A DNA stretch of 64,000 nt. Origin: Catenisphaera adipataccumulans (GTDB lineage Bacteria > Bacillota_I > Bacilli_A > Erysipelotrichales > Erysipelotrichaceae). Below, piece by piece: positions 1 to 64,000 of the stretch. Both the position numbers and the translations under genes were made by a program. Location of the stretch: the NCBI RefSeq assembly GCF_014202755.1, contig NZ_JACHHK010000002.1, positions 186,001 to 250,000 on the forward strand, written 5' to 3'. How positions within the stretch are numbered: the first letter of the stretch is position 1; each line of letters opens with the position of its first letter. The notes under the pieces were generated by a model. It was not told where the DNA came from. It did no database searches and worked only from the letters and a program-made list of their open reading frames with translations.

Positions 1-399
1 CACGACGTTGCGGAAAAATACATCACCCCGCAGACCGCGGACCAAGCCTTGTTGTTTATTCCCAGCGAGGCTGTTTACCAATATATCTGTTCTGAGGCGA
101 CCGATCTGCTCAATGAGGCGCTGACCAGCCACGTGCTGCTGACCTCACCGACGACCCTGGTCGGCGTCCTTTATACACTGATGGAATCAACGCGGGATTT
201 CTACCGTGCCGAACATATGAAAGAAATCGAGAAAAACATTCTTGCCCTGCTGGAAGATGCAGATCGCTTGTGTGAACGCAGCGAAAAGGCAGAAAAATCA
301 TTGCGTGCGCTGACGGAGCACTTTCATAAAGTATCCGTCTCTGCCGGTAAGATCGCCGGCCGCATGCATGCACTTGCGGAAGGAGAAACAGACGAATGA
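1..399 (+). CDS. rmuC: RmuC-family DNA recombination protein, C-terminal part
   Basis: The reading frame is open from base 1, so the gene begins upstream of the window and only about 132 C-terminal residues are visible. The stretch ADQALLFIPSEAVY and the following TSPTTLVGVLYTL match the conserved core of RmuC, a nuclease-fold protein thought to limit inversions and other rearrangements at repeats. The tail is helical and charged, as in the family's C-terminal coiled coil. It overlaps the next gene by 4 bp (ATGA), so it heads or sits inside the operon running to 1991. The family call is firm; the biochemical activity is not established in the family. Confidence 0.85.
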   Translation, partial: HDVAEKYITPQTADQALLFIPSEAVYQYICSEATDLLNEALTSHVLLTSPTTLVGVLYTLMESTRDFYRAEHMKEIEKNILALLEDADRLCERSEKAEKSLRALTEHFHKVSVSAGKIAGRMHALAEGETDE

Positions 400-926
400 T
401 CACAACCATGAAAGGCAATCTCACCGGGCTGGATTTTGACATCATCGTCGATCCCAATGATGAGACACTGACTGCTGATGTCAATTCAGTCAGCCGAAAA
501 ATATTTCGGGAAGCAGGCTATGAAATGAGCATGCACTGCCGCAATTTGGATGGCTGTGCTGTTGGGCATGCCAAAATGACGCTGGGTTTTCGTCTGCCTT
601 CGCTGGCCGTCATCCATATGGCCGTGCCGCACTATATTGACGGCGAACACAACGAAGACATCTATCTGGAAGCGTGCTACTGGAATACCATGTGCATGGC
701 CTATGAATTTATGGAACACAATCACATGGAAAAAGTGCACATCGCCTTTCCGGACCTGCCGACTTATCCATACCACTTTCCGCGGGAGGAAGCCTGCCGG
801 ATCGCGGTAGATGCCGTCAACCGCATCCAGCGGGAATATCCGGACACCCAGGCCGTCCAGGTTTCATTCATCTGTGACGATGAACAGAGCTACCTGGTCT
901 ATAAGAAGGAGCTGAGGAGTCGATGA
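396..926 (+). CDS. Divergent macro-domain protein
   Basis: A 176-residue protein with the layout of a macro domain (ADP-ribose or O-acetyl-ADP-ribose binding). It has a GNLTGLDFDIIVDPND start, the conserved GHAKMTLGFRLP strand-turn, AVIHMAVPHY, the EACYWNTMCMAYEF helix and IAFPDLPTYPYHFPREEA near the end. In normal macro domains the N-terminal motif is VNAAN followed by a glycine-rich loop. Here it is VDPND followed by TADVNSVSRKIF, so the usual catalytic Asn and Gly-rich loop are replaced. It may bind a ligand without classical deacylase activity. The start ATG overlaps the rmuC stop, and an in-frame ATG at 408 is an alternative. Its stop overlaps the methyltransferase start. Confidence 0.7.
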   Translation: MITTMKGNLTGLDFDIIVDPNDETLTADVNSVSRKIFREAGYEMSMHCRNLDGCAVGHAKMTLGFRLPSLAVIHMAVPHYIDGEHNEDIYLEACYWNTMCMAYEFMEHNHMEKVHIAFPDLPTYPYHFPREEACRIAVDAVNRIQREYPDTQAVQVSFICDDEQSYLVYKKELRSR

Positions 927-1447
927 GATCCGCCGTGGAGCAGTCGCACGCCTTTCTCAGACCGGTGCTCCATGCGCAGGCAGTCTGCATCGATGCTACG
1001 CTGGGAACCGGTCGGGATACGGCTTTCTTTCTGGCCTGCGGCGCCCGTAAAGTCTATGCCTATGAAATTCAGGAAGATGTCTTTCAGACGACCATGCGGC
1101 AATTTGATCAGAGGGTCATCGGCCGGTGTCATTCGCATGAATACATCGATGAGATCGAAGAACCTGTTGATGCCGTGATCTTTAACTTCGGCTATTGTCC
1201 CGGACATGATCCGGCGATCATGACCCAACCGGAAACCAGCCGGATCGCGGTCAGAAAAGCGGCCGATCGGCTGCGCCTAAAAGGACGCATGGCCCTGGTC
1301 TTCTATCCGCATCCGCAGGGAAGAGCAGAGGCTGAAACCATCGAAACCATGCTTCATACCTGGCCGCTCGATCAGTTTCAGATCGTGAAGGTCCGATCCT
1401 TTCATCCGGATGCGCCGTATTGGATCGGCATCGAAAAGAGGCGATAA
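923..1447 (+). CDS. mnmM: MnmM/YtqB-like class I SAM methyltransferase
   Basis: A 174-residue class I methyltransferase. The SAM-binding motif I is IDATLGTGRDTAF near residues 20-32, and the subfamily signature appears as FNFGYCPGHD near residue 90, which aligns with FNLGYLPGGD in the YtqB/MnmM group. In Bacillus and Staphylococcus this family methylates nm5s2U34 to mnm5s2U34 in tRNA. A GAGGAG ribosome site lies 6 bases before the ATG, which overlaps the previous stop. The gene is translationally coupled in an rmuC-macro-mnmM-SRAP operon. Family assignment is good; tRNA specificity is inferred from the motif. Confidence 0.78.
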   Translation: MRSAVEQSHAFLRPVLHAQAVCIDATLGTGRDTAFFLACGARKVYAYEIQEDVFQTTMRQFDQRVIGRCHSHEYIDEIEEPVDAVIFNFGYCPGHDPAIMTQPETSRIAVRKAADRLRLKGRMALVFYPHPQGRAEAETIETMLHTWPLDQFQIVKVRSFHPDAPYWIGIEKRR

Positions 1448-1448
1448 T

Positions 1449-1991
1449 ATGTGCGGACAATTTCATTTAACCAAAGAAAACGCAGTCTGGATCCGTCATC
1501 GGTTCCCCTTCCGCGGCCGGAACTACACGACGGGCAACGTGTACCCAGGCAATCGGGCCCTGCTCTTGATGAAAGACAAAGAGATTTTTTCTTGTGAAAA
1601 AGAATGGGGATTCGATCTGTACGGCAAACGCATCATCAATGCGCGCAGTGAAACCGCAAGTGAAAAGAAACTGTTCAAAGACAGTCTGGCCCGGCGGCGC
1701 TGTCTGGTCGTCGCAGATGCGTTCTATGAATGGGATGCCGCCCATCAGAAAGTCACTTTCTACCGCCCGGAGGAACGAATGTATTTAGGCGGAGCGGTCA
1801 GCGGAGATCGTTTTGTGATCCTCACGCAGGCGCCGAATGACTCGGTCGCACCGGTGCATGATCGGATGCCTGTGGTCCTGCGCGAAGCGCAGATTCAGGA
1901 CTGGTTCGAAGACAATTATCAGGAAATCATACAATCTGAAAAGCCGGGCTTTGAAATCGACCGGCCTTACCACCAACAAGCTTTGTTTTAA
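1449..1991 (+). CDS. SOS-response-associated peptidase (SRAP/HMCES family)
   Basis: The protein is 180 residues when started at ATG 1449, so that Cys2 becomes the N-terminal residue after Met removal, as the family requires. The three catalytic positions are visible: Cys2 (MCGQF), Asn64 in INARSET, Glu94 in AFYEW and His137 in HDRMPV. SRAP proteins crosslink covalently to abasic sites in single-stranded DNA. A longer frame from 1410 would hide the Cys and is rejected. The gene follows the methyltransferase by 1 bp and closes this small DNA/RNA-maintenance operon. Length is slightly short for the family (about 200-230) but all active residues are there. Confidence 0.88.
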   Translation: MCGQFHLTKENAVWIRHRFPFRGRNYTTGNVYPGNRALLLMKDKEIFSCEKEWGFDLYGKRIINARSETASEKKLFKDSLARRRCLVVADAFYEWDAAHQKVTFYRPEERMYLGGAVSGDRFVILTQAPNDSVAPVHDRMPVVLREAQIQDWFEDNYQEIIQSEKPGFEIDRPYHQQALF

Positions 1992-2007
1992 GAAAGGAAC
2001 GAGAGAT

Positions 2008-2787
2008 ATGTCTGTTTTAACGATCGTTTTGATTGTGTTGTTTGCGCTGCTGGCAGGCATCGAAGGTGTGCTGGATGAATTCCAGTTCCATCAGCCGCTG
2101 GTCGCCTGTACATTGATCGGTCTGGCGACCGGATACCTGCGCGAAGGCATTCTGTTAGGCGGCAGCCTGCAGATGATCGCATTGGGCTGGGCCAACATCG
2201 GTGCTGCCGTAGGCCCGGATGCCGCGCTGGCCGGTGTGTTAGGCGCGGTGATCCTTTCGAAAGGACTGGCCGGCGGTGCACCGGCAGAAGCTTCCTTTTA
2301 TACGGCCATTGCGCTGGCTATTCCGCTCAGTGTGATCGGCGTTTACGAAACTTCCTACTGCCGGAACAAAGCCATCGGGATCGTGAAAAATATGGACGCG
2401 GCCGCAGAGCGGGCGGATTTCAAACGCATTGAACAGCTGCAGCGCCGTGCGATCTTGATGCAGGGCATGCGTGTTGCCATCCCGGCATTGATCTTGTGCC
2501 TGATCCCGGCCTCCGGCTTTGCCGCACTGATCCATGCACTGCCGCAGTGGCTGACCGAAGGCATTGCGGTCAGTGTCGGTTTCTTAGCAGCCGTTGGCTT
2601 TGCGCTGCTCATCAATACGATGGCCTCCAAAGAAACCTGGCCGTTTTTCGTGCTGGGCTTTGTGCTGGCCGGCCTTGATTTTACGCTGATCGGCTTGAGC
2701 ATCATCGGCCTGGCACTGGCACTCTTATTTGTGAGCCTGAAGAAAACAGATGAACATGGCGAATCACTGGATTCGATCTTGAAATAA
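2008..2787 (+). CDS. PTS mannose/fructose/sorbose-family IIC component
   Basis: A 259-residue polytopic membrane protein of the ManY/SorA type. It starts MSVLTIVLIVLFALLAGIEG and has the family stretch LVACTLIGLATGYLREGILL followed by GGSLQMIALGWANIGAAVGP, with more hydrophobic segments to the end. The IIC subunit forms the sugar channel together with IID. No IIA, IIB or IID gene lies nearby, so this is an orphan component that must partner with subunits encoded elsewhere or work alone. The start at 2008 has a GAAAGGAACGAG ribosome site. A longer frame from 1837 would overlap the SRAP gene and is unlikely. The regulator gene follows after 21 bp. Confidence 0.82.
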   Translation: MSVLTIVLIVLFALLAGIEGVLDEFQFHQPLVACTLIGLATGYLREGILLGGSLQMIALGWANIGAAVGPDAALAGVLGAVILSKGLAGGAPAEASFYTAIALAIPLSVIGVYETSYCRNKAIGIVKNMDAAAERADFKRIEQLQRRAILMQGMRVAIPALILCLIPASGFAALIHALPQWLTEGIAVSVGFLAAVGFALLINTMASKETWPFFVLGFVLAGLDFTLIGLSIIGLALALLFVSLKKTDEHGESLDSILK

Positions 2788-2808
2788 ACCAGAAAGCGAG
2801 GAGCTTCC

Positions 2809-5190
2809 ATGGCCAAAGAAAAAACAAATCATATCGTTATTGCGAAACAAGTACAAAAACGGTTCGATACCGTCTGGGATGACTATCAGATCCTCTTTTT
2901 TCAGGCTCCGTGCGGATACGGAAAAACGGTTTCCGCCAAAATGCTTCTGAAAAAGAAAAACGTCAGCTATCGCAGCTGCCGTCAGCCGCGCAGCCTGCTG
3001 ACGCCGCTGGCACCGGGAATTGAAGCCGTGATCATCGATGATCTGCAAGATCTGGAAAATCAGAATGCGGTTCCTGCCATCGATGCGATGATCAAAACCA
3101 ATCCGGAGGTGCATTTCTTGTTCCTCAGCCGCGGGGCACTGCCCGACTTTTTGATCCCGTATCAAATGAGTAATACACTGGCCCAGTTTGAACCACAGAT
3201 TTTTATTCTCGACCGTGATGACTTCGGTAAGTGTATCACCGACTATGGTCTGCATATCTCGCAGACAGATATTGACCGGATGTACAAGGAAGCCAACGGC
3301 TGGCCGGCCGCCGTCACATTGGATATGGGCCGCCTGCGCGAAACGGGCCATTTTTCCGGAGAAGCACGCATGCAGATCTATCAGGATGCCTATGCCTATA
3401 TCAATAAAGAAGTTTTCCGACGTTTTGACCGGAACATGCGGACCTTCTTACTGCGCCTGGTCCCGTTTGAATCATTCAGCGCCGAAATGGCGCACATCGT
3501 CTGCCCGGATACCGATGTACGGGCATACATCAACCGCATCTTCCGGGAAACGAGCATGTTCGTGTTCAAGGACGTGGACGAGTACCGGCTGTTGGAGCCG
3601 TTCCGTGACTTTCTGCATTGGATCATGTACCAAGAATGTACACAGGAAGAAATCAAGGAAATTTACTATCGGGCTGCTTTGTGCTTTGAACTGCAGGGCG
3701 ATTATCTGAATGCGCTGAAGTGCTATGAAAAGATTCATAATACCCAGATGATTTCTGAATTGTTGATCAAATATTCCGGACAGCGCCCGGATTTTGGTTA
3801 TTACTATGATCTATTAAAATATTATCGGCAGCTGCCGGAAGAAACGATCAAAAATAACGCAAAACTCATCTGCAGTATGAGCATGTTGGAGTCGCTGGAC
3901 GGCGATTACGAACGCGGCAGCTACTGGTATCAGGCACTGGTTAAATATGAGCACCGCCTCGATCCCGACGATCAGGAACGGATCGAAGCCGGCCGCTGCC
4001 TTTATTATTTAGACTTTGCTTTGCCGCAGCACAATCATAAAGATTTGGTCAACGGCGCCCTGCGTGCGGCTGCCTATGCCAAGGGAACCGGACAGGAGAT
4101 GCCGGTCTTCAGTCTGACCGGCCTGCAGCCAGGTTTTTTAAGCGGCTCCAAAGATTTATGCCCGCTGCTGGAGGAACTGATGTCTATCGGGGAAGATAAA
4201 AAAGCGTATTTTGACCGGGTCTTCGGAAAGCATGGCTTTGAATTGATCCGGGTCCTGCAGTGTGAATATCGTCTGGAATGCGGCGAAGATATTTCGGACC
4301 GTCTGCTTATGGGCATATCGACCATGCATGAAATGCAGCGGCAGGACCGGCCGGACATCGAATTTGCGACCATCGGGATCTTGATCCGTTCTCAGATCGC
4401 CAAAGGCGATATTGTCGGTGCCCTGAATCTGATGCAGAACGTATATGATGATTTCCATGAACGCGGTCTGAAGGTCTATATGGGCAATCTGAAAGCTCTG
4501 CGCTGTCAGCTGTACTTATATCACAATGAGATCGAAGCAGCCAAAAGCTGGCTGAAAACTTCACCGGACAGCCTGACAAGTTTTAAAACACTCTATCGTT
4601 TCCAATATCTAACCAAAGCCATGATTCAGATCACCTTAGGAAAGATCGACGAGGCGCTGATCCTTTTAGCGCAGGTTTACCAATTTGCGGAAAACGGTGA
4701 CCGGACCATCGATCGGATCCAGATCCTTACTTTGATGGCCATTGCCCGGTATCGCTGGAACAACACCCTATGGAGACAGAATCTCAGCGATGCGCTGGAA
4801 GCAGCGGAACCCTATCAGCTGGTTGCGGTGATCGGCCGGTACGGCACTGCCGTCGTACCGCTGCTGGAGGAACTGAAGTGGAAAGGCAGAAAGTCATTCT
4901 ATGATGCGGTAAAAGAAAATGCCCGCAAGTATGCGGTCCATTATCCGCACTTTATGGAATCACCGAAAGCACAGCCAAAGATCCACCTGACACCGATGGA
5001 ACAAAACGTCCTGCGCCTGGTCTGCCAAGGCATGCGCAATCAAGAAATTGCCGATCTTCTGAACGTCCAGTTATCAACGGTCAAGACCCATGTCTATCAC
5101 ATCATGCAGAAGCTGCAGGTGAAAAACCGAACCGCTGCCAGAGAAGCCGCGGAACAATATCATTTATTGGATCTCAATGAAAATCAATAA
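2809..5190 (+). CDS. MalT-like LuxR-family ATP-dependent transcriptional regulator
   Basis: A 793-residue regulator with MalT architecture. A P-loop near residues 33-41 (APCGYGKTV) starts a STAND-type NTPase. A long helical TPR-like middle follows, and a LuxR DNA-binding domain lies at about 725-785 (LTPMEQNVLRLVCQG, NQEIADLLNVQLSTVKTHV). In MalT, ATP and an inducer sugar drive oligomerisation and activation. GAGGAG precedes the ATG. Being 21 bp behind the orphan PTS IIC suggests it senses or controls that transporter. The P-loop keeps GK but replaces the first Gly of GxxxxGK[ST] with Pro-Cys, so ATP use should be tested. A hairpin terminator follows. Confidence 0.82.
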   Translation: MAKEKTNHIVIAKQVQKRFDTVWDDYQILFFQAPCGYGKTVSAKMLLKKKNVSYRSCRQPRSLLTPLAPGIEAVIIDDLQDLENQNAVPAIDAMIKTNPEVHFLFLSRGALPDFLIPYQMSNTLAQFEPQIFILDRDDFGKCITDYGLHISQTDIDRMYKEANGWPAAVTLDMGRLRETGHFSGEARMQIYQDAYAYINKEVFRRFDRNMRTFLLRLVPFESFSAEMAHIVCPDTDVRAYINRIFRETSMFVFKDVDEYRLLEPFRDFLHWIMYQECTQEEIKEIYYRAALCFELQGDYLNALKCYEKIHNTQMISELLIKYSGQRPDFGYYYDLLKYYRQLPEETIKNNAKLICSMSMLESLDGDYERGSYWYQALVKYEHRLDPDDQERIEAGRCLYYLDFALPQHNHKDLVNGALRAAAYAKGTGQEMPVFSLTGLQPGFLSGSKDLCPLLEELMSIGEDKKAYFDRVFGKHGFELIRVLQCEYRLECGEDISDRLLMGISTMHEMQRQDRPDIEFATIGILIRSQIAKGDIVGALNLMQNVYDDFHERGLKVYMGNLKALRCQLYLYHNEIEAAKSWLKTSPDSLTSFKTLYRFQYLTKAMIQITLGKIDEALILLAQVYQFAENGDRTIDRIQILTLMAIARYRWNNTLWRQNLSDALEAAEPYQLVAVIGRYGTAVVPLLEELKWKGRKSFYDAVKENARKYAVHYPHFMESPKAQPKIHLTPMEQNVLRLVCQGMRNQEIADLLNVQLSTVKTHVYHIMQKLQVKNRTAAREAAEQYHLLDLNENQ

Positions 5191-5193
5191 AAA

Positions 5194-5224
5194 ATGCAGA
5201 TACGAATGTATCTGCATCTTTTTT
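5194..5224. terminator. Bidirectional intrinsic terminator
   Basis: Perfect 10-bp stem ATGCAGATAC / GTATCTGCAT with a GAAT loop, followed by CTTTTTT on the plus strand and preceded by AAAAAA, so it can terminate in both directions. It separates the converging MalT-like gene and the DUF885 gene, and the minus-strand stop lies in its T-tract. Confidence 0.9.
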
Positions 5225-6968
5225 ATGCTTTCGCGCTTTGAATATATTGATCGATGTGCTTATCGCGCAGATCCAGGTTGATCTCGCCCCATTCCAACAG
5301 TGCTTTGTGGAACGATTTTTCATCAAATTCGTCTCCCAGCTCGTTTTCAGCACGTGTACGCATCTGGTTGATGCGGTAGTAACCGTAATAGTATGATAAG
5401 AATGCGGTCGGCCGGTCGGCAACATCTTCGATCACGGATTTGATGTCGCTTTCATCCAGCGAATATTGATTGGCCAGTTCACTGACAGATAAACCATTGT
5501 AGTTGTAGTCGATATCCACCATACAGATCAATAAATAGTTCAAATAGTTGTTTAAAAAATAATAGTTCAGATCCTTGCTGGAGGCCGGCAGATAATCCAG
5601 CGCGACTTTTTCCGCATATATCGCATATCCTTCACCAGCACCCAGATTCGAGAAGAGATACTCGATATCATAGTTGTGGTTCTGTGCTACATACTGTGTC
5701 GCATACATATGGCCCGGCAGGCCTTCATGCGCCATGGTCGTATAGAAATCGAGCGTATTTGTCTCCGAGCCATAATCACGCTTATTATAGTGGATCTGAT
5801 TGTAGCCGGTATCATCGATCGCCGGCACGGAATAATAAGCGACGACGCCTTTGATCGACTGCTCATCGCTCAGCGCCTGGATGTGGTAGTCAAATTCGCT
5901 GATCTCCGGGAAATCAGAAGTATAACGTTCTTTGATAAACGAAAGAATATCCTCCGGATAGTTAAAACCGGTATCTACATCGCTGTCTGCACCTTTCTTG
6001 TAAAGACTGCGCAGCTTGCTTATTGAACTGTTGAATTCATCGCTTAAACTGTTATAGATCGTATCCACGCTTTTTTCCGTTGATGCGTTGCCTGGGATCA
6101 TGACCTTGGCATAGTACGATTTACCGTTTTTCTGCTTGGACATATTGGTCTCTGATTTGACATCGCTTTTGAGCTTTTTCAGTTCCGTTTTCATATACGT
6201 GTAGGAAGGGAAGAAACTGTTGTCAAGCGCTTCTTTGACCTGTGCCTTGTAAGCCGTGCTTTTCTCTTCGCCAAGATTCAGCTCATCGATGCTTTCGCAG
6301 ATGCCCTGGTAGACCGCGCTGTCGTCCTGGTTTTTCAGGACCGAATTGATGTAGGAAATCGTATCCTTATACCGGAAGCGCAGACAGCCGCGTTTGGCCT
6401 GCTGCTTGGAGTAGGCGATCGTATCTTCGGTATAGCGCGGTACATCATTGATCAGCGTGATCAAATCAGCGATGTCGCTTTCATCGTACAGCCGGAATTC
6501 CGAGAAAACCGAAACCAGTGACTGCGGCAGTCCGGATGACTGCGACCAAGCATTGCTGATGTATTTATATTTCGTTTTAACGGCTTCATCGGCAATTTCA
6601 TTTTCAAACATGTATTCATCATAAATGGCCTGCTGTTCCGCATCCAAGGTCGAGCGGTCGAATTTGGCCAGTTTTTTCTCCAGATCGCGCAGCTCCTGCT
6701 TATATTCTTTTGTATAAACTTCATTGACTTCGCCGAGACTGACTTCGATCGTGGATTCATCGATGCCGTAAGCCGATGGATCCCGTACGTAATTGTGCAG
6801 CGTCAGATAATCTTCATCGACGGTGTCAATAAAATCTTCTTTTAAGAAAGCCGTAAATTCTTCATTTGGTTCTGCGGCGGTCGTGTTTGATTTGGCGACG
6901 ATCGGCGCGCAGACATTGGTCAGCACCAAGAGTGCTGAGCAGATGATGCTGAATACTGGTTTTTTCAT
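5223..6968 (-). CDS. Secreted DUF885-family metallopeptidase-like protein
   Basis: A 581-residue protein with an N-terminal signal sequence (MKKPVFSIICSALLVL, then small residues around VAKS). The DUF885 zinc-site motifs are visible: HEGLPGH at about residues 414-420 and EGYAIYAE about 30 residues later. The family is a helical metallopeptidase-like fold of largely unknown substrates, so extracytoplasmic peptide or protein hydrolysis is inferred. The start at 6968 has GGGAGGAG upstream. A longer frame to 7064 overlaps the xpt gene and is rejected. It lies 25 bp behind xpt on the same strand but functionally looks unrelated. Confidence 0.82.
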   Translation of the reverse strand: MKKPVFSIICSALLVLTNVCAPIVAKSNTTAAEPNEEFTAFLKEDFIDTVDEDYLTLHNYVRDPSAYGIDESTIEVSLGEVNEVYTKEYKQELRDLEKKLAKFDRSTLDAEQQAIYDEYMFENEIADEAVKTKYKYISNAWSQSSGLPQSLVSVFSEFRLYDESDIADLITLINDVPRYTEDTIAYSKQQAKRGCLRFRYKDTISYINSVLKNQDDSAVYQGICESIDELNLGEEKSTAYKAQVKEALDNSFFPSYTYMKTELKKLKSDVKSETNMSKQKNGKSYYAKVMIPGNASTEKSVDTIYNSLSDEFNSSISKLRSLYKKGADSDVDTGFNYPEDILSFIKERYTSDFPEISEFDYHIQALSDEQSIKGVVAYYSVPAIDDTGYNQIHYNKRDYGSETNTLDFYTTMAHEGLPGHMYATQYVAQNHNYDIEYLFSNLGAGEGYAIYAEKVALDYLPASSKDLNYYFLNNYLNYLLICMVDIDYNYNGLSVSELANQYSLDESDIKSVIEDVADRPTAFLSYYYGYYRINQMRTRAENELGDEFDEKSFHKALLEWGEINLDLRDKHIDQYIQSAKA

Positions 6969-6993
6969 TGTTCTCCTCCCAAAAACAGGCAGA

Positions 6994-7563
6994 TCACTCT
7001 GCCCAGATAATATGTTGATCTTTGATTTCTTTGATCGGCGCCAACGTATACACGTCGTAGCCATGTTTGTCTAAATATGCCTGGCCGTTCTGAAACTGCT
7101 TGCCGATCACGATGCCCACGCCGTCGATGACGGCACCGGCCTGCCGGGCCAGTTCTTCAGCGCCTTTGAACGCTTCGCCGTTGGCCAGAAAGTCATCGAT
7201 GAACAACAGATGTTCGCCCGGTTTTAAGTATTCTCTTTCCACGCAGATCGAATACGCCTTGCGCTTGGTAAAAGAGAACACCTTCGCAAACAGCGGATCG
7301 GACATGGTGTTAGGCTGGGCCTTCTTGATGATCAATAAAGGCACGCCCAGCCGCAGCGCACACGCATAGGCCGGTGCGATGCCGCTGGATTCAATGGTCA
7401 CGACCTTATCGATCGGTTTTGCCTTGAAATAGTCGTAAAACGCCTGACCGATCTCATCCATCAAGGCACAGTCCACCTGATGGTTGATGATCTGATCGAC
7501 CTTGACAACTTCATCGGAAACGCATTTGCCGTGCGTTTCAATGGCTTGTTTCAGTTTTTCCAT
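6994..7563 (-). CDS. xpt: Xanthine phosphoribosyltransferase
   Basis: A 189-residue protein, the usual length for Xpt. It starts MEKLKQAIETHG and carries the PRPP-binding loop as LLFIDDFLANGEAFKG, plus the TIESSGIAPAYACALRLGVP segment typical of Xpt. It salvages xanthine to XMP, which GuaA (encoded further on at 25483) then aminates to GMP. The start at 7563 has AAGGAGG upstream and lies 26 bp inside the end of the CBS-domain gene, so the two are coupled. No purine riboswitch is expected or seen here because the gene is internal to an operon. Confidence 0.93.
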   Translation of the reverse strand: MEKLKQAIETHGKCVSDEVVKVDQIINHQVDCALMDEIGQAFYDYFKAKPIDKVVTIESSGIAPAYACALRLGVPLLIIKKAQPNTMSDPLFAKVFSFTKRKAYSICVEREYLKPGEHLLFIDDFLANGEAFKGAEELARQAGAVIDGVGIVIGKQFQNGQAYLDKHGYDVYTLAPIKEIKDQHIIWAE

Positions 7564-8683
7564 GGGCTTCCTCCTTGATCTGAACGATCGTCTGTCCGAT
7601 GCGGTGGTTCTTGACTTCCTTGACATGAACGGTCATCAGCGGCAGATCCAGCTCAAATTGGGAACCGTCCTCCGGAATGTGACCATATTCCGTCAGGATA
7701 TAACCATTGAACGTTTCATCGTCTTCATCGCCCAGTTCCAAACCGAGCGCTTCTTCGACCTCTCCCAATTCTGCCGTACCGTAGATACGCCACTGGTTGG
7801 CATCGATCTGCTGGATCTCCTTGGGCTCGATGACATCGTCTTCTTCGTAGATCTCACCGACCAGACTTTCCATGATGTCGTGCAGCGTGACGATGCCGGT
7901 CATGCCGCCGTATTCATCCACCACGATGCAGAAATAATTCTTGCGGTTGGTCATCTGATGAAATAAAGCATCAATTTTGGTGTTTTCCGCCGCAAAAAAC
8001 GGTTCATCAAACGCATTGTTGATGATCGTATCCTGATCGACATCTTCATCCATCCGGAAATAATCCCGGGTATCGAGGATCCCGATGATATCGTCTTCGT
8101 CCTCACGGCAGACCGGATACATCGTATGGCGGTTGTCGTGAATGATCTGCCGCCATTCTGCGGTCGTTTGATCCAGCGATAAAATGACCACTTCCGAACG
8201 ATGGGTACAGATTTCCTCAATGGCGGTATCGCCCATCTCAAATACATTCTGGATCCATTTTTTCTTCGGCGTATCAATATCGCTGCCCTCACTGAGCATT
8301 TCCCGGATGTCCTCTTCACGGACTTCTTCCTTGACGATGGTCGGGACCCGTACTGGCAGGGCCAGGATGCGCAGCACCGGACGAACGATCCGATACAGCC
8401 GATGGACACCGGCTTGATGATCGCCGCTGTTGGCCCAGCGCTTCGGCAGCTGTACCGCAAACAAGATATATAAGTAAGCGGCAATGCACATTTCTGCCCA
8501 CATGTTCCAAGGCAGCGTCGCCGTGGCTGCCATGGTGACAAACGCCCCGAAGATGACCGCCCAGCGGGTTTCTGCCAGGATCGCATTGCGCACATCGATC
8601 TCTTCATCGTCGATGTACTGCTGCATGGCCGAACACAAGGCGCCGATCAGAAAAGTCACCAGGTACAGAAAAAGTATATACAA
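7538..8683 (-). CDS. CNNM/CorC-HlyC-type membrane protein with CBS pair
   Basis: A 381-residue protein with a hydrophobic N-terminal part of about 90 residues (MYILFLYLVTFLIGAL and a second cluster near WAVIFGAFVTMAA). It continues into a CBS pair (VVILSLDQTTAEW, HTMYPVCREDEDDIIGIL, YFCIVVDEYGGMTGIVTL) and a C-terminal CorC/HlyC domain (ELDLPLMTV). Such proteins are linked to magnesium or sodium transport and were first called hemolysins. The membrane part is shorter than the usual CNNM domain. It heads a two-gene operon with xpt. Confidence 0.85.
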   Translation of the reverse strand: MYILFLYLVTFLIGALCSAMQQYIDDEEIDVRNAILAETRWAVIFGAFVTMAATATLPWNMWAEMCIAAYLYILFAVQLPKRWANSGDHQAGVHRLYRIVRPVLRILALPVRVPTIVKEEVREEDIREMLSEGSDIDTPKKKWIQNVFEMGDTAIEEICTHRSEVVILSLDQTTAEWRQIIHDNRHTMYPVCREDEDDIIGILDTRDYFRMDEDVDQDTIINNAFDEPFFAAENTKIDALFHQMTNRKNYFCIVVDEYGGMTGIVTLHDIMESLVGEIYEEDDVIEPKEIQQIDANQWRIYGTAELGEVEEALGLELGDEDDETFNGYILTEYGHIPEDGSQFELDLPLMTVHVKEVKNHRIGQTIVQIKEEAHGKTETSH

Positions 8684-8724
8684 TTTCAGTCTCCTTTTTT
8701 GTCTTTATCATACATAAAAATAAG

Positions 8725-8751
8725 CAAAAAGAAAAGAGCCCGCAGGCTCTT
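8725..8751 (-). terminator. Intrinsic terminator of the CBS-protein gene
   Basis: Stem AAGAGCC / GGCTCTT with a 4-base loop. On the minus strand it is followed by a T-rich run (complement of AAAAAGAAA). It starts at the stop codon of the CBS gene. Confidence 0.8.
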
Positions 8752-9209
8752 CAGGATTGCATCTCTTCCTGCGCAAGACGCTCGGAGACATATGGTTCAA
8801 TTTTTCTTGCCTGGTTCAATAAGTAGGCAATAATGCTTCGCCGTGTGACGATCCCAATAAAAATATTGCGGTCATCGACGATCGGCACGAAGTTCTGATC
8901 CAGCGACATCTGGAACAATTGATCAATATCGACATCCGTCCGGCAGGCTTTGATAAAATTCTTATGGACCAAGGTCCGCAGCGGCAGTTTCCGCAGTTCT
9001 GCCTCCCGCTTATCCGGATGGTCGACCAAGTACCAAAGGAAATCCCCTTCCCGTACGCTGCCAAGATAATGACCCTGATCATTGATCACCGGCATCGCAC
9101 TGTAATGATACATGCGCATTTTCTGCAGACCGGCATAAATATTATCGTTTGCGTTCAGAAACTTCACCGTTTCTTTGGTCTGCAGGAAGAAAAATACATT
9201 CGGCAACAT
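8751..9209 (-). CDS. Stand-alone CBS-domain protein (YkuL/CbpB-like)
   Basis: About 152 residues with two CBS motifs (KMRMYHYSAMPVINDQGHYLG and LDQNFVPIVDDRNIFIGIV), the second followed by TRRSIIAYLL. Single CBS-pair proteins of this kind bind adenine nucleotides, and the Listeria and Bacillus relatives bind c-di-AMP and signal to the stringent-response enzyme. That role is inferred only from size and domain content. ATG 9209 sits 9 bases after GGGGTG; ATG 9218 and GTG 9221 are alternatives. It is transcribed divergently from the pyr operon. Confidence 0.78.
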   Translation of the reverse strand: MLPNVFFFLQTKETVKFLNANDNIYAGLQKMRMYHYSAMPVINDQGHYLGSVREGDFLWYLVDHPDKREAELRKLPLRTLVHKNFIKACRTDVDIDQLFQMSLDQNFVPIVDDRNIFIGIVTRRSIIAYLLNQARKIEPYVSERLAQEEMQS

Positions 9210-9304
9210 GGTATTCATCACCCCGGAATCATGATATAAAAAAATTATAGAAAGAAAGTCTTCGAATTATGTGAAAAGTATGTGTCAGGACAATGAACTT
9301 TCAG

Positions 9305-9333
9305 TTGAAATTCAGGCGTTCTCTTGATAGAAT
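9305..9333 (+). promoter_or_regulatory. Sigma-A-type promoter of the pyr operon
   Basis: TTGAAA, a 17-bp spacer, then TAGAAT, with pyrB's GGAGG about 20 bases downstream. The expected leader is therefore only about 25 nt, too short for a PyrR attenuator. Confidence 0.75.
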
Positions 9334-9365
9334 AGAGAACGAAAAAAATTCAGGAGGTCTTGTTG

Positions 9366-10268
9366 ATGAATAAGAATTCGTTATTGACCATGAACGATCT
9401 ATCGAACGAAGATATTTTCAGTATTCTCAATGATGCGAGACTTTTTAATAGTTCATATAAAGGTTGGCAATTGCCGATGCCGCAGGCATTGGTTGCGAAC
9501 CTTTTTTTTGAGCCAAGCACCCGCACCCACTTTTCTTTTGAAAGCGCCCAGCTCCAGATGGGATGCAAAGTCGTGGATTTCGTTGCCGAGGTCAGCAGCG
9601 TTGCCAAAGGGGAAACGCTTTATGATACAGCTCGTACTTTTGAAGCCGTCGGCTACAACTGCCTGGTGATCCGCCACAAGCGCGACGAATACTTCAAAGA
9701 ACTCGAAAACATACAGATCCCGATCATCAATGCCGGCGACGGCGCCGGAAATCATCCGACACAGTGCCTATTAGACCTGCTGACGATGTATAATGAATTT
9801 GGAAGACTAGATCATCTGCGGGTCGTGATCGCCGGTGACATCCTGCACTCCCGGGTCGCCCACAGCGATAAACAAGCGCTGGAACGTCTGGGATCGACAG
9901 TTGTCTTTGCCGGACCGCAGGAATGGGAACGCCCCGGCTATCCGACCATGGATTTTGACAAAGCGGTCGAATGGGCGGATGTCGTCATGATGCTGCGGAT
10001 CCAGAAAGAACGCGGTGCCGCGATTCAAGGCATGAGCGATGCAGAATATTTGGAAAAATACGGTCTGACCAAAGCCCGTTATCAACGGATGCAGGATCAT
10101 GCGATCATCTGCCATCCGGCGCCGGTCAACCGCGGCGTGGAAATCGACACCGATTTGGTGGAAGCGGAAAAAAGCCGCATCTTCACCCAGATGAGCAACG
10201 GCGTCCTGGTGCGCCGGGCCGTGATCAAACGGGCGTTCGGATTCAAACCATTTGAGGAGCGAAAATGA
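9366..10268 (+). CDS. pyrB: Aspartate carbamoyltransferase catalytic subunit
   Basis: A 300-residue catalytic chain. It has the carbamoyl-phosphate site FEPSTRTHFSFE at residues 48-59, the GDGAGNHPTQ motif of the aspartate domain and HPAPVNRGVEI near the end. It condenses carbamoyl phosphate with aspartate, the first committed step of pyrimidine synthesis. AGGAGG lies 8 bases before ATG 9366; two TTG codons just upstream are poorer starts. No pyrI regulatory-chain gene is seen, as usual in Firmicutes. It is the first gene of an eight-gene pyr operon and overlaps pyrC by 4 bp. Confidence 0.95.
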   Translation: MNKNSLLTMNDLSNEDIFSILNDARLFNSSYKGWQLPMPQALVANLFFEPSTRTHFSFESAQLQMGCKVVDFVAEVSSVAKGETLYDTARTFEAVGYNCLVIRHKRDEYFKELENIQIPIINAGDGAGNHPTQCLLDLLTMYNEFGRLDHLRVVIAGDILHSRVAHSDKQALERLGSTVVFAGPQEWERPGYPTMDFDKAVEWADVVMMLRIQKERGAAIQGMSDAEYLEKYGLTKARYQRMQDHAIICHPAPVNRGVEIDTDLVEAEKSRIFTQMSNGVLVRRAVIKRAFGFKPFEERK

Positions 10269-11524
10269 AAGTCATCAAAAATGGAACCATATTATATGAA
10301 GGAAAACTGATCCGTGCGGATGTTGCCTTCGATGAACAGAAAATCTGTGCCGTCGGCAATGATCTGACCGGTGAGGAAATCATCGATGCCGCCGGTGCCT
10401 ATGTTCTGCCCGGGCTGGTCGATGTGCATGTGCATCTGCGCGAACCGGGCCATGCCCAGAAGGAAACCATCCAGACCGGCACCCAGGCCGCCGCGCACGG
10501 CGGTTTTACCACCGTGTTTGCGATGCCCAATGTGCTGCCGTTTCCTAGTGATGCCCAAACGATGCAGGCATACAAAGCAGAAATGGACAAGAAAGCCATG
10601 GTGCATGCCCATCCGTATGCGACCATCACAGTAAAGGAAGCCGGACAGCAGGTTGTCGATATGCACGCATTAAAACCATATACCCACTGGTTCAGCGATG
10701 ACGGCGTCGGCATTGCCGATGATGCCGTCATGGAACAAGCCATGCGGCAGGCGGCCCAAGAAGATGTCCTGTTAGCCATGCATACCGAGGATATGCGTTA
10801 TCGGAAATTAGGAGCCTCAGTGCACGACAGTGAGACGGTGACATCCAAAGGCTGGATCGGTATCCCGCACGAATGCGAAAGCGTCCCGCTGCAGCGCGAT
10901 CTGCAGCTGGCCAAAAAAACCGGCTGTACATACCATGCCTGCCATATTTCTGCCAAAGAGAGCGTGGCCGCATTGGCGGCGGCTAAAGCCGACGGTGCCG
11001 ATGTGAGCGCTGAAGTCACGGCGCATCATCTGCTGCTGGAAGACAAAGACGTTCAAGGACCAAACTGGAAAATGAACCCGCCGCTGCGCACACATGCCGA
11101 TCGCATGGCATTGATCGAAGGGCTGGAAAACGGCACCTTGGATTTTATCGCCAACGACCATGCTCCGCATACCAAGGCGGATAAAGCCAAGCCCATGGCT
11201 CAGGCAGCCTTCGGGATCGTGTCGCTGGAAACTGCCTTTGCGCTGCTGTATACCGAATTTGTGGTCCGGAAAAAACGCTGGACGCTGGCCCAGCTGGTGA
11301 ACTGGATGAGCACGGCACCGGCTGCCCGGTTCGGCCTGGAAAAAACCGGCGCGATCCGTGTTGGCTGGAAACCGGACTTGATCATCGTTGACTTAGGACA
11401 TGAAACAATCATTGATGCGGATGCATTTGCATCCATGGGGAAAAATACACCGTTTGACGGCTGGAGCGTACAAGCCGCGGTCCGTCAGACCATCGTCGGC
11501 GGCAGAACGGTGTGGAAAGGATAA
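10265..11524 (+). CDS. pyrC: Dihydroorotase
   Basis: A 419-residue class I dihydroorotase. The metal-binding DVHVHLREPG is at residues 53-62, and NDHAPHTKADKAK holds the later His/Asp ligands. It cyclises carbamoyl aspartate to dihydroorotate. The start overlaps the pyrB stop region with GAGGAGCG before it. The gene is full length, and carA follows after 3 bp. Confidence 0.95.
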   Translation: MKVIKNGTILYEGKLIRADVAFDEQKICAVGNDLTGEEIIDAAGAYVLPGLVDVHVHLREPGHAQKETIQTGTQAAAHGGFTTVFAMPNVLPFPSDAQTMQAYKAEMDKKAMVHAHPYATITVKEAGQQVVDMHALKPYTHWFSDDGVGIADDAVMEQAMRQAAQEDVLLAMHTEDMRYRKLGASVHDSETVTSKGWIGIPHECESVPLQRDLQLAKKTGCTYHACHISAKESVAALAAAKADGADVSAEVTAHHLLLEDKDVQGPNWKMNPPLRTHADRMALIEGLENGTLDFIANDHAPHTKADKAKPMAQAAFGIVSLETAFALLYTEFVVRKKRWTLAQLVNWMSTAPAARFGLEKTGAIRVGWKPDLIIVDLGHETIIDADAFASMGKNTPFDGWSVQAAVRQTIVGGRTVWKG

Positions 11525-11527
11525 ATT

Positions 11528-12616
11528 ATGGATAGACTCTTAATATTGGAAGACGGAAGCGTCTACAAGGGAACCGCTCTGGGAAGCAATGCGAACTTCC
11601 GGATGGGCGAGATCGTATTCAATACGTCGATGACCGGCTATCAGGAAATTCTGACCGACAATTCCTACTGCGGACAGATCATCATGATGACCTATCCGCT
11701 GATGGGCAACTACGGCATCAACGGAGATGACATGGAAAGCATCATTCCGGCGGCGTTCGGTTTCGTCGTCCGGGATTACTGCGAGTACCCAAGCAACTGG
11801 CGCTCGCAGCAGACTTTGGATGACTACCTGAAACGCGTGAACGTACCGGGCATCTACGGCATTGATACCCGTGCTATCACGAAAAAGATCCGTACGCAGG
11901 GAACGATGAAAGCGACCCTGGCGGATCCGGATGTCGATGTGGAAGCAGTCATCCGGGAACTGAACGAAAACGATTATCTGCACAACCAGGTCAAACGCGT
12001 ATCGACGACGCGGATCTATCCGATCCCGAACCGCGGCCATAAGGTCGTATTGATGGACTTCGGCGCAAAGCTCGGCATCGTCCGTGAACTGACCAAACGC
12101 AACTGTGATTTGATCGTCGTTCCGTATGACACCCCGGCTTATGAGATCATGAACTTCCATCCGGACGGCGTCATGCTTTCCAACGGTCCGGGCGACCCGG
12201 AAGATGTATCGATCGCCATTCAGACCATCCGGCAGCTGGTCGGCAAAGTGCCGATGTTCGGCATCTGCTTAGGTCATCAGCTGATCGGTCTGGCATGCGG
12301 CGCGAAAACGTATAAATTGAAATTCGGTCACCGCGGCGGCAACCACCCGGTCGTCAATCTGGCCACCGGAAGGGTCGAGATCACCTCGCAGAACCACAGC
12401 TTTGCGATCGATATCGACAGCCTGAAAGATACGGATCTGGAAATGACGCACCAAGCCTTGAACGATCATTCCTGCGAAGGCGTGCGCCATAAAAAATATC
12501 CGATCTTCTCGGTGCAGTATCACCCGGAAGCCAGCGCCGGCCCGCAGGACAGTCAATATTTATTTGATGAATTCATCACCATGATGGAAAAGGAAAAGGA
12601 GGAAGACCATGCCTAA
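11528..12616 (+). CDS. carA: Carbamoyl-phosphate synthase small (glutaminase) subunit
   Basis: A 362-residue glutamine amidotransferase chain. The nucleophile elbow GICLGHQL carries Cys247, and QYHPEASAG supplies the His and Glu of the triad. The N-terminal CPSase_sm domain starts [15 protein letters not shown]. It feeds ammonia to CarB. GAAAGGA precedes the ATG, and the end overlaps carB by 8 bp. It lies inside the pyr operon, so it is the pyrimidine-dedicated synthase (called pyrAA in Bacillus). Confidence 0.95.
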
Positions 12617-15600
12617 ACGTACCGATATACATAAGATCCTGGTCATCGGATCCGGACCGATTATCATCGGCCAGGCCGCAGAATTCGATTACTCCGGCAG
12701 TCAGGCGTGCCAGTCTTTGCGGGAAGAAGGTTACGAAGTTATCCTGATCAACTCCAACCCGGCAACCATCATGACCGATACGACCATTGCCGATCGAGTA
12801 TATATTGAACCGCTGACCGTGGACTTTGCGAAACGGGTCATCTATAAAGAACGTCCGGATGCGATCTTAGGCAGCCTGGGCGGCCAGACCGGATTGAATC
12901 TAGTCGTAGAGCTGCATGAAGACGGTGTGCTCGATGAGTTCGGTGTCGAGATCCTGGGAACCGATCTGCACGCGATCAACCGCGCCGAAGACCGGGAATT
13001 GTTCCGCTCATTGATGAACAAGCTCGGTGAACCGGTGCCGAAGAGCGACATCGTCCATACGGTAGAAGAAGCCGTGGAATTTGCCGGTGAGCTTGGCTAT
13101 CCGGTGGTCGTCCGTCCGGCCTATACCTTGGGCGGCACCGGCGGCGGTTTTGCGGACAATGAAGAAGAATTACGTGAAATTGCCGATGCCGGCCTGAAGA
13201 TCAGTCCGGTCCATCAGTGTCTGATCGAACAAAGCATCGCGGGTTTCAAAGAAATCGAATACGAGGTCATGCGCGATGCGAAAGACAATGCGATCGTCGT
13301 CTGCAACATGGAAAATGTGGACCCGGTGGGCATCCATACAGGCGACAGTATCGTCGTCGCACCGGTGCAGACGCTGACCGACCGTGAAAACCAGATGCTG
13401 CGGAATGCTTCACTGCGGATCATCCGGGCCTTGAAGATCTGCGGCGGCTGCAACGTCCAGCTGGCTCTGGATCCGAAGAGCTTTAAATATTATGTCATCG
13501 AGGTCAACCCGCGTGTTTCACGCAGTTCCGCGCTGGCCAGTAAGGCAACCGGCTATCCGATCGCTAAGATCAGCGCGAAATTAGCTGTCGGCCTTGGTCT
13601 GGATGAGATCATCAACCCGATCACGAAGACCAGTTATGCGTGCTTCGAACCGGCGCTGGATTATATCGTCACGAAGTTCCCGCGCTTTCCGTTCGATAAA
13701 TTCCCGAACGCTGACCGTCACCTGGGCACGCAGATGAAAGCGACCGGTGAGGTCATGGCCATCGGCCGGACCTTTGAAGAGAGCTTCTTAAAAGCGGTGC
13801 GTTCGCTCGAAATGAAAGTGGATCATATCGAAGATCCAAACTGCACCGAGCTGGATGATGAAGCGCTGCTTGAAAAGATCAAAAATCAAGATGATGAACG
13901 CATTTTTGCGATCATGGAATATATGCGCCGCGGCAATGATGTGGCCAAGGTGCAGGAAATTACGAAGATCGACTGGTTCTATCTGGCCCATTTCCAGAAG
14001 ATCCTCGATCTGGAAAAAGAGATGGCGGCGCACGTCAAGGATGTCGATACGCTTTGCCGTCTGAAGAAAAACGGCTTCTCCGATTCATACATTGCCCGCA
14101 GCTGGGGCATGAAAGAAACCGAGGTCTATGCCCTGCGGCAGGCCAACGGCATCGTACCGGTCTTTAAAATGGTCGATACGTGCGCCGGAGAGTTCCGCAG
14201 TGAAACGCCGTATTATTATTCGACCTATGAAGAAGAAAACGAATCTGTGCGCACCGACCGCCGGAAGATCGTCGTTCTGGGTTCCGGACCGATCCGCATC
14301 GGCCAGGGCGTGGAATTCGATTATGCGACGGTCCACTGTGTCGAAACACTGCGGCAGGAAGGCTATGAGGCCATCGTCATCAATAACAACCCGGAGACGG
14401 TTTCCACCGATTTCTCCATCAGCGATAAGCTGTATTTCGAACCGCTGACCACGGAAGATGTCATGCATATCATCGATCTGGAAAAACCGCTTGGGGTCAT
14501 CGTTCAGTTCGGCGGTCAGACAGCCATCAACCTGGCGGAATCACTGGTGGAACACGGCATCAAGATCTTAGGCACGACGCTGGAAGACATCGACCGCGCC
14601 GAAGACCGTCACGAGTTTGAAGATATGCTGAATAAGCTCGAAATTCCGCAGCCGGAAGGCGCCACCGCGACCACGGTCGAAGAGGCATTGGTCATTGCCA
14701 ACCGCATCGGCTATCCGGCCCTGGTGCGTCCAAGCTATGTATTGGGCGGCCGGGCCATGGAAATCGTGCACAACGATGAAGAACTGCGGGTCTATATGGC
14801 CACCGCGGTCAAGGAGATCAGTCACGACGCACCGATCCTGGTCGACCGCTACGTGCTGGGCAAGGAACTGGAAATCGATGCCATCGCCGACGGCAAAGAG
14901 GTCTACATTCCGGGCGTCATGGAACATATCGAACGGGCCGGTATCCACTCGGGCGACTCGATCAGCGTGTATCCGACGCAGATCGTCAGCCAGGAAGTCA
15001 AGAATACGATCATCGACTATGCGGTCCGCATCGGCAAAGGCTTCCATTTTGTCGGCCTCTATAACATTCAGTTCATCGTCGATCACAACCAGAAAGTCTA
15101 TGTGCTGGAAGTCAACCCGCGCAGCAGCCGGACGGTGCCGTTCTTAAGCAAGATCACCGGTGTGCCGATGGCCAATATCGCGACCAAGTGCGTGCTCGGC
15201 CAAAGCATCGAGGAGCAGGGCTATACACCGGGTTATCATAAAGAAGAAAAACATCGCGTCTTTGTCAAAGCGCCGGTCTTCTCATTTGCCAAACTGCGCA
15301 GCGTGGATACGGTGTTAGGACCGGAAATGAAGTCGACCGGTGAAGCGCTGGGCTGCGATGTGACGCTGGAAAAAGCGTTATACAAAGCACTGATCGCCAG
15401 CGGGGTCAAGATCCCGAGCCACGGCAGCGTGCTGTTTACGATCGGCGACAGTGAGAAAGCCGAAGCGGCACAGATGGCTAAACGGTTCTACAATATCGGC
15501 TACGGCATCTATGCGACCTCCGGTACCGCAAAATATCTGCGGGATGAAGGACTCTATGTCCATGAGGTCGCAAAGATCAGTGAAGATTCCGATCTGCCGG

Positions 15601-15814
15601 ACTGCATCGATATCATCCGCAAAGGCGAGGTCAATTTCGTGATCAATACGATGGAAAATAAAAGTAAAAATACGCGCAACGACGGCTTCATCATCCGCCG
15701 GGTATCCGCGGAAAATAATATCTCCTGCATGACCAGCCTTGATACCGCCAACGCGCTGCTCAATGTACTGGAATCCCGTTCGTTTACCATGATCAGCATG
15801 AATGAGATGGGGAA

Positions 15815-15818
<4 letters not shown>
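12609..15818 (+). CDS. carB: Carbamoyl-phosphate synthase large subunit
   Basis: A 1069-residue, full-length chain with the expected two homologous ATP-grasp halves. Each half opens with a nucleotide-fold repeat ([19 protein letters not shown] near the start; [19 protein letters not shown] in the middle), and a C-terminal MGS-like domain follows. It makes carbamoyl phosphate from bicarbonate, two ATP and the ammonia delivered by CarA. The start overlaps carA and the end overlaps the PyrK start, so coupling in the operon is tight. No damage is seen. Confidence 0.96.
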
Positions 15819-18142
<2,324 letters not shown>

Positions 18143-18144
18143 TC

Positions 18145-18810
18145 ATGGAAACATATAAAAAAGAATTTATCGAATTCATGTTGGGGGCGGATGTGCTGAA
18201 GTTCGGCGATTTCACGCTGAAATCCGGCCGTAAATCTCCGTTCTTCATGAATGCCGGCGGCTATGTGACCGGCAGCCAGCTGAAACAGCTGGGACAATAT
18301 TATGCCCGTGCGATCGTGGAAACCTACGGCAAGGATTTTGACGTGCTGTTCGGCCCGGCGTATAAAGGCATTCCGCTGGCGGTCGTGACCGCAGTGGCAC
18401 TGGACGAGCTGTACGGTCTGGAAGTCCGGTATTGTTCCGATCGAAAAGAAGCCAAAGACCACGGCGCCGACAAGGGCGGTTTTCTGGGCACGAAGTTAAA
18501 AGACGGCGACCGGGTCGTGATGATCGAAGATGTGACGACTTCGGGCAAATCGATGGCCGAAACCGTGCCGAAGGTGCGCGGTGCTGCCGATGTGCAGATC
18601 GTCGGCCTGATGGTCTCGCTGGACCGCAATGAAAGAGGCAAGGGCACCAAGACGGCCTTAAAGGAAATTTCAGATTTGTATGGCTTCCCGACGGCTGCCA
18701 TCGTTTCGATGCCGGAAGTGATTGAATATCTGGAAGCGGCCGCCAAACTGGATGCCGGGACCAAAGCGCGTCTGGATGCATATTATGAACAATATGGAGC
18801 AGCCGAGTAG
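18145..18810 (+). CDS. pyrE: Orotate phosphoribosyltransferase
   Basis: A 221-residue enzyme with the PRPP-binding signature VVMIEDVTTSGKSMAET and the FGPAYKGIPLA substrate loop. It converts orotate and PRPP to OMP, supplying PyrF. ATG 18145 is preferred over TTG 18139. It is the last enzyme gene of the pyr operon, and its stop codon lies in the loop of a possible weak terminator. Confidence 0.95.
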   Translation: METYKKEFIEFMLGADVLKFGDFTLKSGRKSPFFMNAGGYVTGSQLKQLGQYYARAIVETYGKDFDVLFGPAYKGIPLAVVTAVALDELYGLEVRYCSDRKEAKDHGADKGGFLGTKLKDGDRVVMIEDVTTSGKSMAETVPKVRGAADVQIVGLMVSLDRNERGKGTKTALKEISDLYGFPTAAIVSMPEVIEYLEAAAKLDAGTKARLDAYYEQYGAAE

Positions 18811-18819
18811 CTGCTCTTT
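18797..18819 (+). terminator. Possible weak terminator or attenuator at the pyrE end
   Basis: Stem GAGCAGC / GCTGCTC with a 6-base loop containing the pyrE stop, followed only by TTTC. The weak T-tract suggests partial termination before the GntR gene. Confidence 0.4.
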
Positions 18820-18825
18820 CTGCAT

Positions 18826-19356
18826 ATGACGAAGTATATCGAAATTTACCATCGCCTGGCGAACGATATCCGGCAGAACTTGTATGTGCCGTACACCTAT
18901 TTACCGGCTGAAAATGAACTGATGAAACAGTTTGACGTGTCGCGCGATACGGTGCGCAAGGCACTAGGTCTGCTGGCAGAAAAAGGCTATATCCAGAAAC
19001 GCCGGGGCAAAGGATCGATGGTCCTGCCGCTGCCGTTTGCGGATGATACACCGCCGATGGACAGGACCGAAGAGACACAGGCTGATGTACGCTGTGATGA
19101 GCTGCATACCCAGCACGCCACGAGAACACAACGCACGTATACAGCTGATGGTGAAACGGTGCAGATCGAAACCATCTACCAATCGACCAAGGCCGTGCCG
19201 GCATTTACCCGGCGGGAAATTACCTGTGCGGATGATGCCGTGATCGAACGGTCCTGGGTCTATGATCAGAATGCGGTCTGCTTTCAGTATGGCTTGAAAA
19301 AGACCAAATTGGATTTCTTTCGGCTGACGCTTTTTGAAAAAGCGGAGCCGGAATAA
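18826..19356 (+). CDS. GntR-family transcriptional regulator, short effector domain
   Basis: A 176-residue protein. The N-terminal GntR winged helix is clear (YHRLANDIRQNLY, LPAENELMKQFDVSRDTVRKAL, EKGYIQKRRGKGSMV). The remaining 100 residues resemble a shortened UTRA ligand domain (IYQSTKAVPAFTRREI, IERSWVYDQNAVCFQ), whereas full members have about 240 residues. It follows pyrE by 15 bp and could be co-transcribed, so a role in pyr control or in a neighbouring locus is possible but not shown. No clear ribosome site precedes the ATG. Confidence 0.75.
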   Translation: MTKYIEIYHRLANDIRQNLYVPYTYLPAENELMKQFDVSRDTVRKALGLLAEKGYIQKRRGKGSMVLPLPFADDTPPMDRTEETQADVRCDELHTQHATRTQRTYTADGETVQIETIYQSTKAVPAFTRREITCADDAVIERSWVYDQNAVCFQYGLKKTKLDFFRLTLFEKAEPE

Positions 19357-19418
19357 AAAATGATTTTTCAACTTTTTTTCAGCTTCATTCGTATTATAAT
19401 TTGAATGAGGTGATAGAA

Positions 19419-19979
19419 ATGGATTGGAACGAACTGATCGAAAAAGCGAAAAGACAGGATGCCGAGGCCATCGAACAGCTGCAGGAAGCAGTGGCTGAAC
19501 CGGCGCAGCGGATCTTGATGAAATATACCGACAATGTGAATACGGCGAAAGAAATCTTATACGATACCTATCGGAATGCGTGGAACCGGCTGGATGAGCT
19601 CAAGGACAGTGCGGATTTTCCGGATTGGTTCTTTGATTTGTTGAAAGAAAAAGCAGCGGATGTCATGACGCGCCGCAAGAGCTTTAATACGGAAATGTCG
19701 CCGGACTGGAACGATGATACCTTTGAAAAAGCGGTCGCGGACATGCCGTCGATGGAACAGCGTGTTGCCAACATGTATTACCGCGACAATATGAGCATTG
19801 AGGATATCGCATCGGCTTTCGGCGTGGAGCGGGAAGTCATCCAGGGCAACATCAACGATATCCAGTCGAAGCTGGATGCTTATATCAGTGATGCATCTGA
19901 CCGGCCTTTGTGGCCGTGGGTCGCCGGCGCGGTTACGGCAGCCGCGGTCGGAACGTATCTTTGGAAAAAGCGCCGCTGA
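19419..19979 (+). CDS. Sigma-70-like (ECF-type) protein with C-terminal membrane anchor
   Basis: About 186 residues from ATG 19419, which has GAGGTGA 6 bases upstream. The body resembles a small ECF sigma factor. A region 2-like part (RILMKYTDNVNTAKEILYDT, FPDWFFDLL) is followed by a region 4-like part (MEQRVANMYYRDNMSIEDIA, SAFGVEREVIQGNI). The protein ends with a single hydrophobic segment and basic tail (WVAGAVTAAAVGTYLWKKRR). A TATAAT box lies at 19395-19400. A membrane-tethered sigma-like protein without an obvious anti-sigma gene nearby is unusual; it could be a non-transcriptional derivative. A strong terminator follows. Confidence 0.55.
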   Translation: MDWNELIEKAKRQDAEAIEQLQEAVAEPAQRILMKYTDNVNTAKEILYDTYRNAWNRLDELKDSADFPDWFFDLLKEKAADVMTRRKSFNTEMSPDWNDDTFEKAVADMPSMEQRVANMYYRDNMSIEDIASAFGVEREVIQGNINDIQSKLDAYISDASDRPLWPWVAGAVTAAAVGTYLWKKRR

Positions 19980-19986
19980 ATCGAGG

Positions 19987-20015
19987 CTCCTTGTATTTGT
20001 ACAAGGAGTCTTTTT
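19987..20015 (+). terminator. Intrinsic terminator
   Basis: Stem CTCCTTGTA / TACAAGGAG with a TTTG loop, then TCTTTTTG. It ends transcription of the sigma-like gene ahead of rarA. Confidence 0.85.
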
Positions 20016-20026
20016 GTGTGTATAAT
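19997..20026 (+). promoter_or_regulatory. Likely rarA promoter
   Basis: TTGTAC, an 18-bp spacer, then a perfect TATAAT at 20021-20026, 18 bases before the rarA start and overlapping the upstream terminator stem. Confidence 0.5.
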
Positions 20027-20043
20027 AGGAAAACGGAGGAACG

Positions 20044-21387
20044 ATGGAACAAGATTCTTTATTTCAGCAGGAACAAACAGATATGCGGCCATTGGCAGAC
20101 CGTATGCGTCCGGAATCATTGGAAGAGTATGTCGGACAGAAGCATCTGATCGGCAAAGATAAAATATTGTGGCATATGATCGAGAATGATCAGCTGACGT
20201 CCATGATCTTCTGGGGCCCGCCCGGGGTCGGCAAAACGACGCTGGCGCGGATCATCGCGAATCGGACCGAAAGCTATTTTATGAACTTTTCGGCCGTGAC
20301 CAGCGGCATCAAAGAAATCAAAGAGGTCATGAAACAGGCGGAAGCACGCCGGCGTATGGGACAGAATACCATTGTGTTCGTGGACGAGATCCATCGCTTC
20401 AACAAGGCCCAGCAGGATGCTTTTCTGCCGTATGTGGAAAAAGGCAGCATTCTTTTGATCGGGGCGACCACGGAAAATCCGAGCTTTGAGATCAACAGCG
20501 CCCTGCTTTCGCGCTGCCGGGTATTTGTGCTCAAGGCCTTGGAAACCAGCGACCTGGAGGAACTGGTGCGCCGGGCGCTGAAATCCGAAAAAGGCTTTGG
20601 CTCCTATACGATCGAGATCAGCGATGCGCAGATCGAGGCCATTGCGGGCTTTGCGGGCGGCGATGCCCGCGTCTGTCTGAATACGCTGGAAATGGTCGTG
20701 TACAACAGTCCTTCGGATATCTATGGCATTCATGTCAATGATGAAGTGCTGAAACAATGCCTGCAGCGGCGTTCGTTGATGTATGACAAAAACGGCGAAG
20801 AACATTACAACGTGATCTCCGCTTTGCACAAAAGCATGCGCAACAGCGATACGCAGGCGGCGCTCTATTGGCTGGCGCGGATGTTGGAAGGCGGGGAAGA
20901 CCCGCTCTATATTGCCCGGCGGATCGTGCGGTTTGCGTCCGAAGACATCGGCATGGCAGATTCCCGGGCGCTGGAGATCAGTATTGCCGCTTATCAGGCC
21001 TGCTACTATCTGGGCATGCCGGAATGCAACGTGCATCTGGCCCATGCGGTGGTGTACTGTTCAATTGCCCCGAAGTCCAATGCGCTGGAGACAGCGATCC
21101 TGAAGGCGCAGGAAGAGGCCCGCAAGACATCGGAGGAACCGGTGCCGATGCAGATCCGGAATGCGCCGACCAAGCTGATGAAAGAATTGGGATACAATGA
21201 AGGATACGAATATTCGCATGATTATCCGTATCATATGACGGATATGCAATGTCTGCCTGACCGGCTGCAGGGCCATGTCTACTATCGGCCGGGCAATCAG
21301 GGCAGTGAAGTGAAAGTGGCCCGCCGGCTGGCGCAGATCCAGGCGATCAAGGCGCAGGTCGCGCGGGATAGGAGAAAGAAAAAATGA
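20044..21387 (+). CDS. rarA: Replication-associated recombination protein A (AAA+ ATPase)
   Basis: A 447-residue protein with Walker A GPPGVGKTT and Walker B FVDEIHRF. It has the family's sensor GATTENPSFEIN and the C-terminal oligomerisation domain. RarA/MgsA acts at stalled replication forks and is related to clamp-loader subunits. GGAGG precedes the ATG. The gene overlaps tsaE by 4 bp, so it is transcribed with the t6A operon. Confidence 0.95.
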   Translation: MEQDSLFQQEQTDMRPLADRMRPESLEEYVGQKHLIGKDKILWHMIENDQLTSMIFWGPPGVGKTTLARIIANRTESYFMNFSAVTSGIKEIKEVMKQAEARRRMGQNTIVFVDEIHRFNKAQQDAFLPYVEKGSILLIGATTENPSFEINSALLSRCRVFVLKALETSDLEELVRRALKSEKGFGSYTIEISDAQIEAIAGFAGGDARVCLNTLEMVVYNSPSDIYGIHVNDEVLKQCLQRRSLMYDKNGEEHYNVISALHKSMRNSDTQAALYWLARMLEGGEDPLYIARRIVRFASEDIGMADSRALEISIAAYQACYYLGMPECNVHLAHAVVYCSIAPKSNALETAILKAQEEARKTSEEPVPMQIRNAPTKLMKELGYNEGYEYSHDYPYHMTDMQCLPDRLQGHVYYRPGNQGSEVKVARRLAQIQAIKAQVARDRRKKK

Positions 21388-21836
21388 AAGTGGAATTACA
21401 TTCGTTACAAGATACGCAGCGGTTTGCCGAAAAAATGGCCGATGCCTGCCGCGGTCACCAGATCGTGATCACGATGGACGGCGATCTGGGGGCCGGCAAG
21501 ACGACCTGGACCCAGTGGTTCGGCAAAGCGCTGGGCATTACCGCGGTGATCAATTCACCGACGTTTACGATTTTAAAAGATTATACACAAGGCAACGGCG
21601 AGCCTTTCCATCATATCGATGCCTACCGTCTGGAAGGCATCCAGCAGGACCTGGGCTTTGAGGACTGCTTTGATGAAGGAATCTGTGTGGTCGAATGGGC
21701 GTCGTACATTCGTGATCAGATTCCCGATGACCATATTGCCATGTCCTGGCAGGAAGGCATCGATGAAGACCGGACGGTGACCGTCACGGCGACGGGACCG
21801 ACATCCCGGGCAATTTTGGAGGGAACGATATGTTGA
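21384..21836 (+). CDS. tsaE: tRNA t6A synthesis ATPase TsaE
   Basis: A 150-residue P-loop protein. It has Walker A GDLGAGKTTWTQ, the NSPTFTILKDY switch segment and FHHIDAYRL, all typical of TsaE/YjeE. It drives cycling of the TsaB-TsaD complex that forms threonylcarbamoyladenosine at A37 of ANN-decoding tRNAs. It overlaps rarA at the front and tsaB at the end. Confidence 0.93.
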   Translation: MKVELHSLQDTQRFAEKMADACRGHQIVITMDGDLGAGKTTWTQWFGKALGITAVINSPTFTILKDYTQGNGEPFHHIDAYRLEGIQQDLGFEDCFDEGICVVEWASYIRDQIPDDHIAMSWQEGIDEDRTVTVTATGPTSRAILEGTIC

Positions 21837-22423
21837 CGTTGGGAATGGACAGTGCCTATAAGAATCTGGTGCTCGGCCTTTATGATGATGAGCATTTGAT
21901 CGACGGCATCGCCAAAGAGGCTTTTAAGAAACAAAGTGAATGCATTTTTCCGGAGCTGAATGATCTGCTCGAACGGAATCACACGGATTATGCGGATCTG
22001 GACCGCGTGATCATCACCGACGGGCCGGGATCGTACACTGGGATCCGGATCGCGATGACCATTGCCAAGGTGCTGTGCACCCAGATGCCGATCGAGCTGG
22101 ACTGCATTTCTACGATGCAGCTGTATGCCGGCATGGAAACGGGCAATGTGCTGTTGGATGCCCGCGGCCATCGGGCGTATGCGGCCCATGTAGAAAATGG
22201 CAGTGTGCAGGGACAGACGCGGATCCTGCCGGTGGAGGAAATTCCGGCCTGGCTGGATGCGCATCCGGGCAAGCTGTTCGGTGACGGCTATCTGGTGGAT
22301 CGTCCGGCGGATCATAGTGATCTGCTGGAGAATTTGATCCAGGTGCCGCACCGGAAGATCGACAATGTGCATGCGCTGGTGCCGCAGTATCTGAAGGCAA
22401 GCGACGCCTATAAGAAAGCATGA
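21830..22423 (+). CDS. tsaB: tRNA t6A synthesis scaffold TsaB
   Basis: A 197-residue ASKHA-fold protein. It begins MLTLGMDSAYKNLVLGLYDD and has the conserved GPGSYTGIRIAMTIAK segment. It dimerises with TsaD (gene at 22863) and is needed for t6A formation. GGAGGG lies 6 bases before ATG 21830. It is slightly shorter than typical (about 220-230), mainly at the C-terminus. Confidence 0.92.
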   Translation: MLTLGMDSAYKNLVLGLYDDEHLIDGIAKEAFKKQSECIFPELNDLLERNHTDYADLDRVIITDGPGSYTGIRIAMTIAKVLCTQMPIELDCISTMQLYAGMETGNVLLDARGHRAYAAHVENGSVQGQTRILPVEEIPAWLDAHPGKLFGDGYLVDRPADHSDLLENLIQVPHRKIDNVHALVPQYLKASDAYKKA

Positions 22424-22866
22424 TCTTTCGCAGGATCACGCCCGATGATATTGGGGAGGTCGTACGGCTGGAGCGGTTGTGCTACAACGTACCGTGGACC
22501 GAAGAAGACTGTATCCGCGAGGTCAATGACAATCCCTTTTCGCATGGCTGGCTGATGATCGAGGAAGGCCGCATCCTGGGATATGCTTTTTTATGGGAAG
22601 CATATGAATTGTCGGAGGTGGCCCGTATTGCGGTCGATCCGGCCTTACGGAAAAAAGGATTGGGCTATGCGCTGATGCAGTTTTTATTGGCCGATGCCAG
22701 GGAACATGGCTGTGAGGTCATGTCTTTGGAGTGCCGCGCAAGCAATACGGCCGGGCTGCGGCTGTATGCGAAATGCGGCTTTGCGCGGACGCATCGATCG
22801 AAAGGGTATTATTCCGACGGGGAAGATGCTGTCGTGATGACAAAACAATTGAAGGAGAGTCTATGA
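22420..22866 (+). CDS. rimI: Ribosomal protein S18 N-acetyltransferase-like GNAT
   Basis: A 148-residue GNAT acetyltransferase with the acetyl-CoA site VDPALRKKGLGYALMQ, and SLECRASNTAGLRLYAKCGF as in RimI. In the classical case it acetylates the N-terminus of S18; in Firmicutes the gene almost always sits between tsaB and tsaD, as here. It overlaps both neighbours by 4 bp. Confidence 0.9.
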   Translation: MIFRRITPDDIGEVVRLERLCYNVPWTEEDCIREVNDNPFSHGWLMIEEGRILGYAFLWEAYELSEVARIAVDPALRKKGLGYALMQFLLADAREHGCEVMSLECRASNTAGLRLYAKCGFARTHRSKGYYSDGEDAVVMTKQLKESL

Positions 22867-23864
22867 TCGTATTAGGAATCGAAAGCAGCTGCGATGAGAC
22901 AGCCGTTGCGGTGGTCAAGGACCGCAAGGAGGTGCTGTCGAGCGTCGTGGCTTCACAAATCGATGTACATAAAGAATTCGGCGGGGTCGTGCCGGAGGTG
23001 GCCAGCCGGATTCATGTAGAGAATATTTCATATTTGATCGAGGATGCGCTCAAGCAGGCCCATCTGACGATGAACGATATTGATGCGGTGGCAGTCACCA
23101 AAGGACCGGGATTGATCGGCTGTCTGCATGTTGGAGTGCAGGCGGCCAAGACACTGGCTTTTGCGTTTCATAAGCCGCTGGTGCCGGTGCATCATATTGC
23201 CGCGCATATCTATGCCAACGAGCTGGTGACCGATCTGCACTATCCGGTGCTGGCTTTGGTGGTATCGGGCGGTCATACGCAGCTGATCTATATGAAAGAG
23301 GAAAGTTCATTTGAGATCCTCGGCCAGACGCAGGATGATGCGATCGGCGAGGCATTCGATAAAGTGGCCCGGGTCATGGATCTGGGATATCCGGGCGGTC
23401 CGAAGATCGATAAACTGGCCAAGCAGGGCAAGAATATCTACCCGCTGCCAAAACCAAAGGCAAAGGGCAAATACGATATGAGTTTTTCGGGTTTGAAAAG
23501 CGGTGTGCTGCAGTTTACCAAGCGCTGCGCCCGCAATCATGAAACGTATAACGATGCCGATCTTGCCTGCTCGTTCCAGGAAACGGCATTGAATGAGATC
23601 TTCGATAAGATCCGCTTGATCCTGGATGACTATCCGGATATCCGGCATTTTGTGGTCGGCGGCGGGGTTTCGGCAAATTCCCGTCTGCGCGAAAAGGTCG
23701 AAGAACTGAAGGATGAGTATCCGGATGTGACGTTTACCGTACCGCCGATGGCGTGCTGCACCGACAACGCGACGATGATCGCGGTAGCCGGCACGATCGC
23801 CTATGAACACGGTGTGCGCGGGGATGCTTCCTTGACGGCAGATTCTTCGTGGGAGATCCAATAA
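22863..23864 (+). CDS. tsaD: tRNA N6-threonylcarbamoyladenosine transferase TsaD
   Basis: A 333-residue protein. It starts MIVLGIESSCDETAVAVV and has the metal-binding HHIAAHIYANEL and the nucleotide motifs VVSGGHTQL and GGGVSANSRLR. It is the catalytic subunit transferring threonylcarbamoyl to A37. ATG 22863 overlaps the rimI stop. An upstream in-frame extension lies inside rimI and is rejected. It is full length and closes the t6A genes. Confidence 0.95.
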   Translation: MIVLGIESSCDETAVAVVKDRKEVLSSVVASQIDVHKEFGGVVPEVASRIHVENISYLIEDALKQAHLTMNDIDAVAVTKGPGLIGCLHVGVQAAKTLAFAFHKPLVPVHHIAAHIYANELVTDLHYPVLALVVSGGHTQLIYMKEESSFEILGQTQDDAIGEAFDKVARVMDLGYPGGPKIDKLAKQGKNIYPLPKPKAKGKYDMSFSGLKSGVLQFTKRCARNHETYNDADLACSFQETALNEIFDKIRLILDDYPDIRHFVVGGGVSANSRLREKVEELKDEYPDVTFTVPPMACCTDNATMIAVAGTIAYEHGVRGDASLTADSSWEIQ

Positions 23865-24322
23865 TGGCGGTCGTGAAATCCGGGGCCGTTCTGGTCGGTG
23901 ATGTAGAACTGGCGGACGATGTGAGCATCTGGTACAATGCGGTGCTGCGCGGTGATTCGGAAAAGATCACCGTCGGCGCGCAGTCCAATATTCAGGAAAA
24001 CTGCGTGATCCACGTGGATGCAGGGTTTCCGGCAACGATCGGCCGGCGGGTCACGGTCGGGCATGGTGCCATTCTGCATGGCTGTACGATCGAAGATGAA
24101 GTGCTGATCGGTATGGGTGCGATCGTCATGAACGGTGCGGTGGTGGAATCGCATAGTATCGTGGCAGCTGGTGCGGTCGTGACCGAGGGCATGCATGTAC
24201 CGGCAGGAAGCATCGTGGCCGGCTGTCCGGCAAAAGTGATCAAACCGGTTTCCGATGCCCAGGTACAGAGCATTTTAGATGCGGCTGCCGAATATGTTCA
24301 GGCGGCTGGTGCGGAGCAATGA
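23864..24322 (+). CDS. Gamma-carbonic-anhydrase-like hexapeptide-repeat protein
   Basis: About 152 residues of left-handed beta-helix repeats (VGDVELADDVSIW, AVLRGDSEKITVG, NIQENCVIHVDAG, VGHGAILHGCTI, IGMGAIVMNGAVV). The histidines of HVD and VGHGAILHGC can bind a metal ion, as in the YrdA/PaaY gamma carbonic anhydrase group. Its substrate is unknown; many members show little hydratase activity. ATG 23864 overlaps the tsaD stop, with GGGAG 8 bases before. It overlaps the HAD gene by 4 bp. Confidence 0.85.
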   Translation: MAVVKSGAVLVGDVELADDVSIWYNAVLRGDSEKITVGAQSNIQENCVIHVDAGFPATIGRRVTVGHGAILHGCTIEDEVLIGMGAIVMNGAVVESHSIVAAGAVVTEGMHVPAGSIVAGCPAKVIKPVSDAQVQSILDAAAEYVQAAGAEQ

Positions 24323-25086
24323 CACCGATCCGCGCGGTCATCTTTGATATGGATGGCCTGATGTTTGATACGGAACATATGATCCTGGATGAGCTGCCGA
24401 AGGTGGCGGCCCAGTGCGGTCTGCATCTGCCGCGGGAACTGGTGAATGAATTGATCGGCTGCGATTCGCGGAAGGTGAATTTATTTGAAAAAGAATATCC
24501 AGGGATCATTCAGGCGATGGCATGGTATCAGGAACATCGGATGGAAATATTTTACCGGTATTTCAAGAGGCCCGGTGCGGCAAACAAGCCGGGACTGCAG
24601 GAATTGGTCGAAGCATTGGAACAGATGGAGATGCCGTATGCGGTCGCGTCCAGTTCTTCGCATCATGATATCCAGGCGATGTTGGACTTTGCGGATTTTC
24701 CGATCCATCCGCAGGTGATCGTTTCAAGCAAGGAGGGCATCGCTTCCAAGCCCAGTCCGGATATCTTTCTGGTAACGGCCAGGAAGCTAGGCATCAAACC
24801 GGTCAATGCGCTGGTGCTGGAAGACAGTAAATTCGGCATCATGGCGGCCGGCCGGGCGCATATGCGTTCGATCTTCATTCCGGATGTCATCGTGCCGGAT
24901 GAAGAAATGAAAGAATACATTCAGGAAACGCGTACCGATCTGGCACAAGTCATTCCATATATTCAGCAGAAACAAAAAAATAGCGGAGGAATGTTTATTT
25001 TTCACATTCTTCCGCTTTTTCGATATCTTCATGAAACAGGCAGTATTTGCGGACCACAAAGAGGATGCCGACACAGGCGACCATGA
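24319..25086 (+). CDS. HAD-superfamily phosphatase/phosphomutase-like protein
   Basis: Class I HAD with the nucleophile motif VIFDMDGLMFDTE at residues 7-19, SSSSHHDI (motif II), KPSPDIFL (motif III) and LVLEDSKFGIMAA (motif IV), resembling beta-phosphoglucomutase-type phosphatases. Substrate unknown. The normal domain ends near residue 215, but the frame has no stop before the terminator hairpin at 24982-25016 and continues to 25086, overlapping psiE on the other strand. If termination is efficient, most mRNAs lack a stop codon. Confidence 0.8.
   Translation: MTPIRAVIFDMDGLMFDTEHMILDELPKVAAQCGLHLPRELVNELIGCDSRKVNLFEKEYPGIIQAMAWYQEHRMEIFYRYFKRPGAANKPGLQELVEALEQMEMPYAVASSSSHHDIQAMLDFADFPIHPQVIVSSKEGIASKPSPDIFLVTARKLGIKPVNALVLEDSKFGIMAAGRAHMRSIFIPDVIVPDEEMKEYIQETRTDLAQVIPYIQQKQKNSGGMFIFHILPLFRYLHETGSICGPQRGCRHRRP
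24974..25020. terminator. Bidirectional terminator inside the HAD and psiE 3' ends
   Basis: A 13-bp stem AGCGGAGGAATGT / ACATTCTTCCGCT with one G-U pair. It is flanked by AAAAAAA on the left and TTTTT on the right, so it works on both strands. The psiE stop lies in the loop, and the HAD frame has no stop before it. Confidence 0.85.
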
Positions 25087-25402
25087 TCAGCAGGTCCAGG
25101 CCTTCGTAGTGGTTGACGATCATGCCGCGGGATAAGGCGAAGATCAGCACTTCGATGACGCTTTCCATCGAATGGCTGATGAGCATGCGCACAAATTCGA
25201 TGACGATGATCAGGCTGAATACCGCCGCAAGCAATTCGTGCAGGGATTCGATCGGATCGCCGTTGAACAGGGTCGGGAAGATCTCGGCCAGGATGCGGAC
25301 GCCGATGATCAATGCGGCCGCCAGCAGCAGGACGGCGATGCCTTTTTCGATGACATGTGTATATTTGGATAACCGATTGGTGAAAGGTGTGCTGGATTTC
25401 AT
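24995..25402 (-). CDS. PsiE-family membrane protein
   Basis: A 135-residue protein with four predicted membrane segments (IAVLLLAAALIIGVRIL, LLAAVFSLIIVIEFVRML, VIEVLIFALS, LLIMVACVGILFVV), matching the phosphate-starvation-inducible PsiE family. Its molecular function is unknown. It is convergent with the HAD gene and divergent from guaA. The start at 25402 sits 81 bp before the guaA start. Confidence 0.8.
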   Translation of the reverse strand: MKSSTPFTNRLSKYTHVIEKGIAVLLLAAALIIGVRILAEIFPTLFNGDPIESLHELLAAVFSLIIVIEFVRMLISHSMESVIEVLIFALSRGMIVNHYEGLDLLIMVACVGILFVVRKYCLFHEDIEKAEECEK

Positions 25403-25430
25403 GTTTGTATTGTATCATGGGATCAGTACT

Positions 25431-25458
25431 TTGATAAGTATGAATATTTTGGTAGAAT
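25431..25458 (+). promoter_or_regulatory. guaA promoter (extended -10)
   Basis: TTGATA, a 16-bp spacer and TAGAAT preceded by TGG, which makes an extended -10. The leader to ATG 25483 is about 18 nt, so there is no room for a purine riboswitch. Confidence 0.65.
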
Positions 25459-25482
25459 AGGTGTACATAAAGGAGAAACAAT

Positions 25483-27024
25483 ATGCCAGATAAAATTATT
25501 GTTTTAGATTTTGGAAGTCAATATAATCAGTTGATCGCACGCCGGATCCGTGAGTTCGGTGTGTATTCGGAGCTGCATTCCAATGAGATGTCAGCCGATG
25601 AGATCCTCGCTTCCGGCGATGTGAAGGGAATTGTGTTCAGCGGCGGACCGAACAGCGTCTATGAAGACGATGCGCCGAAGTGCGATCCGCGCATTTTTAC
25701 GTGCGGGCTGCCGATCTTAGGCATTTGCTACGGCATGCAGATGATCCACTATGAACTGGGCGGCAAGGTGCAGTCCAGCACCGAACGGCAGTACGGCCGG
25801 ACGGAAATTGAGATCACCCAGGACAGTCTGTTGTTTGACGGTCTGCCGAAAAAACAGACGGTCTGGATGTCGCATGGTGACAAGGTGTCAGAGCTGGCTC
25901 CTGGTTTTGTCAAGGTCGCTTCCTCAGAAACTTGTCCGTTTGCGGCCGCCGAAAATAAAGAAAAGAACATGTATACGCTGCAGTTTCATCCGGAAGTGCG
26001 TCACAGCGAATACGGCAATGATATCCTTCGTAACTTTGTGTTCAAGATCTGCAAGGCTCAGAACAACTGGACGATGAAAGACTTCATCACGACCAAGACC
26101 AAGGAAATTCAGGAAAAGGTCGGCAAGGACAAGGTGCTGCTCGGTTTATCGGGCGGCGTGGATTCCAGCGTCGTTGCCGCCTTGCTTCATCAGGCGATCG
26201 GTGATCAGTTGATCTGTATGTTTATCGACCATGGTCTGCTGCGCAAGGGCGAAGGCGAAAGCGTCATGGAGACATTCGGCAAAAACATGAATGTGAACCT
26301 GGTGAAGATCGATGCCAAGGATCGGTTCATGAAGAAGCTGAAAGGTGTATCCGATCCGGAGAAAAAGCGCAAGATCATCGGCAACGAGTTTGTTTATACA
26401 TTTGATGAAGAAGTGAAGAAACTGACGGCCGGCGAAGAAATCAAATGGCTGGCGCAGGGCACGTTGTATACGGATGTGATCGAAAGCGGCACGAAGACGG
26501 CGCAGACGATCAAGTCGCATCACAATGTCGGCGGTCTGCCGAAGGATATGCAGTTTCAGCTGATCGAACCGCTGAATACCTTGTTTAAGGATGAGGTCCG
26601 TGCTTTGGGTGAAGAACTGGGCCTGCCGGAAGAAATGGTATGGCGCCAGCCGTTCCCAGGACCGGGCTTAGGGATTCGCATCTTAGGCGAGATCACGGAT
26701 GAGAAGCTGAAGATGGTGCAGGACAGCGATTATATTCTGCGCGAAGAGATCGCCAAGGCCGGCCTGCAGCGGGATATCTGGCAGTATTTCACCGCGCTGA
26801 CGAATATGCGCAGTGTCGGTGTCATGGGCGATCAGCGGACGTATGATTATGCGATCGCGATCCGTGCTGTCACCAGCATCGACGGTATGACGGCAGACTG
26901 GGCACGCATTCCGTTTGAGGTCCTGGATAAGGTATCCAACCGGATCGTTAACGAGGTCCCGCATGTCAACCGCGTACTGTATGACATCACTTCCAAGCCG
27001 CCGGGAACGATCGAATTTGAATAA
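25483..27024 (+). CDS. guaA: GMP synthase (glutamine-hydrolysing)
   Basis: A 513-residue, full-length enzyme. It has an N-terminal glutaminase domain (GICYGMQ nucleophile, QFHPEV), an ATP pyrophosphatase domain with SGGVDSSVV and a C-terminal dimerisation domain ending PPGTIEFE. It aminates XMP to GMP, downstream of Xpt. AAAGGAGA precedes the ATG. The 3' end is a known integration target for tyrosine-recombinase islands in many bacteria. Here it is intact, and its stop region and terminator are repeated downstream. Confidence 0.96.
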
Positions 27025-27100
27025 ACTAAATTCCTGCAAGTCCTATGAATTCAAGACTTGCAGGGATTTTTTTGTGTTCGTTGGGTACATTTTGGGTACA
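27010..27100 (+). repeat. att-like copy 1: guaA 3' end, terminator and right-arm repeats
   Basis: The guaA stop region (GAATAAACTAAAT) is followed by the terminator hairpin and then two TTGGGTACA repeats at 27081-27089 and 27092-27100, 11 bp apart. The hairpin and stop region recur at 36509-36562, and the 9-mers recur at 36380-36399 and 38698-38717. The layout fits a tyrosine-integrase core with arm-type sites, the guaA-proximal end (attL) of an island. Confidence 0.7.
27033..27072 (+). terminator. guaA terminator
   Basis: Perfect 10-bp stem CCTGCAAGTC / GACTTGCAGG with a 12-base loop, then GATTTTTTT. Confidence 0.9.
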
Positions 27101-27124
27101 GATTTATTATGCCGAAGCAGTTGT

Positions 27125-27589
27125 TCAATCTGGATTCTTCGGATGAAGGCTTATCTGATCCACGAAAGCTTTTTCCAAAGCTTCCTTTCGTTCTTTCACG
27201 TTCTTGATCTTATCCGCTTTCCGGATATCTTCCTCATATTTCTGATATCGCTGGAACCATGAGTGCATCAGCATCAGCGAATTGAAACGGATGGCAACAC
27301 AGTCATTGCCATCATCATCCTTCGTCTCGAAGAGTGCGCCGCCGAAATTCCGGTACATCTGAAAAAGCGAATGCATTGCGGAGATTCCGTTGACTTCTGA
27401 ATTTTTCAGCACTTCAACATTAACACCCAGAGCGTCAGCAAGTGCCTGCAGCGATGAGGGTTTCGGATTCCGCCTGCCGGATTCATAGGCACGTATGTAA
27501 GACTCGCTGACACCGATTTCGTCACCGAGCTGCTTTAAAGTCATTCCCCGCGCTTTGCGAAGACGCCTGATATTTTCGCCAACAGTCAT
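27125..27589 (-). CDS. XRE-family helix-turn-helix regulator of the island
   Basis: A 154-residue protein with an N-terminal Cro/CI helix-turn-helix (IRRLRKARGMTLKQLGDEIG, VSESYIRAYESGRRNPKPSS, LQALADALGV). It has a C-terminal helical region ending in charged helices (YEEDIRKADKIKNVKERKEA). ATG 27589 has GGAGGT upstream; the longer frame is unlikely. It lies at the left edge of the guaA island, directly inside the attachment site, and points towards guaA. The position and type suggest it controlled excision or replication genes of the element, now broken. Confidence 0.82.
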   Translation of the reverse strand: MTVGENIRRLRKARGMTLKQLGDEIGVSESYIRAYESGRRNPKPSSLQALADALGVNVEVLKNSEVNGISAMHSLFQMYRNFGGALFETKDDDGNDCVAIRFNSLMLMHSWFQRYQKYEEDIRKADKIKNVKERKEALEKAFVDQISLHPKNPD

Positions 27590-27654
27590 GATGTACCTCC
27601 TTCGCCTGCCTTTCATTGGCAGTAATGACATGAACAGCATGAAATGATTTCTAA

Positions 27655-27879
27655 AAAGAGCATACCACGCTGGTACAGCTGGGATTCAGTCCGCTGGAAA
27701 TTGCCAATCGTCTGAGACATGGAAGGGTTACGACAACGATCGAAACCTATTGTCATCCTTCCATGGATGCACAGGAGCGGATTGCGTACCGTCTCAGTGC
27801 CCTTGAAAAAGATGGAGAGAGCAGGGATACGAAAAGCGGTTCGAAGGATACTGATGAGAAAGATTCTGGAGAGGAGTAA
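27655..27879 (+). pseudogene. Tyrosine-recombinase integrase, C-terminal stub
   Basis: An open frame with no start codon at its head and a stop codon just before it. It encodes HTTLVQLGFSPLEIANRL, then RHGRVTTTIETYCH, matching the end of phage-type integrases (usual form LGFSPLxIAxRLGHxxVxTTLNTYSH). The catalytic Tyr position (ETY) is retained, but the LGH triplet is LRH and everything upstream (core-binding domain, catalytic Arg) is missing. It is the only integrase trace in the island, 5 bp before the MobC-like frame. Confidence 0.8.
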
Positions 27880-27884
27880 AAGAC

Positions 27885-28197
27885 ATGGCATGTGAGAGAA
27901 AGGCGAGATTCCGTCATAACACGATTGCGTTCTGGCTGAGCGATGAGGAGAATAAAGCTGTAGAGGCGAGGATTATTTTATCCGGTCTTCCGAAAGGGGG
28001 AATATTACCGACAGAGTATTCTCGGTCAGCAGATTCAGATTAATGGAGGTCGTAATCAATCAGCAAAGCTTGCCGCAGAATTGGAGAGTCTGTACCAGCG
28101 CGCATCGGAGCACAAAGATGCAGCGGCAATGGCTGAGCTGATACAGGTTCTTTCAGAACTTCTTGCGGTTTGGAAGGCAGGGGAGGACAACGAATGA
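27885..28197 (+). pseudogene. MobC/ribbon-helix-helix-like accessory protein, frameshifted
   Basis: ATG 27885 opens a frame (RFRHNTIAFWLSDEENKAVE, then LSGLPKGG) that stops at 28043. The next frame continues the same protein (EYYRQSILGQQIQINGG, then a helical tail ending WKAGEDNE) to the stop at 28197. One extra G in the GGGGG run near 28000 explains the break. The SDEE then SGL then EYYRQ layout is that of small MobC-like or RHH proteins on mobile elements. Its stop overlaps the ATG of the following primase gene. Confidence 0.65.
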
Positions 28198-30038
28198 ACA
28201 TTGGAAAAGAAATGGCCGCTTCCGGATCGGCTGTTGGCGCAGCCGGGAAGCGGTCACCTGTAAATAACATTTACAAAAGCATCATAGCAGACCGATCCCG
28301 CAGCTTCAACGGATATCCATCCGTACTGTCAGGAAAAACGGAGGAAGGAGCTGCCATGAATAAAAGGTATTTTCAAGCCTTAATGCATCGGGAACCAGCT
28401 GAAGGCGAGCAGAAATATATTTTCTTTGTCGACAGCACTGATCTTGCTATGAATATCATCGCTGCAGGATATCAGGCGGTCGTACTTCAAGAAGGGATTG
28501 AGGCATATTTCTCACCGGAGGAGCTGACTTCCTATATGGACAGCATTCAATTCCACGGTCTGTCTCTCACATCCTACCGGTATGTTCCTGCCTGTTCTTC
28601 CAAGAGGATTAATGATCTTCTTGAAGATTACTTCCGTGGAAATTATTTGCAGTGGTGTGAGGGCTGGAAGCTTTTCAAAGATAAGGAATACCTGGCAAAT
28701 ACAGGAGCAGAGGAAGAGATAAAAGGCCTGCTCAGCCAATTCATTGAGCGGCATGAAAGAAAGCCGAAGCCGCAGACCAATCTGGATGCATACCATGTGC
28801 TTTCAAAAGACGGCGAGCCTGTCGGCGTTCTGGACATTGAGATCGTAGATGACATCCTGCATACGGTTCCGTCTTTTGTCATCGGCGCAACTCCATTTCT
28901 TTATGAGAATGGCGTCTATCGGGAAGATATCGGCTGTGTGCGTCTGAAATCAATCATTCAGAAGTATCTTTATCGCAGGTTTATTAAGAGCCCGCCCCTG
29001 AAGCGGATCTGCGACCTTCTGATCAGTCAGAGCAGCGTGCAGAAACATTTTTCAGATCTTTACAATTACCCGCTGGAATGGGTGAATTTCCAGAACGGCT
29101 TTACGATCCAATCGAACAGAAATTAATTCCTCATGATCCGAAATATCTATCCATCAATCAGATCCCACATGAGTTTCATCCTGAAAAGAAAGAAGAGACC
29201 ATGCTGGGCGGTGCGGTGACAAAACATTATCTTGCAGATTCGCTTCCGAATCCGGTGGAGCAGCAGATGCTGTGGGAGTACCTCGGTTACTGCATGACAG
29301 CTGATACAAAGATGCAGAAGTTTCTCATGCTGATCGGCGAAGGCGGGACGGGTAAGTCAGTTGTCATTCACCTGTTTCAGAAAGTGATCGGAATGAAGAA
29401 CTGCTCCTGCATCTCTCTGCAGGATCTGAACAGACGATTCTATGCAACTGGACTTTTCGGAAAACTTCTCAATGCCTGCGGTGACATTCCGTGTAAAGCA
29501 CTAGACAGCATCGATGTGCTGAAGAAAGCAGTAGGCGAAGACAGTCTGATCTTTGAAAAGAAATGTCAGGATGCACTGCAGTTTACCAGTCATGCCAAGC
29601 TCCTGTTTTCATCGAATGGAATGCCTGACAACGTTGAAGAAAAAGAAACTGGATCGGGAGATTGATTTTACAATCGTGATGGCGATGGACGCGCTTCATG
29701 AACTCTACGAAAGAGGAGCTTTGATCGAGAGTGAGAACAGTCGAAGATGCGTGGAAGAAGCGAGAAAATCTGCAGACAGCGTGATGGCCTTTATCAGTGA
29801 AAGGCTGATGGAAAAGAGAGGGTGCTGGCTGAATCGGAGCAGAGCCTACGAGGCTTATGAAGAGTATTGCAAAGACAACGGAAGGCAGCCGCTCGGTAAA
29901 GCTAAATTTATTCCGGAGATGAAACGAAAAGGATATAAAGCGGTCAAGAATCAGGGAATTTTCAAATATAAAGACACGGCTCTCTGTGAGGAAGAATTTC
30001 ATCCGATTGCGGAAGATGCTGATGTTCCGTTCCAGTAA
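28194..30038 (+). pseudogene. P4/D5-family phage-type primase-helicase, broken
   Basis: Three frames together encode one replication protein. The first (to 29126) has a Toprim-like YIFFVDSTDLAMNIIAAGYQ segment and a D5_N-like middle. The second (about 29100-29665) holds the helicase Walker A LIGEGGTGKSVVIHLF. The third (to 30038) holds the C-terminal MAMDALHELYERGAL and the DNA-binding end. A one-base loss near 29100 and a deletion near 29640, joining NVEEKE directly to KLDREIDF, break it. Such proteins start replication of integrative elements. It is probably non-functional. Confidence 0.8.
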
Positions 30039-30068
30039 TTTGACAAACGCACATAGCAGAAATGAGAA

Positions 30069-30378
30069 GGGGCACTAGGGGCATGAATCCGAAAAATCAT
30101 GAAAGGAAATTCGTAGTTAATAGGACAAAACAGCGCGTTTGAAGAGGGTTAGTTTGGAAATATTGCAAAGCTCTCGTGAGTTAAAAAATGATGCCCCTTA
30201 TGCCCCCAACAATCATTAAAGAAATTTTATTTGCGATAGGGGCATCTGGGGCATGAAAAATGAAGTTGCTGAATTGTTAAAAGGCCAGAGGATTAAAAAC
30301 ACAATAGTTTTAAGCAGGAGTGCAATCGGATCCGATCGTACTGAATCAAATTATAAAAAGCAATGCCCCTCATACCCC
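30069..30378. repeat. Origin-like cluster of four GGGGCAT-pair elements
   Basis: Four 16-bp elements, each two GGGGCAT-type heptamers 2 bp apart, start at 30069 (+), 30191 (-), 30239 (+) and 30363 (-). Orientation alternates and spacing is nearly symmetrical (122, 48, 124 bp). The middle two flank an AT-rich stretch. The position just behind the primase-helicase is where such elements keep their replication origin. No convincing gene lies between 30039 and 30463. Confidence 0.6.
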
Positions 30379-30463
30379 ATCAGAAAAAATTGGAGAGGCG
30401 TATCAGACGTAAGTTTTCTTAAGAAAAAATTGGACACAGTCACGATAGGAAAATTGAAAAGTA

Positions 30464-30575
30464 AAGCCAGAATGACATTGTCGCCATATTTTTTCAGTTC
30501 TTCAGGCAGATGCTCTAAGGCATGTTCTCCGAAATAAAGTTTTGTCGGGGCGCAGTAAGAAAAATCTCCAAGCAT
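30464..30575 (-). pseudogene. Iron-containing alcohol dehydrogenase, 5' fragment
   Basis: The minus strand encodes MLGDFSYCAPTKLYFGEHAL and continues to GDNVILA, the first 37 codons of the dehydrogenase encoded intact at 59024-60193, then stops matching. Over 112 bp the two copies differ at one base. It would be the last gene of the island redox operon. The break joins it to the origin-like region of the replication module, so a deletion or recombination event removed the rest. Confidence 0.85.
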
Positions 30576-30603
30576 ATTGAAATCCTCCGTTTCGTATTGA
30601 AAA

Positions 30604-31374
30604 TTATAAAAATGCACCGTTGCAGACCTGAATGACTTGACCTTTTACATGACGGCCCATCTTGCTCGCGAGATAGAGGCAGGCATAGGCCTGATCGATG
30701 GGGTCACATTCAGGGCCTGGAAAATACACGTAATGTCCGCTGTACTGCAGCATTTTGGCGCCTCCCGGCTGCTTACCCGCCTTGTTTGCCAGATGCGCGG
30801 GCGTGATTGTGGAACCCGGAGCAACGGCGTTGCATCGGATGTTTGTATCGATCAGACGCATGGCAACATTTTTGGTCAGTGTGTTGAGTGCGCCTTTTGT
30901 CGAAGTATAAGTTGCACCGCAGAAGGGTCTTGTTGCGTTGACGGAAGAAATATTGATGATACAGCCGTCATTTTTTGGAAGAAAAATCTTCAGAGCTTCA
31001 CGGATGTAGCGCATCGGGCCGCCTAGGTTCGTATTCATGACCATCATCATCCAGTCGTCATCTGTCTCATCAATCATTTTCTGTTCCCCGATGCCGGCAT
31101 TATTGATAAGAATGTCGACATCACCAAATTCTTTTATTGTGGTTTCAAAAACCTTCTTGGTATCTTCTGTTGAACATACGTCAGCCACAACACCGATGGC
31201 CTGCTGTCCTTTGCTGCGAATCCCTTTGACGACTTCGTTCAGTTTATCTTCATGTCTCGCCGTTAAAACTACGGATGCGCCTTCGTCGGCGAAGAGTTCT
31301 GCCATGGTCTGTCCCATTCCATAGCTTGCCCCTGTAATAATCGCTATTTTATCTTTCAGCATTTGCTGTTCCAT
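30604..31374 (-). CDS. Short-chain dehydrogenase/reductase
   Basis: A 256-residue classical SDR. It has the cofactor motif TGASYGMG near residue 14, NNAG, catalytic Ser in INISSVNA, and Tyr/Lys in YTSTKGALN. The alanine-rich NADP-type start AIITGASYG is followed by TARHED, suggesting NADPH preference. Substrate unknown. It lies between the flavodoxin-fusion lipoprotein and the dehydrogenase fragment, in one minus-strand operon starting at 35088. Confidence 0.88.
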   Translation of the reverse strand: MEQQMLKDKIAIITGASYGMGQTMAELFADEGASVVLTARHEDKLNEVVKGIRSKGQQAIGVVADVCSTEDTKKVFETTIKEFGDVDILINNAGIGEQKMIDETDDDWMMMVMNTNLGGPMRYIREALKIFLPKNDGCIINISSVNATRPFCGATYTSTKGALNTLTKNVAMRLIDTNIRCNAVAPGSTITPAHLANKAGKQPGGAKMLQYSGHYVYFPGPECDPIDQAYACLYLASKMGRHVKGQVIQVCNGAFL

Positions 31375-31407
31375 AACTTTGTTGCTCCTTTCTAATTAAC
31401 TACGTCA

Positions 31408-32547
31408 TCATTCAGCGGAGAAGGTGATCTGTACGCTGCCATTTCCCACAGCATCCGCTAAGCCGTCTGGATCAGTGATATGGCCGATTTTTGTATAGCT
31501 GTAGCTGGTGGAAAAACTGTCGTAGAAGAGGACAAGGCAGTCATCATCGTAGAGCATAAGATCGCCCGCCTGAATCGTTCCGACAGACTCCGCGTCAGAG
31601 GGGAGAGAAACATCATAAGCGTACTTTTCGTTGCCGTTTAGTTCCTGCATCTGAAGTGTCAGAGGTAGTTTCTCTCTGAATGCTGCGGCTGTTTCATTAT
31701 CTTCCAGTTCGGCAGTAAAAGTCTGATCGCCGATCTGAATCTGTATTGTCTGTTTTTCTGTCATGTTTTCCTCCTGTGCCGGGGCATATGAAGTCTGCAG
31801 ATCAGCTGCGGCGGAACGCACTTCCGCTTCCGCATCAGCGACACTGCTCTGGGATACCGTGATGCCCTCAACGATATCCGCATCCGGCTCTGCTTTCTGT
31901 ATTTTTTCAATCGTATCCCCGAAACCGCTTCCACCGCTGGTTGTAAAGCAGCAGACCGTTTTGCCGGACAAGTCATAATCTTCAAGAAATGACACCATCG
32001 GGGCCGGCAGGGTGTAATGCCAGATCGGATAAACGAGATAGATCATATCGTAGGATGAAAGATCAATCGGATTGATCAGAAGCGGATGCACGCCGTCCGA
32101 ATCCTGACCTTCGCCAACATCAACGGTCTGATCATAGTCCACCGGATAGGTATACATCGTCTGAATCGGATAGAGATCACCGCCGGTCTCATCGGCGATC
32201 CATTCCGCCATCTGCTGGGCATTTCCCTCCGCTGTGCCGTCTTCCTGTACCTGAAGGCTGGCCGAAGATACTGCATCAACACCGTCGAGGGAGGTATTGG
32301 ATGACCGTGAGAAATAGGCAACCAGAATATTTCCGGCGCTGCCGGAAGTAATGCCGGCATCTTCTGCTTTGACTGGCGTATAGTCAGCGTAACGGGTATA
32401 GTTTTCTATTTCATCAGTAGAAGCCGGACTGCTGGAATCGTCAGATGTGGAAGCGTTTCTGCTGATGGTATTATTTGATTGACTGCCGCATCCGGAAAGA
32501 AGAACGGCTGTCAGGATTCCTGTAACGAATACCTTTTTTAGCTTCAT
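31408..32547 (-). CDS. Lipoprotein with fused flavodoxin and cyclophilin-like domains
   Basis: A 379-residue protein. It has an N-terminal lipobox (AVLLSGC), a Ser/Thr-rich linker, then a flavodoxin-like domain at about 75-240 (NILVAYFSRSSNT, YDMIYLVYPIWHYTLPAP, CCFTTSGGSGFG). A cyclophilin-like beta domain of the Cyclophil_like2 type follows at about 260-379 (IQIGDQTFTAELEDNETAAA, AGDLMLYDDDCLVLFYDS). A flavin protein held outside the membrane is unusual. It is likely part of an extracytoplasmic or membrane-attached redox pathway with the neighbouring SDR and hydrolases. Confidence 0.82.
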   Translation of the reverse strand: MKLKKVFVTGILTAVLLSGCGSQSNNTISRNASTSDDSSSPASTDEIENYTRYADYTPVKAEDAGITSGSAGNILVAYFSRSSNTSLDGVDAVSSASLQVQEDGTAEGNAQQMAEWIADETGGDLYPIQTMYTYPVDYDQTVDVGEGQDSDGVHPLLINPIDLSSYDMIYLVYPIWHYTLPAPMVSFLEDYDLSGKTVCCFTTSGGSGFGDTIEKIQKAEPDADIVEGITVSQSSVADAEAEVRSAAADLQTSYAPAQEENMTEKQTIQIQIGDQTFTAELEDNETAAAFREKLPLTLQMQELNGNEKYAYDVSLPSDAESVGTIQAGDLMLYDDDCLVLFYDSFSTSYSYTKIGHITDPDGLADAVGNGSVQITFSAE

Positions 32548-32564
32548 CTCATCATTCCTTCTTT

Positions 32565-33155
32565 TTATTCTGCTAACTCTACGGTGACATCATAGCTTCC
32601 ATTCAGCGCATCGATCTCAGCAAGAGGAGACGTGATGACGCCGATGTTGACCTGATAGCCAAACTGTTCCGATTCATCTTCATCTTTGAAAAGAATCGTA
32701 AAGTATGGGGCATCGATGGCATAATCGATATCACCATTAAGCCATCCGTAATGTACTTCGTCTTCGTTGTAGGGGAGTTCCTCCGTCACACCGCAGAAGT
32801 CATGGGAATACCGGCTCATATGAACCGTGTAGGGAAGTTTGGCGATCAATGCTTTTGCGGTGTCACTGTCATTCAGTACACCGGTAATCACGGCATCATC
32901 ACCGAAACGGATATTGATCTTCGTGCCGTTCTCCGGCGGAATTCTTGTTGCAATTGTTTTATCTTCCGTCTGCATCTGCGCTCCATCAGATGCGACACGT
33001 TTTGTTGTTTCTGTCATGTTTTCATCCTCCTCATTTGCAATAGCGGTCTGTTCAGAAGCAGCCGTTTCGGTTGTACTTGTGGCTGTAGTACTTCCGCAGG
33101 CGGTCAGTATCAGAGAAATCAGAATGGCTGCTGCAACTGCTTTTTTTACCCTCAT
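32565..33155 (-). CDS. Cyclophilin-like lipoprotein
   Basis: A 196-residue protein with a lipobox (LISLILTACGS), a linker, and a cyclophilin-like domain (NGTKINIRFGDDAVITGVLN, LPYTVHMSRYSHDFCGV, HYGWLNGDIDYAIDAPYFTI). The domain closely resembles the protein at 60251-60703, which lacks the lipoprotein signal. An inner MTETTK start marks where the two forms begin to align. The family has no established enzyme activity. It lies 17 bp upstream of the flavodoxin fusion in the operon. Confidence 0.8.
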   Translation of the reverse strand: MRVKKAVAAAILISLILTACGSTTATSTTETAASEQTAIANEEDENMTETTKRVASDGAQMQTEDKTIATRIPPENGTKINIRFGDDAVITGVLNDSDTAKALIAKLPYTVHMSRYSHDFCGVTEELPYNEDEVHYGWLNGDIDYAIDAPYFTILFKDEDESEQFGYQVNIGVITSPLAEIDALNGSYDVTVELAE

Positions 33156-33172
33156 AATTTTTTTCTCCTTTC

Positions 33173-34108
33173 TCAGGTTTCAGCAGGCATGTGCTGAGCC
33201 AGAAAGTCTTTGATGTACTGCAGAGCATCTTCAAACGGCTGACCATAGAATCCGTGTCCGCCGTCGCTGATCGTATGAAATTCAGCATTGCTGTAGACTT
33301 CGGCTGCCCGTTCTCCATAGGAAATATCCACAAGGGTATCGCGATCCCCGTGCAGGATCAGTACCGGCCCCTGGTAAGTCGAAATGTGTTCATAGGGATC
33401 ATAGCCCCAGACATCTTCGGCATAGATCTTTCCCAGAGTGATCCATCCGCCCCACTGTCCGAAGGTATCAGGCACTTCATCCAGTGAAGAAAACCGTTCA
33501 TGTACATCATCGTAGATGACGAAGGCCGGATACATGAGGATCAGGGCGCTGACGGCATCGGTGTTTTCAGCAGCTGCCACGGCACTGACGAAGCCGCCCT
33601 GGCTGCCGCCCAGCAGAGCAATGTGATCAGGATCGGCAAAATCCCAGTTACGGGCGGCATCCAGAACACTTTCCAGATCTCTGACCTCTGTCCTAACGGA
33701 CATTTCCGTTGAACTTCCATCACTCTGATTCTCGGTCCCGTTGGCACTGCCGCCGCAGAAATCGAATACATAGACGGCGTAGCCGCAGGCGGCCAGATGT
33801 TCCGCGTAGGGAATGCCGGTTGTGTGATTTTCTCCAAGTTCATGCGCGAAGATGACAAGCGGATGCTGTGTCCGGCCGTCATCGGGAATATAAGCGATGC
33901 CGTAGATCTGTCTGCCGTCATGACTCACCCAGGTTTCCCGGGTGCTGTAGGAATAAGATTCATTTAAGGTTCTGTCTGCTGGTGAGGGTGAGGCAGATTC
34001 AGCTGCCGTTGAAGCTGCCGTGGTTTCTTCCGTTTCCGGACTGCCGCAGCCCCACATGCGGGCGGTCGTCAATATTGTACAGATTAAGAGGGCAATTCCT
34101 TTCTTCAC
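33173..34108 (-). CDS. Alpha/beta-hydrolase lipoprotein
   Basis: A 311-residue hydrolase. It has an N-terminal signal ending near MWGCGS (a poor but plausible lipobox) and a Ser/Ala/Pro-rich linker. Nucleophile elbow GGSQGG, acid in LHGDRDTLV and His in SDGGHGFYG form a complete Ser-Asp-His triad. Substrate unknown; the fold is that of the dienelactone-hydrolase/acyl-esterase group. The stop of the hydrolase upstream overlaps its start by 4 bp. Confidence 0.82.
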   Translation of the reverse strand: MKKGIALLICTILTTARMWGCGSPETEETTAASTAAESASPSPADRTLNESYSYSTRETWVSHDGRQIYGIAYIPDDGRTQHPLVIFAHELGENHTTGIPYAEHLAACGYAVYVFDFCGGSANGTENQSDGSSTEMSVRTEVRDLESVLDAARNWDFADPDHIALLGGSQGGFVSAVAAAENTDAVSALILMYPAFVIYDDVHERFSSLDEVPDTFGQWGGWITLGKIYAEDVWGYDPYEHISTYQGPVLILHGDRDTLVDISYGERAAEVYSNAEFHTISDGGHGFYGQPFEDALQYIKDFLAQHMPAET

Positions 34109-35088
34109 TTTGTCATTTCACCGAAGAAAGACGCAAACTTTTCGAACGGAATCTTTGTCTTATCATCATAGAGATCACAGTGGCCGGCACCTTCAACCCA
34201 GTAAATCTCCGTGCATTCCCGCGGCAGTTTTGCATACGCTTCTTCACTGTAGGCACGGGAGTGTGCTTCAGTACCGCAGACGATCAGAGCTTTTCTGCCC
34301 TTGAGAAGATCCGCGTTGATATAAGGATCAAAGTTGAACAGAGCAGCCAGGCTGTTCATATTCATAGCACCGGTTGAATACTGGTGACGTCCTCTGTTCT
34401 TGTCGAGATAGTAGTCAAAGAATTCTTTGGAGACAGGATCAAGATTGTCATATATTTCCGGTGTGACCTTGCGGGGGAATTCCATCATGAATTTCTCTTC
34501 ACCGCCGGCATAGGCGTTCCATCTCTGTTCGCCGGTTTCCTTCAGCATGTCAATCCGCTGATCCGTATCCCGCATGCCGAACATCGTGCGGTAGTTTTCG
34601 CCGATGTTGTACATCGTCGAGGTGGCAACGGCCTTGATGCGGGTATCCGTCAGGGCTGCCGCAATGGCGAAGCTGCCGGAAGCACAGATACCGATGAGGC
34701 CGATCGCATCACGGTTGACAAATGTTCTCGTGCCGAGATAGTCAACGGCTGCCTGGATGTCTTCTACATGACCTTCCGGTGTGGAGATATGTCTTGCCGT
34801 GCCGCCGCTGGCACCGTTGTAGGAAAGATCGATGGCGAAGCCGATGAAGCCGTGCTTTGCCATTTCCTGCGCATACAGTCCGCCGGACTGTTCCTTTACG
34901 CCGCCGTGCGGATGGCTGACGATAATCGCCGGATACTTCCTGGTATCATCAAATCCTTCCGGGAAGAAAATGTCCGCGGCCAGCTGAATGCCATAGCGGT
35001 TATGGAAATATACGGTCCGGTTTTCGATCTCCGGATAAACTTCATAGGTTTTGCCTTCATTGAATTCAAATCTTGTTACGTCTGTCAT
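34105..35088 (-). CDS. Alpha/beta hydrolase (DLH/YcjY-like)
   Basis: A 327-residue cytoplasmic hydrolase starting MTDVTRFEFNEGKTYEVY. It has VYFHNRYGIQLAADIFFP, an oxyanion segment SHPHGGVKEQSGG, nucleophile elbow GICASGSF and a C-terminal GAGHCDLYD with the catalytic His. It is a clear paralogue of the protein at 57253-58224. It is the first gene of the minus-strand operon, separated by a conserved control region from the broken LysR gene at 35214. Confidence 0.85.
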   Translation of the reverse strand: MTDVTRFEFNEGKTYEVYPEIENRTVYFHNRYGIQLAADIFFPEGFDDTRKYPAIIVSHPHGGVKEQSGGLYAQEMAKHGFIGFAIDLSYNGASGGTARHISTPEGHVEDIQAAVDYLGTRTFVNRDAIGLIGICASGSFAIAAALTDTRIKAVATSTMYNIGENYRTMFGMRDTDQRIDMLKETGEQRWNAYAGGEEKFMMEFPRKVTPEIYDNLDPVSKEFFDYYLDKNRGRHQYSTGAMNMNSLAALFNFDPYINADLLKGRKALIVCGTEAHSRAYSEEAYAKLPRECTEIYWVEGAGHCDLYDDKTKIPFEKFASFFGEMTK

Positions 35089-35100
35089 TTGCTGTTCCTC

Positions 35101-35200
35101 CTTTGTTCTGATTTCAGTATATTAGCCTTGAAAAAAAATTGAAAATACTTTGTTTTAATGAATTTGCATTGATAAAATCTATGATATAACAGAAGAAAGA
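35101..35200. promoter_or_regulatory. LysR-type divergent control region (island copy)
   Basis: About 98 bp that align with 60772-60868 between the paralogous LysR and its divergent operon, including CTTTGTTC, TTTGCAT and TATGATATAA blocks. Conservation across both loci suggests operator and promoter function. Confidence 0.6.
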
Positions 35201-35213
35201 AGGAGGTTTGAAA

Positions 35214-36151
35214 ATGGAACTGCGCGTACTGGAATATTTCCTTGCCGCAGCAAGAGAACAGAATATCACCGCAGCCGCAGAATCACTGCATCTGACCCAG
35301 CCGATTCTTTCTATTCAGCTGAAAGAGCTGGAGAAGAACTGGGGAAAAAGCTGCTGATCCGCGGCACAAAAGGATCCCGGAAAGTAACCCTGACGAAAGA
35401 TGGAAAACTGCTGCGTGCCCGTGCTGAAAGATATCCTGAATCTGGTTGAAAAGACTGAAAATGAAATTTCCAGCACAAATGATACCGTGGCAGGCGATGT
35501 GTATATCGGCACCGGTGAGACAGATACGATCCGTGTTTTTCCCGGACAGCCCGGGTCCTGCAGACCCGCTTTCCGGCAATTCATTATCATTTCATGAGTG
35601 GCAATGCGAATTATGTACTGGAACAACTGGATAACGGCTTGGTTGATTTCGGCCTGGTGTTCGGAGAAGCAGATGAAAAGAAATATAATGTTCTCCACAT
35701 TCCGAAACGGGAAAGATGGGGTGTACTGCTCAGAAGAGATGATCCGCTGGCTCAGAAAGAAAAGATCACGCCGGAGGATCTCCGCGATCAGCCTCTGATC
35801 GTATCAGCCCAGGAAGATGCCCGGAAACAGCTGGCGGAATAGATGCATGTCCGGCCATCGGGGCTTCATGTCGCAGCGACATATAACCTGATTCTCAATG
35901 CAGCCATTCTGACGGATGAAAAATTCGGGTATACGATTGGTTATGACAAGCTTCTGGATACGGTCCTTGATCAAGGAAATTCTTCTCTCTGCTTTCGGCC
36001 ACTTGATCCAGTCATGGAAGCAGAAGCTGTCATTATCTGGAAAAAATACCAGATTTTTTCCAAAGCTGCAGATTTGTTTCTCCAGCAGCTGCAGAAAGCA
36101 CTTTATATTGACCAAGAAGGTGAGACAAAATCAAAAGAAAAACGTGAATGA
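35214..36151 (+). pseudogene. LysR-family regulator, broken
   Basis: Starts with a good ribosome site (AAGGAGG) and MELRVLEYFLAAAREQNITA, a LysR winged helix almost the same as the intact gene at 60886. It has a one-base loss near 35330 (GAGAAGAACTGG), compensating and further indels near 35430 and 35545, and a TGG to TAG nonsense change at about 35840 (KQLAE then stop). The C-terminal effector domain still matches in other frames (TYNLILNAAIL). The regulator of the island redox operon is therefore dead. Confidence 0.88.
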
Positions 36152-36319
36152 AATTTGCGTGCATCAATATTATGGTATGAGTACAATGATAAATCCACAT
36201 CCGAAAATGATTCGGATTTTTGCGTTCAGCATGAACGCGCAGCCATTTCCGAAGGAAATGTTCAAGGGGATGAGAATGCTTAATCAGCAAAAAAATATAA
36301 AGCGATCTCAACTTTTATG
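36152..36319. other. Non-coding gap left of att copy 2
   Basis: No convincing gene is visible. The stretch CCGAAAATGATTCGGATTTTT near 36206-36226 could form a short hairpin with a T-run and may end the LysR transcript. Confidence 0.4.
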
Positions 36320-36562
36320 TTATATCATGTAATTAATGGTAATATTGGTACTTAATAAGGAAACAGGTCAGTGAAAATATTGGGTACAATCTGGGTACAC
36401 CAGCTTTGAAATGAGGTGGATGAGAACAAAAAAGCGCATCAAAAAGATACGTTTTAAGAACGAAAATCAAGCAGATTCATGACCTGCATCGGATCCGAAG
36501 TTGAACTCGAATAAACTAAATCCCTGCAAGTCCTATGAATTCAAGACTTGCAGGATTTTTTT
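36320..36562 (+). repeat. att-like copy 2: left-arm repeats, guaA-like core and terminator
   Basis: From TTATATCATGTAATTA through TTGGGTACA at 36380 and CTGGGTACA at 36391 (11 bp apart) to the core GAACTCGAATAAACTAAAT, then a copy of the guaA terminator (36523-36562). The first 195 bp align with copy 3. The last 50 bp match guaA's own stop-terminator region with about one substitution and one missing G. No TTGGGTACA pair lies to its right. Confidence 0.75.
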
Positions 36563-36695
36563 GTGTCATTTTTTCAGGATGGAAGCCGATGAAACACACC
36601 GTAGTGAAGAAGGCTTCCCGGAATATGTTTTATGACGAAATCATGATTACAAGAAGCCATTTGAAGAGCGAGGATATTGAAAAGAGAGAAATCAG

Positions 36696-36827
36696 ATGCG
36701 GGATCCTGTCAACGCCAGAAAGATTGCAGAGATGATCTTAGCATATTATCAACTGAAAAATGAAAAGTTGGGGAATGAAAAGGATCTGAAGAAGCAATCG
36801 GAATTTGACACACTTACGAAACCATAA
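36696..36827 (+). CDS. Possible small protein
   Basis: A 43-residue frame (MRDPVNARKIAEMILAYYQL, then a Lys/Glu-rich tail) with a weak GAGAGA sequence upstream. I do not recognise it. It sits at the start of module B, just before the TetR-type operators. It may be a remnant; there is no independent support. Confidence 0.25.
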   Translation: MRDPVNARKIAEMILAYYQLKNEKLGNEKDLKKQSEFDTLTKP

Positions 36828-36837
36828 TCGGGAAAAG

Positions 36838-36939
36838 GTTACTTAAGTAACGAAAATAAAAATATCGGCCATTGTTTAGCTATCAGTCCAAGAATAAAAT
36901 AAAGATATAAAAAGAAACTGTGGTTACTTAAACAACCAC
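36838..36939 (+). promoter_or_regulatory. Promoter with two palindromic operators of the SnoaL-acetyltransferase-TetR operon
   Basis: Palindrome GTTACTTAAGTAAC lies at 36838-36851. A second, GTGGTTACTTAAACAACCAC, lies at 36920-36939, and both share GGTTACTTAA. Between them are TTGTTT (36872-36877), a 17-bp spacer and TAAAAT (36895-36900). The pair brackets the promoter, which fits autorepression by the TetR protein encoded third in the operon. Confidence 0.7.
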
Positions 36940-36961
36940 AAGGCGAAAAAGGAGGCTGCAG

Positions 36962-37402
36962 ATGAATTTTTTAGAGGAAAAAACAAAGCTGCATGAACTG
37001 GTCGATACTTTTGCTATTCTGGCAGATGAAATGAAATTGCATGAACAGGCACAGTTGTTTACAGAGCATGGAATTTTGGAGTCACATTCTGCGGACGGTC
37101 AGGTTTTCACATTTCAGGGGAGAGAGAAGATTGAAAAGAGTTGCACAGATTTTATGAATCTCTTTGAGATCCACTTTCACAATAACGGACAAGCAGTATT
37201 TGAAATTCAAGATGAAAATCATGCTACGGGGACTGCCTATAACATCACGGTTCTGATTGGAGAAAACGAAAATCATGAGAACATCATGACGACAAACGGT
37301 ATTGTTTATCATGACCAGTATCAGAAGATTAATGGACAATGGTTCATCAGCAAACGTGAATCGAATTTTTTGTGGACAAAGTCAGAGAAATATGGGGAAT
37401 AA
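36962..37402 (+). CDS. SnoaL/NTF2-like fold protein
   Basis: A 146-residue protein of the NTF2-like cone fold. It has an N-terminal helix pair (HELVDTFAILADEMKLHEQA), LFTEHGILESHS, FQGREKIEKS and a final strand (GQWFISKRESNFLW). The group includes dehydratases, isomerases and ligand binders, including bile-acid and polyketide enzymes; this member's substrate is unknown. GGAGG lies 6 bases before the ATG. It is the first gene of the TetR-controlled module-B operon, with the acetyltransferase 3 bp behind. Confidence 0.75.
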   Translation: MNFLEEKTKLHELVDTFAILADEMKLHEQAQLFTEHGILESHSADGQVFTFQGREKIEKSCTDFMNLFEIHFHNNGQAVFEIQDENHATGTAYNITVLIGENENHENIMTTNGIVYHDQYQKINGQWFISKRESNFLWTKSEKYGE

Positions 37403-37405
37403 GCT

Positions 37406-37966
37406 ATGCAGGAAGAAGTTTTTAAAAAACTGAAAAGTGGGCAGCCAGTTGATATGCTGTCCGAAGAATACAAGCCGGCAATTGCTGAACTGCATCGGGC
37501 AGACACTGCCTTGTTTCGTCTGAATCATGCAGAACCGCGTACGAAAGAATGGAATAACTGCCGGAATGAACTGTTTCAGGGAACCATTTCAGATTCCGTA
37601 CATTTTATGACCCCGATTCAGATTGATTTTCCAATGCAGATGACATTTGAAGGTGGCTGTTTTATCAACCATCACTTCACAGCAATGTCAATTGGTGGAA
37701 TCACGATTGGAGATGGTGTCCAAATCGGCCCAAATGTTACGGTTGTAACAGATAATCATGATTTTAAGAACAGAGCGGTGCTTCGATGCAAGCCCGTTGT
37801 TATTAAGAAGAACGCTTGGATTGGTGCCTGTGTGACGATTATGCCAGGTGTTACTATCGGTGAAAATGCTGTGATCGGCGGAGGCGCTGTGGTCACAAAG
37901 GATATTCCGGACAATGCGATCGCAGCTGGCGTACCGGCAAAAATCATTAGGAAGGCAAATGAATGA
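37406..37966 (+). CDS. Sugar O-acetyltransferase (Maa/LacA-like)
   Basis: A 186-residue protein. It has the N-terminal Mac domain (EVFKKLKSGQPVDMLSEEYK) and a hexapeptide left-handed helix ending GENAVIGGGAVVTKDIP and AAGVPAKIIRK. The active-site His is in TVVTDNHDF. Such enzymes acetylate maltose, galactosides or related acceptors using acetyl-CoA. Overlap with the TetR gene is 4 bp. A function in detoxifying or modifying a small molecule sensed by the TetR is inferred. Confidence 0.85.
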   Translation: MQEEVFKKLKSGQPVDMLSEEYKPAIAELHRADTALFRLNHAEPRTKEWNNCRNELFQGTISDSVHFMTPIQIDFPMQMTFEGGCFINHHFTAMSIGGITIGDGVQIGPNVTVVTDNHDFKNRAVLRCKPVVIKKNAWIGACVTIMPGVTIGENAVIGGGAVVTKDIPDNAIAAGVPAKIIRKANE

Positions 37967-38529
37967 TACTGACAGGAAAAGAAGATCCCCGTGTGCAGAA
38001 AACGATCGAATCAATTAAAGAAGCATTTCATGATCTGATATTGGAAAAAGATTATGAGAAGATCACGGTGAAGGAACTCTGCGAGAGGGCAAGAATTAAT
38101 AAAAAGACTTTTTACACATATTACGAAACACTTGATGATCTCCTTCTGGAGACGCAGAGCTCGATAGCAGCGGAATATCAGAATCGGATAAAGGGTCTTT
38201 CACTGAAGGATATGAATCAGCTTGTTCGTGAATTCTTTCTATTTTCTGAGGAGCAAGGACCGTTTTACGAAAAGATCACTTGCGGTGGAAGCTATGCAGG
38301 AATTCGTCAGAAGATGATTGAAAAAGTCATGAGTGGATCTGATACATATGCGGAATTGAGAAATGTTCCAGAATATGAAAAGGAGATTATCAAAACTTTC
38401 ACTGCAGACTCTCTGCTTGGGAGTTACCGGCAATGGATTGCATCAGGTAAGAAGTTATCCGTTGAACGAATCATTTCATTAACAGCGGAACTGATTACTG
38501 GTGGGATCAGAAACTATATGCATAGTTAA
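37963..38529 (+). CDS. TetR-family transcriptional regulator
   Basis: A 188-residue protein with an N-terminal TetR helix-turn-helix (ITVKELCERARINKKTFYTY, YETLDDLLLE) and a C-terminal helical domain of the TetR_C_33/DhaS-like group. It is last in the operon, overlapping the acetyltransferase. The two matching palindromes flanking the operon promoter are its likely operators, so it probably represses its own operon. Confidence 0.85.
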   Translation: MILTGKEDPRVQKTIESIKEAFHDLILEKDYEKITVKELCERARINKKTFYTYYETLDDLLLETQSSIAAEYQNRIKGLSLKDMNQLVREFFLFSEEQGPFYEKITCGGSYAGIRQKMIEKVMSGSDTYAELRNVPEYEKEIIKTFTADSLLGSYRQWIASGKKLSVERIISLTAELITGGIRNYMHS

Positions 38530-38637
38530 TAAAGACACTGCTCGCACAGTAACTAGAAAAAGAAAGAGATTTCTTTGCAAAATGAAATATAGGCGGCATT
38601 TTTAAATTGATGGGATATAAAACCCAGAGATAATGGT

Positions 38638-38910
38638 TTATATCATGTAATTAGTGATTAAATGGATGCTTGATCGGGAAACAGGTCAGTGAGAATATTG
38701 GGTACAATTTGGGTACACCAGCTTTGAGATAAAGTGAACAAGAAAGATAATCGTATCAAAAAGATACGGTTTAAAAACTGCAATCAAGCAGATTCATGAC
38801 CTGCTGTGGATTCGAAGTTGAACTCGAATAAAAACCCGACTTCCTGCAAGTCTTGAATGTATCAGACTTGCAGGAATTTTTTATGCGAATTGGGGGCATT
38901 TTGAGCACAG
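38638..38910 (+). repeat. att-like copy 3: both arms, guaA-like core and terminator
   Basis: Left-arm repeats TTGGGTACA at 38698 and 38709 (11 bp apart). The core GTTGAACTCGAATAAA ends at 38831. The terminator has stem CCTGCAAGTCT / AGACTTGCAGG at 38843-38874, followed by decayed right-arm repeats TTGGGGGCA (38890) and TTGAGCACA (38901), again 11 bp apart. The left 194 bp align with copy 2. It separates modules B and C. Confidence 0.72.
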
Positions 38911-39127
38911 ATTTATAAAGACAGTGCATCGGCAGCAGATACATGTAGCTGTGATCATCCGAACCTGATCCTTGATCAGTTCCTGCTGCTGCAGCCTTTT
39001 TCTCGCTGATTGCAGATATTGAAAAATTTATATGAATTTTAACCAAACAGTTCCAACAGTTTTATATAATAAAAAGGGAAAGAGACATGGAACGGAGATG
39101 ATCCGCAGTCTCTGAAAGGAATGGGCT
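38911..39127. other. Non-coding start of module C
   Basis: No clear gene. AT-rich with TATATAATAAAAAG just before the small membrane-protein gene, which could supply a -10 element. Confidence 0.35.
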
Positions 39128-39403
39128 ATGTTATATTACAAGACATTGAAGCTACAGCTTTGCGATGCACTTGAGAAAGACTGCCGGAAGAGCAGGAAAT
39201 CTATGCTGCTTGCAGCTGCAGCAGTTTTTATACTGTGCATGATAAATGCCAGCCACTCAGAGGAGTTTTTCATCACCCTGAAAGGCGCCTTCGTTTTGGT
39301 CGGTATTTTTGCTTTCCTGCTATTTGTTGTATCAGCAATGCTGAAGATGCAGTTTAAAAGATGTGTTCATAAGGCATATCTGGAACATGAAGACAGTTTA
39401 TGA
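39128..39403 (+). CDS. Small two-segment membrane protein, unknown
   Basis: A 91-residue protein. It has a charged N-terminus (MLYYKTLKLQLCDALEKDCR), two hydrophobic segments (MLLAAAAVFILCMI and AFVLVGIFAFLLFVVSAML) and a short polar tail. I do not recognise a family. GAAAGGAATGGGCT precedes the ATG. It is followed after 9 bp by another small exported protein, so the two are probably co-transcribed. Confidence 0.6.
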   Translation: MLYYKTLKLQLCDALEKDCRKSRKSMLLAAAAVFILCMINASHSEEFFITLKGAFVLVGIFAFLLFVVSAMLKMQFKRCVHKAYLEHEDSL

Positions 39404-39412
39404 TATCGTGCT

Positions 39413-39850
39413 ATGAAAAAGTTACTGATAAGAGGAGCATGTATAGCCTTTATAGTTGTTGTTGTATTTGTATGTGTTGCTTTCTGGCTGGACAATAGAG
39501 CTGGACAGGTGGATGAAGCAGTCGTTGAATACGGCCAGTCTCAGCTGTATTCCAAGAAAGACATGAATGCAGCAGCGGATATATTGAAAGAGAAATTCAA
39601 AGAATTCAACGGCTGTGAGCTGCATAAAATTTACTATACATCAGATGAACGCAGTGAAAATGAACGGAAAGAGCTAAATGAACAAGGGAATTCATACACA
39701 CAGTGCATGATTTTCAGAACATCTTTTCATTCGCCGAAGTTTTCCACCAATGGAGGCTGGGACAAGGATACGGAATATACCGACTGGCAATGGGTTTTTG
39801 CCAAAGATGACAGCGGAAACTGGCAGCTGATTTCCTATGGTCACCCTTGA
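39413..39850 (+). CDS. Exported DUF4829-like protein
   Basis: A 145-residue protein with one N-terminal hydrophobic segment (IAFIVVVVFVCVAFWL), then a soluble domain. The middle LYSKKDMNAAADILKEKF, then FNGCELHKIYY, and the end TDWQWVFAKDDSGNWQLISY match the DUF4829 pattern seen in many gut Firmicutes; function is unknown. The single hydrophobic helix could be an anchor or a signal peptide. Confidence 0.65.
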   Translation: MKKLLIRGACIAFIVVVVFVCVAFWLDNRAGQVDEAVVEYGQSQLYSKKDMNAAADILKEKFKEFNGCELHKIYYTSDERSENERKELNEQGNSYTQCMIFRTSFHSPKFSTNGGWDKDTEYTDWQWVFAKDDSGNWQLISYGHP

Positions 39851-39998
39851 TGAAAGTATAGGCGGCAGTCTGCATCAAGGCTGGATCAAATGGTAAAAAG
39901 TTTGAGAAACAGGACGTTCAGAAATGGACTGTATGCCAGTGATGAGAAAATGAGATAGGGAATTGCTGAGAGTTCAGTAATTCGGATTGGAGCACATT

Positions 39999-40911
39999 AT
40001 GAACATGAGTTCATCTGAGAAAATACGTATGATCGAGGAATATGTGGCGGCCCGCTTGCGGAGCTCGGTTTTTCGATAAGCAGGAAGAACAGCCTTGATA
40101 TCTATTTTTCACGTACTGTTGACGGCGTGCGTCAGGATATCCAGGTTGTGATCCACCGCTATGCGGATAAAGTATGTGCCCGATACGGAACTTCCAGGAG
40201 AATTGATCTCACCATGCAGAAGAAACGAGTCAGGGAGTTCATGGCACGTGAATGTTCTTGGCATCGCTCCGAGGATATGGAGTGGATTTCCTTTGACGGG
40301 GATGAAGGCTTTCCTGAGTCCCTGGACAAACTTGTCTTTGTGATCAAAGGAATCGGACTCGGAATACTTGATGAGATGATGACCGTACCTGTAAAGACCG
40401 CTGAATTAAATGAGGATAAATCGGCAGCAGTTCCGGGAAATAATTCAAATGTGGAGGCTAAGCCTAAACGGCGGCCCATTCCCGCAAAAAGTCATGTATC
40501 GGTTTCAGCCGGGATGAACGGACCGCGCTCATGCTCGCAACAGCTGGACAGACACTCATTGCCCACGGTTTCAAGTTCGATGAATGGGACGATTTTTCGG
40601 ACTGGTGGTCCAGCCGTACGGTTGAGATCTGTTCTGATAACGCTCCGACATGCACGGCAAAGCAAACGATGAGAATTGTCGAAACTCCTGGTGACGGTCT
40701 TCTGGGGATAAGGATGATTTCGAATGTGCCGCCAACAGAGGACGCCTTAAAGACTCTGGCACTGAGAAGTTCTGTTATAGAAGCAGCAAAGCGGGATCAC
40801 CCCGAATCTTTGAACGGATACTGTTTCAGATACGAGGATGACACATCATATAGGGAGGCACTTGAAAAGATAGCGGATGTGCTTGTGAAGCATGCCCTTG
40901 CCGATGCTTGA
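39999..40911 (+). pseudogene. Unrecognised protein gene with two frameshifts
   Basis: ATG 39999 starts MNMSSSEKIRMIEEYVAARL and soon stops. The frame from about 40055 continues naturally (LAELGFSISRKNSLDIYFSR, then the long stretch with ECSWHRSEDMEWISFDGDEG). Near 40490 a second shift moves to the frame ending at 40911 (TALMLATAGQTLIAHGFKFD, DTSYREALEKIADVLVKHAL). Together it would be about 300 residues. I recognise no family. Base use is more GC-rich than the neighbouring island genes, suggesting a separate origin. Confidence 0.5.
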
Positions 40912-40955
40912 TGCTGAGTGCGGAAAGAAAGAAGTGCAGTAAATAGATCCAGTCA

Positions 40956-41058
40956 GTGGGTATGTTTTAGATACACCCGTTTTGAAATATAAAAATCCGA
41001 ATCCTTGCAAGTCTTGTTTATTAGACTAGTGGGGATTTTTTCGTGTTCGTCGAGTACA
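40956..41058 (+). repeat. att-like copy 4, degenerate
   Basis: Decayed arm repeats GTGGGTATG (40956) and TTAGATACA (40967) keep the 11-bp spacing. A decayed guaA-type hairpin CCTTGCAAGTCT ... AGACTAGTGGGGATTTTTT follows, then TCGAGTACA at 41050. It separates modules C and D. Confidence 0.5.
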
Positions 41059-41133
41059 AAGAAAAATTGTCAGAGCGACAAAAATGTAATAGTGTTCTTG
41101 AGCTGTTTCTTTTTTTAACGATCTTGTAGTTAG

Positions 41134-41184
41134 TTGACAGGGAAGCAGGAATAAATTAAAATAAATATATCAAATTGATATATT
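41134..41184 (+). promoter_or_regulatory. Promoter and PadR-type operator of the ferredoxin-flavodoxin operon
   Basis: TTGACA (41134-41139), a 17-bp spacer and TAAAAT (41157-41162), directly followed by the palindrome AATATATCAA-A-TTGATATATT at 41164-41184. The dyad covers the start site, and the PadR gene is third in the operon, so autorepression is likely. Confidence 0.78.
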
Positions 41185-41199
41185 AAACGAGGTGGATCG

Positions 41200-41934
41200 A
41201 TGATGAGATTTCGTAGAACGGTAATTTTTATTTCATTCCTGCTTTTCCCAATAACGATTTGGTATTTCTCGCCCTATTTGATCATTCAGGCCATGTTTCA
41301 GCATATCTTGAATGGAAGTTTCTTTGTCTTTATGGCAATGTTGGTGATTTCGATATTCGCGGGACGTGCCTGGTGCGGATATTTCTGTCCGGCCGGCGGT
41401 CTGCAGGAATGCTGTATGAGAATCAATGATAAACCGGCAAAGCAAGGTAAGAGAAACATCATTAAATATGTCCTATGGTGCATTTGGATGATCGGGATCA
41501 TTGTTACGTATATTTTAGGAAAAAACGATGTGACCATTGATTTCTTTTATATGACCGATCACGGTATTTCTGTTACAGAAATTTATAACTACATTATCTA
41601 CTATGGAGTTTTGTTTCTTTTTGTCGTTCCGGCCCTTGTTCATGGAAAGCGGGCTGCCTGCCACTATTTCTGCTGGATGGCACCTTTTATGGTGATCGGG
41701 AGCACGATCGGAAGACTTTTGCACATCCCGCAGCTTCACATAGAAGCAAGACAGGAGGACTGCATTTCATGCAAGAGGTGCAATAAGTCCTGCCCGATGG
41801 GACTGGATGTCGAGCAGCTGGTCAGACAGAACAAAAACAGTTCCTGTACGGAATGTATCCAATGCGGAGAATGCATTCATGCATGTCCAAAACACGTACT
41901 GCACTATAAAATGATGTGGAGGAACAAAAAATGA
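41200..41934 (+). CDS. NapH-like membrane 4Fe-4S ferredoxin protein
   Basis: A 244-residue protein with about four hydrophobic segments. Two membrane-face Cys motifs (CGYFCPAGGLQECC and CHYFCW) are followed by two C-terminal [4Fe-4S] clusters (CISCKRCNKSCP and CTECIQCGECIHACP). The layout matches NapH/RnfB-like quinol-side electron carriers. The linked flavodoxin gene suggests electron flow between quinones and flavodoxin. GAGGTGG precedes the start (41200 or 41203). Its stop overlaps the flavodoxin start. Confidence 0.85.
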   Translation: MMRFRRTVIFISFLLFPITIWYFSPYLIIQAMFQHILNGSFFVFMAMLVISIFAGRAWCGYFCPAGGLQECCMRINDKPAKQGKRNIIKYVLWCIWMIGIIVTYILGKNDVTIDFFYMTDHGISVTEIYNYIIYYGVLFLFVVPALVHGKRAACHYFCWMAPFMVIGSTIGRLLHIPQLHIEARQEDCISCKRCNKSCPMGLDVEQLVRQNKNSSCTECIQCGECIHACPKHVLHYKMMWRNKK

Positions 41935-42416
41935 AAAGAGCAGTGATATATTATTCCTTATCCGGTAATACCGAAAAATATGCGAAAGATCTTGCACACG
42001 AAATTGGTGCGGATCTCATCAAGATCAAGATGAAAAATCCTTTGCCCAATGTCAAATGGAAGCAATTCCTGATCGGCGGAAGACAAGCAATTTTTCATGA
42101 GAAACCGGAAATCGAACACCTCTCCCAAAATATGGATCAGTATGACGAGATCATTATTGGGACACCGATATGGGCAGGTCAGGCAGCATCTCCGATCAAT
42201 ACCGTTTTGGAACGGAAAGAAATTGCCGAAAAAGCAACAGCCGTATTTACATTGAGCGGCAGCGGCAATAATACCAAGTGCGCGGCAAGACTTCGGAAGG
42301 AATTACCAAACCTAAAAACGGTCAGCTCTTTCGTAGATATGAACAATGAAACGGCGAAAGAAAACCCTGAGAAATTGAGAGAACTGGTGAAGGAGATTCA
42401 AAATGGGGAAAAGTAG
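41931..42416 (+). CDS. Flavodoxin-family protein
   Basis: A 161-residue flavodoxin with the FMN phosphate loop YSLSGNTEKYAK, the YDEIIIGTPIWAGQAASP strand-turn and FTLSGSGNNT. TGGAGG lies 9 bases before ATG 41931. It is coupled to the NapH-like protein in front and overlaps the PadR gene behind by 14 bp. Probably an electron carrier for the membrane ferredoxin protein. Confidence 0.87.
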   Translation: MKRAVIYYSLSGNTEKYAKDLAHEIGADLIKIKMKNPLPNVKWKQFLIGGRQAIFHEKPEIEHLSQNMDQYDEIIIGTPIWAGQAASPINTVLERKEIAEKATAVFTLSGSGNNTKCAARLRKELPNLKTVSSFVDMNNETAKENPEKLRELVKEIQNGEK

Positions 42417-42963
42417 AAAAATAGATATGGTCATCCTGGGGCTGTTGGAGCATGAAGATCTTTCTGGGTATGACATCAAAAAGCGGATCGATAACGGCAT
42501 CAGCTTTTTCTGGAAAGGAAGTTTTGGAAGCATTTATCCTTCATTGAATGCGATGGAAAAAGCAGGGCTGATCATCAAAGCAGGTGATCAGGAAAATGTG
42601 AATAAACGGGCGAAATACCTGTATTCGATCACGGAACGCGGGAAGAAACACCTGATCGCATGGCTGGAGGATTCGAAAGCAACGAATGACCTGAAATATG
42701 AGACGCTGTTAAAATTGTTTTTTGGCGGAGCAGTCGGTCCGGAAACCACCATTAAGACCATAGAGCAGTTTGAGCAGGATATCTCGTCTGAATTACAGAT
42801 ATTGAAGCATTATCAAAAGAACTTATCCAAGAGTTTAAAGCAGTCGGACGATCATCTTTATTTCTATCTCACGGTAACATTTGGCGTAGAAACCTATGAG
42901 GGCTATCTGCGCTGGTGCAAAAAGGCAAAACAAATGTTCAGAAAAGAAACGGCACCGCATTGA
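42403..42963 (+). CDS. PadR-family transcriptional regulator (long form)
   Basis: A 186-residue protein. The N-terminal PadR winged helix (MVILGLLEHEDLSGYDIKKR, GSFGSIYPSLNAMEKAGLI) is followed by the C-terminal Vir_act_alpha_C helical dimerisation domain (LLKLFFGGAVGPETT, FEQDISSELQILKHY). It is last in the operon, and the palindrome at 41164 is its probable operator. PadR proteins usually respond to small aromatic or cationic molecules. Confidence 0.88.
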   Translation: MGKSRKIDMVILGLLEHEDLSGYDIKKRIDNGISFFWKGSFGSIYPSLNAMEKAGLIIKAGDQENVNKRAKYLYSITERGKKHLIAWLEDSKATNDLKYETLLKLFFGGAVGPETTIKTIEQFEQDISSELQILKHYQKNLSKSLKQSDDHLYFYLTVTFGVETYEGYLRWCKKAKQMFRKETAPH

Positions 42964-42977
42964 TGCGGATTCTCAAA

Positions 42978-43009
42978 AGTCTCATGACCATTGTGTTATG
43001 AGGCTTTTT
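42978..43009 (+). terminator. Intrinsic terminator of the NapH-flavodoxin-PadR operon
   Basis: Stem AGTCTCAT / ATGAGGCT (one G-U pair) followed by TTTTT, 15 bp after the PadR stop. Confidence 0.8.
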
Positions 43010-43059
43010 ATGTCCATGCCCAAAAAACAGTAAGATCCTATCGATAATTTTATCGAAGA

Positions 43060-43089
43060 TTGACATATATATCGAGCTGTGATATATAT
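43060..43089 (+). promoter_or_regulatory. Promoter and operator of the PadR-DUF2812 pair
   Basis: TTGACA at 43060-43065, a 17-bp spacer and TATATA at 43083-43088. The dyad ATATATATC / GATATATAT (43065-43073, 43081-43089) spans the promoter spacer, a natural site for repression by the PadR encoded next. Confidence 0.7.
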
Positions 43090-43165
43090 ACATTGAAGCA
43101 TGATGTATCGTATCTCGATATAAAGAAGACACGTATTCTGGCAAGAAGATCAGGAGGTGAATGCC

Positions 43166-43486
43166 ATGGACAGCCGCATTGAACGAATCTATGTACCCAT
43201 GACGGAATCCGCGTTTTATATCCTGCTGTCACTGCAGGAAGAACGGCACGGATACGGGATCGGACAGCGCGTAAAAGATCTGACAGAAGGGCATCTGACC
43301 ATTGGCCCCGGAACCATGTACGGAACTCTGTCAAAAATGGAAAAAGACGGCTTGATCGAATTCACCCGAGAAAAGGAGAAACGGAAGTATTATAAGATCA
43401 CCCCGCTTGGACAGGAAGTCCTGGACAGAGAAAAGAAAAGGATCCGCTGCTTGTATCAAGTAGTTGAGGAGGATGACAGAAAATGA
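43166..43486 (+). CDS. PadR-family transcriptional regulator (short form)
   Basis: A 106-residue protein consisting almost only of the PadR winged helix (SAFYILLSLQEERHGYGIGQ, IGPGTMYGTLSKMEKDGLIE, KYYKITPLGQEVLD). ATG 43166 has AGGAGG 8 bases upstream; GTG 43157 overlaps that site. It is coupled (4-bp overlap) to the DUF2812 gene, a pairing that recurs widely in Firmicutes, where the PadR represses the operon. Confidence 0.9.
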   Translation: MDSRIERIYVPMTESAFYILLSLQEERHGYGIGQRVKDLTEGHLTIGPGTMYGTLSKMEKDGLIEFTREKEKRKYYKITPLGQEVLDREKKRIRCLYQVVEEDDRK

Positions 43487-44217
43487 CTAAAACATGTTTT
43501 CGATTTTTTACGATCACCGATTATGAAAAGGAAGAACAATGGCTTCATGCCATGTTTCTAAAAGGATGGAAACTAGTCAGTGTCCGTTTTCAATGTATTT
43601 ATACATTTACGCAGACAGAACCGGCAGATATGGCAGTTCGGCTGGAGTACAGCGACATTCCGCTGAAGACCCGCCCAGATTATGAAGTCATGATGAAGGA
43701 TTACGGCTGGGAATGCTTATCTTCCGGTGCGGGCTGGAATTATTTTGCCCGACCGACGGATGCGCAGCCGGTCAACAATGAACTGTTTACAGATGATGTT
43801 TCAAGACTTTCGATGATCCGCAAGATCTTTCAAAAACGGTATTTGGTTTTGTTCCTTGTGCTGATCTTCCTGATCCTTCCCGCCGTCGTTACCACGGGTT
43901 TTGAAAAGGGAATGAATGCGCTGTTCATTGGCTGGATCGTTCTGGCAGGGATCTATATCTTTGCCTTGGCATACTGCGGGATCGGCTTTCAGAAGCTGCT
44001 GAAAAAGTATGATCTGAAAATGGATATGACACCATCGGTTCGCGGTCTGATGGTTTGTGCTCTGGCTGCCGTGGTGAGCATCCTTTTCCTTATCGCTGCT
44101 TATCTTGTCGGCGGCGCATTCCGTGATTTCTGGCTGGCGGCACTGCCCTGGGTCCTCTGCGGGATCGGACTGCTCGCTTTGATGATATATACGACGACAG
44201 GAAACATCGATGCATGA
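43483..44217 (+). CDS. DUF2812-domain membrane protein
   Basis: A 244-residue protein. The N-terminal soluble DUF2812 domain (FFTITDYEKEEQWLHAMFLK, GWKLVSVRF, MMKDYGWECLSSGAGWNYF) is followed by four hydrophobic segments (YLVLFLVLIFLILPAVV, ALFIGWIVLAGIYIFALAYC, LMVCALAAVVSILFLIAAYL, ALPWVLCGIGLLALMIY). Its function is unknown, but it typically accompanies a short PadR and may act in envelope stress or antimicrobial sensing. Confidence 0.85.
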   Translation: MTKTCFRFFTITDYEKEEQWLHAMFLKGWKLVSVRFQCIYTFTQTEPADMAVRLEYSDIPLKTRPDYEVMMKDYGWECLSSGAGWNYFARPTDAQPVNNELFTDDVSRLSMIRKIFQKRYLVLFLVLIFLILPAVVTTGFEKGMNALFIGWIVLAGIYIFALAYCGIGFQKLLKKYDLKMDMTPSVRGLMVCALAAVVSILFLIAAYLVGGAFRDFWLAALPWVLCGIGLLALMIYTTTGNIDA

Positions 44218-44554
44218 CATACAGCGTCTTAAACAATGCGATAACTTTGACCTTCAAAAAATAATTATCTATAGGAAGAGAACTGACTTCAAAGCATCAA
44301 ACACGAAAAGCGATTGAAAAAATATGCACTGTCATGATATTGAATGTCTTTTACCAAATGCAGGGGAAATATCTTTGGAAAGAGATTTCCTGGGTCATCG
44401 CTGAGAGATGTCGTGCTGCGCTGTTCAATGCGGCTTTCTGTCTGAATAAAGGGATTTTTCTTTGATCATTAATTTTTCCGCGGCCTTAAAATGGAAACGG
44501 CAGAATCTATTTATCGCGATATCCACGAAGAAAAGGAGAAAAATGTATCAAAAT

Positions 44555-44625
44555 AATGCGATCTAAGAACAGAAACCAAGCAGTTTCATGGTCTTCACTG
44601 GATTCGAAGTTGAATTCGGATAATA
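44555..44625 (+). repeat. att-like copy 5, partial
   Basis: CCAAGCAGTTTCATG, then TGGATTCGAAGTTGAA and TTCGGATAATAA align with the pre-core segment of copies 2 and 3. No TTGGGTACA arm and no guaA-type hairpin accompany it. It marks the right end of module D. Confidence 0.5.
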
Positions 44626-44685
44626 ATACAAACCCCTTAAGTGAAGGGATCCTAAAAGTTAAATAAAACAATTGATGTGAATTCT

Positions 44686-44726
44686 AAGGTTTGATTTCTT
44701 GCAGCGCAAGGTATCAGACCTTTTTT
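44686..44726 (+). terminator. Intrinsic terminator in the gap
   Basis: Outer stem AAGGTTTGAT / ATCAGACCTT (one G-U pair) and inner stem CTTGC / GCAAG, followed by TTTTTT. It lies beyond att copy 5 and differs from the guaA hairpin. Confidence 0.75.
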
Positions 44727-44915
44727 ATCTGACGGTTTTTTAGTGTATTGTGTGATGGATTTCTCTGTTGCTGGTTTCAGCGTATCCAGATCCTTAGATT
44801 CATATTTATGTCTATAGGACATCTTATTTAGTCATCTAGGCAGATGTCTTACCTGAATTGCAGAAAAAATTATTTTTAATCATTACTGCTTTACATTTAA
44901 CGATAAACGAGTTAA

Positions 44916-44931
44916 TATAATAGCGCGCTAT
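44916..44931 (+). promoter_or_regulatory. MATE-MarR promoter with palindromic site
   Basis: TATAAT at 44916-44921 overlaps the perfect 12-bp palindrome ATAGCGCGCTAT (44920-44931), and a further ATAGCG follows at 44934. This is a plausible operator for the MarR protein encoded behind the transporter. Confidence 0.5.
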
Positions 44932-44986
44932 GATAGCGTGCAATTATAAATATTATGAAATGAGTTGAAAGAAAGGATGTGTAGTT

Positions 44987-46381
44987 TTGAAGAAGGAACA
45001 ATCGTCATTGGATACTTTTGTGTCGGGGTCAGTAAGCTCTGCGGTTCTAAAAAATGTATTGCCTGCAATTGCAGCGATGATTATGGTGCTGATCTATAAT
45101 CTGGCAGATACATTTTTTATTGGTCAGACAAATAATGATTACATGGTTGCAGCAGTCAATCTTGCAACGCCGGTATTTCTTTTGTTTATGTCGCTTGGTA
45201 CGTTGTTTGGAATGGGCGGTACATCATTGATTTCCCGAGCGCTGGGAGCGGGGAAAATGGAGTATGCAAAAAAAGTCTCTTCCTTTTGTATGTGGGCAGG
45301 TATTTTTATCGGAGCTGTCTGCTCTATTCTTTTACTTGTTTTTGCAGAACCATTATCCATTCTGCTTGGAGCAAGTTCAGAAACTCTCGGTTATACGAAG
45401 ACCTATCTGAGCATCGTTTCCCTGAGCGGAATTTTTTCTATCATTTCAAACTGCTATACAAATATTGTTCGTGCTGAGGGAAAATCAACAACAGCTATGA
45501 TGGGAACTTTGATCGGCAATCTTCTGAATGTGATTCTTGATCCGATCATGATTCTTGGATTTAACTGGGGCGTTGCCGGAGCAGCCATTGCAACCGTGAT
45601 CGGCAATTTTGTCGGAGCGCTCTACTACCTGATTTATTTTTGGCGGGGACATTCGATTCTCAGTATCAAATTATCCGATTTCAGTATGAAGGATAAGATC
45701 TGCAGCGGCGTGTTATCCATCGGCATTCCGGCTGCTCTTGGAAATATTTTGATGAGTATTTCACAGATCATTACAAACAGCCGGATGTCTGGATATGGTG
45801 ATATGGCTGTTGCGGCCTACGGTGTTTCTGCGAAGGTCCTGATGATCGTTTCACTGGTCGGTATCGGTATCGGTCAGGGCATACAGCCGCTGCTAGGCTA
45901 TTGCTTTGGTGCCCGCAACAAAGAGAGATTTCAGAAATCTCTCCATTTCTCCATTTTCTTTGCTTTTATTCTTTGTACAGCACTGACGGTTCTCTGTTAT
46001 ATATTTACACCTCAGATCGTAATCGCATTTCTGACGAATGAGAAAGCATTGTCACTTGGTACACAGTTTTCAAGGATCATGCTTACGACTGCCTGGCTTT
46101 TTGGTATATTCTATGTATTGATGAATGCTCTGCAGGCAATCGGAGCAGCCAGCGCGTCACTAATTATCTCATTATGCAGACAAGGATTGATTTATATACC
46201 TTCTGTGTTCATTCTGGAAGCACTGATTGGATTAAACGGCCTTGCATGGGCCCAGCCTGTAGCGGATGTTCTATCACTCGTGTTAGAAGTAATCATTTAC
46301 AAGGTCGTAACGTCAAATTACAGAAAACTGAAGGCCGCGTCCGGAAGTTTAGAAAGGGATTTAAATTATGAAAAACAATAA
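44987..46381 (+). CDS. MATE-family efflux transporter
   Basis: A 464-residue polytopic protein with the two-lobed MATE layout (LPAIAAMIMVLIYNLADTFF, FGMGGTSLISRALGAGK, IGTVIGNF-like repeats, GIGIGQGIQPLLGYCFGARN). It exports drugs or metabolites using sodium or proton gradients. The start is TTG 44987 with AAAGGA about 9 bases before; no in-frame ATG lies near. The end overlaps the MarR gene by 14 bp. Confidence 0.9.
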   Translation: MKKEQSSLDTFVSGSVSSAVLKNVLPAIAAMIMVLIYNLADTFFIGQTNNDYMVAAVNLATPVFLLFMSLGTLFGMGGTSLISRALGAGKMEYAKKVSSFCMWAGIFIGAVCSILLLVFAEPLSILLGASSETLGYTKTYLSIVSLSGIFSIISNCYTNIVRAEGKSTTAMMGTLIGNLLNVILDPIMILGFNWGVAGAAIATVIGNFVGALYYLIYFWRGHSILSIKLSDFSMKDKICSGVLSIGIPAALGNILMSISQIITNSRMSGYGDMAVAAYGVSAKVLMIVSLVGIGIGQGIQPLLGYCFGARNKERFQKSLHFSIFFAFILCTALTVLCYIFTPQIVIAFLTNEKALSLGTQFSRIMLTTAWLFGIFYVLMNALQAIGAASASLIISLCRQGLIYIPSVFILEALIGLNGLAWAQPVADVLSLVLEVIIYKVVTSNYRKLKAASGSLERDLNYEKQ

Positions 46382-46802
46382 AGGAGAATATGTTGATTGT
46401 GGTATGTTAATAAAACAGATTTCAGATCATATACAAAGCCATTCCAATAGGCAATTAAATAAAGTAAACCTTACAGCAACACAGTTTCGATACCTTGAAT
46501 ATATGAAACAAAGCAGTGAACCTGTCTCATTCAAAGATGTTGAAAAACATTTTCAGACCTCGCAGCCTACTGTTTCTGGAATTATGAAACGTATGGCAGA
46601 AAAAAATCTGATCGTGATTGAAGACGCTGACTTTGGACGGGCAAAAAATGCCAGACTGACTGAGAAAGGTCAAGCGCTGGTCGATGATTCTGGGATCGAG
46701 CGCGAAAATGAAGAGAAACTGCTTCTAAGCGCACTGCAGGAAGATGAAAGAGAATTATTTCATGATATGCTTGAGCGAATTAATAAAAAATTGTCAGAGT
46801 AA
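46368..46802 (+). CDS. MarR-family transcriptional regulator
   Basis: A 144-residue protein with a winged helix (EPVSFKDVEKHFQTSQPTVS, GIMKRMAEKNLIVIEDADFG, RAKNARLTEKG). It is coupled to the MATE gene and likely represses it through the palindrome at 44920. It is followed by 186 bp with no clear gene before the ABC transporter pair, which may belong to the same regulon. Confidence 0.9.
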   Translation: MKNNKGEYVDCGMLIKQISDHIQSHSNRQLNKVNLTATQFRYLEYMKQSSEPVSFKDVEKHFQTSQPTVSGIMKRMAEKNLIVIEDADFGRAKNARLTEKGQALVDDSGIERENEEKLLLSALQEDERELFHDMLERINKKLSE

Positions 46803-46988
46803 TTTTTTCATTTTATATTTAACAAAAAATCTATTTGATAAAAAATAGGAAAACACATCTCTGTTATCATGCAGCATCCATGAAAAAAACAAAATATAAA
46901 AATTATTTCACTGGATGTTGATCATTTCTATAATCGTTAAGCAAGCCTGGCAAACACAGTATCAAGATTTAAAAAGGAGAAAAATGAA

Positions 46989-48749
46989 GTGCTGAAAATA
47001 TTGAAGTACCTAAAAAAGAAAGAATGGATGTATGCAGCTTTCTGTGTATTTTTTATTGTCATACAAGTGTGGCTGGATCTGAAATTGCCGGATTACATGT
47101 CCGAAATTACAACGCTTGTAGAAACAGCAGGGTCTGCGATGAGCGACATTCTGAGTGCAGGACGAGGAATGATTGCCTGCGCGATCGGTTCTATGGCGGC
47201 TTCGATCGTCACGGGGTTCTTCGCGGCGAAAACTGCTGCCGGACTTTCTCGCACACTGCGTGAACTTGTATATAACAAGACACTGGACTTTTCTATGCAG
47301 GAAGTACATAAATTTTCCGCTGACTCACTGATAAACCGTACCACAAACGATGTGACCCAGATCCAGACGCTTGTTTCCATGGGTCTGCAGGCAATTATCA
47401 AAGCACCGATCCTTGCGGTATGGGCCATTGTTAAGATTGCCGGTAAAAGCTGGCAGTGGACACTTGCGACAGCGATTGCTGTGATTATTCTGATCATTGT
47501 GCTGGCTATTACGCTGGTGATTGCAGTGCCGCGTTTTCAGAAGGTCCAAAAGCTCAACGATAGACTTAATACAGTTACCCGTGAACAGGTATCTGGAATC
47601 AGAGTTGTACGTGCCTACAATGCGGAACAATATCAGGAAAACAAATTTGATGAGCAGAATGAAATTATTACGGATAACAATACAATTGCTAACCGTGTCA
47701 TGGCTCTGATGTCTCCGACCATGACGTTGCTCAACAGCGGCTTAACGTTGGCTGTTTACTGGATCGGTGCGTATCTCATCGTTGCAGCCAGTGCAATGAA
47801 TAAATTGGCGATCTTCTCTGACATGGTCGTATTTTCCAATTATGCGATGCAGATCATCATGGCATTTATGCTGCTGAATATGATCTTCATTCTGCTTCCG
47901 CGTGCACAAGTCAGTGCCGATCGTATCGTTGAAGTGCTGAATACGCCGGTATCTATTAAAGACGGAGAGCAGACAGCTGCTTCCGAGGAATCCGGAACCA
48001 TTGAATTTAAAGATGTCTCTTTCCGATATCCGGAAGCCGGCGGTAATGTTCTTGAACATCTTTCTTTCAAAGTGAATAAGGGAGAAACATGTGCATTGAT
48101 CGGTGCGACCGGATCTGGAAAAACCACAGCGGTAAATCTTATTCCCCGTTTCTATGATGTAAGTGATGGTGAAGTGCTTGTAGATGGCATCAATGTCAAA
48201 GAATATAAACAGAAAGACCTCCGAAATAAGATTGGCTATTGTTCCCAGAAAGCGAAGCTCTTCTCCGGTACTGTCAAGTCAAACATTCTTTTTGGCGAAA
48301 ATGATAAACCGGCTGGTACGGATGAAGATGTAAAGAATGCGATGTCCATTTCAAAAGCCGACGAATTTGTTGAAAAAATGCATGACGGCACAGATTCGGC
48401 GATAGCACAAAATGGAACCAATGTTTCCGGCGGGCAGAAACAGAGAATTTCGATCGCGAGAGCAGTGGCGAGAAAACCAGAGATCTTTATCTTTGATGAT
48501 TCTTTCTCTGCCCTTGACTATAAAACGGATAGAGAAGTACGAAGACAGTTATCAGAAAAAACAGCTGATGCAACGAAAATTATCGTTGCCCAGCGCATCA
48601 GTACGATCCGTGATGCGGATCAGATCCTTGTGCTGGAACATGGAAAGATTGTTGGTAAAGGTGAACATGATGAGCTGATGAAAAACTGCAAAGTATATCA
48701 GGAGATTGCGTTATCACAGCTTTCAAAGGAGGAACTTGAAGATGCGTGA
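46989..48749 (+). CDS. ABC exporter half, degenerate-site subunit
   Basis: A 586-residue protein with six-helix membrane and nucleotide-binding domains. Walker A is GATGSGKTT, the signature VSGGQKQR, and the Walker B end FIFDDSFSALD. Asp replaces the catalytic Glu after Walker B, which marks the degenerate subunit of heterodimeric multidrug exporters such as BmrCD or TM287/288. GTG start at 46989 with AAAGGAGA 8 bases upstream. It overlaps the second half by 8 bp. Confidence 0.92.
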   Translation: MLKILKYLKKKEWMYAAFCVFFIVIQVWLDLKLPDYMSEITTLVETAGSAMSDILSAGRGMIACAIGSMAASIVTGFFAAKTAAGLSRTLRELVYNKTLDFSMQEVHKFSADSLINRTTNDVTQIQTLVSMGLQAIIKAPILAVWAIVKIAGKSWQWTLATAIAVIILIIVLAITLVIAVPRFQKVQKLNDRLNTVTREQVSGIRVVRAYNAEQYQENKFDEQNEIITDNNTIANRVMALMSPTMTLLNSGLTLAVYWIGAYLIVAASAMNKLAIFSDMVVFSNYAMQIIMAFMLLNMIFILLPRAQVSADRIVEVLNTPVSIKDGEQTAASEESGTIEFKDVSFRYPEAGGNVLEHLSFKVNKGETCALIGATGSGKTTAVNLIPRFYDVSDGEVLVDGINVKEYKQKDLRNKIGYCSQKAKLFSGTVKSNILFGENDKPAGTDEDVKNAMSISKADEFVEKMHDGTDSAIAQNGTNVSGGQKQRISIARAVARKPEIFIFDDSFSALDYKTDREVRRQLSEKTADATKIIVAQRISTIRDADQILVLEHGKIVGKGEHDELMKNCKVYQEIALSQLSKEELEDA

Positions 48750-50508
48750 GAAGAAGAATCAAAATCAGATGGAACCGCTGAAGAAGTTTCTGAAATACAT
48801 CCGAAAATTTAAAGCATGGATCTATGTTTCTGCTGTTCTGTCATTGGTTGCAGCCATTCTGAATTTAATTGGACCGAATGCCCTCAGCAAAGTTACTGAT
48901 CTGATTACGGAAGGTCTGTCCGGGGATATGAACTTATTCTGGATCAGAAGGATCTGTATTCTTCTGGCAGCTCTTTATGTACTCGGATGGGCAGTCAATT
49001 ATGTGGAAGGATTCATCATGGCTACAGTATCGCAGGACATCACAAAGTCGATGCGCAGAGATATCTCAAGAAAAATTGACAGACTGCCATTACGGTATTT
49101 TGATTCTCACGATACCGGCGATACCTTGTCTCTTGTCACCAATGATGTGGATACAGTGGGACAGATGCTCAATCAGTCTCTTTCAACGATCATTCTGAAT
49201 GTGGCACTGTTGGTCGGAGCAACGATCATGATGCTGGTGACGAACTGGAAAATGGCTTTGCTGGGAATTCTCTCTGCACTTATTGGATTTGCAATTGTGC
49301 TGCTGATTATTTCCAAATCACAGGGCTACTTTTCGCAGCAGCAGAAAGAACTGGGCAGCCTGAACGGTCACATTGAAGAGACATACGGCGGTCTGCTTGT
49401 CATCAAAGCCTATAACAATCAAAATGTTTCGCGTAAAACATTCCGGGAAAAGAATGAAAAACTTTATACTGCCAACTGGAAGTCCACTTACCTTTCCGGT
49501 ATTATGCAGCCGCTGATGATGTTCATCGGAAATCTCGCTTATGTCGTAGTCTGCATCACGGGTGCAGTACTTGCCATGAGAGGTGAAATTACGTTTGGTG
49601 TCATCGTAGCTTTCATGTTGTACATCAGAAACTTCACCAATCCGCTGCAGAATCTTGCACAGGCGTTCAGTTCTATGCAGTCTATGATTGCTGCCTGCGA
49701 TCGTATCTTTACATTTTTGGAAGAAGAAGAAATGGAAGATGAATCCTATAAGACAGCAACATTGAAATATGTCAAAGGAAACGTCGCGTTTGATCATGTG
49801 AAATTTGGTTACAACGAAAATCGCGAAATCATTCATGACTTTACTTCAAATATTAAAGCGGGCCAGAAGGTAGCTATAGTCGGACCTACGGGCGCCGGCA
49901 AAACGACGATCGTCAATCTTCTGATGCGGTTCTATGATATTAACAGCGGCAAGATCACGATCGACGATGTTAATACAATAGATATGAAGCGTGAAACAGT
50001 ACATGATATTTTTGGAATGGTACTGCAGGATACATGGCTGATGGAAGGAACGGTAAGAGAAAATCTTGTTTACAACAAGAAAGACGTTTCTGATCATAGG
50101 CTTGATGAAGTATGCGAGGCGGTAGGGCTGACCGATTTGATAAAGCAGCTTCCAAATGGATATGATACAATTCTGAATGAAGATGCTGGAATTTCTGCTG
50201 GTCAAAAACAGCTGATTACGATCGCAAGGGCTATGATTGCCGATTCACCGCTGATGATTCTTGATGAAGCAACTTCTTCGGTTGATACAAGAACAGAACA
50301 AAAAGTACAAAAAGCTATGGACCTTCTGACGCAGGGACGCACATCCTTTGTCATTGCCCATCGTCTTTCGACCATAAAAAATGCCGACTGCATTCTGGTC
50401 ATGAAAGATGGAGATATTATTGAAACGGGCACGCATGATCAGTTGATGGAAAAGGGCGGTTTTTATGCAGACCTTTACAACAGCCAGTTTGCTTCAGCAG
50501 GAGCATAA
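48742..50508 (+). CDS. ABC exporter half, catalytic-site subunit
   Basis: A 588-residue partner with Walker A GPTGAGKTT, signature ISAGQKQL (SAGQ instead of SGGQ) and canonical LMILDEATSSVD with the catalytic Glu. Together with the upstream half it should form an asymmetric heterodimer exporting drugs, peptides or lipids. ATG 48742 has AAAGGAGG 8 bases before; an in-frame upstream ATG is unlikely. Confidence 0.92.
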   Translation: MREKKNQNQMEPLKKFLKYIRKFKAWIYVSAVLSLVAAILNLIGPNALSKVTDLITEGLSGDMNLFWIRRICILLAALYVLGWAVNYVEGFIMATVSQDITKSMRRDISRKIDRLPLRYFDSHDTGDTLSLVTNDVDTVGQMLNQSLSTIILNVALLVGATIMMLVTNWKMALLGILSALIGFAIVLLIISKSQGYFSQQQKELGSLNGHIEETYGGLLVIKAYNNQNVSRKTFREKNEKLYTANWKSTYLSGIMQPLMMFIGNLAYVVVCITGAVLAMRGEITFGVIVAFMLYIRNFTNPLQNLAQAFSSMQSMIAACDRIFTFLEEEEMEDESYKTATLKYVKGNVAFDHVKFGYNENREIIHDFTSNIKAGQKVAIVGPTGAGKTTIVNLLMRFYDINSGKITIDDVNTIDMKRETVHDIFGMVLQDTWLMEGTVRENLVYNKKDVSDHRLDEVCEAVGLTDLIKQLPNGYDTILNEDAGISAGQKQLITIARAMIADSPLMILDEATSSVDTRTEQKVQKAMDLLTQGRTSFVIAHRLSTIKNADCILVMKDGDIIETGTHDQLMEKGGFYADLYNSQFASAGA

Positions 50509-50700
50509 ATTTTTTGAAGATTCAGAAAATGAAGGATGACATAGGAAGATCATCAAACGAGTGATATTGGCAATAATAATTTAGATCGATCTTAGAAGCA
50601 GTCTGATGAAGATGATAGAAATCTATCGTTTTAAAGACTCAGTAAAAAAGTTTAAATGTTCGATGATTGTTGCATTCAAAGAGAGAGAGAAAATGATTCA

Positions 50701-51633
50701 ATGAAGATGAGTGAATTAAGAAAATTTAGATGTGTTCGGTGGGTCGTGCTCATTGTGGCATGCGGCGGTATCGTGTGGATGATCATCTCAGATCCCCAAG
50801 CACATGCGCGGACAAGCCTGATGATCGTTTTGATTGCGGTGCTCGCCACGTTTGGCCCGCTCTTGATCCAGTCGCATATCATCGGCGCTGCCGAGGTCCT
50901 TCTGGATCGAAAGTGTGATCCGGCCGCTCTTGTTCGGCGCGGCGACAAGATGAAACTGACGGACCGTACCCCGAACAATGGCCTTTACCGTGTGGAAGCG
51001 GTCTTCCTGCATCGCTATGGTATCGCGCTTTCTGACGTAGGCCGGATGCAGGATGCTGCCAAGGTCCGCCGCCGAATCGAGGAGGGGCTTGCCAAACGTC
51101 AAAAACCGACAATGAATGCAGATTGTACGGTAATGGATATGTGCCTTGCCGATCTTTGTGCGCGTCTTGGTGACGCTGAGGCTGCCAAGGCTTATGCCGA
51201 CCAGTACCAGGAGGGACTCAAGCATCTTCCTGAATCTGTGCTTACCAAAGAAGGTCAGGATCTGGAACTGTTGGGCAGGGTGATGCTTTCTTCGTCGGCG
51301 GTGCTGTTCCTTTCAAAATGCGGGGCTCTGCCGTTCGATGAAGGCAATGTGAACGTCTTGGATGTTGGCTCAAGGCGGCGGCATTTGACCGCTGAGGCCC
51401 GCATGGTCCTGGCTGAAGACGCAAGGCGCAAAGGCGATCTGGTGCGTGAACGGAAGCTGCTTGAACAAGTCGCTGATGCAGCACCTGGTATGCGCGTAGG
51501 ACAGCTGGCAGCGAAAAGGCTCGCTTTCTATAATGGTACGGGCACATCTGCCGGTTATGATGAGACACTTCAGCCTGCGGAACCTGTCGATGTTCATCCG
51601 GCCGTTCTTAAGAACTATGAGAAAAAGAATTGA
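50701..51633 (+). CDS. Membrane-anchored helical-repeat-like protein, unknown
   Basis: About 310 residues. Two N-terminal hydrophobic segments (WVVLIVACGGIVWMII and LMIVLIAVLATFGPLLI) are followed by a helical soluble part suggesting TPR-like repeats (ALSDVGRMQDAAKVRRRIEE, DLCARLGDAEAAKAYADQY, ARRKGDLVRERKLLEQVAD). I do not recognise a named family. The coding sequence is visibly more GC-rich and Arg/Ala-rich than its neighbours, suggesting transfer from another lineage. The start could be 50701 or 50707; the ribosome site is weak. Confidence 0.6.
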   Translation: MKMSELRKFRCVRWVVLIVACGGIVWMIISDPQAHARTSLMIVLIAVLATFGPLLIQSHIIGAAEVLLDRKCDPAALVRRGDKMKLTDRTPNNGLYRVEAVFLHRYGIALSDVGRMQDAAKVRRRIEEGLAKRQKPTMNADCTVMDMCLADLCARLGDAEAAKAYADQYQEGLKHLPESVLTKEGQDLELLGRVMLSSSAVLFLSKCGALPFDEGNVNVLDVGSRRRHLTAEARMVLAEDARRKGDLVRERKLLEQVADAAPGMRVGQLAAKRLAFYNGTGTSAGYDETLQPAEPVDVHPAVLKNYEKKN

Positions 51634-51668
51634 CGGGTATTATTGAGAAGGATACACTTTATACCATC

Positions 51669-51690
51669 AAAAAAGTCTATTGGCTTTTTG
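51669..51690 (+). terminator. Possible terminator
   Basis: AAAAAGTC, a short loop, then GGCTTTTTG. A short stem with T-run 35-60 bp behind the helical-repeat gene. Confidence 0.4.
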
Positions 51691-51792
51691 TAAGATCCCT
51701 GCATTCGTGCCGGGGGCTATTTTTATGCAACAAGTTTCTATTCAAAAAGATACATGCAGAGATAGAATGTAACTGGATAAAGGAGACACAAG

Positions 51793-52500
51793 ATGAAAAA
51801 ACTTGGATTGATCGGCGGCACCGGTCCGGAATCAACGCTCATCTATTACAAGAACATTGAACAAGGTGTTCAGAAAAAGATCGGAAAACCATATTTTCCG
51901 CCGATGACCATTGAGAGCCTGAGCGTTTTTGAAGTGCTGCGGTACTGTGACACGGGCGATTATCAAGGATTGACGGAATACCTGGTACAAGGATTTCAGG
52001 CACTGGCGGCAGCCGGCTGTGATTTTGGCGCTTTTACCGGTATTACGCCGCATATCGTGATCGATAAAGTCAAAGAAAAGTCGCCGATCCCGATTGTCAG
52101 TATGATCGATACAGCGGCGGATGATGCTTTGATGAAAGGATATACGAACGTAGGATTGATCGGGACTTATCCGACCATGAGCGGCCATTTCTTTCAGGAG
52201 AACTTCAAGAAAAAAGGCATTCAGGTCGTCTGCCCGCACGAGGACGAAATGCGTTTGATCGGGAATAAAATTGAAACGGAACTTGAATATGGCAAGGTCA
52301 TTCCGGAAACACGTGACCGTGTGATCGAAATCGTACGACGGATGCAGGAAGAAGAACATATCCAGGCAGTCGTCCTGGGCTGTACAGAGCTGCCGCTTCT
52401 TTTCAAAGAGGCGAAATGTCCTGTAGAAACGATCGATGTCCTGGCCGTCCATCTTGAAGCATTGATCCGGATGATCCTGGAGCAGCAGAAAATGGAATGA
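51793..52500 (+). CDS. Aspartate/glutamate-racemase family protein
   Basis: A 235-residue protein with the family start LGLIGGTGPESTLIYYK and the second catalytic Cys in VLGCTELPLL. At the first catalytic position, normally CNTxH or the SNTPH/TNTMH variants, this protein has TGITPH. Neither Cys nor the usual Asn is present, so two-base racemisation is doubtful and one-sided or altered specificity is possible. AAAGGAG precedes the ATG. It ends at a shared terminator facing the ureohydrolase gene. Confidence 0.82.
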   Translation: MKKLGLIGGTGPESTLIYYKNIEQGVQKKIGKPYFPPMTIESLSVFEVLRYCDTGDYQGLTEYLVQGFQALAAAGCDFGAFTGITPHIVIDKVKEKSPIPIVSMIDTAADDALMKGYTNVGLIGTYPTMSGHFFQENFKKKGIQVVCPHEDEMRLIGNKIETELEYGKVIPETRDRVIEIVRRMQEEEHIQAVVLGCTELPLLFKEAKCPVETIDVLAVHLEALIRMILEQQKME

Positions 52501-52536
52501 TAAACGAAGAAAATGGGTATCCATGCGGATAATAAA

Positions 52537-52572
52537 AACAGTCAGATGCCTATGAGACGTCTGACTGTTTTT
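52537..52572. terminator. Bidirectional terminator
   Basis: Perfect 10-bp stem AACAGTCAGA / TCTGACTGTT followed by TTTAAG, and preceded by AATAAAA, between the converging racemase-like and ureohydrolase-like genes. Confidence 0.82.
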
Positions 52573-52584
52573 AAGCATCATTGT

Positions 52585-53433
52585 TCATCGGAAGATCTTC
52601 AGGCTTGCAAGCATCTGATGCAGACGATATTCATCAAAAGGCAGATATTCTGCAATGGTCAATCCAACCATTTCACTGTATTTCTCTGCCAGAGAGATGA
52701 CCTGTCCGACCTGTTCCATCGTCATCCGGCCGCCGCCGGATCCATCGCCTTGGATCTCGGGATTCGCAAAATAAGTAGAATGAAAGAAACGCTCATCCAT
52801 CGCATCGATATCAAAGTGCACCAGAATGTGGTCATACCTTTTCACAAAAGAAATGATTTCATCTGCGGAGACAAATTGTTCGGTTTGAATTTTATAGTTG
52901 ACACCCGCCTGCTCCAGAAATTCTTTTTGATAGCCAAACATGTCTTGAAGGCCGACATACAGGATGTCCTTGGCGTCGAAAGGATGATTCTGCATTCGAT
53001 CGGTCATGACGGGATCTCCTGCTCCCAATAAAGCACCTAATACCATCGCATGCGCAAATTGATAGCCGTTCTTTGTCGTCGATACATCCGGATGTGCGTC
53101 GATCCAAAGGATGCCGGTGTTTTCATATTTGCCGTGCAGATAATCAAAAGGCGCAAACGATACAAGACAGCTGCCGCCGATCGTGATGATTTTATCCGGC
53201 TGTTCCTGTGCAATTTTTTGATAGGCGGAATCGATGCCATGTGCCACTTCCGTTCTGCCGTAGATGCCTTCGGTCACGGCTTTTTCTTTGCCGTCCGGCG
53301 GCGTGATATCGACTTTGATCAGCGGCTGATCCGGATTTTCCGGTAGAATATACTGCAGTAAGTTGGCCCCAAAATAATATGTTTCCAGTCCGCCGCTGAT
53401 ATAGTCAGGATAAAGGAATCGTATTGTTTTCAT
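52585..53433 (-). CDS. Ureohydrolase (arginase/agmatinase)-family protein
   Basis: A 282-residue protein with the fold's metal motifs. WIDAHPDVST matches the second motif (two Asp and a His), and HFDIDAMDERF matches the third (two Asp). The first motif, usually GGDH, reads IGGSCLVSFAP, so the first metal-binding His is Cys. Altered metal use or a non-arginase substrate is therefore likely. ATG 53433 has AGGAGGT upstream. A TetR gene lies 107 bp upstream on the same strand. Confidence 0.78.
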   Translation of the reverse strand: MKTIRFLYPDYISGGLETYYFGANLLQYILPENPDQPLIKVDITPPDGKEKAVTEGIYGRTEVAHGIDSAYQKIAQEQPDKIITIGGSCLVSFAPFDYLHGKYENTGILWIDAHPDVSTTKNGYQFAHAMVLGALLGAGDPVMTDRMQNHPFDAKDILYVGLQDMFGYQKEFLEQAGVNYKIQTEQFVSADEIISFVKRYDHILVHFDIDAMDERFFHSTYFANPEIQGDGSGGGRMTMEQVGQVISLAEKYSEMVGLTIAEYLPFDEYRLHQMLASLKIFR

Positions 53434-53540
53434 TGTTGACCTCCTATCTTTCATACATACAATACGTACTTTCCCTTTAAAAAGTAAGTGTCGATGAAAT
53501 TGAAAAGTTTCAAAAGTGACTTTTGATCGGATCGGTCACT

Positions 53541-54086
53541 TTATTCATAATAAGGTACCAGAATCTGCGGAATGATCAAATGAAATCTTTCCACCATTTC
53601 CTCATCATCGACATCCATATCGCGAAGGATCCAGTCACGCATCGCATAGGTCCCGCCTACATCCTTGGCTTCCAAAGAAAAGAGGATCCGCGGGTCATTG
53701 ATATCTGCTCCTTTTCTTTTTAGGTAAGCTTTATCAAAATCAATGGTGCTCTGAATTTCGAAATCGAGCGTGCAGCCGGTTTCTCTGGATGTATAAAGAT
53801 GCTTGATAAACGGCAGATGTTCACGAAAACAGGCGAACTGTTGTTTGTACATTCTTCGCCAGTCTGCTTCATTATTTACCTGGGAAGGTTCGATGATTCC
53901 CTGTTGTGTCAGTTCGAAATAGATCTCGTTGGCCAGTGCGTATTTATCCTGGTAATATCTGTAAAAAGTCTGCTTGCTGACTTCGGCTTCTTCGAGAATA
54001 TCCTTGACTGTCAATTTCTCAATGGGTGTTTTCTGAATTTTTCGATAGGCCGATTGTTTTAGATATTTTCGGGCGTTCAATTTCAT
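53541..54086 (-). CDS. TetR-family transcriptional regulator
   Basis: About 181 residues. The N-terminal helix-turn-helix LTVKDILEEAEVSKQTFYRY, then YQDKYALANEIY, is typical of TetR; the C-terminus is a helical ligand domain without a recognised family. It reads towards the ureohydrolase-like gene, with no strong terminator between them, so both may be expressed together. A TTG start at 54101 is possible. Confidence 0.82.
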   Translation of the reverse strand: MKLNARKYLKQSAYRKIQKTPIEKLTVKDILEEAEVSKQTFYRYYQDKYALANEIYFELTQQGIIEPSQVNNEADWRRMYKQQFACFREHLPFIKHLYTSRETGCTLDFEIQSTIDFDKAYLKRKGADINDPRILFSLEAKDVGGTYAMRDWILRDMDVDDEEMVERFHLIIPQILVPYYE

Positions 54087-54275
54087 CACCTTCGCTTTCA
54101 ATGGATTTCTTTGTCTGCAGATTTATTTTATCATGGTTTGTGAAGACGTACCTGGAACGTCACATTGACGGCGATCATTTGGCTGTGATACGGTTTTTAT
54201 AGCAGGAGAAAACGAGATCCTAGATTAGTAGGACTGATCTTCAGCAGCGGAAAGGTGTGACGGAGCAGAACGATC

Positions 54276-54866
54276 ATGAAAAAATCATTTTTCTACCTAG
54301 GCAATATAACAGACGGCGCTATCTATTACTGTCATACCGACCGGAATATCTACTTATTCAAGCCGCAGAACACAGAAAACGATTTGCAGCAGGGGCACTC
54401 GCCTGATCTGAGCCCGTTGTTTACAGCTGCCGGTCTGTTTGGATATCTTTTACTGAGAAGACATCCGGCTTTCATTCGTTCGCCGGCGATCGATCTATTT
54501 TTCTATTGCCTGTTTTCGGCGATGGTCGGTCTCGGTATTGCGTTCATGCTGATTGGCTGGATCAGAAGACGAATGCAAAAAAACAGTGTCCATTTTGTGC
54601 CGCTGGAAAAGATCAGCAATAGTGATTATCTGCTGATCCGGAAAAAAGTCAGGAAACAGATGCCGCTTATCTATATGATCTCCGCGGTCCTGCTGTATTT
54701 CTTGATCACAGAACCCTTTTCCTGGCAGGGTGACTACTACCTCGACGCAGTGATTTTTTTCGGTTATTTTCTGATGTGGGCTTTTCTAGGTCTTGCGATC
54801 TATTTCTTCTCTCCGATCCGGTGGTTTCTTGCCATGAAAGCACTGCGGCAGATCCGGAGCATGTAA
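54276..54866 (+). CDS. Polytopic membrane protein, unknown
   Basis: A 196-residue protein with about four hydrophobic segments (FTAAGLFGYLLL, IDLFFYCLFSAMVGLGIAFM, LIYMISAVLLYFLI, AVIFFGYFLMWAFLGLAIYF). A polar N-terminus (GNITDGAIYYCHTDRNIYLF) precedes them. I recognise no family. It ends at a strong terminator shared with the epimerase gene on the other strand. Confidence 0.55.
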   Translation: MKKSFFYLGNITDGAIYYCHTDRNIYLFKPQNTENDLQQGHSPDLSPLFTAAGLFGYLLLRRHPAFIRSPAIDLFFYCLFSAMVGLGIAFMLIGWIRRRMQKNSVHFVPLEKISNSDYLLIRKKVRKQMPLIYMISAVLLYFLITEPFSWQGDYYLDAVIFFGYFLMWAFLGLAIYFFSPIRWFLAMKALRQIRSM

Positions 54867-54893
54867 GCCCCATTCCCAGACAATAAACATTAA

Positions 54894-54930
54894 AACGGAG
54901 AGCACTTGCCTGTACTCTCCGTTAATTTTT
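54894..54930. terminator. Bidirectional terminator
   Basis: Stem AACGGAGAG / CTCTCCGTT with AATTTTT after it and ATTAAA before it. It lies between the membrane-protein gene and the epimerase. Confidence 0.82.
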
Positions 54931-54946
54931 CAAGATGAACAGCCTC

Positions 54947-55942
54947 TTAAAGAATACCGCTATTTATCATATAGTCGGCGGTGTCAATGACAGTTTCAGT
55001 CGCCGGACGTGGTGTCCATCCCAGGATCTTCTTTGCTTTGGTGTTATCCAGTTTGTATTTCATACCGACCATGGTGTTCAGGATCTTCATGGCTGTATTT
55101 CTTTTCATGAGATGAACGATGAAATCAGGAATGACGATCGTCCGGATCTTCCTGTCCGGATAACGGTTCTTCAGAATTTTAGCCATTTCAGGCATCGACA
55201 GATCATCCCCATGCGCCAGAAAACGCTGACCATCGGCGGCGTGATCTTCCATTGCCAGGATATGCAGGTCGGCAAGATCCCGCACATCACTTACGTTATA
55301 AAGAACATTCGGGCTGGGCGTTCCTTTCAAAAGCATCTCAAAAATCTGATCGGTGGAGCTTCTTTTTCCTGCCATGTTCGGTCCCATGATCGCACCGGGA
55401 AGAAGCGTGACCAGTTGTGTATGATCCTGCTCACCGATCAGTTCCCAGGCCTTTTTTTCCGCAAGGATCTTTGACCGCATGTAGTTCGTGATTTCCTTAT
55501 TGTTCACATCGGTCCAGAAGGTTTCATCCGCCGTGGGCTTTTGATAGGTTCTTCCTGGGTAGCAGGCCGCCTCCGAGGACGTCATGACGATCTTACTGAC
55601 GCCTGCATTCACTGCAGCCTGGGTCACGTTTTCAACGCCGCTTATCGCTGTAGGGATCAAGGAAGGATCTTCCTGATTGTTTCCGCCGAGCGGAGAAGCG
55701 ACATGAAGCACAAAATCCATTCCATCCATGGCTTCTTTCCAGCCTTCTCTCTTTGTCAGGTCCGCTGCCGCAAAAGAAAGATTCGTGATATCGACGCCTT
55801 CTTTTTTTAACATATCTATTACGGATGCTATTTTCTTTTCCGATCGGACCGTTGTCCGTACCATATATCCTTTTTCCAGTAATTTACGAATGATCCAGCC
55901 GGCCAGAAACCCCGTGCCGCCGGTCACAAGTACATTTTTCAT
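54947..55942 (-). CDS. NAD-dependent epimerase/dehydratase-family reductase
   Basis: A 331-residue extended SDR similar to dihydroflavonol and cinnamoyl-CoA reductases. It has the cofactor motif VTGGTGFLAGWIIR at the start, TSSEAACYPG with the catalytic Ser, and NYMRSKILAEK with Tyr-xxx-Lys. It probably reduces an aldehyde or ketone. GGAGG precedes the start. Transcribed divergently from a TetR gene that is its likely regulator. Confidence 0.85.
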   Translation of the reverse strand: MKNVLVTGGTGFLAGWIIRKLLEKGYMVRTTVRSEKKIASVIDMLKKEGVDITNLSFAAADLTKREGWKEAMDGMDFVLHVASPLGGNNQEDPSLIPTAISGVENVTQAAVNAGVSKIVMTSSEAACYPGRTYQKPTADETFWTDVNNKEITNYMRSKILAEKKAWELIGEQDHTQLVTLLPGAIMGPNMAGKRSSTDQIFEMLLKGTPSPNVLYNVSDVRDLADLHILAMEDHAADGQRFLAHGDDLSMPEMAKILKNRYPDRKIRTIVIPDFIVHLMKRNTAMKILNTMVGMKYKLDNTKAKKILGWTPRPATETVIDTADYMINSGIL

Positions 55943-56093
55943 TGTCTGCCTCCTTTGAAATATGCATCATGTGTTGCATTTCTTTCATGTGTATATTATG
56001 ATGAAGACAGGGAATATACAAGCATCAATCTTATCGATCTTGTTACTTATGCGACACGGGAAAAGGATGTGATGCAAATGGGGAGATATTTTT
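55943..56093. promoter_or_regulatory. Divergent control region, epimerase and TetR
   Basis: 151 bp between the two starts. ATGCATCATGTGTTGCAT has ATGCA/TGCAT half-sites 8 bp apart, a plausible but unproven TetR operator. Other details are unclear. Confidence 0.35.
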
Positions 56094-56612
56094 ATGGACA
56101 GACGCACAGCATATACAAAAATGGTGATCAAAGAATCACTTTATAAACTTCTTGAAAAGAAGCATTTGCCGCAGATCACGGTGAAAGAACTATGCCAGGA
56201 AGCGGATATCAATCGCGCGACTTTTTATCGGAATTATCAGGATATTTATGATCTGTTTGAAAAACTCGAAGATGAATTGACCCGTACAGCCTTCGGCAGT
56301 GATGATCTTGAGACGGATCGTTACAAACTTTTAGAGGTTATTTATGAGAATCAACCCTTTTATCGGGAATTTTTTGATTCGCACCTTGAAAGCCGCTACG
56401 TGCGACAGACGATGGAAAAAGCCTATACACAGATGAAGGAAATATTGATGCAGCGGGGCACCTATGATCAAAAGACGTTCTCCGTTGCTTACCAATACAA
56501 TTATTACGGTGCCGTTGGGGTGATCAAAGAATGGCTGGATGGCGGATGCCGTGAGAAGCCGCACGAACTAGGAGACGTTCTCTATTCAATCGTAGAAAAA
56601 CAATATCAATAG
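56094..56612 (+). CDS. TetR-family transcriptional regulator
   Basis: A 172-residue protein. Its helix-turn-helix (ITVKELCQEADINRATFYRN, YQDIYDLFEKLEDE) is followed by a TetR_C_33-like ligand domain (YEFFDSHLE-type FYREFFDSHLESRYVRQTME). It diverges from the epimerase gene, its probable target. A bidirectional terminator follows. Confidence 0.85.
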   Translation: MDRRTAYTKMVIKESLYKLLEKKHLPQITVKELCQEADINRATFYRNYQDIYDLFEKLEDELTRTAFGSDDLETDRYKLLEVIYENQPFYREFFDSHLESRYVRQTMEKAYTQMKEILMQRGTYDQKTFSVAYQYNYYGAVGVIKEWLDGGCREKPHELGDVLYSIVEKQYQ

Positions 56613-56633
56613 CCAGATCCATCCAATTGATAA

Positions 56634-56675
56634 AAAAGACTGTTGATTTTCTGCTCAACAGTCTTTTAGTTTTTT
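56634..56675. terminator. Bidirectional terminator
   Basis: A 13-bp perfect stem AAAAGACTGTTGA / TCAACAGTCTTTT followed by AGTTTTTT, between the TetR gene and the end of the minus-strand redox operon. Confidence 0.88.
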
Positions 56676-57195
56676 ATTCGGCCAGTGCGATCGTTACGGT
56701 GACATCACCGCTGCCGAGAATTTCTTTCAGTTCCGATGCGGAAACATCTTTGATCTTTCCCAGCCGGGTGAAGTTCCATGAATTTGGTGCATAGTATATT
56801 ACGAACTGATTGCCTTGATAAAGGATAAGATCACCTGCTTTTGTCGTGATTTGTTTATTGTTGGTCGGCAGGCTGGTTCCCAGGTCACCGACTTTTTCCA
56901 TGTTCGCATAATCACTCATATTTATCGTAAGAGGACCTTCAGCCAGCAAGTTTTTCAGTGCTTCCGCAGAAGAATTGTCCGCAAGCTCAGCGGTCAGGGT
57001 CGTGTTGTTTATTGTTAAGGTAATCATTGTTTCGTCTCCTTCTTGTGATGTATTCGTATTCGTTTCTGTCTGTGTATTTTCTTTTTGTTTCTGTTGGTCG
57101 GCTGATGAAGTACCATTTTGTCCGCTGCAGGCAGACAAAGAAAAGGAAACGATCATGGCGATCAGCAGGATCAGCCATTTTTTATCTTGTTTCAT
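56674..57195 (-). CDS. Cyclophilin-like lipoprotein
   Basis: A 173-residue protein with a lipobox (VSFSLSACSG), a Gln/Thr-rich linker and a cyclophilin-like domain (ITLTINNTTLTAELADNSSA, EALKNLL, AGDLILYQGNQFVIYYAPNS). The domain aligns with the C-terminal half of the flavodoxin fusion at 31408. It is the last gene of the minus-strand operon beginning at 60703. Probably a surface or membrane-tethered partner of the redox enzymes; no activity is known. Confidence 0.82.
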   Translation of the reverse strand: MKQDKKWLILLIAMIVSFSLSACSGQNGTSSADQQKQKENTQTETNTNTSQEGDETMITLTINNTTLTAELADNSSAEALKNLLAEGPLTINMSDYANMEKVGDLGTSLPTNNKQITTKAGDLILYQGNQFVIYYAPNSWNFTRLGKIKDVSASELKEILGSGDVTVTIALAE

Positions 57196-57252
57196 AAAAC
57201 CCTCCTTACGGATGATTCAATACTTTTGATCAGACAGCATGCTTTGCATATC

Positions 57253-58224
57253 TTATTTTAGATAGGTATTCATGAAGCTTTCGATCTTATCGAATGGAAT
57301 GACATCCATGTTGTCGTACAGATCGGTGTGGACCGCACCTGGGATGATCATCAGCTCTTTGTTGTCGCCTTTCAGTTTCTTGAATGCATCTTTTGTAAAA
57401 TAGCAGCTATGCGCTTTTTCACCATGAATCATGAGCACGGCGTTGCGGATCTCCGAAGCATAGCAGTGGATCGGCATATTTAAGAAAGACAGGGAAGAAG
57501 TGACATTCCAGCCGCCGTTTGAATTGACCGATCGATCATGATAGGCTCTGTGCTTATAATAAGCGACATAGTCTTTGACAAAGAACGGTGCATCCTCGGG
57601 CGCTTCTTCCGGAAGACCTCCGGCCAGCGCGTAAGTGCCGCTGCGGTAGTCTGCCGTACGTTGTGCATTGAGCTGCTCTCTTAATTGATAGCGGTCCTCT
57701 TCGCTCATGGCATCAAAGTAGCCGTTTGCGGTCATACGGCTCATATCATACATGGTAGAAGTTACGGTCGCTTTGATCCGGGTATCCATAGCAGCGACAT
57801 TCAGGGCCATGCCGCCCCAGCCGCAGATGCCGATAATACCAATTTTTTCCGGATCGACATTCTCCTGCACGGAGAGAAAATCCACCGCTGCACTGAAATC
57901 TTCGGTGTTGATATCCGGCGAAGCGACGGCTCTTGGCTGACCGCCGCTTTCTCCGGTATAAGAAGGATCAAAGGCAATGGTCAGAAATCCTCGTTCTGCC
58001 ATTTCCTGTGCATAGAGCCCGGATGCTTGTTCTTTACAAGATCCGAACGGTCCGGCTACCGCGATCGCAGCCAATTTACCGGAAGCATTCTTCGGTGTGT
58101 ACATATCTGCCGCCAGCGTAATGCCGTAGCGATTGTGGAAAGTAATTTTGCGATGATCGACTTTATCGCTTTTCGGAAAGGTCTTATCCCATTCTTGTGT
58201 TAATGTTAACTTTTGTTCCTGCAT
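57253..58224 (-). CDS. Alpha/beta hydrolase (DLH/YcjY-like)
   Basis: A 323-residue paralogue of the island hydrolase at 34105, sharing ITFHNRYGITLAADMYTP, KEQASGLYAQEMAERGF and the elbow GICGWGGMA. In the elbow the nucleophile position reads Trp, not Ser or Cys, unlike ICAS in the island copy, so the nucleophile may be the Cys two residues earlier or the enzyme may have changed. The C-terminal GAVHTDLYD holds the His. It lies between the NADPH-FMN reductase and the lipoprotein. Confidence 0.8.
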   Translation of the reverse strand: MQEQKLTLTQEWDKTFPKSDKVDHRKITFHNRYGITLAADMYTPKNASGKLAAIAVAGPFGSCKEQASGLYAQEMAERGFLTIAFDPSYTGESGGQPRAVASPDINTEDFSAAVDFLSVQENVDPEKIGIIGICGWGGMALNVAAMDTRIKATVTSTMYDMSRMTANGYFDAMSEEDRYQLREQLNAQRTADYRSGTYALAGGLPEEAPEDAPFFVKDYVAYYKHRAYHDRSVNSNGGWNVTSSLSFLNMPIHCYASEIRNAVLMIHGEKAHSCYFTKDAFKKLKGDNKELMIIPGAVHTDLYDNMDVIPFDKIESFMNTYLK

Positions 58225-58255
58225 TTGTTTGTCCTCCTGGCTCTATCTTTATGTT

Positions 58256-58780
58256 TTACAGGGAAGCACCCAGCATGCGTGCTTCTTCGCGTTTTGCTTC
58301 TGATTTATTTTCAGATCCGTGGGCAGTAATGATCCCGGCATCTTCAAGTCCCATGTATTCAATGAAATTTTTATGATAGGAATAGAATGCTGCTTCATAA
58401 ACCTGATCTGCTCCGGAACTCAGCAGCATCGCGATCTTACGCAGTTTCAGCTGTCCTGGTGCGCCGATGGCATAGAAGCGGTCGATCGCACATTTCAGCT
58501 GACCGCTGAAACCATGATAGTAGATCGGCAAAGCTAGGACGAGCGCGTCTGCCTGCTGAAGCAGCGGATAGATTTTCTGCATATCATCGTTCTGTACACA
58601 TTTGCCGCGGCCTTTGGTATGGCAGTATTCGCAGCCTAGGCATCCATGAAGATCCAGCCGGGCCACATCAACTTCTGTGACTTCATGGCCCTTGGAAACC
58701 GCACCTTCTTTCAAGGCGTCAACCAAGGCTTTGGTATTTCCGTTCGGGCGCGGACTGCCGTTTAGGATCAGTACTTTCAT
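58256..58780 (-). CDS. NADPH-dependent FMN reductase / flavodoxin-like oxidoreductase
   Basis: A 174-residue protein with the FMN loop LILNGSPRPNGNTKALVDAL and ADALVLALPIYYHGFSGQLK. A CEYCHTKGRGKC segment, typical of the iron-sulfur flavoprotein-like NAD(P)H oxidoreductases of anaerobes, lies between them. It reduces flavins or electrophilic substrates. It overlaps the small helical protein by 4 bp, within the LysR-divergent redox operon. Confidence 0.85.
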   Translation of the reverse strand: MKVLILNGSPRPNGNTKALVDALKEGAVSKGHEVTEVDVARLDLHGCLGCEYCHTKGRGKCVQNDDMQKIYPLLQQADALVLALPIYYHGFSGQLKCAIDRFYAIGAPGQLKLRKIAMLLSSGADQVYEAAFYSYHKNFIEYMGLEDAGIITAHGSENKSEAKREEARMLGASL

Positions 58781-59010
58781 AGGGTTCTCCTTTCCTGTTT
58801 TTCCAGTTCATAGGACAAGTAATCCAGACATTCCAGATGTCGGTTTTCTTGATGAAGTTTTTCAAGAATCTTTGTGCGTTTCATTGCCAGATCACGCAGC
58901 TGGGATTCAAGGTCACCGCTGTTTACATAGGTCATGAACCGCTCTGCTGTGGCCTTGGTATAGCCGGCATCCAGCAGATTCTGATAGATTTCCTCCGGTG
59001 TTCGATGCAT
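58777..59010 (-). CDS. Small helical protein, unknown
   Basis: About 77 residues from ATG 59010, which has GAGGAAT upstream: MHRTPEEIYQNLLDAGYTKA, ERFMTYVNSGD, and HRHLECLDYLSYELEK at the end. It is all-helical and lacks a recognised domain. Similar small proteins often accompany flavodoxin-type reductases in gut Firmicutes. It is coupled with the NADPH-FMN reductase and lies 13 bp after the dehydrogenase. Confidence 0.65.
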   Translation of the reverse strand: MHRTPEEIYQNLLDAGYTKATAERFMTYVNSGDLESQLRDLAMKRTKILEKLHQENRHLECLDYLSYELEKQERRTL

Positions 59011-59023
59011 GTTTTGATTCCTC

Positions 59024-60193
59024 TCAGAGACTTTCTTTGAAGATCTCTGCGATCTCTTTTTCATCCAGGACCTTATAACCGCCGTTCAGAACAATGGTTC
59101 CTTTCACTAGATCAGGAATCATGCTTTCATCTGCGCCAAGATCTGTGATGTTCATAACGAGGCCCAGTTCCTGCATCCATTGCTGCATGGCAGAAAGTCC
59201 GGCTTCCGCAATCTCGCGGTCGGATTTGCCTTCCGGGTCGACATTCCATACGGTTTTGGCAAACCGCACGAATTTCTTCAGACCATACGGCATAATATGT
59301 TTGTAATAAGGGATGGAAACAGCTGCCAGTGTCATGCCGTGCGTCGCATTCGTTACAGCACCGACTGCCTGACCAAGCATGTGGACCATCCAGTCTGTGG
59401 TCTTGCCCTTTCCGGTCAAGGTATTGAGGGCCCAGGTTGCCGACCACATCAAGTTGGAGCGGGCTTCATAATTCTGCGGATCTTGATTGGCGATGCGGCT
59501 GGAATGAACGACCGAGCGCATCAGTCCTTCAGCGATATAATCGCTGGTATTGTCGTCTTCGCCGGAGAAATATTGTTCACAGATATGATTGAAAATATCA
59601 TAGCTGCCCGAAACCATCTGATAATGCGGGAGGGTCATCGTATAGCGCGGATTCAGGATCGAGAAGCGCGGCATGATCTTTTCATCTTGGAAAACATGGC
59701 CGATCTTGAGCTTTTGATCCGGATTTGTGATCACAGCACCAGAATTCATTTCCGAGCCGGTTCCGACCATGGTCAGAACCGTACCGACCGGAAGTGTTTC
59801 GCATTCTGGTTCTTCAAATTTCAAGTAGTACTTCTCCCAAGGATCACCATCATAATGAACAGAGACGGAAAGCGCCTTGGAATAGTCGATGACGGAACCG
59901 CCGCCGACCGCAAGGATGAAATCTGCCTTTGCCTCTCGGGCAATCTGGATTCCTTCTTTCAGTTTTTCAACGGTCGGATTCGGCATGATACCGGAAATTT
60001 CCGTTACGGTCTTTCCTGTATCTTTGAGAACTTTCATGACATCATCGTAGATGCCGTTTCTTTTGATGGAACCGCCGCCGTAAGCCAGAATGACATTGTC
60101 GCCATATTTTTTCAGTTCTTCAGGCAGATGCTCTAAGGCATGTTCTCCGAAATAAAGTTTTGTCGGGGTGCAGTAAGAAAAATCTCCAAGCAT
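59024..60193 (-). CDS. Iron-containing alcohol dehydrogenase (BDH type)
   Basis: A 389-residue group III alcohol dehydrogenase. It has the cofactor motif VGGGSVIDYSKA, then metal ligands in GSYDIFNHICEQYF (Asp and His) and in VHMLG and NATHGMTLA (two His). It resembles NADPH-dependent butanol dehydrogenases (YqhD/BdhA) that reduce aldehydes. Its first 37 codons are duplicated almost perfectly at 30464-30575 in the guaA island. It lies second in the operon, 57 bp after the cyclophilin-like gene. Confidence 0.92.
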   Translation of the reverse strand: MLGDFSYCTPTKLYFGEHALEHLPEELKKYGDNVILAYGGGSIKRNGIYDDVMKVLKDTGKTVTEISGIMPNPTVEKLKEGIQIAREAKADFILAVGGGSVIDYSKALSVSVHYDGDPWEKYYLKFEEPECETLPVGTVLTMVGTGSEMNSGAVITNPDQKLKIGHVFQDEKIMPRFSILNPRYTMTLPHYQMVSGSYDIFNHICEQYFSGEDDNTSDYIAEGLMRSVVHSSRIANQDPQNYEARSNLMWSATWALNTLTGKGKTTDWMVHMLGQAVGAVTNATHGMTLAAVSIPYYKHIMPYGLKKFVRFAKTVWNVDPEGKSDREIAEAGLSAMQQWMQELGLVMNITDLGADESMIPDLVKGTIVLNGGYKVLDEKEIAEIFKESL

Positions 60194-60250
60194 TTTTTAT
60201 CCTCCTTTGTTCTTGAAAGCAATTTCGATTTGTATCATTTTATCAATCGG

Positions 60251-60703
60251 TTATCTGGCAAGTTCAATTGTCACATCATAACTGCCGTCCAGCGCATTGA
60301 TATCTGCAATTGGCGAAGTGATGACACCGATATTGACTTGATATCCAAATTGATCCGACATTTCCTCACCCATAAAGAGAATCGTGAAGTACGGTGCATC
60401 AATGGAATAATCGATATCTCCGTTCAGCCATCCATAATGTACTTCGTCTTCGTTGTAGGGGAGCTTGTCCATCACGCCGCAGAAATCATGTGAATACCGG
60501 CTCACGTGAACCGTGTACGGAAGCTTTTTGATCAATGATTTAGCAGTTTCACTGTCGTTCAGAACACCGCTGATCACAGCATCTTCACCAAAACGAATAT
60601 TGATCTTTGTCCCATTTTCCGGCGGGATCCTTGTGGCGATCGTTTTGTCATCGGTCTGGATCTGTGCATCCTCCGCTGCCAGACGTTTGGAATTTTTCTT
60701 CAT
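60251..60703 (-). CDS. Cyclophilin-like protein (cytoplasmic form)
   Basis: About 150 residues from ATG 60703, preceded by AAAGGAGG. The sequence RLAAEDAQIQTDDKTIATRI, then INIRFGEDAVISGVLN and HYGWLNGDIDYSIDAPYFTI, matches the domain of the island lipoprotein at 32565, but there is no lipobox. First gene of the six-gene minus-strand operon diverging from LysR. The family is called cyclophilin-like by fold; peptidyl-prolyl isomerase activity is not expected. Confidence 0.8.
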   Translation of the reverse strand: MKKNSKRLAAEDAQIQTDDKTIATRIPPENGTKINIRFGEDAVISGVLNDSETAKSLIKKLPYTVHVSRYSHDFCGVMDKLPYNEDEVHYGWLNGDIDYSIDAPYFTILFMGEEMSDQFGYQVNIGVITSPIADINALDGSYDVTIELAR

Positions 60704-60771
60704 TTTATTACCTCCTTTATAGGGTTGATTTCTAACCGTTCGGTTTTCGAAATCATGTATTTGTTTATCTC

Positions 60772-60868
60772 CTTTGTTCATCTTTAGTATAGAAGCTGTA
60801 ATATAAAATTGGAAATATTTTGTCTAAATGCATTTGCATAGATAATAATTATGATATAATCAAAAGAA
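60772..60868. promoter_or_regulatory. LysR-type divergent control region
   Basis: Contains the dyad ATGCA-TT-TGCAT (60828-60839) and an extended -10 TGATATAAT (60852-60860) for the LysR gene. It aligns over its length with the island region 35101-35200, which supports a shared operator. Confidence 0.65.
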
Positions 60869-60885
60869 AAAGGTGGGACATGACT

Positions 60886-61806
60886 ATGGAACTGCGTGTA
60901 TTGGAATACTTTCTTGCGGTTGCACGAGAACAGAACATCACGGCTGCTGCGGAATCTCTGCACCTGACTCAGCCGACGCTTTCTGTACAGCTAAAAGCGC
61001 TGGAAAATGAACTGGGAAAACAGTTGCTGGTGCGTGGTACGAAGGGGCCCCGAAAGGTGACTTTGACCGAAGAAGGGAAACTGCTGCGTGCTCGTGCGGA
61101 AGAAATCTTAAGCCTGGTAGAAAAGACCGAAGGTGAAATATCTCAGTCGGATGATACGGCGGCAGGTGATGTTTATATTGGTGCCGGAGAGACGGATACA
61201 ATTCGTGTTTTTGCCCGGGCCGCAAAGAAACTGCAGAAAAGCTGCCCGGATATCCATTATCACTTTATGAGCGGCAATGCGGCCTTTGTGATGGAGCAGC
61301 TGGATAAAGGCCTGATCGATTTTGGTCTGATATTTGTGGATGTGAATCCGAAAAAATATGAAATTCTGCGTATTCCCATGCAAGAACGTTGGGGCGTGCT
61401 GATGCGTCGTGATGATCCGCTGGCACAGAAGCAGAACATTACCCCGGACGATCTGACAGGACTGCCTTTGATCATCTCTTCCCAGGGCAATGCCAGAAAG
61501 CAATTGGCAGGCTGGATGCATCAACCAGAGTCGCGTCTGAACATCAAGGCAACATATAATCTGATTTTGAATGCGGCGATTCTAAGCGATGAGGGCTTTG
61601 GCTATACCATTGGTTTTGACAAGCTTCTGAATACCGCACTGGATCCGGGAAATTCGTCTCTGTGCTTTAAACCGCTTTTTCCTGTCGTAGAAGCGGAAGC
61701 AATCATTGTTTGGAAGAAATACCAGATTTTTTCAAGAGCGGCAGGCCGTTTTCTGGAGCAGATCCGACAGGAACTCTATCCATCGGAAAAATCGACTTCG
61801 GACTGA
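60886..61806 (+). CDS. LysR-family transcriptional regulator
   Basis: A 306-residue LysR protein. Its winged helix (MELRVLEYFLAVAREQNITA, AAESLHLTQPTLSVQLKALE) is followed by a full effector domain (AGDVYIGAGETDTIRVFARA, IDFGLIFVDVNPKKY). AGGTGG suggests ATG 60886; ATG 60880 is possible. It diverges from the redox operon, its likely target. The island holds a broken copy at 35214. Confidence 0.92.
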   Translation: MELRVLEYFLAVAREQNITAAAESLHLTQPTLSVQLKALENELGKQLLVRGTKGPRKVTLTEEGKLLRARAEEILSLVEKTEGEISQSDDTAAGDVYIGAGETDTIRVFARAAKKLQKSCPDIHYHFMSGNAAFVMEQLDKGLIDFGLIFVDVNPKKYEILRIPMQERWGVLMRRDDPLAQKQNITPDDLTGLPLIISSQGNARKQLAGWMHQPESRLNIKATYNLILNAAILSDEGFGYTIGFDKLLNTALDPGNSSLCFKPLFPVVEAEAIIVWKKYQIFSRAAGRFLEQIRQELYPSEKSTSD

Positions 61807-61818
61807 TTTAAGAACAGT

Positions 61819-62706
61819 TTAAACCGCAAAGTCAGGATGACGGTGATAAATGGATTGAATGATTTCGATGAAGTTAGTAATCAAAGCACGATTGTCAGAG
61901 GCATGGGTGCACAGCACACAAGGTATTGTCTCTTCGCAGTCAAAAGGGATCCAGCAAAATTCTTCATTGTGGTCATTGAGGAATCCTGGCGAAAGTACAA
62001 TTGCGCGGCCGGCTGCGACATTGGTCAAGGAGGTGTCATGATCGTCACTGTTGAAATAGTGGATCTTCTGTGTTTCGATCATGCGCTGCTGAACTTGTCT
62101 TAAAGGCGCCTGAGAAGGACCGCCGACCATGAGTGTCCGTCCGTCAAGATCTTCCGGCTCGATCAATGATTTCTTTGCCAGAAGATCATCTTTTCTCACG
62201 ACCAGATAAATGCGTGAATCAAACAGGTCATGAATGCGGATATCCGGGATATGACTGACTTCGTCTTTGATGGCAAATAGAATATCTTGTTCGCCTTGAA
62301 GAAAGGAATCAATACCGTGATCCCAATCAAAGGGCGGCGAGATAAGGATGCCGGAATCGGAATCGGAAATTTCCCGGATCGCCTGCGGCAGGAAATAGAG
62401 TGCCGATCGGATCGGCAGGACGATCCGGATGTTTTCTCTATAGATCGAAGAATAGTTCTGGCCTTGTTCAATGGCTTTGCGCAGTTCTGCCCGGATCCCG
62501 CGGAGACTGGCCACAAACTGCAGACCGGCCGGCGTGATGCTGGTCTTTTTATTGCTCCTGTCAAAAATGGTAAAGCCGATTTCCTGTTCGGCACTATGGA
62601 TCTGATAGGTCAGCGTAGGCTGAGAGATATAAAGGTTTTCGGCTGCCCGATTGAAGTTCAAAGTCTCTGCCAGTTCAAGAATGTAATCGATTTGCTTGGT
62701 ATTCAT
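61819..62706 (-). CDS. LysR-family transcriptional regulator
   Basis: A 295-residue LysR protein with helix-turn-helix IDYILELAETLNFNRAAENL, YISQPTLTYQIHSAEQEIGF and a substrate-binding-like effector domain. It belongs to a different subgroup from the regulator at 60886. It converges with that gene (12-bp gap, no clear hairpin) and diverges from the SDR-flavodoxin genes, which it probably controls. Confidence 0.92.
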   Translation of the reverse strand: MNTKQIDYILELAETLNFNRAAENLYISQPTLTYQIHSAEQEIGFTIFDRSNKKTSITPAGLQFVASLRGIRAELRKAIEQGQNYSSIYRENIRIVLPIRSALYFLPQAIREISDSDSGILISPPFDWDHGIDSFLQGEQDILFAIKDEVSHIPDIRIHDLFDSRIYLVVRKDDLLAKKSLIEPEDLDGRTLMVGGPSQAPLRQVQQRMIETQKIHYFNSDDHDTSLTNVAAGRAIVLSPGFLNDHNEEFCWIPFDCEETIPCVLCTHASDNRALITNFIEIIQSIYHRHPDFAV

Positions 62707-62831
62707 AAGGTCCTTCTTATTTAATAATTCTATTATAAATCAAATATTCCAATTAGAAAATATGATTTATTGGCAGTAAGATACAAGCATAAAGAAAACG
62801 AATGTTTCGACAGAAACACAGGAGGCTGAAG

Positions 62832-63668
62832 ATGAAAGATGTAATGTTAGTGATGGGCGCGGGACAAATCAGCATGGCCTGTGCCAGACGTGTTGGATAC
62901 GGCAAAAAGATTGTTCTCGGTGATAAGAATCTGGAACATGCAAGAACGATTGCAAAAACGATGAATGAAGCGGGTTTTGATGTAACACCAATGGCAGCAG
63001 ATCTTTCCTCACGGCAATCCATTCAGGCTATGATCGTAGAAGGACAGAAATATGGGGAGATCACGATGCTGATCAACGGTGCCGGTGTCTCACCGAGCCA
63101 GGCATCGATCGAAACGATCCTGAAAGTCGATCTGTACGGGACTGCAGTATTGCTGGAAGAAGTCGGCAAGGTCATCAAAGAAGGCGGATGCGGCATTACG
63201 ATTTCCAGTCAGTCCGGATGGCGGATGCCGCAGCTGACGGCGGAGCAAGACCGGGCACTGGCAGCTGCACCGACGGAAGAACTTCTTTCGCTGGATCTTC
63301 TTCAGCCGGAAAACATCCGGGATACGCTGCATGCCTATCAGCTGGCAAAGCGATGCAATGAGAAACGGGTGATGGGACAGTCTGTAGAATGGGGCAAACG
63401 CGGTGCCCGGATCAACGCCATCGCACCGGGCATTATTGTGACCCCGTTAGCGCTGGATGAATTCAATGGTCCGCGCGGCGACTTCTATAAAAATATGTTT
63501 GCGAAATGTCCGGCAGGCCGGCCGGGTACGGCAGATGAAGTTGCCAATGTGGCAGAGCTTCTGCTGTCCGATAAAGCTGCTTTTATCACGGGATCTACAT
63601 TTTTAATTGACGGCGGCGCAACTTCCTCTTATTTTTACGGCCCGCTGCAGCCTGCTGAATCTGAATAA
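62832..63668 (+). CDS. Short-chain dehydrogenase/reductase
   Basis: A 278-residue SDR. The nucleotide loop reads VMGAGQISMACA (GAGxxxxxC) instead of TGxxxGxG, and NGAG replaces NNAG. The active site keeps Ser in TISSQSGW and Tyr-xxx-Lys in AYQLAKRC. The C-terminus FITGSTFLIDGGATSSYF is canonical. The altered glycine loop is typical of an SDR subgroup found beside LysR genes in gut Firmicutes. GGAGG precedes ATG 62832. The flavodoxin gene follows after 15 bp. Confidence 0.88.
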   Translation: MKDVMLVMGAGQISMACARRVGYGKKIVLGDKNLEHARTIAKTMNEAGFDVTPMAADLSSRQSIQAMIVEGQKYGEITMLINGAGVSPSQASIETILKVDLYGTAVLLEEVGKVIKEGGCGITISSQSGWRMPQLTAEQDRALAAAPTEELLSLDLLQPENIRDTLHAYQLAKRCNEKRVMGQSVEWGKRGARINAIAPGIIVTPLALDEFNGPRGDFYKNMFAKCPAGRPGTADEVANVAELLLSDKAAFITGSTFLIDGGATSSYFYGPLQPAESE

Positions 63669-63683
63669 AAAAGGAGAATGAAT

Positions 63684-64000
63684 ATGGCGAAGAATTTGAT
63701 TATCTATTATTCCCGCAAGGGAGAAAACTATGTGAACGGCAGTGTCCGGAACCTTTCGAAAGGAAATACAGAATATGTTGCGGAGTTTATCCAGAAAGCG
63801 GTCGGCGGAGATCTGTTTGAGATTCAGACAGTAAAAGAGTACTCACCGTCTTATATGACCTGCATTGAAGAGGCAAAAGAAGAGCTGCGCAAAGAGGCGC
63901 GTCCGGAGCTGAAGGAATACCTGGATGATCTTTCCGATTATGAGAATATCTTCATCTGCGGTCCCTGCTGGTGGGGCATTTATCCGATGGCAATCTATTC
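63684..64000 (+). CDS. Flavodoxin-family protein, truncated by the window end
   Basis: Starts at ATG 63684 with AAAGGAG 6 bases upstream and is open to the window edge (105 codons seen). NLIIYYSRKGENYVNGS is the FMN loop, with an insertion (VRNLSKGNTEYVAEFI). YENIFICGPCWWGIYPMAIY is the conserved central strand. It follows the SDR in a LysR-linked operon and echoes the flavodoxin-redox pairing seen elsewhere in the window. Confidence 0.87.
   Translation, partial: MAKNLIIYYSRKGENYVNGSVRNLSKGNTEYVAEFIQKAVGGDLFEIQTVKEYSPSYMTCIEEAKEELRKEARPELKEYLDDLSDYENIFICGPCWWGIYPMAIY

What the first reader, a model, noticed from the sequence alone, without database searches (positions are those of the whole stretch)
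30069..30378. Symmetrical GGGGCAT repeat cluster next to a primase remnant: possible origin
Four 16-bp elements, each two GGGGCAT-type heptamers separated by 2 bp, alternate in orientation (+,-,+,-) with spacings 122, 48 and 124 bp around an AT-rich centre. The symmetry and location behind a P4/D5-type primase-helicase fit a replication origin or an operator for a silencing protein of the element.
Basis: partly seen in the sequence, partly recalled or inferred. Interest (0 to 1): 0.62.

Follow-up and report, generated by a model that had tools for sequence, protein, structure and literature searches.

The report
Decayed replication origin of mobile element
The repeat cluster is the leftover replication start site of a small, now broken mobile element, and the same layout, spelled with different letters, sits behind the matching replication helicase in dozens of phages and elements, including one origin already annotated in a well-studied Streptococcus phage.

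Summary
Four GGGGCATNNGGGGCAT elements lie at 30069(+), 30191(-), 30239(+) and 30363(-), far beyond chance. They start 30 bp after the stop of a frameshifted D5/SF3-type replication helicase, within a degraded integrative element between guaA and a truncated alcohol dehydrogenase gene. The closest relative (79% identical, intact gene) has GGGGCAAAAGGGGCAA in + and - orientation, 123 bp apart, 24 bp after its stop. Scanning the 350 bp behind 67 relatives for this layout gives 26 at or above score 30, against 1 of 1393 control windows. The annotated origin of Streptococcus phage Sfi21 has the same anatomy. A search of viral contigs with the GGGGCA layout alone found 15 loci; 12 have an initiator helicase next to it. 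The feature is best read as the iteron origin recognised by the helicase's C-terminal winged helix: inverted iteron pairs flanking AT-rich DNA, here as two tandem units. It is orphaned: the local helicase is broken and the resident prophage helicase has a different motif. It is a new member of a known kind (SaPI/Sfi21-type origins). The operator reading is not supported.

The parts
30069..30084 (+). iteron pair 1 (GGGGCAC-TA-GGGGCAT)
   Evidence: 30 bp after the helicase stop, as in L024 (24 bp)
30085..30190 (.). spacer of unit 1, 64% A+T
30191..30206 (-). iteron pair 2 (GGGGCAT-AA-GGGGCAT)
   Evidence: exact match
30207..30238 (.). central AT-rich stretch (78% A+T), junction of the two units or alternative opening site
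30239..30254 (+). iteron pair 3 (GGGGCAT-CT-GGGGCAT)
   Evidence: exact match
30255..30362 (.). spacer of unit 2, 66% A+T
30363..30378 (-). iteron pair 4 (GGGGTAT-GA-GGGGCAT)
28356..30038 (+). pseudogene of the D5/SF3 initiator helicase (DUF5906 core, Pox_D5 winged helix), split over three ORFs by a frameshift near 29100 and, near 29640, a deletion of about 24 residues plus a frameshift
27885..28043 (+). remnant of a NikA-like (mobilization-type) protein
   Evidence: homologous to L024:2342-2668, which matches NikA-like PF21983
27667..27878 (+). C-terminal fragment of a tyrosine integrase
   Evidence: local alignment to the L024 integrase (weak, no Pfam hit of its own)
27125..27640 (-). XRE-family regulator of the element
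   Evidence: HTH_3, E 1.2e-18; similar to the L024 XRE protein

Best explanation
30069-30378 is the replication origin of a decayed integrative element (integrase, NikA-like protein, D5 helicase). It consists of iteron pairs: two ~7-bp half-sites repeated with a 9-bp period, in inverted orientation around AT-rich DNA, immediately behind the gene of the cognate self-loading initiator helicase. In an intact element the helicase's C-terminal winged-helix domain would bind each tandem pair. Two oppositely oriented pairs would load two hexamers facing each other, the AT-rich stretch would open, and replication of the excised circle would start. Here two such +/- units lie in tandem. The local helicase is broken, so the origin should be silent. 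Shown: location, geometry, conservation of the geometry behind homologous helicases, identity of geometry with the annotated Sfi21 origin, association of the motif with the helicase in viral contigs. Inferred: binding by the winged helix, hexamer loading, AT-rich opening, the tandem-duplication history, inactivity.
For: Closest intact relative L024 has the same pair with one base changed (GGGGCAA), at the same place and spacing (123 vs 122 bp). Layout scan of 350 bp behind 68 relatives: 39 beat all 60 dinucleotide shuffles. Stricter scan: 26/67 post-stop windows >=30 against 1/1393 controls. Period mode 9 bp, first site mostly 0-40 bp after the stop. The annotated Sfi21 origin has the same anatomy, P = 1/201, and is reported as an origin (PMC6356513). 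A layout-only search of viral contigs gives 15 loci, 12 with an adjacent initiator helicase. PMC7581432: SaPI Rep recognises, through its C-terminal domain, iterons directly downstream of its gene, and the Cch2 C-terminal domain binds such repeats.
Against: No binding or replication experiment. About half of the relatives show no detectable layout directly behind the gene, so some use another place or layout. Only one close relative (L024) has sequence beyond the gene, and its contig ends 4 bp after the second pair, so the doubled unit could not be checked there.
Confidence: 0.92

Rival explanations
1. Operator or silencer: the sites bind the element's XRE regulator or another repressor controlling the helicase or integrase genes.
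For: An XRE gene is present (27125-27640), and tandem inverted sites also occur in operators.
Against: The sites lie behind the helicase, not at a promoter of the regulator; no similar sites lie near the XRE gene in the window or in L024. The layout recurs behind helicases in unrelated phages and elements, and a layout-only search recovers helicases.
Confidence: 0.03
2. Integrase arm-type binding sites near the right end of the element.
For: The sites lie near the element's right junction, and the L024 integrase has an arm-binding domain.
Against: In phages such as Sfi21 the layout is in the replication module about 9 kb from the integrase gene; in viral contigs it goes with helicases. Only one of 15 layout hits (L106) had an integrase and no recognised helicase among the ORFs checked.
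Confidence: 0.02
3. Transfer origin (oriT) of the mobilizable element, used with the NikA-like protein.
For: A NikA-like remnant is present upstream.
Against: The layout is widespread in phages and goes with the helicase; a relaxase gene was not found in L024, whose contig is short.
Confidence: 0.01
4. Chance or slippage-derived G-rich repeats without function.
For: Short G-rich repeats can arise by slippage.
Against: Far beyond shuffles and conserved in position and geometry in relatives.
Confidence: 0.01

Closest known systems
Replication origin of Streptococcus thermophilus phage Sfi21 (302-bp non-coding region, phage-encoded resistance)
   Same: Directly behind the D5-type helicase/'primase' gene; tandem pair (AGTTACTTAGTTAC, period 8) with an inverted copy 85 bp away and an AT-rich core between
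   Different: Different letters, one clear +/- unit instead of two, and an intact phage instead of a decayed element
SaPI origins (SaPI5 Rep, SaPIbov1 Rep) of staphylococcal satellites
   Same: Self-loading Rep helicase whose C-terminal domain recognises iterons directly downstream of its gene; SaPI5 Rep is of the D5_N/Primase_Cterm class (PMC7581432)
   Different: Here no primase domain was detected, the letters differ, and the element carries a NikA-like protein and no packaging genes were seen; SaPI sequences were not compared directly
Putative SCCmec origin bound by the Cch2 helicase
   Same: D5_N-class helicase binding direct repeats behind its gene through its C-terminal domain (PMC7581432)
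   Different: Three AAGTG iterons and serine recombinases; binding shown in vitro only
Phage P4 origin with the alpha primase-helicase
   Same: Helicase initiator that recognises short repeats (general knowledge; PMC7145576 describes P4's fused helicase-primase)
   Different: P4 alpha has a fused primase and its origin parts are not placed directly behind the gene (from memory); neither L024 nor the window shows a detectable primase domain

Membership tests
Initiator-adjacent iteron origins (SaPI/Sfi21 type) | Short repeats directly downstream of the initiator helicase gene | tested here: met
   First pair 30 bp after the stop; same in L024
Initiator-adjacent iteron origins (SaPI/Sfi21 type) | Repeats in oppositely oriented sets flanking AT-rich DNA | tested here: met
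   + - + - order, spacers 64-78% A+T against 52%
Initiator-adjacent iteron origins (SaPI/Sfi21 type) | Helicase with a C-terminal winged-helix DNA-binding domain | tested here: met
   Pox_D5 domain in the window ORF (E 1.2e-7) and in L024 (E 3.6e-8)
Initiator-adjacent iteron origins (SaPI/Sfi21 type) | The initiator binds the repeats | not testable with these tools
   Needs gel shift or footprint
Initiator-adjacent iteron origins (SaPI/Sfi21 type) | The region drives replication when the initiator is supplied | not testable with these tools
   Needs a replication assay
P4-type primase-helicase replicons | Primase domain fused to the helicase | tested here: not met
   No primase domain found by Pfam in the window ORFs or in the intact L024 protein
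Phage satellites (SaPI/PICI) | Packaging-interference genes and helper dependence | not tested
   Only remnants remain here; L024 is a short contig with XRE, integrase, NikA-like protein and helicase

The most novel reading that the evidence does not exclude
The geometry is a general code. D5/SF3 helicases, and possibly DUF927 helicases, across phages, satellites and integrative elements would use one conserved layout whose letters drift with the helicase's winged helix: two tandem-repeat pairs of 8-10 bp period, inverted, about 70-125 bp apart and right behind the gene. Origin and initiator could then be matched from sequence alone, and some elements, including this one, carry doubled origin units.
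Probability: 0.5. Interest if true: 0.55.

Novelty: new member of a known kind. Interest (0 to 1): 0.4.

Why it matters
It turns a guess about a repeat cluster into a well-supported origin and gives a simple rule (layout fixed, letters variable) that can locate replication origins of many phages, satellites and integrative elements whose origins are unannotated. The rule also works in reverse: a search with the layout alone recovers the initiator gene. It offers a natural series for studying how a winged-helix domain and its origin sites diverge together.

Tried and rejected
Exact search for the central 64-bp arrangement found it only in this genome among 195 family genomes, and in no viral contig. 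Protein pattern scans with the remnant and with L024 gave no viral relatives. The DNA search of relatives gave one spurious short match, L057. An alignment of the two halves shows no homology between the spacers beyond shuffles, so a duplication, if any, is old. No direct repeat linking guaA to the right junction was found, so the element's ends are not defined. The AlphaFold model of L024 (four-sequence alignment) has mean pLDDT 40 and was not used. The SaPI origin papers themselves are not held, so the SaPI comparison rests on PMC7581432. The operator, integrase-arm, oriT and chance readings were considered and rejected (see rivals).

Full report
OBSERVATION. The four elements are real and exactly where described: 30069(+), 30191(-), 30239(+), 30363(-), with 1, 0, 0 and 1 mismatches to GGGGCATNNGGGGCAT and start-to-start spacings of 122, 48 and 124 bp. 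At <=1 mismatch nothing else in the window matches. Forty Markov windows of the same size yielded one such hit in total. The 2-Mb genome has six, four of them here. The centre is 78% A+T and the longer spacers are 64% and 66%, against 52% for the window.

CONTEXT. The cluster starts 30 bp after the stop of a broken gene (28356-30038) with a DUF5906 helicase core and a Pox_D5 winged-helix C-terminus, closest in PHROGs to phrog_864 'DNA primase'. It is split over three ORFs. Alignment to an intact relative shows a frameshift near 29100 and, near 29640, a deletion of about 24 residues plus a frameshift. Upstream lie an XRE gene (27125-27640, -), an integrase C-terminal fragment and a NikA-like remnant, in the gene order of the intact relatives L024/L025: XRE, small HTH protein (90 aa in L024), tyrosine integrase, NikA-like protein, helicase. 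The remnant sits between the 3' end of guaA (stop at 27024) and a truncated iron alcohol dehydrogenase. It is a decayed integrative element, probably mobilizable (inference from the NikA-like protein). No primase domain was found in the window ORFs or in the L024 protein. PMC10061031 notes that helicases of this kind are often mis-annotated as primases.

The proposed refutation was absence of such repeats behind homologous primases. The only close relative with sequence past the gene is L024, a Lachnospiraceae MAG (79% identical over the helicase core). It has GGGGCAAAAGGGGCAA at 4610(+) and 4733(-), 123 bp apart, 24 bp after the stop of an intact 607-codon ORF; the contig ends 4 bp later. More distant relatives show the same layout with other letters, for example GGGCAAAAGGGCA in L054, GGTGCAAAAGGTGCAA in L046 and GTGTCAC repeats in L047.

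STATISTICS. I scored the 350 bp after the stop for the best tandem pair with an inverted copy. Of 68 loci (the window included), 39 beat all 60 dinucleotide shuffles (about one expected). The median score was 29.4, against 19.4 far downstream and 19.6 upstream. A stricter version (period 8-10, inverted copy 45-150 bp away) gave 26 of 67 post-stop windows at or above 30, against 1 of 1393 other windows of the same loci. Periods cluster at 9 (21), 8 (9) and 10 (5) of 39, and the first site lies mostly 0-40 bp after the stop. Site similarity follows C-terminal similarity weakly but significantly (Mantel r 0.14, p 0.0045). Some of these loci are related to each other, so they are not fully independent.

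POSITIVE CONTROL. Sfi21 (NC_000872) carries a deposited feature 'origin of replication, 302 bp non-coding region, phage inhibitory sequence' directly behind its putative primase. The same scan finds AGTTACTTAGTTAC with an inverted copy 85 bp away and an AT-rich core between (P = 1/201). [quoted passage not shown]

REVERSE TEST. Searching 2.9 million viral contigs with only the layout GGGGCA-N3-GGGGCA, a spacer and the inverse gave 15 loci. Adjacent to the motif, 9 encode DUF5906/D5_N helicases by Pfam and one a DUF927 helicase; PHROGs adds two more primase/helicase genes. That is 12 of 15. In some of these (L100, L104, L105) the layout overlaps the end or middle of a long open frame, so position relative to the gene varies. 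DUF927 is the family of SaPIbov1 Rep and Cch (PMC7581432), so a second initiator class may share the layout (one case only).

MECHANISM. [quoted passage not shown] By the same logic the window's helicase would bind each GGGGCAT pair, with inverted pairs loading two hexamers facing each other on AT-rich DNA. Location and geometry are shown here; binding, loading and opening are inferred.

DOUBLED UNIT. L024 shows that the first + and - pair at about 122 bp recurs behind an intact gene, and L060 carries a recent tandem copy of a whole unit (spacings 103, 58, 106), much like the window's 122, 48, 124. L054 also has +-+-. The window is therefore better read as two tandem units. The spacers of the two halves are no longer alike, so a common origin of the halves is inferred from layout only.

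STATE TODAY. The origin is orphaned. The local helicase lacks a conserved segment, and the only other DUF5906 helicase found in the genome (a prophage-like gene, L096:5256-7529) has its own motif behind it, CAAGGTGTATCAAGGT. It should therefore not fire unless a related element enters the cell (inference).

NOVELTY. This is a new member of a known kind. The general layout rule, and its use in reverse to find initiators, is the more interesting product; I could not establish whether it has been stated in this form before.

Noticed in passing
L096:5256-7529 and 7530-7640 (G000 contig C1): A second, intact DUF5906 helicase in the same genome, in a prophage-like region, with its own iteron pair behind it (CAAGGTGTATCAAGGT and an inverted copy 75 bp away; P about 0.01).
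   Followed up: yes
L101:3-1982 (IMGVR_UViG_3300043776_000372): The same GGGGCA layout lies 62 bp behind a DUF927 helicase, the other class of SaPI/SCC initiators, which hints at one layout shared by two helicase classes.
   Followed up: partly
L060, minus strand about 1415-1110: A complete origin unit (TGACGGAATTGACGG and its inverse) is tandemly duplicated almost unchanged behind the helicase gene.
   Followed up: yes
window 30490-30585 (-): Only the N-terminal part of an iron-containing alcohol dehydrogenase remains at the right side of the element, so the insertion or later decay truncated a host gene.
   Followed up: partly
L106:4251-6340, L103:1400-1524, L110:9665-9763: Three viral contigs carry the GGGGCA layout without a recognised initiator helicase among the ORFs checked; L106 has an integrase about 700 bp away.
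   Followed up: no
window 27081-27102: A short direct repeat TTGGGTACATTTTGGGTACA just after the guaA terminator, possibly part of an old attachment or integrase-gene end.
   Followed up: no

Follow-up and report, generated by a model that had tools for sequence, protein, structure and literature searches.

A lipoprotein that joins a flavodoxin with a predicted covalent FMN site to a cyclophilin-like domain in Catenisphaera adipataccumulans

A gene of Catenisphaera adipataccumulans encodes a lipoprotein of 379 residues, in which a signal sequence with lipobox and a linker are followed by a Flavodoxin_4 and a Cyclophil_like2 domain (31408-32547, minus strand; ORF, Pfam and AlphaFold2 model). 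All positions refer to the window, i.e., the whole stretch of 64,000 nucleotides that was analysed. We consider it probable that the protein carries electrons on the outside of the cytoplasmic membrane, to which it is tethered, and that it has covalently bound FMN and a cyclophilin-like binding module, while its gene may yield a second product. The core of this finding, a flavinylated extracytoplasmic flavodoxin, is already known; the signal for an internal start at the cyclophilin-like domain is new. The retention of FMN by a flavodoxin outside the cell becomes a testable case of covalent flavin in a gut lineage, and the signal for an internal start is statistically strong, replicated and present in a widespread lipoprotein family.

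Architecture, location and genomic setting

The initial annotation had described one chain with lipobox, linker, flavodoxin and cyclophilin-like domain, and this architecture is confirmed by an unbroken minus-strand reading frame of 379 codons in the ORF analysis of the window, by Pfam and by an AlphaFold2 model. The N-terminus begins with a short, basic leader; hydrophobic residues and the lipobox LLSG-C20 follow, and the whole reads as a Sec-type lipoprotein signal spanning residues 1-20 (MKLKKVFVTGILTAVLLSG-C20; 32488-32547, minus strand), which the regular expression and hydropathy rule classed as “lipo”. The flavodoxin fold covers residues of about 71-256 (31780-32337, minus strand) and includes a match to PF12682 (Flavodoxin_4) at residues 106-235 (E 6e-21, 75 bits versus a cut-off of 24). 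After a linker of about 10 residues, the cyclophilin-like domain occupies residues of about 263-379 (31411-31761, minus strand) and matches PF18050 (Cyclophil_like2) at residues 270-377 (E 7e-33, 113.5 bits versus a cut-off of 22.7). Both assignments agree with the model and with fold matches. The model, which was computed from an alignment of 69 proteins from the window and the loci, comprises two well-folded domains (mean pLDDT 88.3, pTM 0.68), with pLDDT values above 90 across most of both domains and low values only near the N-terminus. The fusion is no artefact, since a copy with 96% identity is present in genome G486, and 32 non-redundant ORFs of the fetched loci contain both domains.

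The leader points to export of the fusion protein. A position on the outer membrane face, as proposed initially, is ruled out by taxonomy: the host belongs to the Erysipelotrichales (Bacillota; the order of Thomasclavelia) and is of the Gram-positive type, so that the cytoplasmic membrane is the expected site of the lipoprotein, facing outwards. In a first step, judged from the sequence, the Sec/lipobox leader would export the protein, and C20 would be anchored in the outer leaflet of this membrane. Some flavodoxin-cyclophilin fusions of other genomes harbour extra N-terminal regions (L091, L118, L105, L070, L086, L075 and L104), which by eye look dockerin-like, SLH-like or copper-amine-oxidase-N-like, and these N-termini look like alternative routes to the cell surface.

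The fusion gene is part of a co-directional run on the minus strand, which starts with an alpha/beta hydrolase gene (DLH/S15-like; 34105-35088; Pfam) and continues with a second alpha/beta hydrolase, a probable lipoprotein by its N-terminus (GTG start, ...RMWGC; 33173-34108; Pfam). The next gene codes for a separate cyclophilin-like (PF18050) lipoprotein (32565-33155; Pfam) and is separated from the fusion gene by 17 bases. Downstream follow a co-directional short-chain dehydrogenase (30604-31374, minus strand; Pfam) and the remnant of an iron-containing alcohol dehydrogenase (30465-30575, minus strand), of which the first 37 residues are left; they share 97% identity with a further copy, located at 59024-60193. 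On the plus strand lies a LysR regulator pseudogene with frame breaks and a stop (35142-36106), which is 53% identical to the intact LysR at 60820-61806. The LysR pseudogene and the dehydrogenase stub show that the local cluster is decaying. At 27125-30537, where the alcohol dehydrogenase of this cluster is cut after 37 residues, a fragment of a DUF5906 (primase/helicase-associated) gene and broken ORFs are found, which probably represent a decayed mobile element.

A paralogous cluster at 56674-61806 comprises a cyclophilin-like lipoprotein, an alpha/beta hydrolase, an FMN_red flavoprotein, a small ORF, an iron-containing alcohol dehydrogenase, a second cyclophilin-like gene (79% identical to the gene at 32565-33155) and a divergent LysR. 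Together with the neighbours of the fusion gene (two alpha/beta hydrolases, the short-chain dehydrogenase and the broken dehydrogenase and LysR genes), this cluster suggests that reactive small molecules, carbonyls or others, are processed. The fusion gene of G486 (locus L253) is 96% identical in DNA to the window gene, and the ORF is intact in both genomes; the copies differ by 15 nonsynonymous and 9 synonymous codons, a nonsynonymous-rich divergence that suggests relaxed selection. G486 is placed in another genus despite this identity, so that either the gene was transferred recently or the genome or contig has been assigned to the wrong place.

The flavin site and its electron partners

The flavodoxin domain carries an insertion of residues of about 81-107 (32227-32307, minus strand) in place of the canonical FMN-phosphate loop, located between beta1 (residues 74-78) and alpha1 (residues 109-121) according to alignments and to the secondary structure of the AlphaFold2 model. 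The stretch between beta1 and alpha1 reads SRSSNTSLDGVDAVSSASLQVQEDGTAEGN-A, as opposed to a short, SxTGNT-like loop in relatives. In the alignments the canonical short loop before alpha1 is absent from the window protein (SRSSNTSLDGVDAVSSASLQVQEDGTAEGNA, with GNA for GNT); this loop is not kept by all members of Flavodoxin_4. The initial annotation had named loss of the FMN-phosphate loop residues as a refutation: the canonical phosphate loop indeed turned out to be lost, yet flavin binding is not refuted by this loss, because the insertion carries a known type of covalent FMN site. In extracytosolic Flavodoxin_4 proteins, a motif-bearing beta1-alpha1 insertion is flavinylated by ApbE, and mutation of the Ser/Thr of the motif to Ala abolishes flavinylation, as laid out in the main text of Huang, Meheust, Barquera and Light (2024, mSystems, PMC11334425).

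The corresponding ApbE-type motif of the window protein is D91-A-V-S-S-A-S97 (32257-32277, minus strand), with Ser97 (32257-32259, minus strand) as the predicted FMN acceptor; both assignments draw on the precedent of PMC11334425 and on motif counts in the family. The pattern D..[STAV].[AP]S was found in 93 of 103 insertions (at least 19 residues long, taken from flavodoxin ORFs of the fetched loci, one of them, L105_4900, misparsed) but in 2.6% of shuffled insertions, and its last residue is always Ser. The G position of the motif is most commonly occupied by S (62/93), followed by G (19/93), and the SSAS within DAVSSAS of the window protein is a variant of the textbook [ST]GA[ST]. Of 224 non-redundant flavodoxin ORFs 209 were parsed and 15 were unparsable; with export assigned by a lipobox/hydropathy rule, a similar motif occurs in 87 of 169 parsed exported flavodoxins versus 4 of 40 classed as leaderless, and these 4 were judged from their N-termini to be exported as well, the start having been picked wrongly or the signal missed. 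A clade of motif flavodoxins (L010, L037, L055, L057, L061, L067 and L074) bears Pro instead of Ala (SSPS, TSPS, ASPS). We infer from the motif and its precedent that FMN is covalently attached to Ser97.

The initial annotation had called FMN loading outside the cell puzzling, and the ApbE motif, together with the precedent of covalent attachment described in the main text of PMC11334425, offers an answer. In a second step, a membrane-anchored ApbE would move FMN from FAD to Ser97 outside the cell, and the bound FMN would occupy the flavodoxin pocket without being able to diffuse off, as suggested by the motif and by the flavinylated relatives. The flavodoxin domain might also bind FMN in its pocket without a bond, as does 3klb, the insertion being merely a loop. 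This reading draws on the fold match to FMN-bound 3klb and 3edo and on the fused proteins themselves, 13 of 31 parsed ones keeping the short canonical loop and lacking the motif, so that the fusion as such needs no covalent FMN. Yet the window protein is devoid of the canonical phosphate loop, and a motif that is kept in 93 of 103 insertions and is unchanged in L040 and G486 makes an ordinary non-covalent flavodoxin unlikely. Similarly, we regard it as improbable that the domain has ceased to bind flavin and is the apo scaffold of a decaying accessory gene: while the broken LysR, the truncated alcohol dehydrogenase and the large nonsynonymous share compared to the G486 copy fit this notion, and H177 replaces the second Trp of a PxWW stretch found in many relatives (by alignment), the ORF is intact in two genomes, the motif is kept, and pLDDT is above 90 in most of both domains.

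The host genome has a single ApbE (G000:C4:110363-111220, E 1.1e-69), which bears an N-terminal hydrophobic anchor (read by eye) and adjoins RnfC-, RnfD- and RnfG-like genes. Its gene resides on another contig than the fusion gene and thus not beside it. Its presence in the host proves little, since 158 of 194 relatives have an ApbE as well. Co-occurrence with ApbE was also rejected as proof: the fetched loci of 36 genomes without ApbE held no true insertion motif (0 of only 7 exported flavodoxins), compared to about 3 of 8 exported flavodoxins in a systematic ApbE-positive sample, a difference that is not significant. The loose pattern used in this comparison also caught SRSS-type strings after alpha1, which were discounted by eye.

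Of the roles considered, electron transfer outside the cytoplasm, as suggested in the initial annotation, is supported best. In a third step, the flavodoxin would take electrons from a membrane donor and pass them on to a small-molecule or protein partner. In many relatives this donor would be a DUF4405-type cytochrome, which often lies close to such flavodoxins and is a heme protein linked to flavinylation in the main text of PMC11334425. Of 52 named loci that contain a motif flavodoxin, 24 have DUF4405, versus 6 of 28 loci without one (Fisher p 0.033); for ApbE the numbers are 7 of 52 versus 1 of 28 (p 0.25, not significant). The lengths of these 80 named loci were not equalised, and their choice is biased, as the scan sorted them by resemblance to an alignment headed by the protein studied here. 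The host genome contains no match to DUF4405 anywhere and one match to FMN_bind, which lies inside the rnf genes; both were accordingly dismissed as electron partners in the host. In this organism, the suggested link to a flavin-based extracellular transfer pathway is conjectural, and Rnf can be guessed to be a candidate donor.

Two further observations concern redox genes. In an island of Thomasclavelia saccharogumia (L125/L064), ApbE, DUF4405 and several exported flavodoxins with differing insertion motifs are assembled; one fusion gene of this island is broken, but it is intact in G156. At 41200-42416 of the window, a gene for a membrane 4Fe-4S protein (Fer4_5, NapH-like) overlaps a gene for a small cytosolic flavodoxin-like protein, possibly an electron-transfer pair.

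Recurrence of the fusion and the internal start at M262

The 32 ORFs with both domains belong, as far as the carriers are named, mostly to Lachnospiraceae, Oscillospiraceae, Ruminococcus and other Clostridia or Bacilli, and of the 31 parsed ones, all but the 13 with a short loop have an insertion. On the flavodoxin tree the fused state takes 15 changes (201 rows) or 11 changes (99 rows). A single origin of the fusion is ruled out by AU tests on the trees of both domains, in which one clade of all fused rows was rejected for the flavodoxin (p-AU 9e-5; 99 of 201 rows kept, the long rows and part of the unfused rows being left out) and for the cyclophilin-like domain (p-AU 5e-6; 64 rows, 6 of 70 long-branched rows being left out). 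The flavodoxin domains of the window protein and of L040 are sisters (support 99.9), whereas a sister relationship of their cyclophilin-like domains is rejected (p-AU 0.0015), in a test for which the flavodoxin tree had supplied the pair and which was run after the first cyclophilin tree had been seen. The discordance of the domain trees thus indicates repeated joining or swapping of the domains.

In a sample chosen without regard to flavodoxins, PF18050 is present in 51 of 295 genomes. Besides its repeated fusion to flavodoxins, the domain is found by itself or together with alpha/beta hydrolases. The 58 regions examined for PF18050 (two of which yielded no such ORF) gave 58 cyclophilin-like ORFs. 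Five of these ORFs are fused to a flavodoxin (one, L141, being truncated), 3 have a flavodoxin within 300 bases on the same strand and 8 within 5 kb, and for 42 none is in view, a majority that counts against the proposed role. A lipobox heads 32, another leader 8, and 18 have none. Within four genes of cyclophilin-like ORFs, and with labels assigned by eye from N-termini, alpha/beta hydrolases occur in 18 loci, flavodoxins in 11, FMN-reductase-like proteins in 10, LysR and MerR regulators in 9 each, and aldo-keto reductases and iron-containing alcohol dehydrogenases in 7 each. PF18050 is also fused to an alpha/beta hydrolase in L072 and to SLH domains in L040. In a fourth step, in keeping with these associations, the C-terminal cyclophilin-like domain may bind the electron partner or a substrate.

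The linker in front of this domain harbours a putative second start. Within the sequence CAGGAGGAAAACATG, which encodes Q-E-E-N-M262, a Shine-Dalgarno-like (SD) AGGAGG (31770-31775, minus strand) lies 5 nucleotides 5' of an in-frame ATG (31762-31764, minus strand) at the start of the cyclophilin-like domain. The predicted product from M262 comprises residues 262-379 and is a leaderless protein of 118 residues. In a first set of 101 cyclophilin-like ORFs with an N-terminal extension, a Met falls between -18 and +4 relative to the domain start in 69, compared to 34% expected, where the expected rates assume uniform use of Met and start codons were chosen mechanically. Against a null, in which the seven upstream codons were redrawn among synonyms, a best SD match of at least 5 bases (SD 5+) occurs in 29 (null 15.6 +/- 2.8) and one of at least 6 bases (SD 6+) in 22 (null 8.9 +/- 2.3), numbers reached in 0 of 400 draws each. 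The other internal Mets of this set show a slight general excess (SD 5+ in 41 of 392 versus their own null of 29.2 +/- 3.6). Flavodoxin lipoproteins served as control: of 132 examined, only 14 carry a Met at the border of the domain, and SD 5+ is seen in 1 (null 1.4).

The signal was replicated by the same rules in 64 loci of previously unused genomes, the 60 ORFs of which include 2 of L253, the locus with the near-identical G486 fusion. A Met is found at the boundary in 49 (47% expected), and 37 of the counted boundary Mets lie at +1 or +3. SD 5+ occurs in 33 (null 13.3 +/- 2.6) and SD 6+ in 18 (null 5.6 +/- 2.0), again with 0 of 400 draws each, and at other internal Mets SD 5+ amounts to 21 of 292 (null 19.9). 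When all data are grouped at 60% identity, 42 of 59 clusters have the Met, and SD 6+ is present in 15 (null 5.1 +/- 1.6; 0 of 300 draws). Ten codons upstream, SD 5+ drops to 5 of 116 overall and to 2 of 42 after clustering. For the 14 flavodoxin fusions with a Met at -3 to +3, SD 6+ is found in 8 (null 3.0; 0 of 400 draws) and SD 4+ in 10 (null 7.5; reached in 34 of 400 draws). The enrichment of internal SD-ATG signals at the border of the cyclophilin-like domain is real across the family.

What the signal does is judged less firmly. The AGGAGG-ATG may be an unused scar, namely the start signal of a cyclophilin-like gene that was captured together with it as leaders or flavodoxins became attached to its 5' end. 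Seventeen cyclophilin-like ORFs without leader indeed begin at or near the domain start, the fusions are recurrent, and no more than about 10 residues link the two domains of the window protein. Nevertheless, the SD excess holds across clusters below 60% identity; at this distance, synonymous sites without a use would be expected to have drifted, provided that not many of the fusions are recent. We give the scar close to an even chance. The persistence of the excess at this divergence favours a start in use, and recurrent recent fusion would weaken the argument. In a fifth step, the AGGAGG-N5-ATG at M262 may also yield a cytosolic cyclophilin-like protein of 118 residues. More generally, the genes of exported PF18050 lipoproteins, including the window fusion, might be dual-product genes, which form an anchored protein outside (bearing covalent FMN in the case of the window fusion) and a leaderless cyclophilin-like protein inside, a reading that we put forward tentatively and at rather less than even chance. 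As tentative is the corollary that a single gene supplies both the inside and the outside of the cell with one and the same domain for binding a ligand or partner.

Translation-pausing elements have been proposed to lie tens of codons after a leader. Such an element, aiding membrane targeting without being a start site, would agree with the SD-like sequence tens of codons after the leader in single lipoproteins, but is very improbable here, since the sequence accompanies an in-frame ATG where the domain begins, is rare ten codons upstream, is situated at codon 262 in the window fusion and has no counterpart in the flavodoxin lipoproteins. A start in use would imply that cytosolic isoforms have gone unannotated throughout a family of “lipoproteins”, and studies of what the cyclophilin-like domain does could then set out from either side of the membrane. 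If the genes do form two products, they perhaps couple the cytosolic handling of reactive small molecules to an extracytoplasmic redox or hydrolase partner.

Comparison with known systems

The literature searched yielded nothing on an internal start in the PF18050 cyclophilin-like family, nothing related on lipoproteins with flavodoxin and cyclophilin-like domains, also not in connection with alcohol dehydrogenase and LysR, and no paper on PF18050 or Cyclophil_like2 by name; older names led to structure papers. Likeness to cyclophilins concerns the fold class only, and Foldseek matches do not exclude other families. Residues 263-379 share the fold of 3kop from Arthrobacter (Z 14.8) and of TM1367 (1zx8; Z 13.2), and 2nnz is a weak sequence match; these proteins are 120-160 residues long and have no flavodoxin domain. 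The cyclophilin-like fold is also adopted by one domain of the Pictet-Spenglerases KslB and McbB (Z 13.5-14.8, KslB 14.8), which are enzymes with another function and 16-20% identical to the domain described here.

The closest solved folds of the flavodoxin domain are the Bacteroides flavoproteins 3klb, 4ici and 4j8p (Z 17.6-18.0, 30-32% identity). Unlike the window protein, these have a short phosphate loop and no cyclophilin-like domain, and 3klb binds FMN without an insertion.

The nearest known system is the ApbE-flavinylated Flavodoxin_4 proteins of PMC11334425, which according to the main text are found mostly in Firmicutes and are exemplified by Anaerocolumna xylanovorans SHO45324.1 and Desulfosporosinus lacus WP_073032509.1. 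Co-localisation with apbE or DUF4405 is frequent in this set, as far as the main text goes, yet not required, and it is absent at the window gene. The fusion adds a recurrent partner domain, as cyclophilin is not mentioned in that main text. In comparison with the proteins presented in that text, the window protein is set apart by the fused PF18050 domain, the motif SSAS and the internal SD-ATG, and it shares with them PF12682, export (predicted from its sequence), the beta1-alpha1 insertion and a flavinylation-like motif ending in Ser/Thr.
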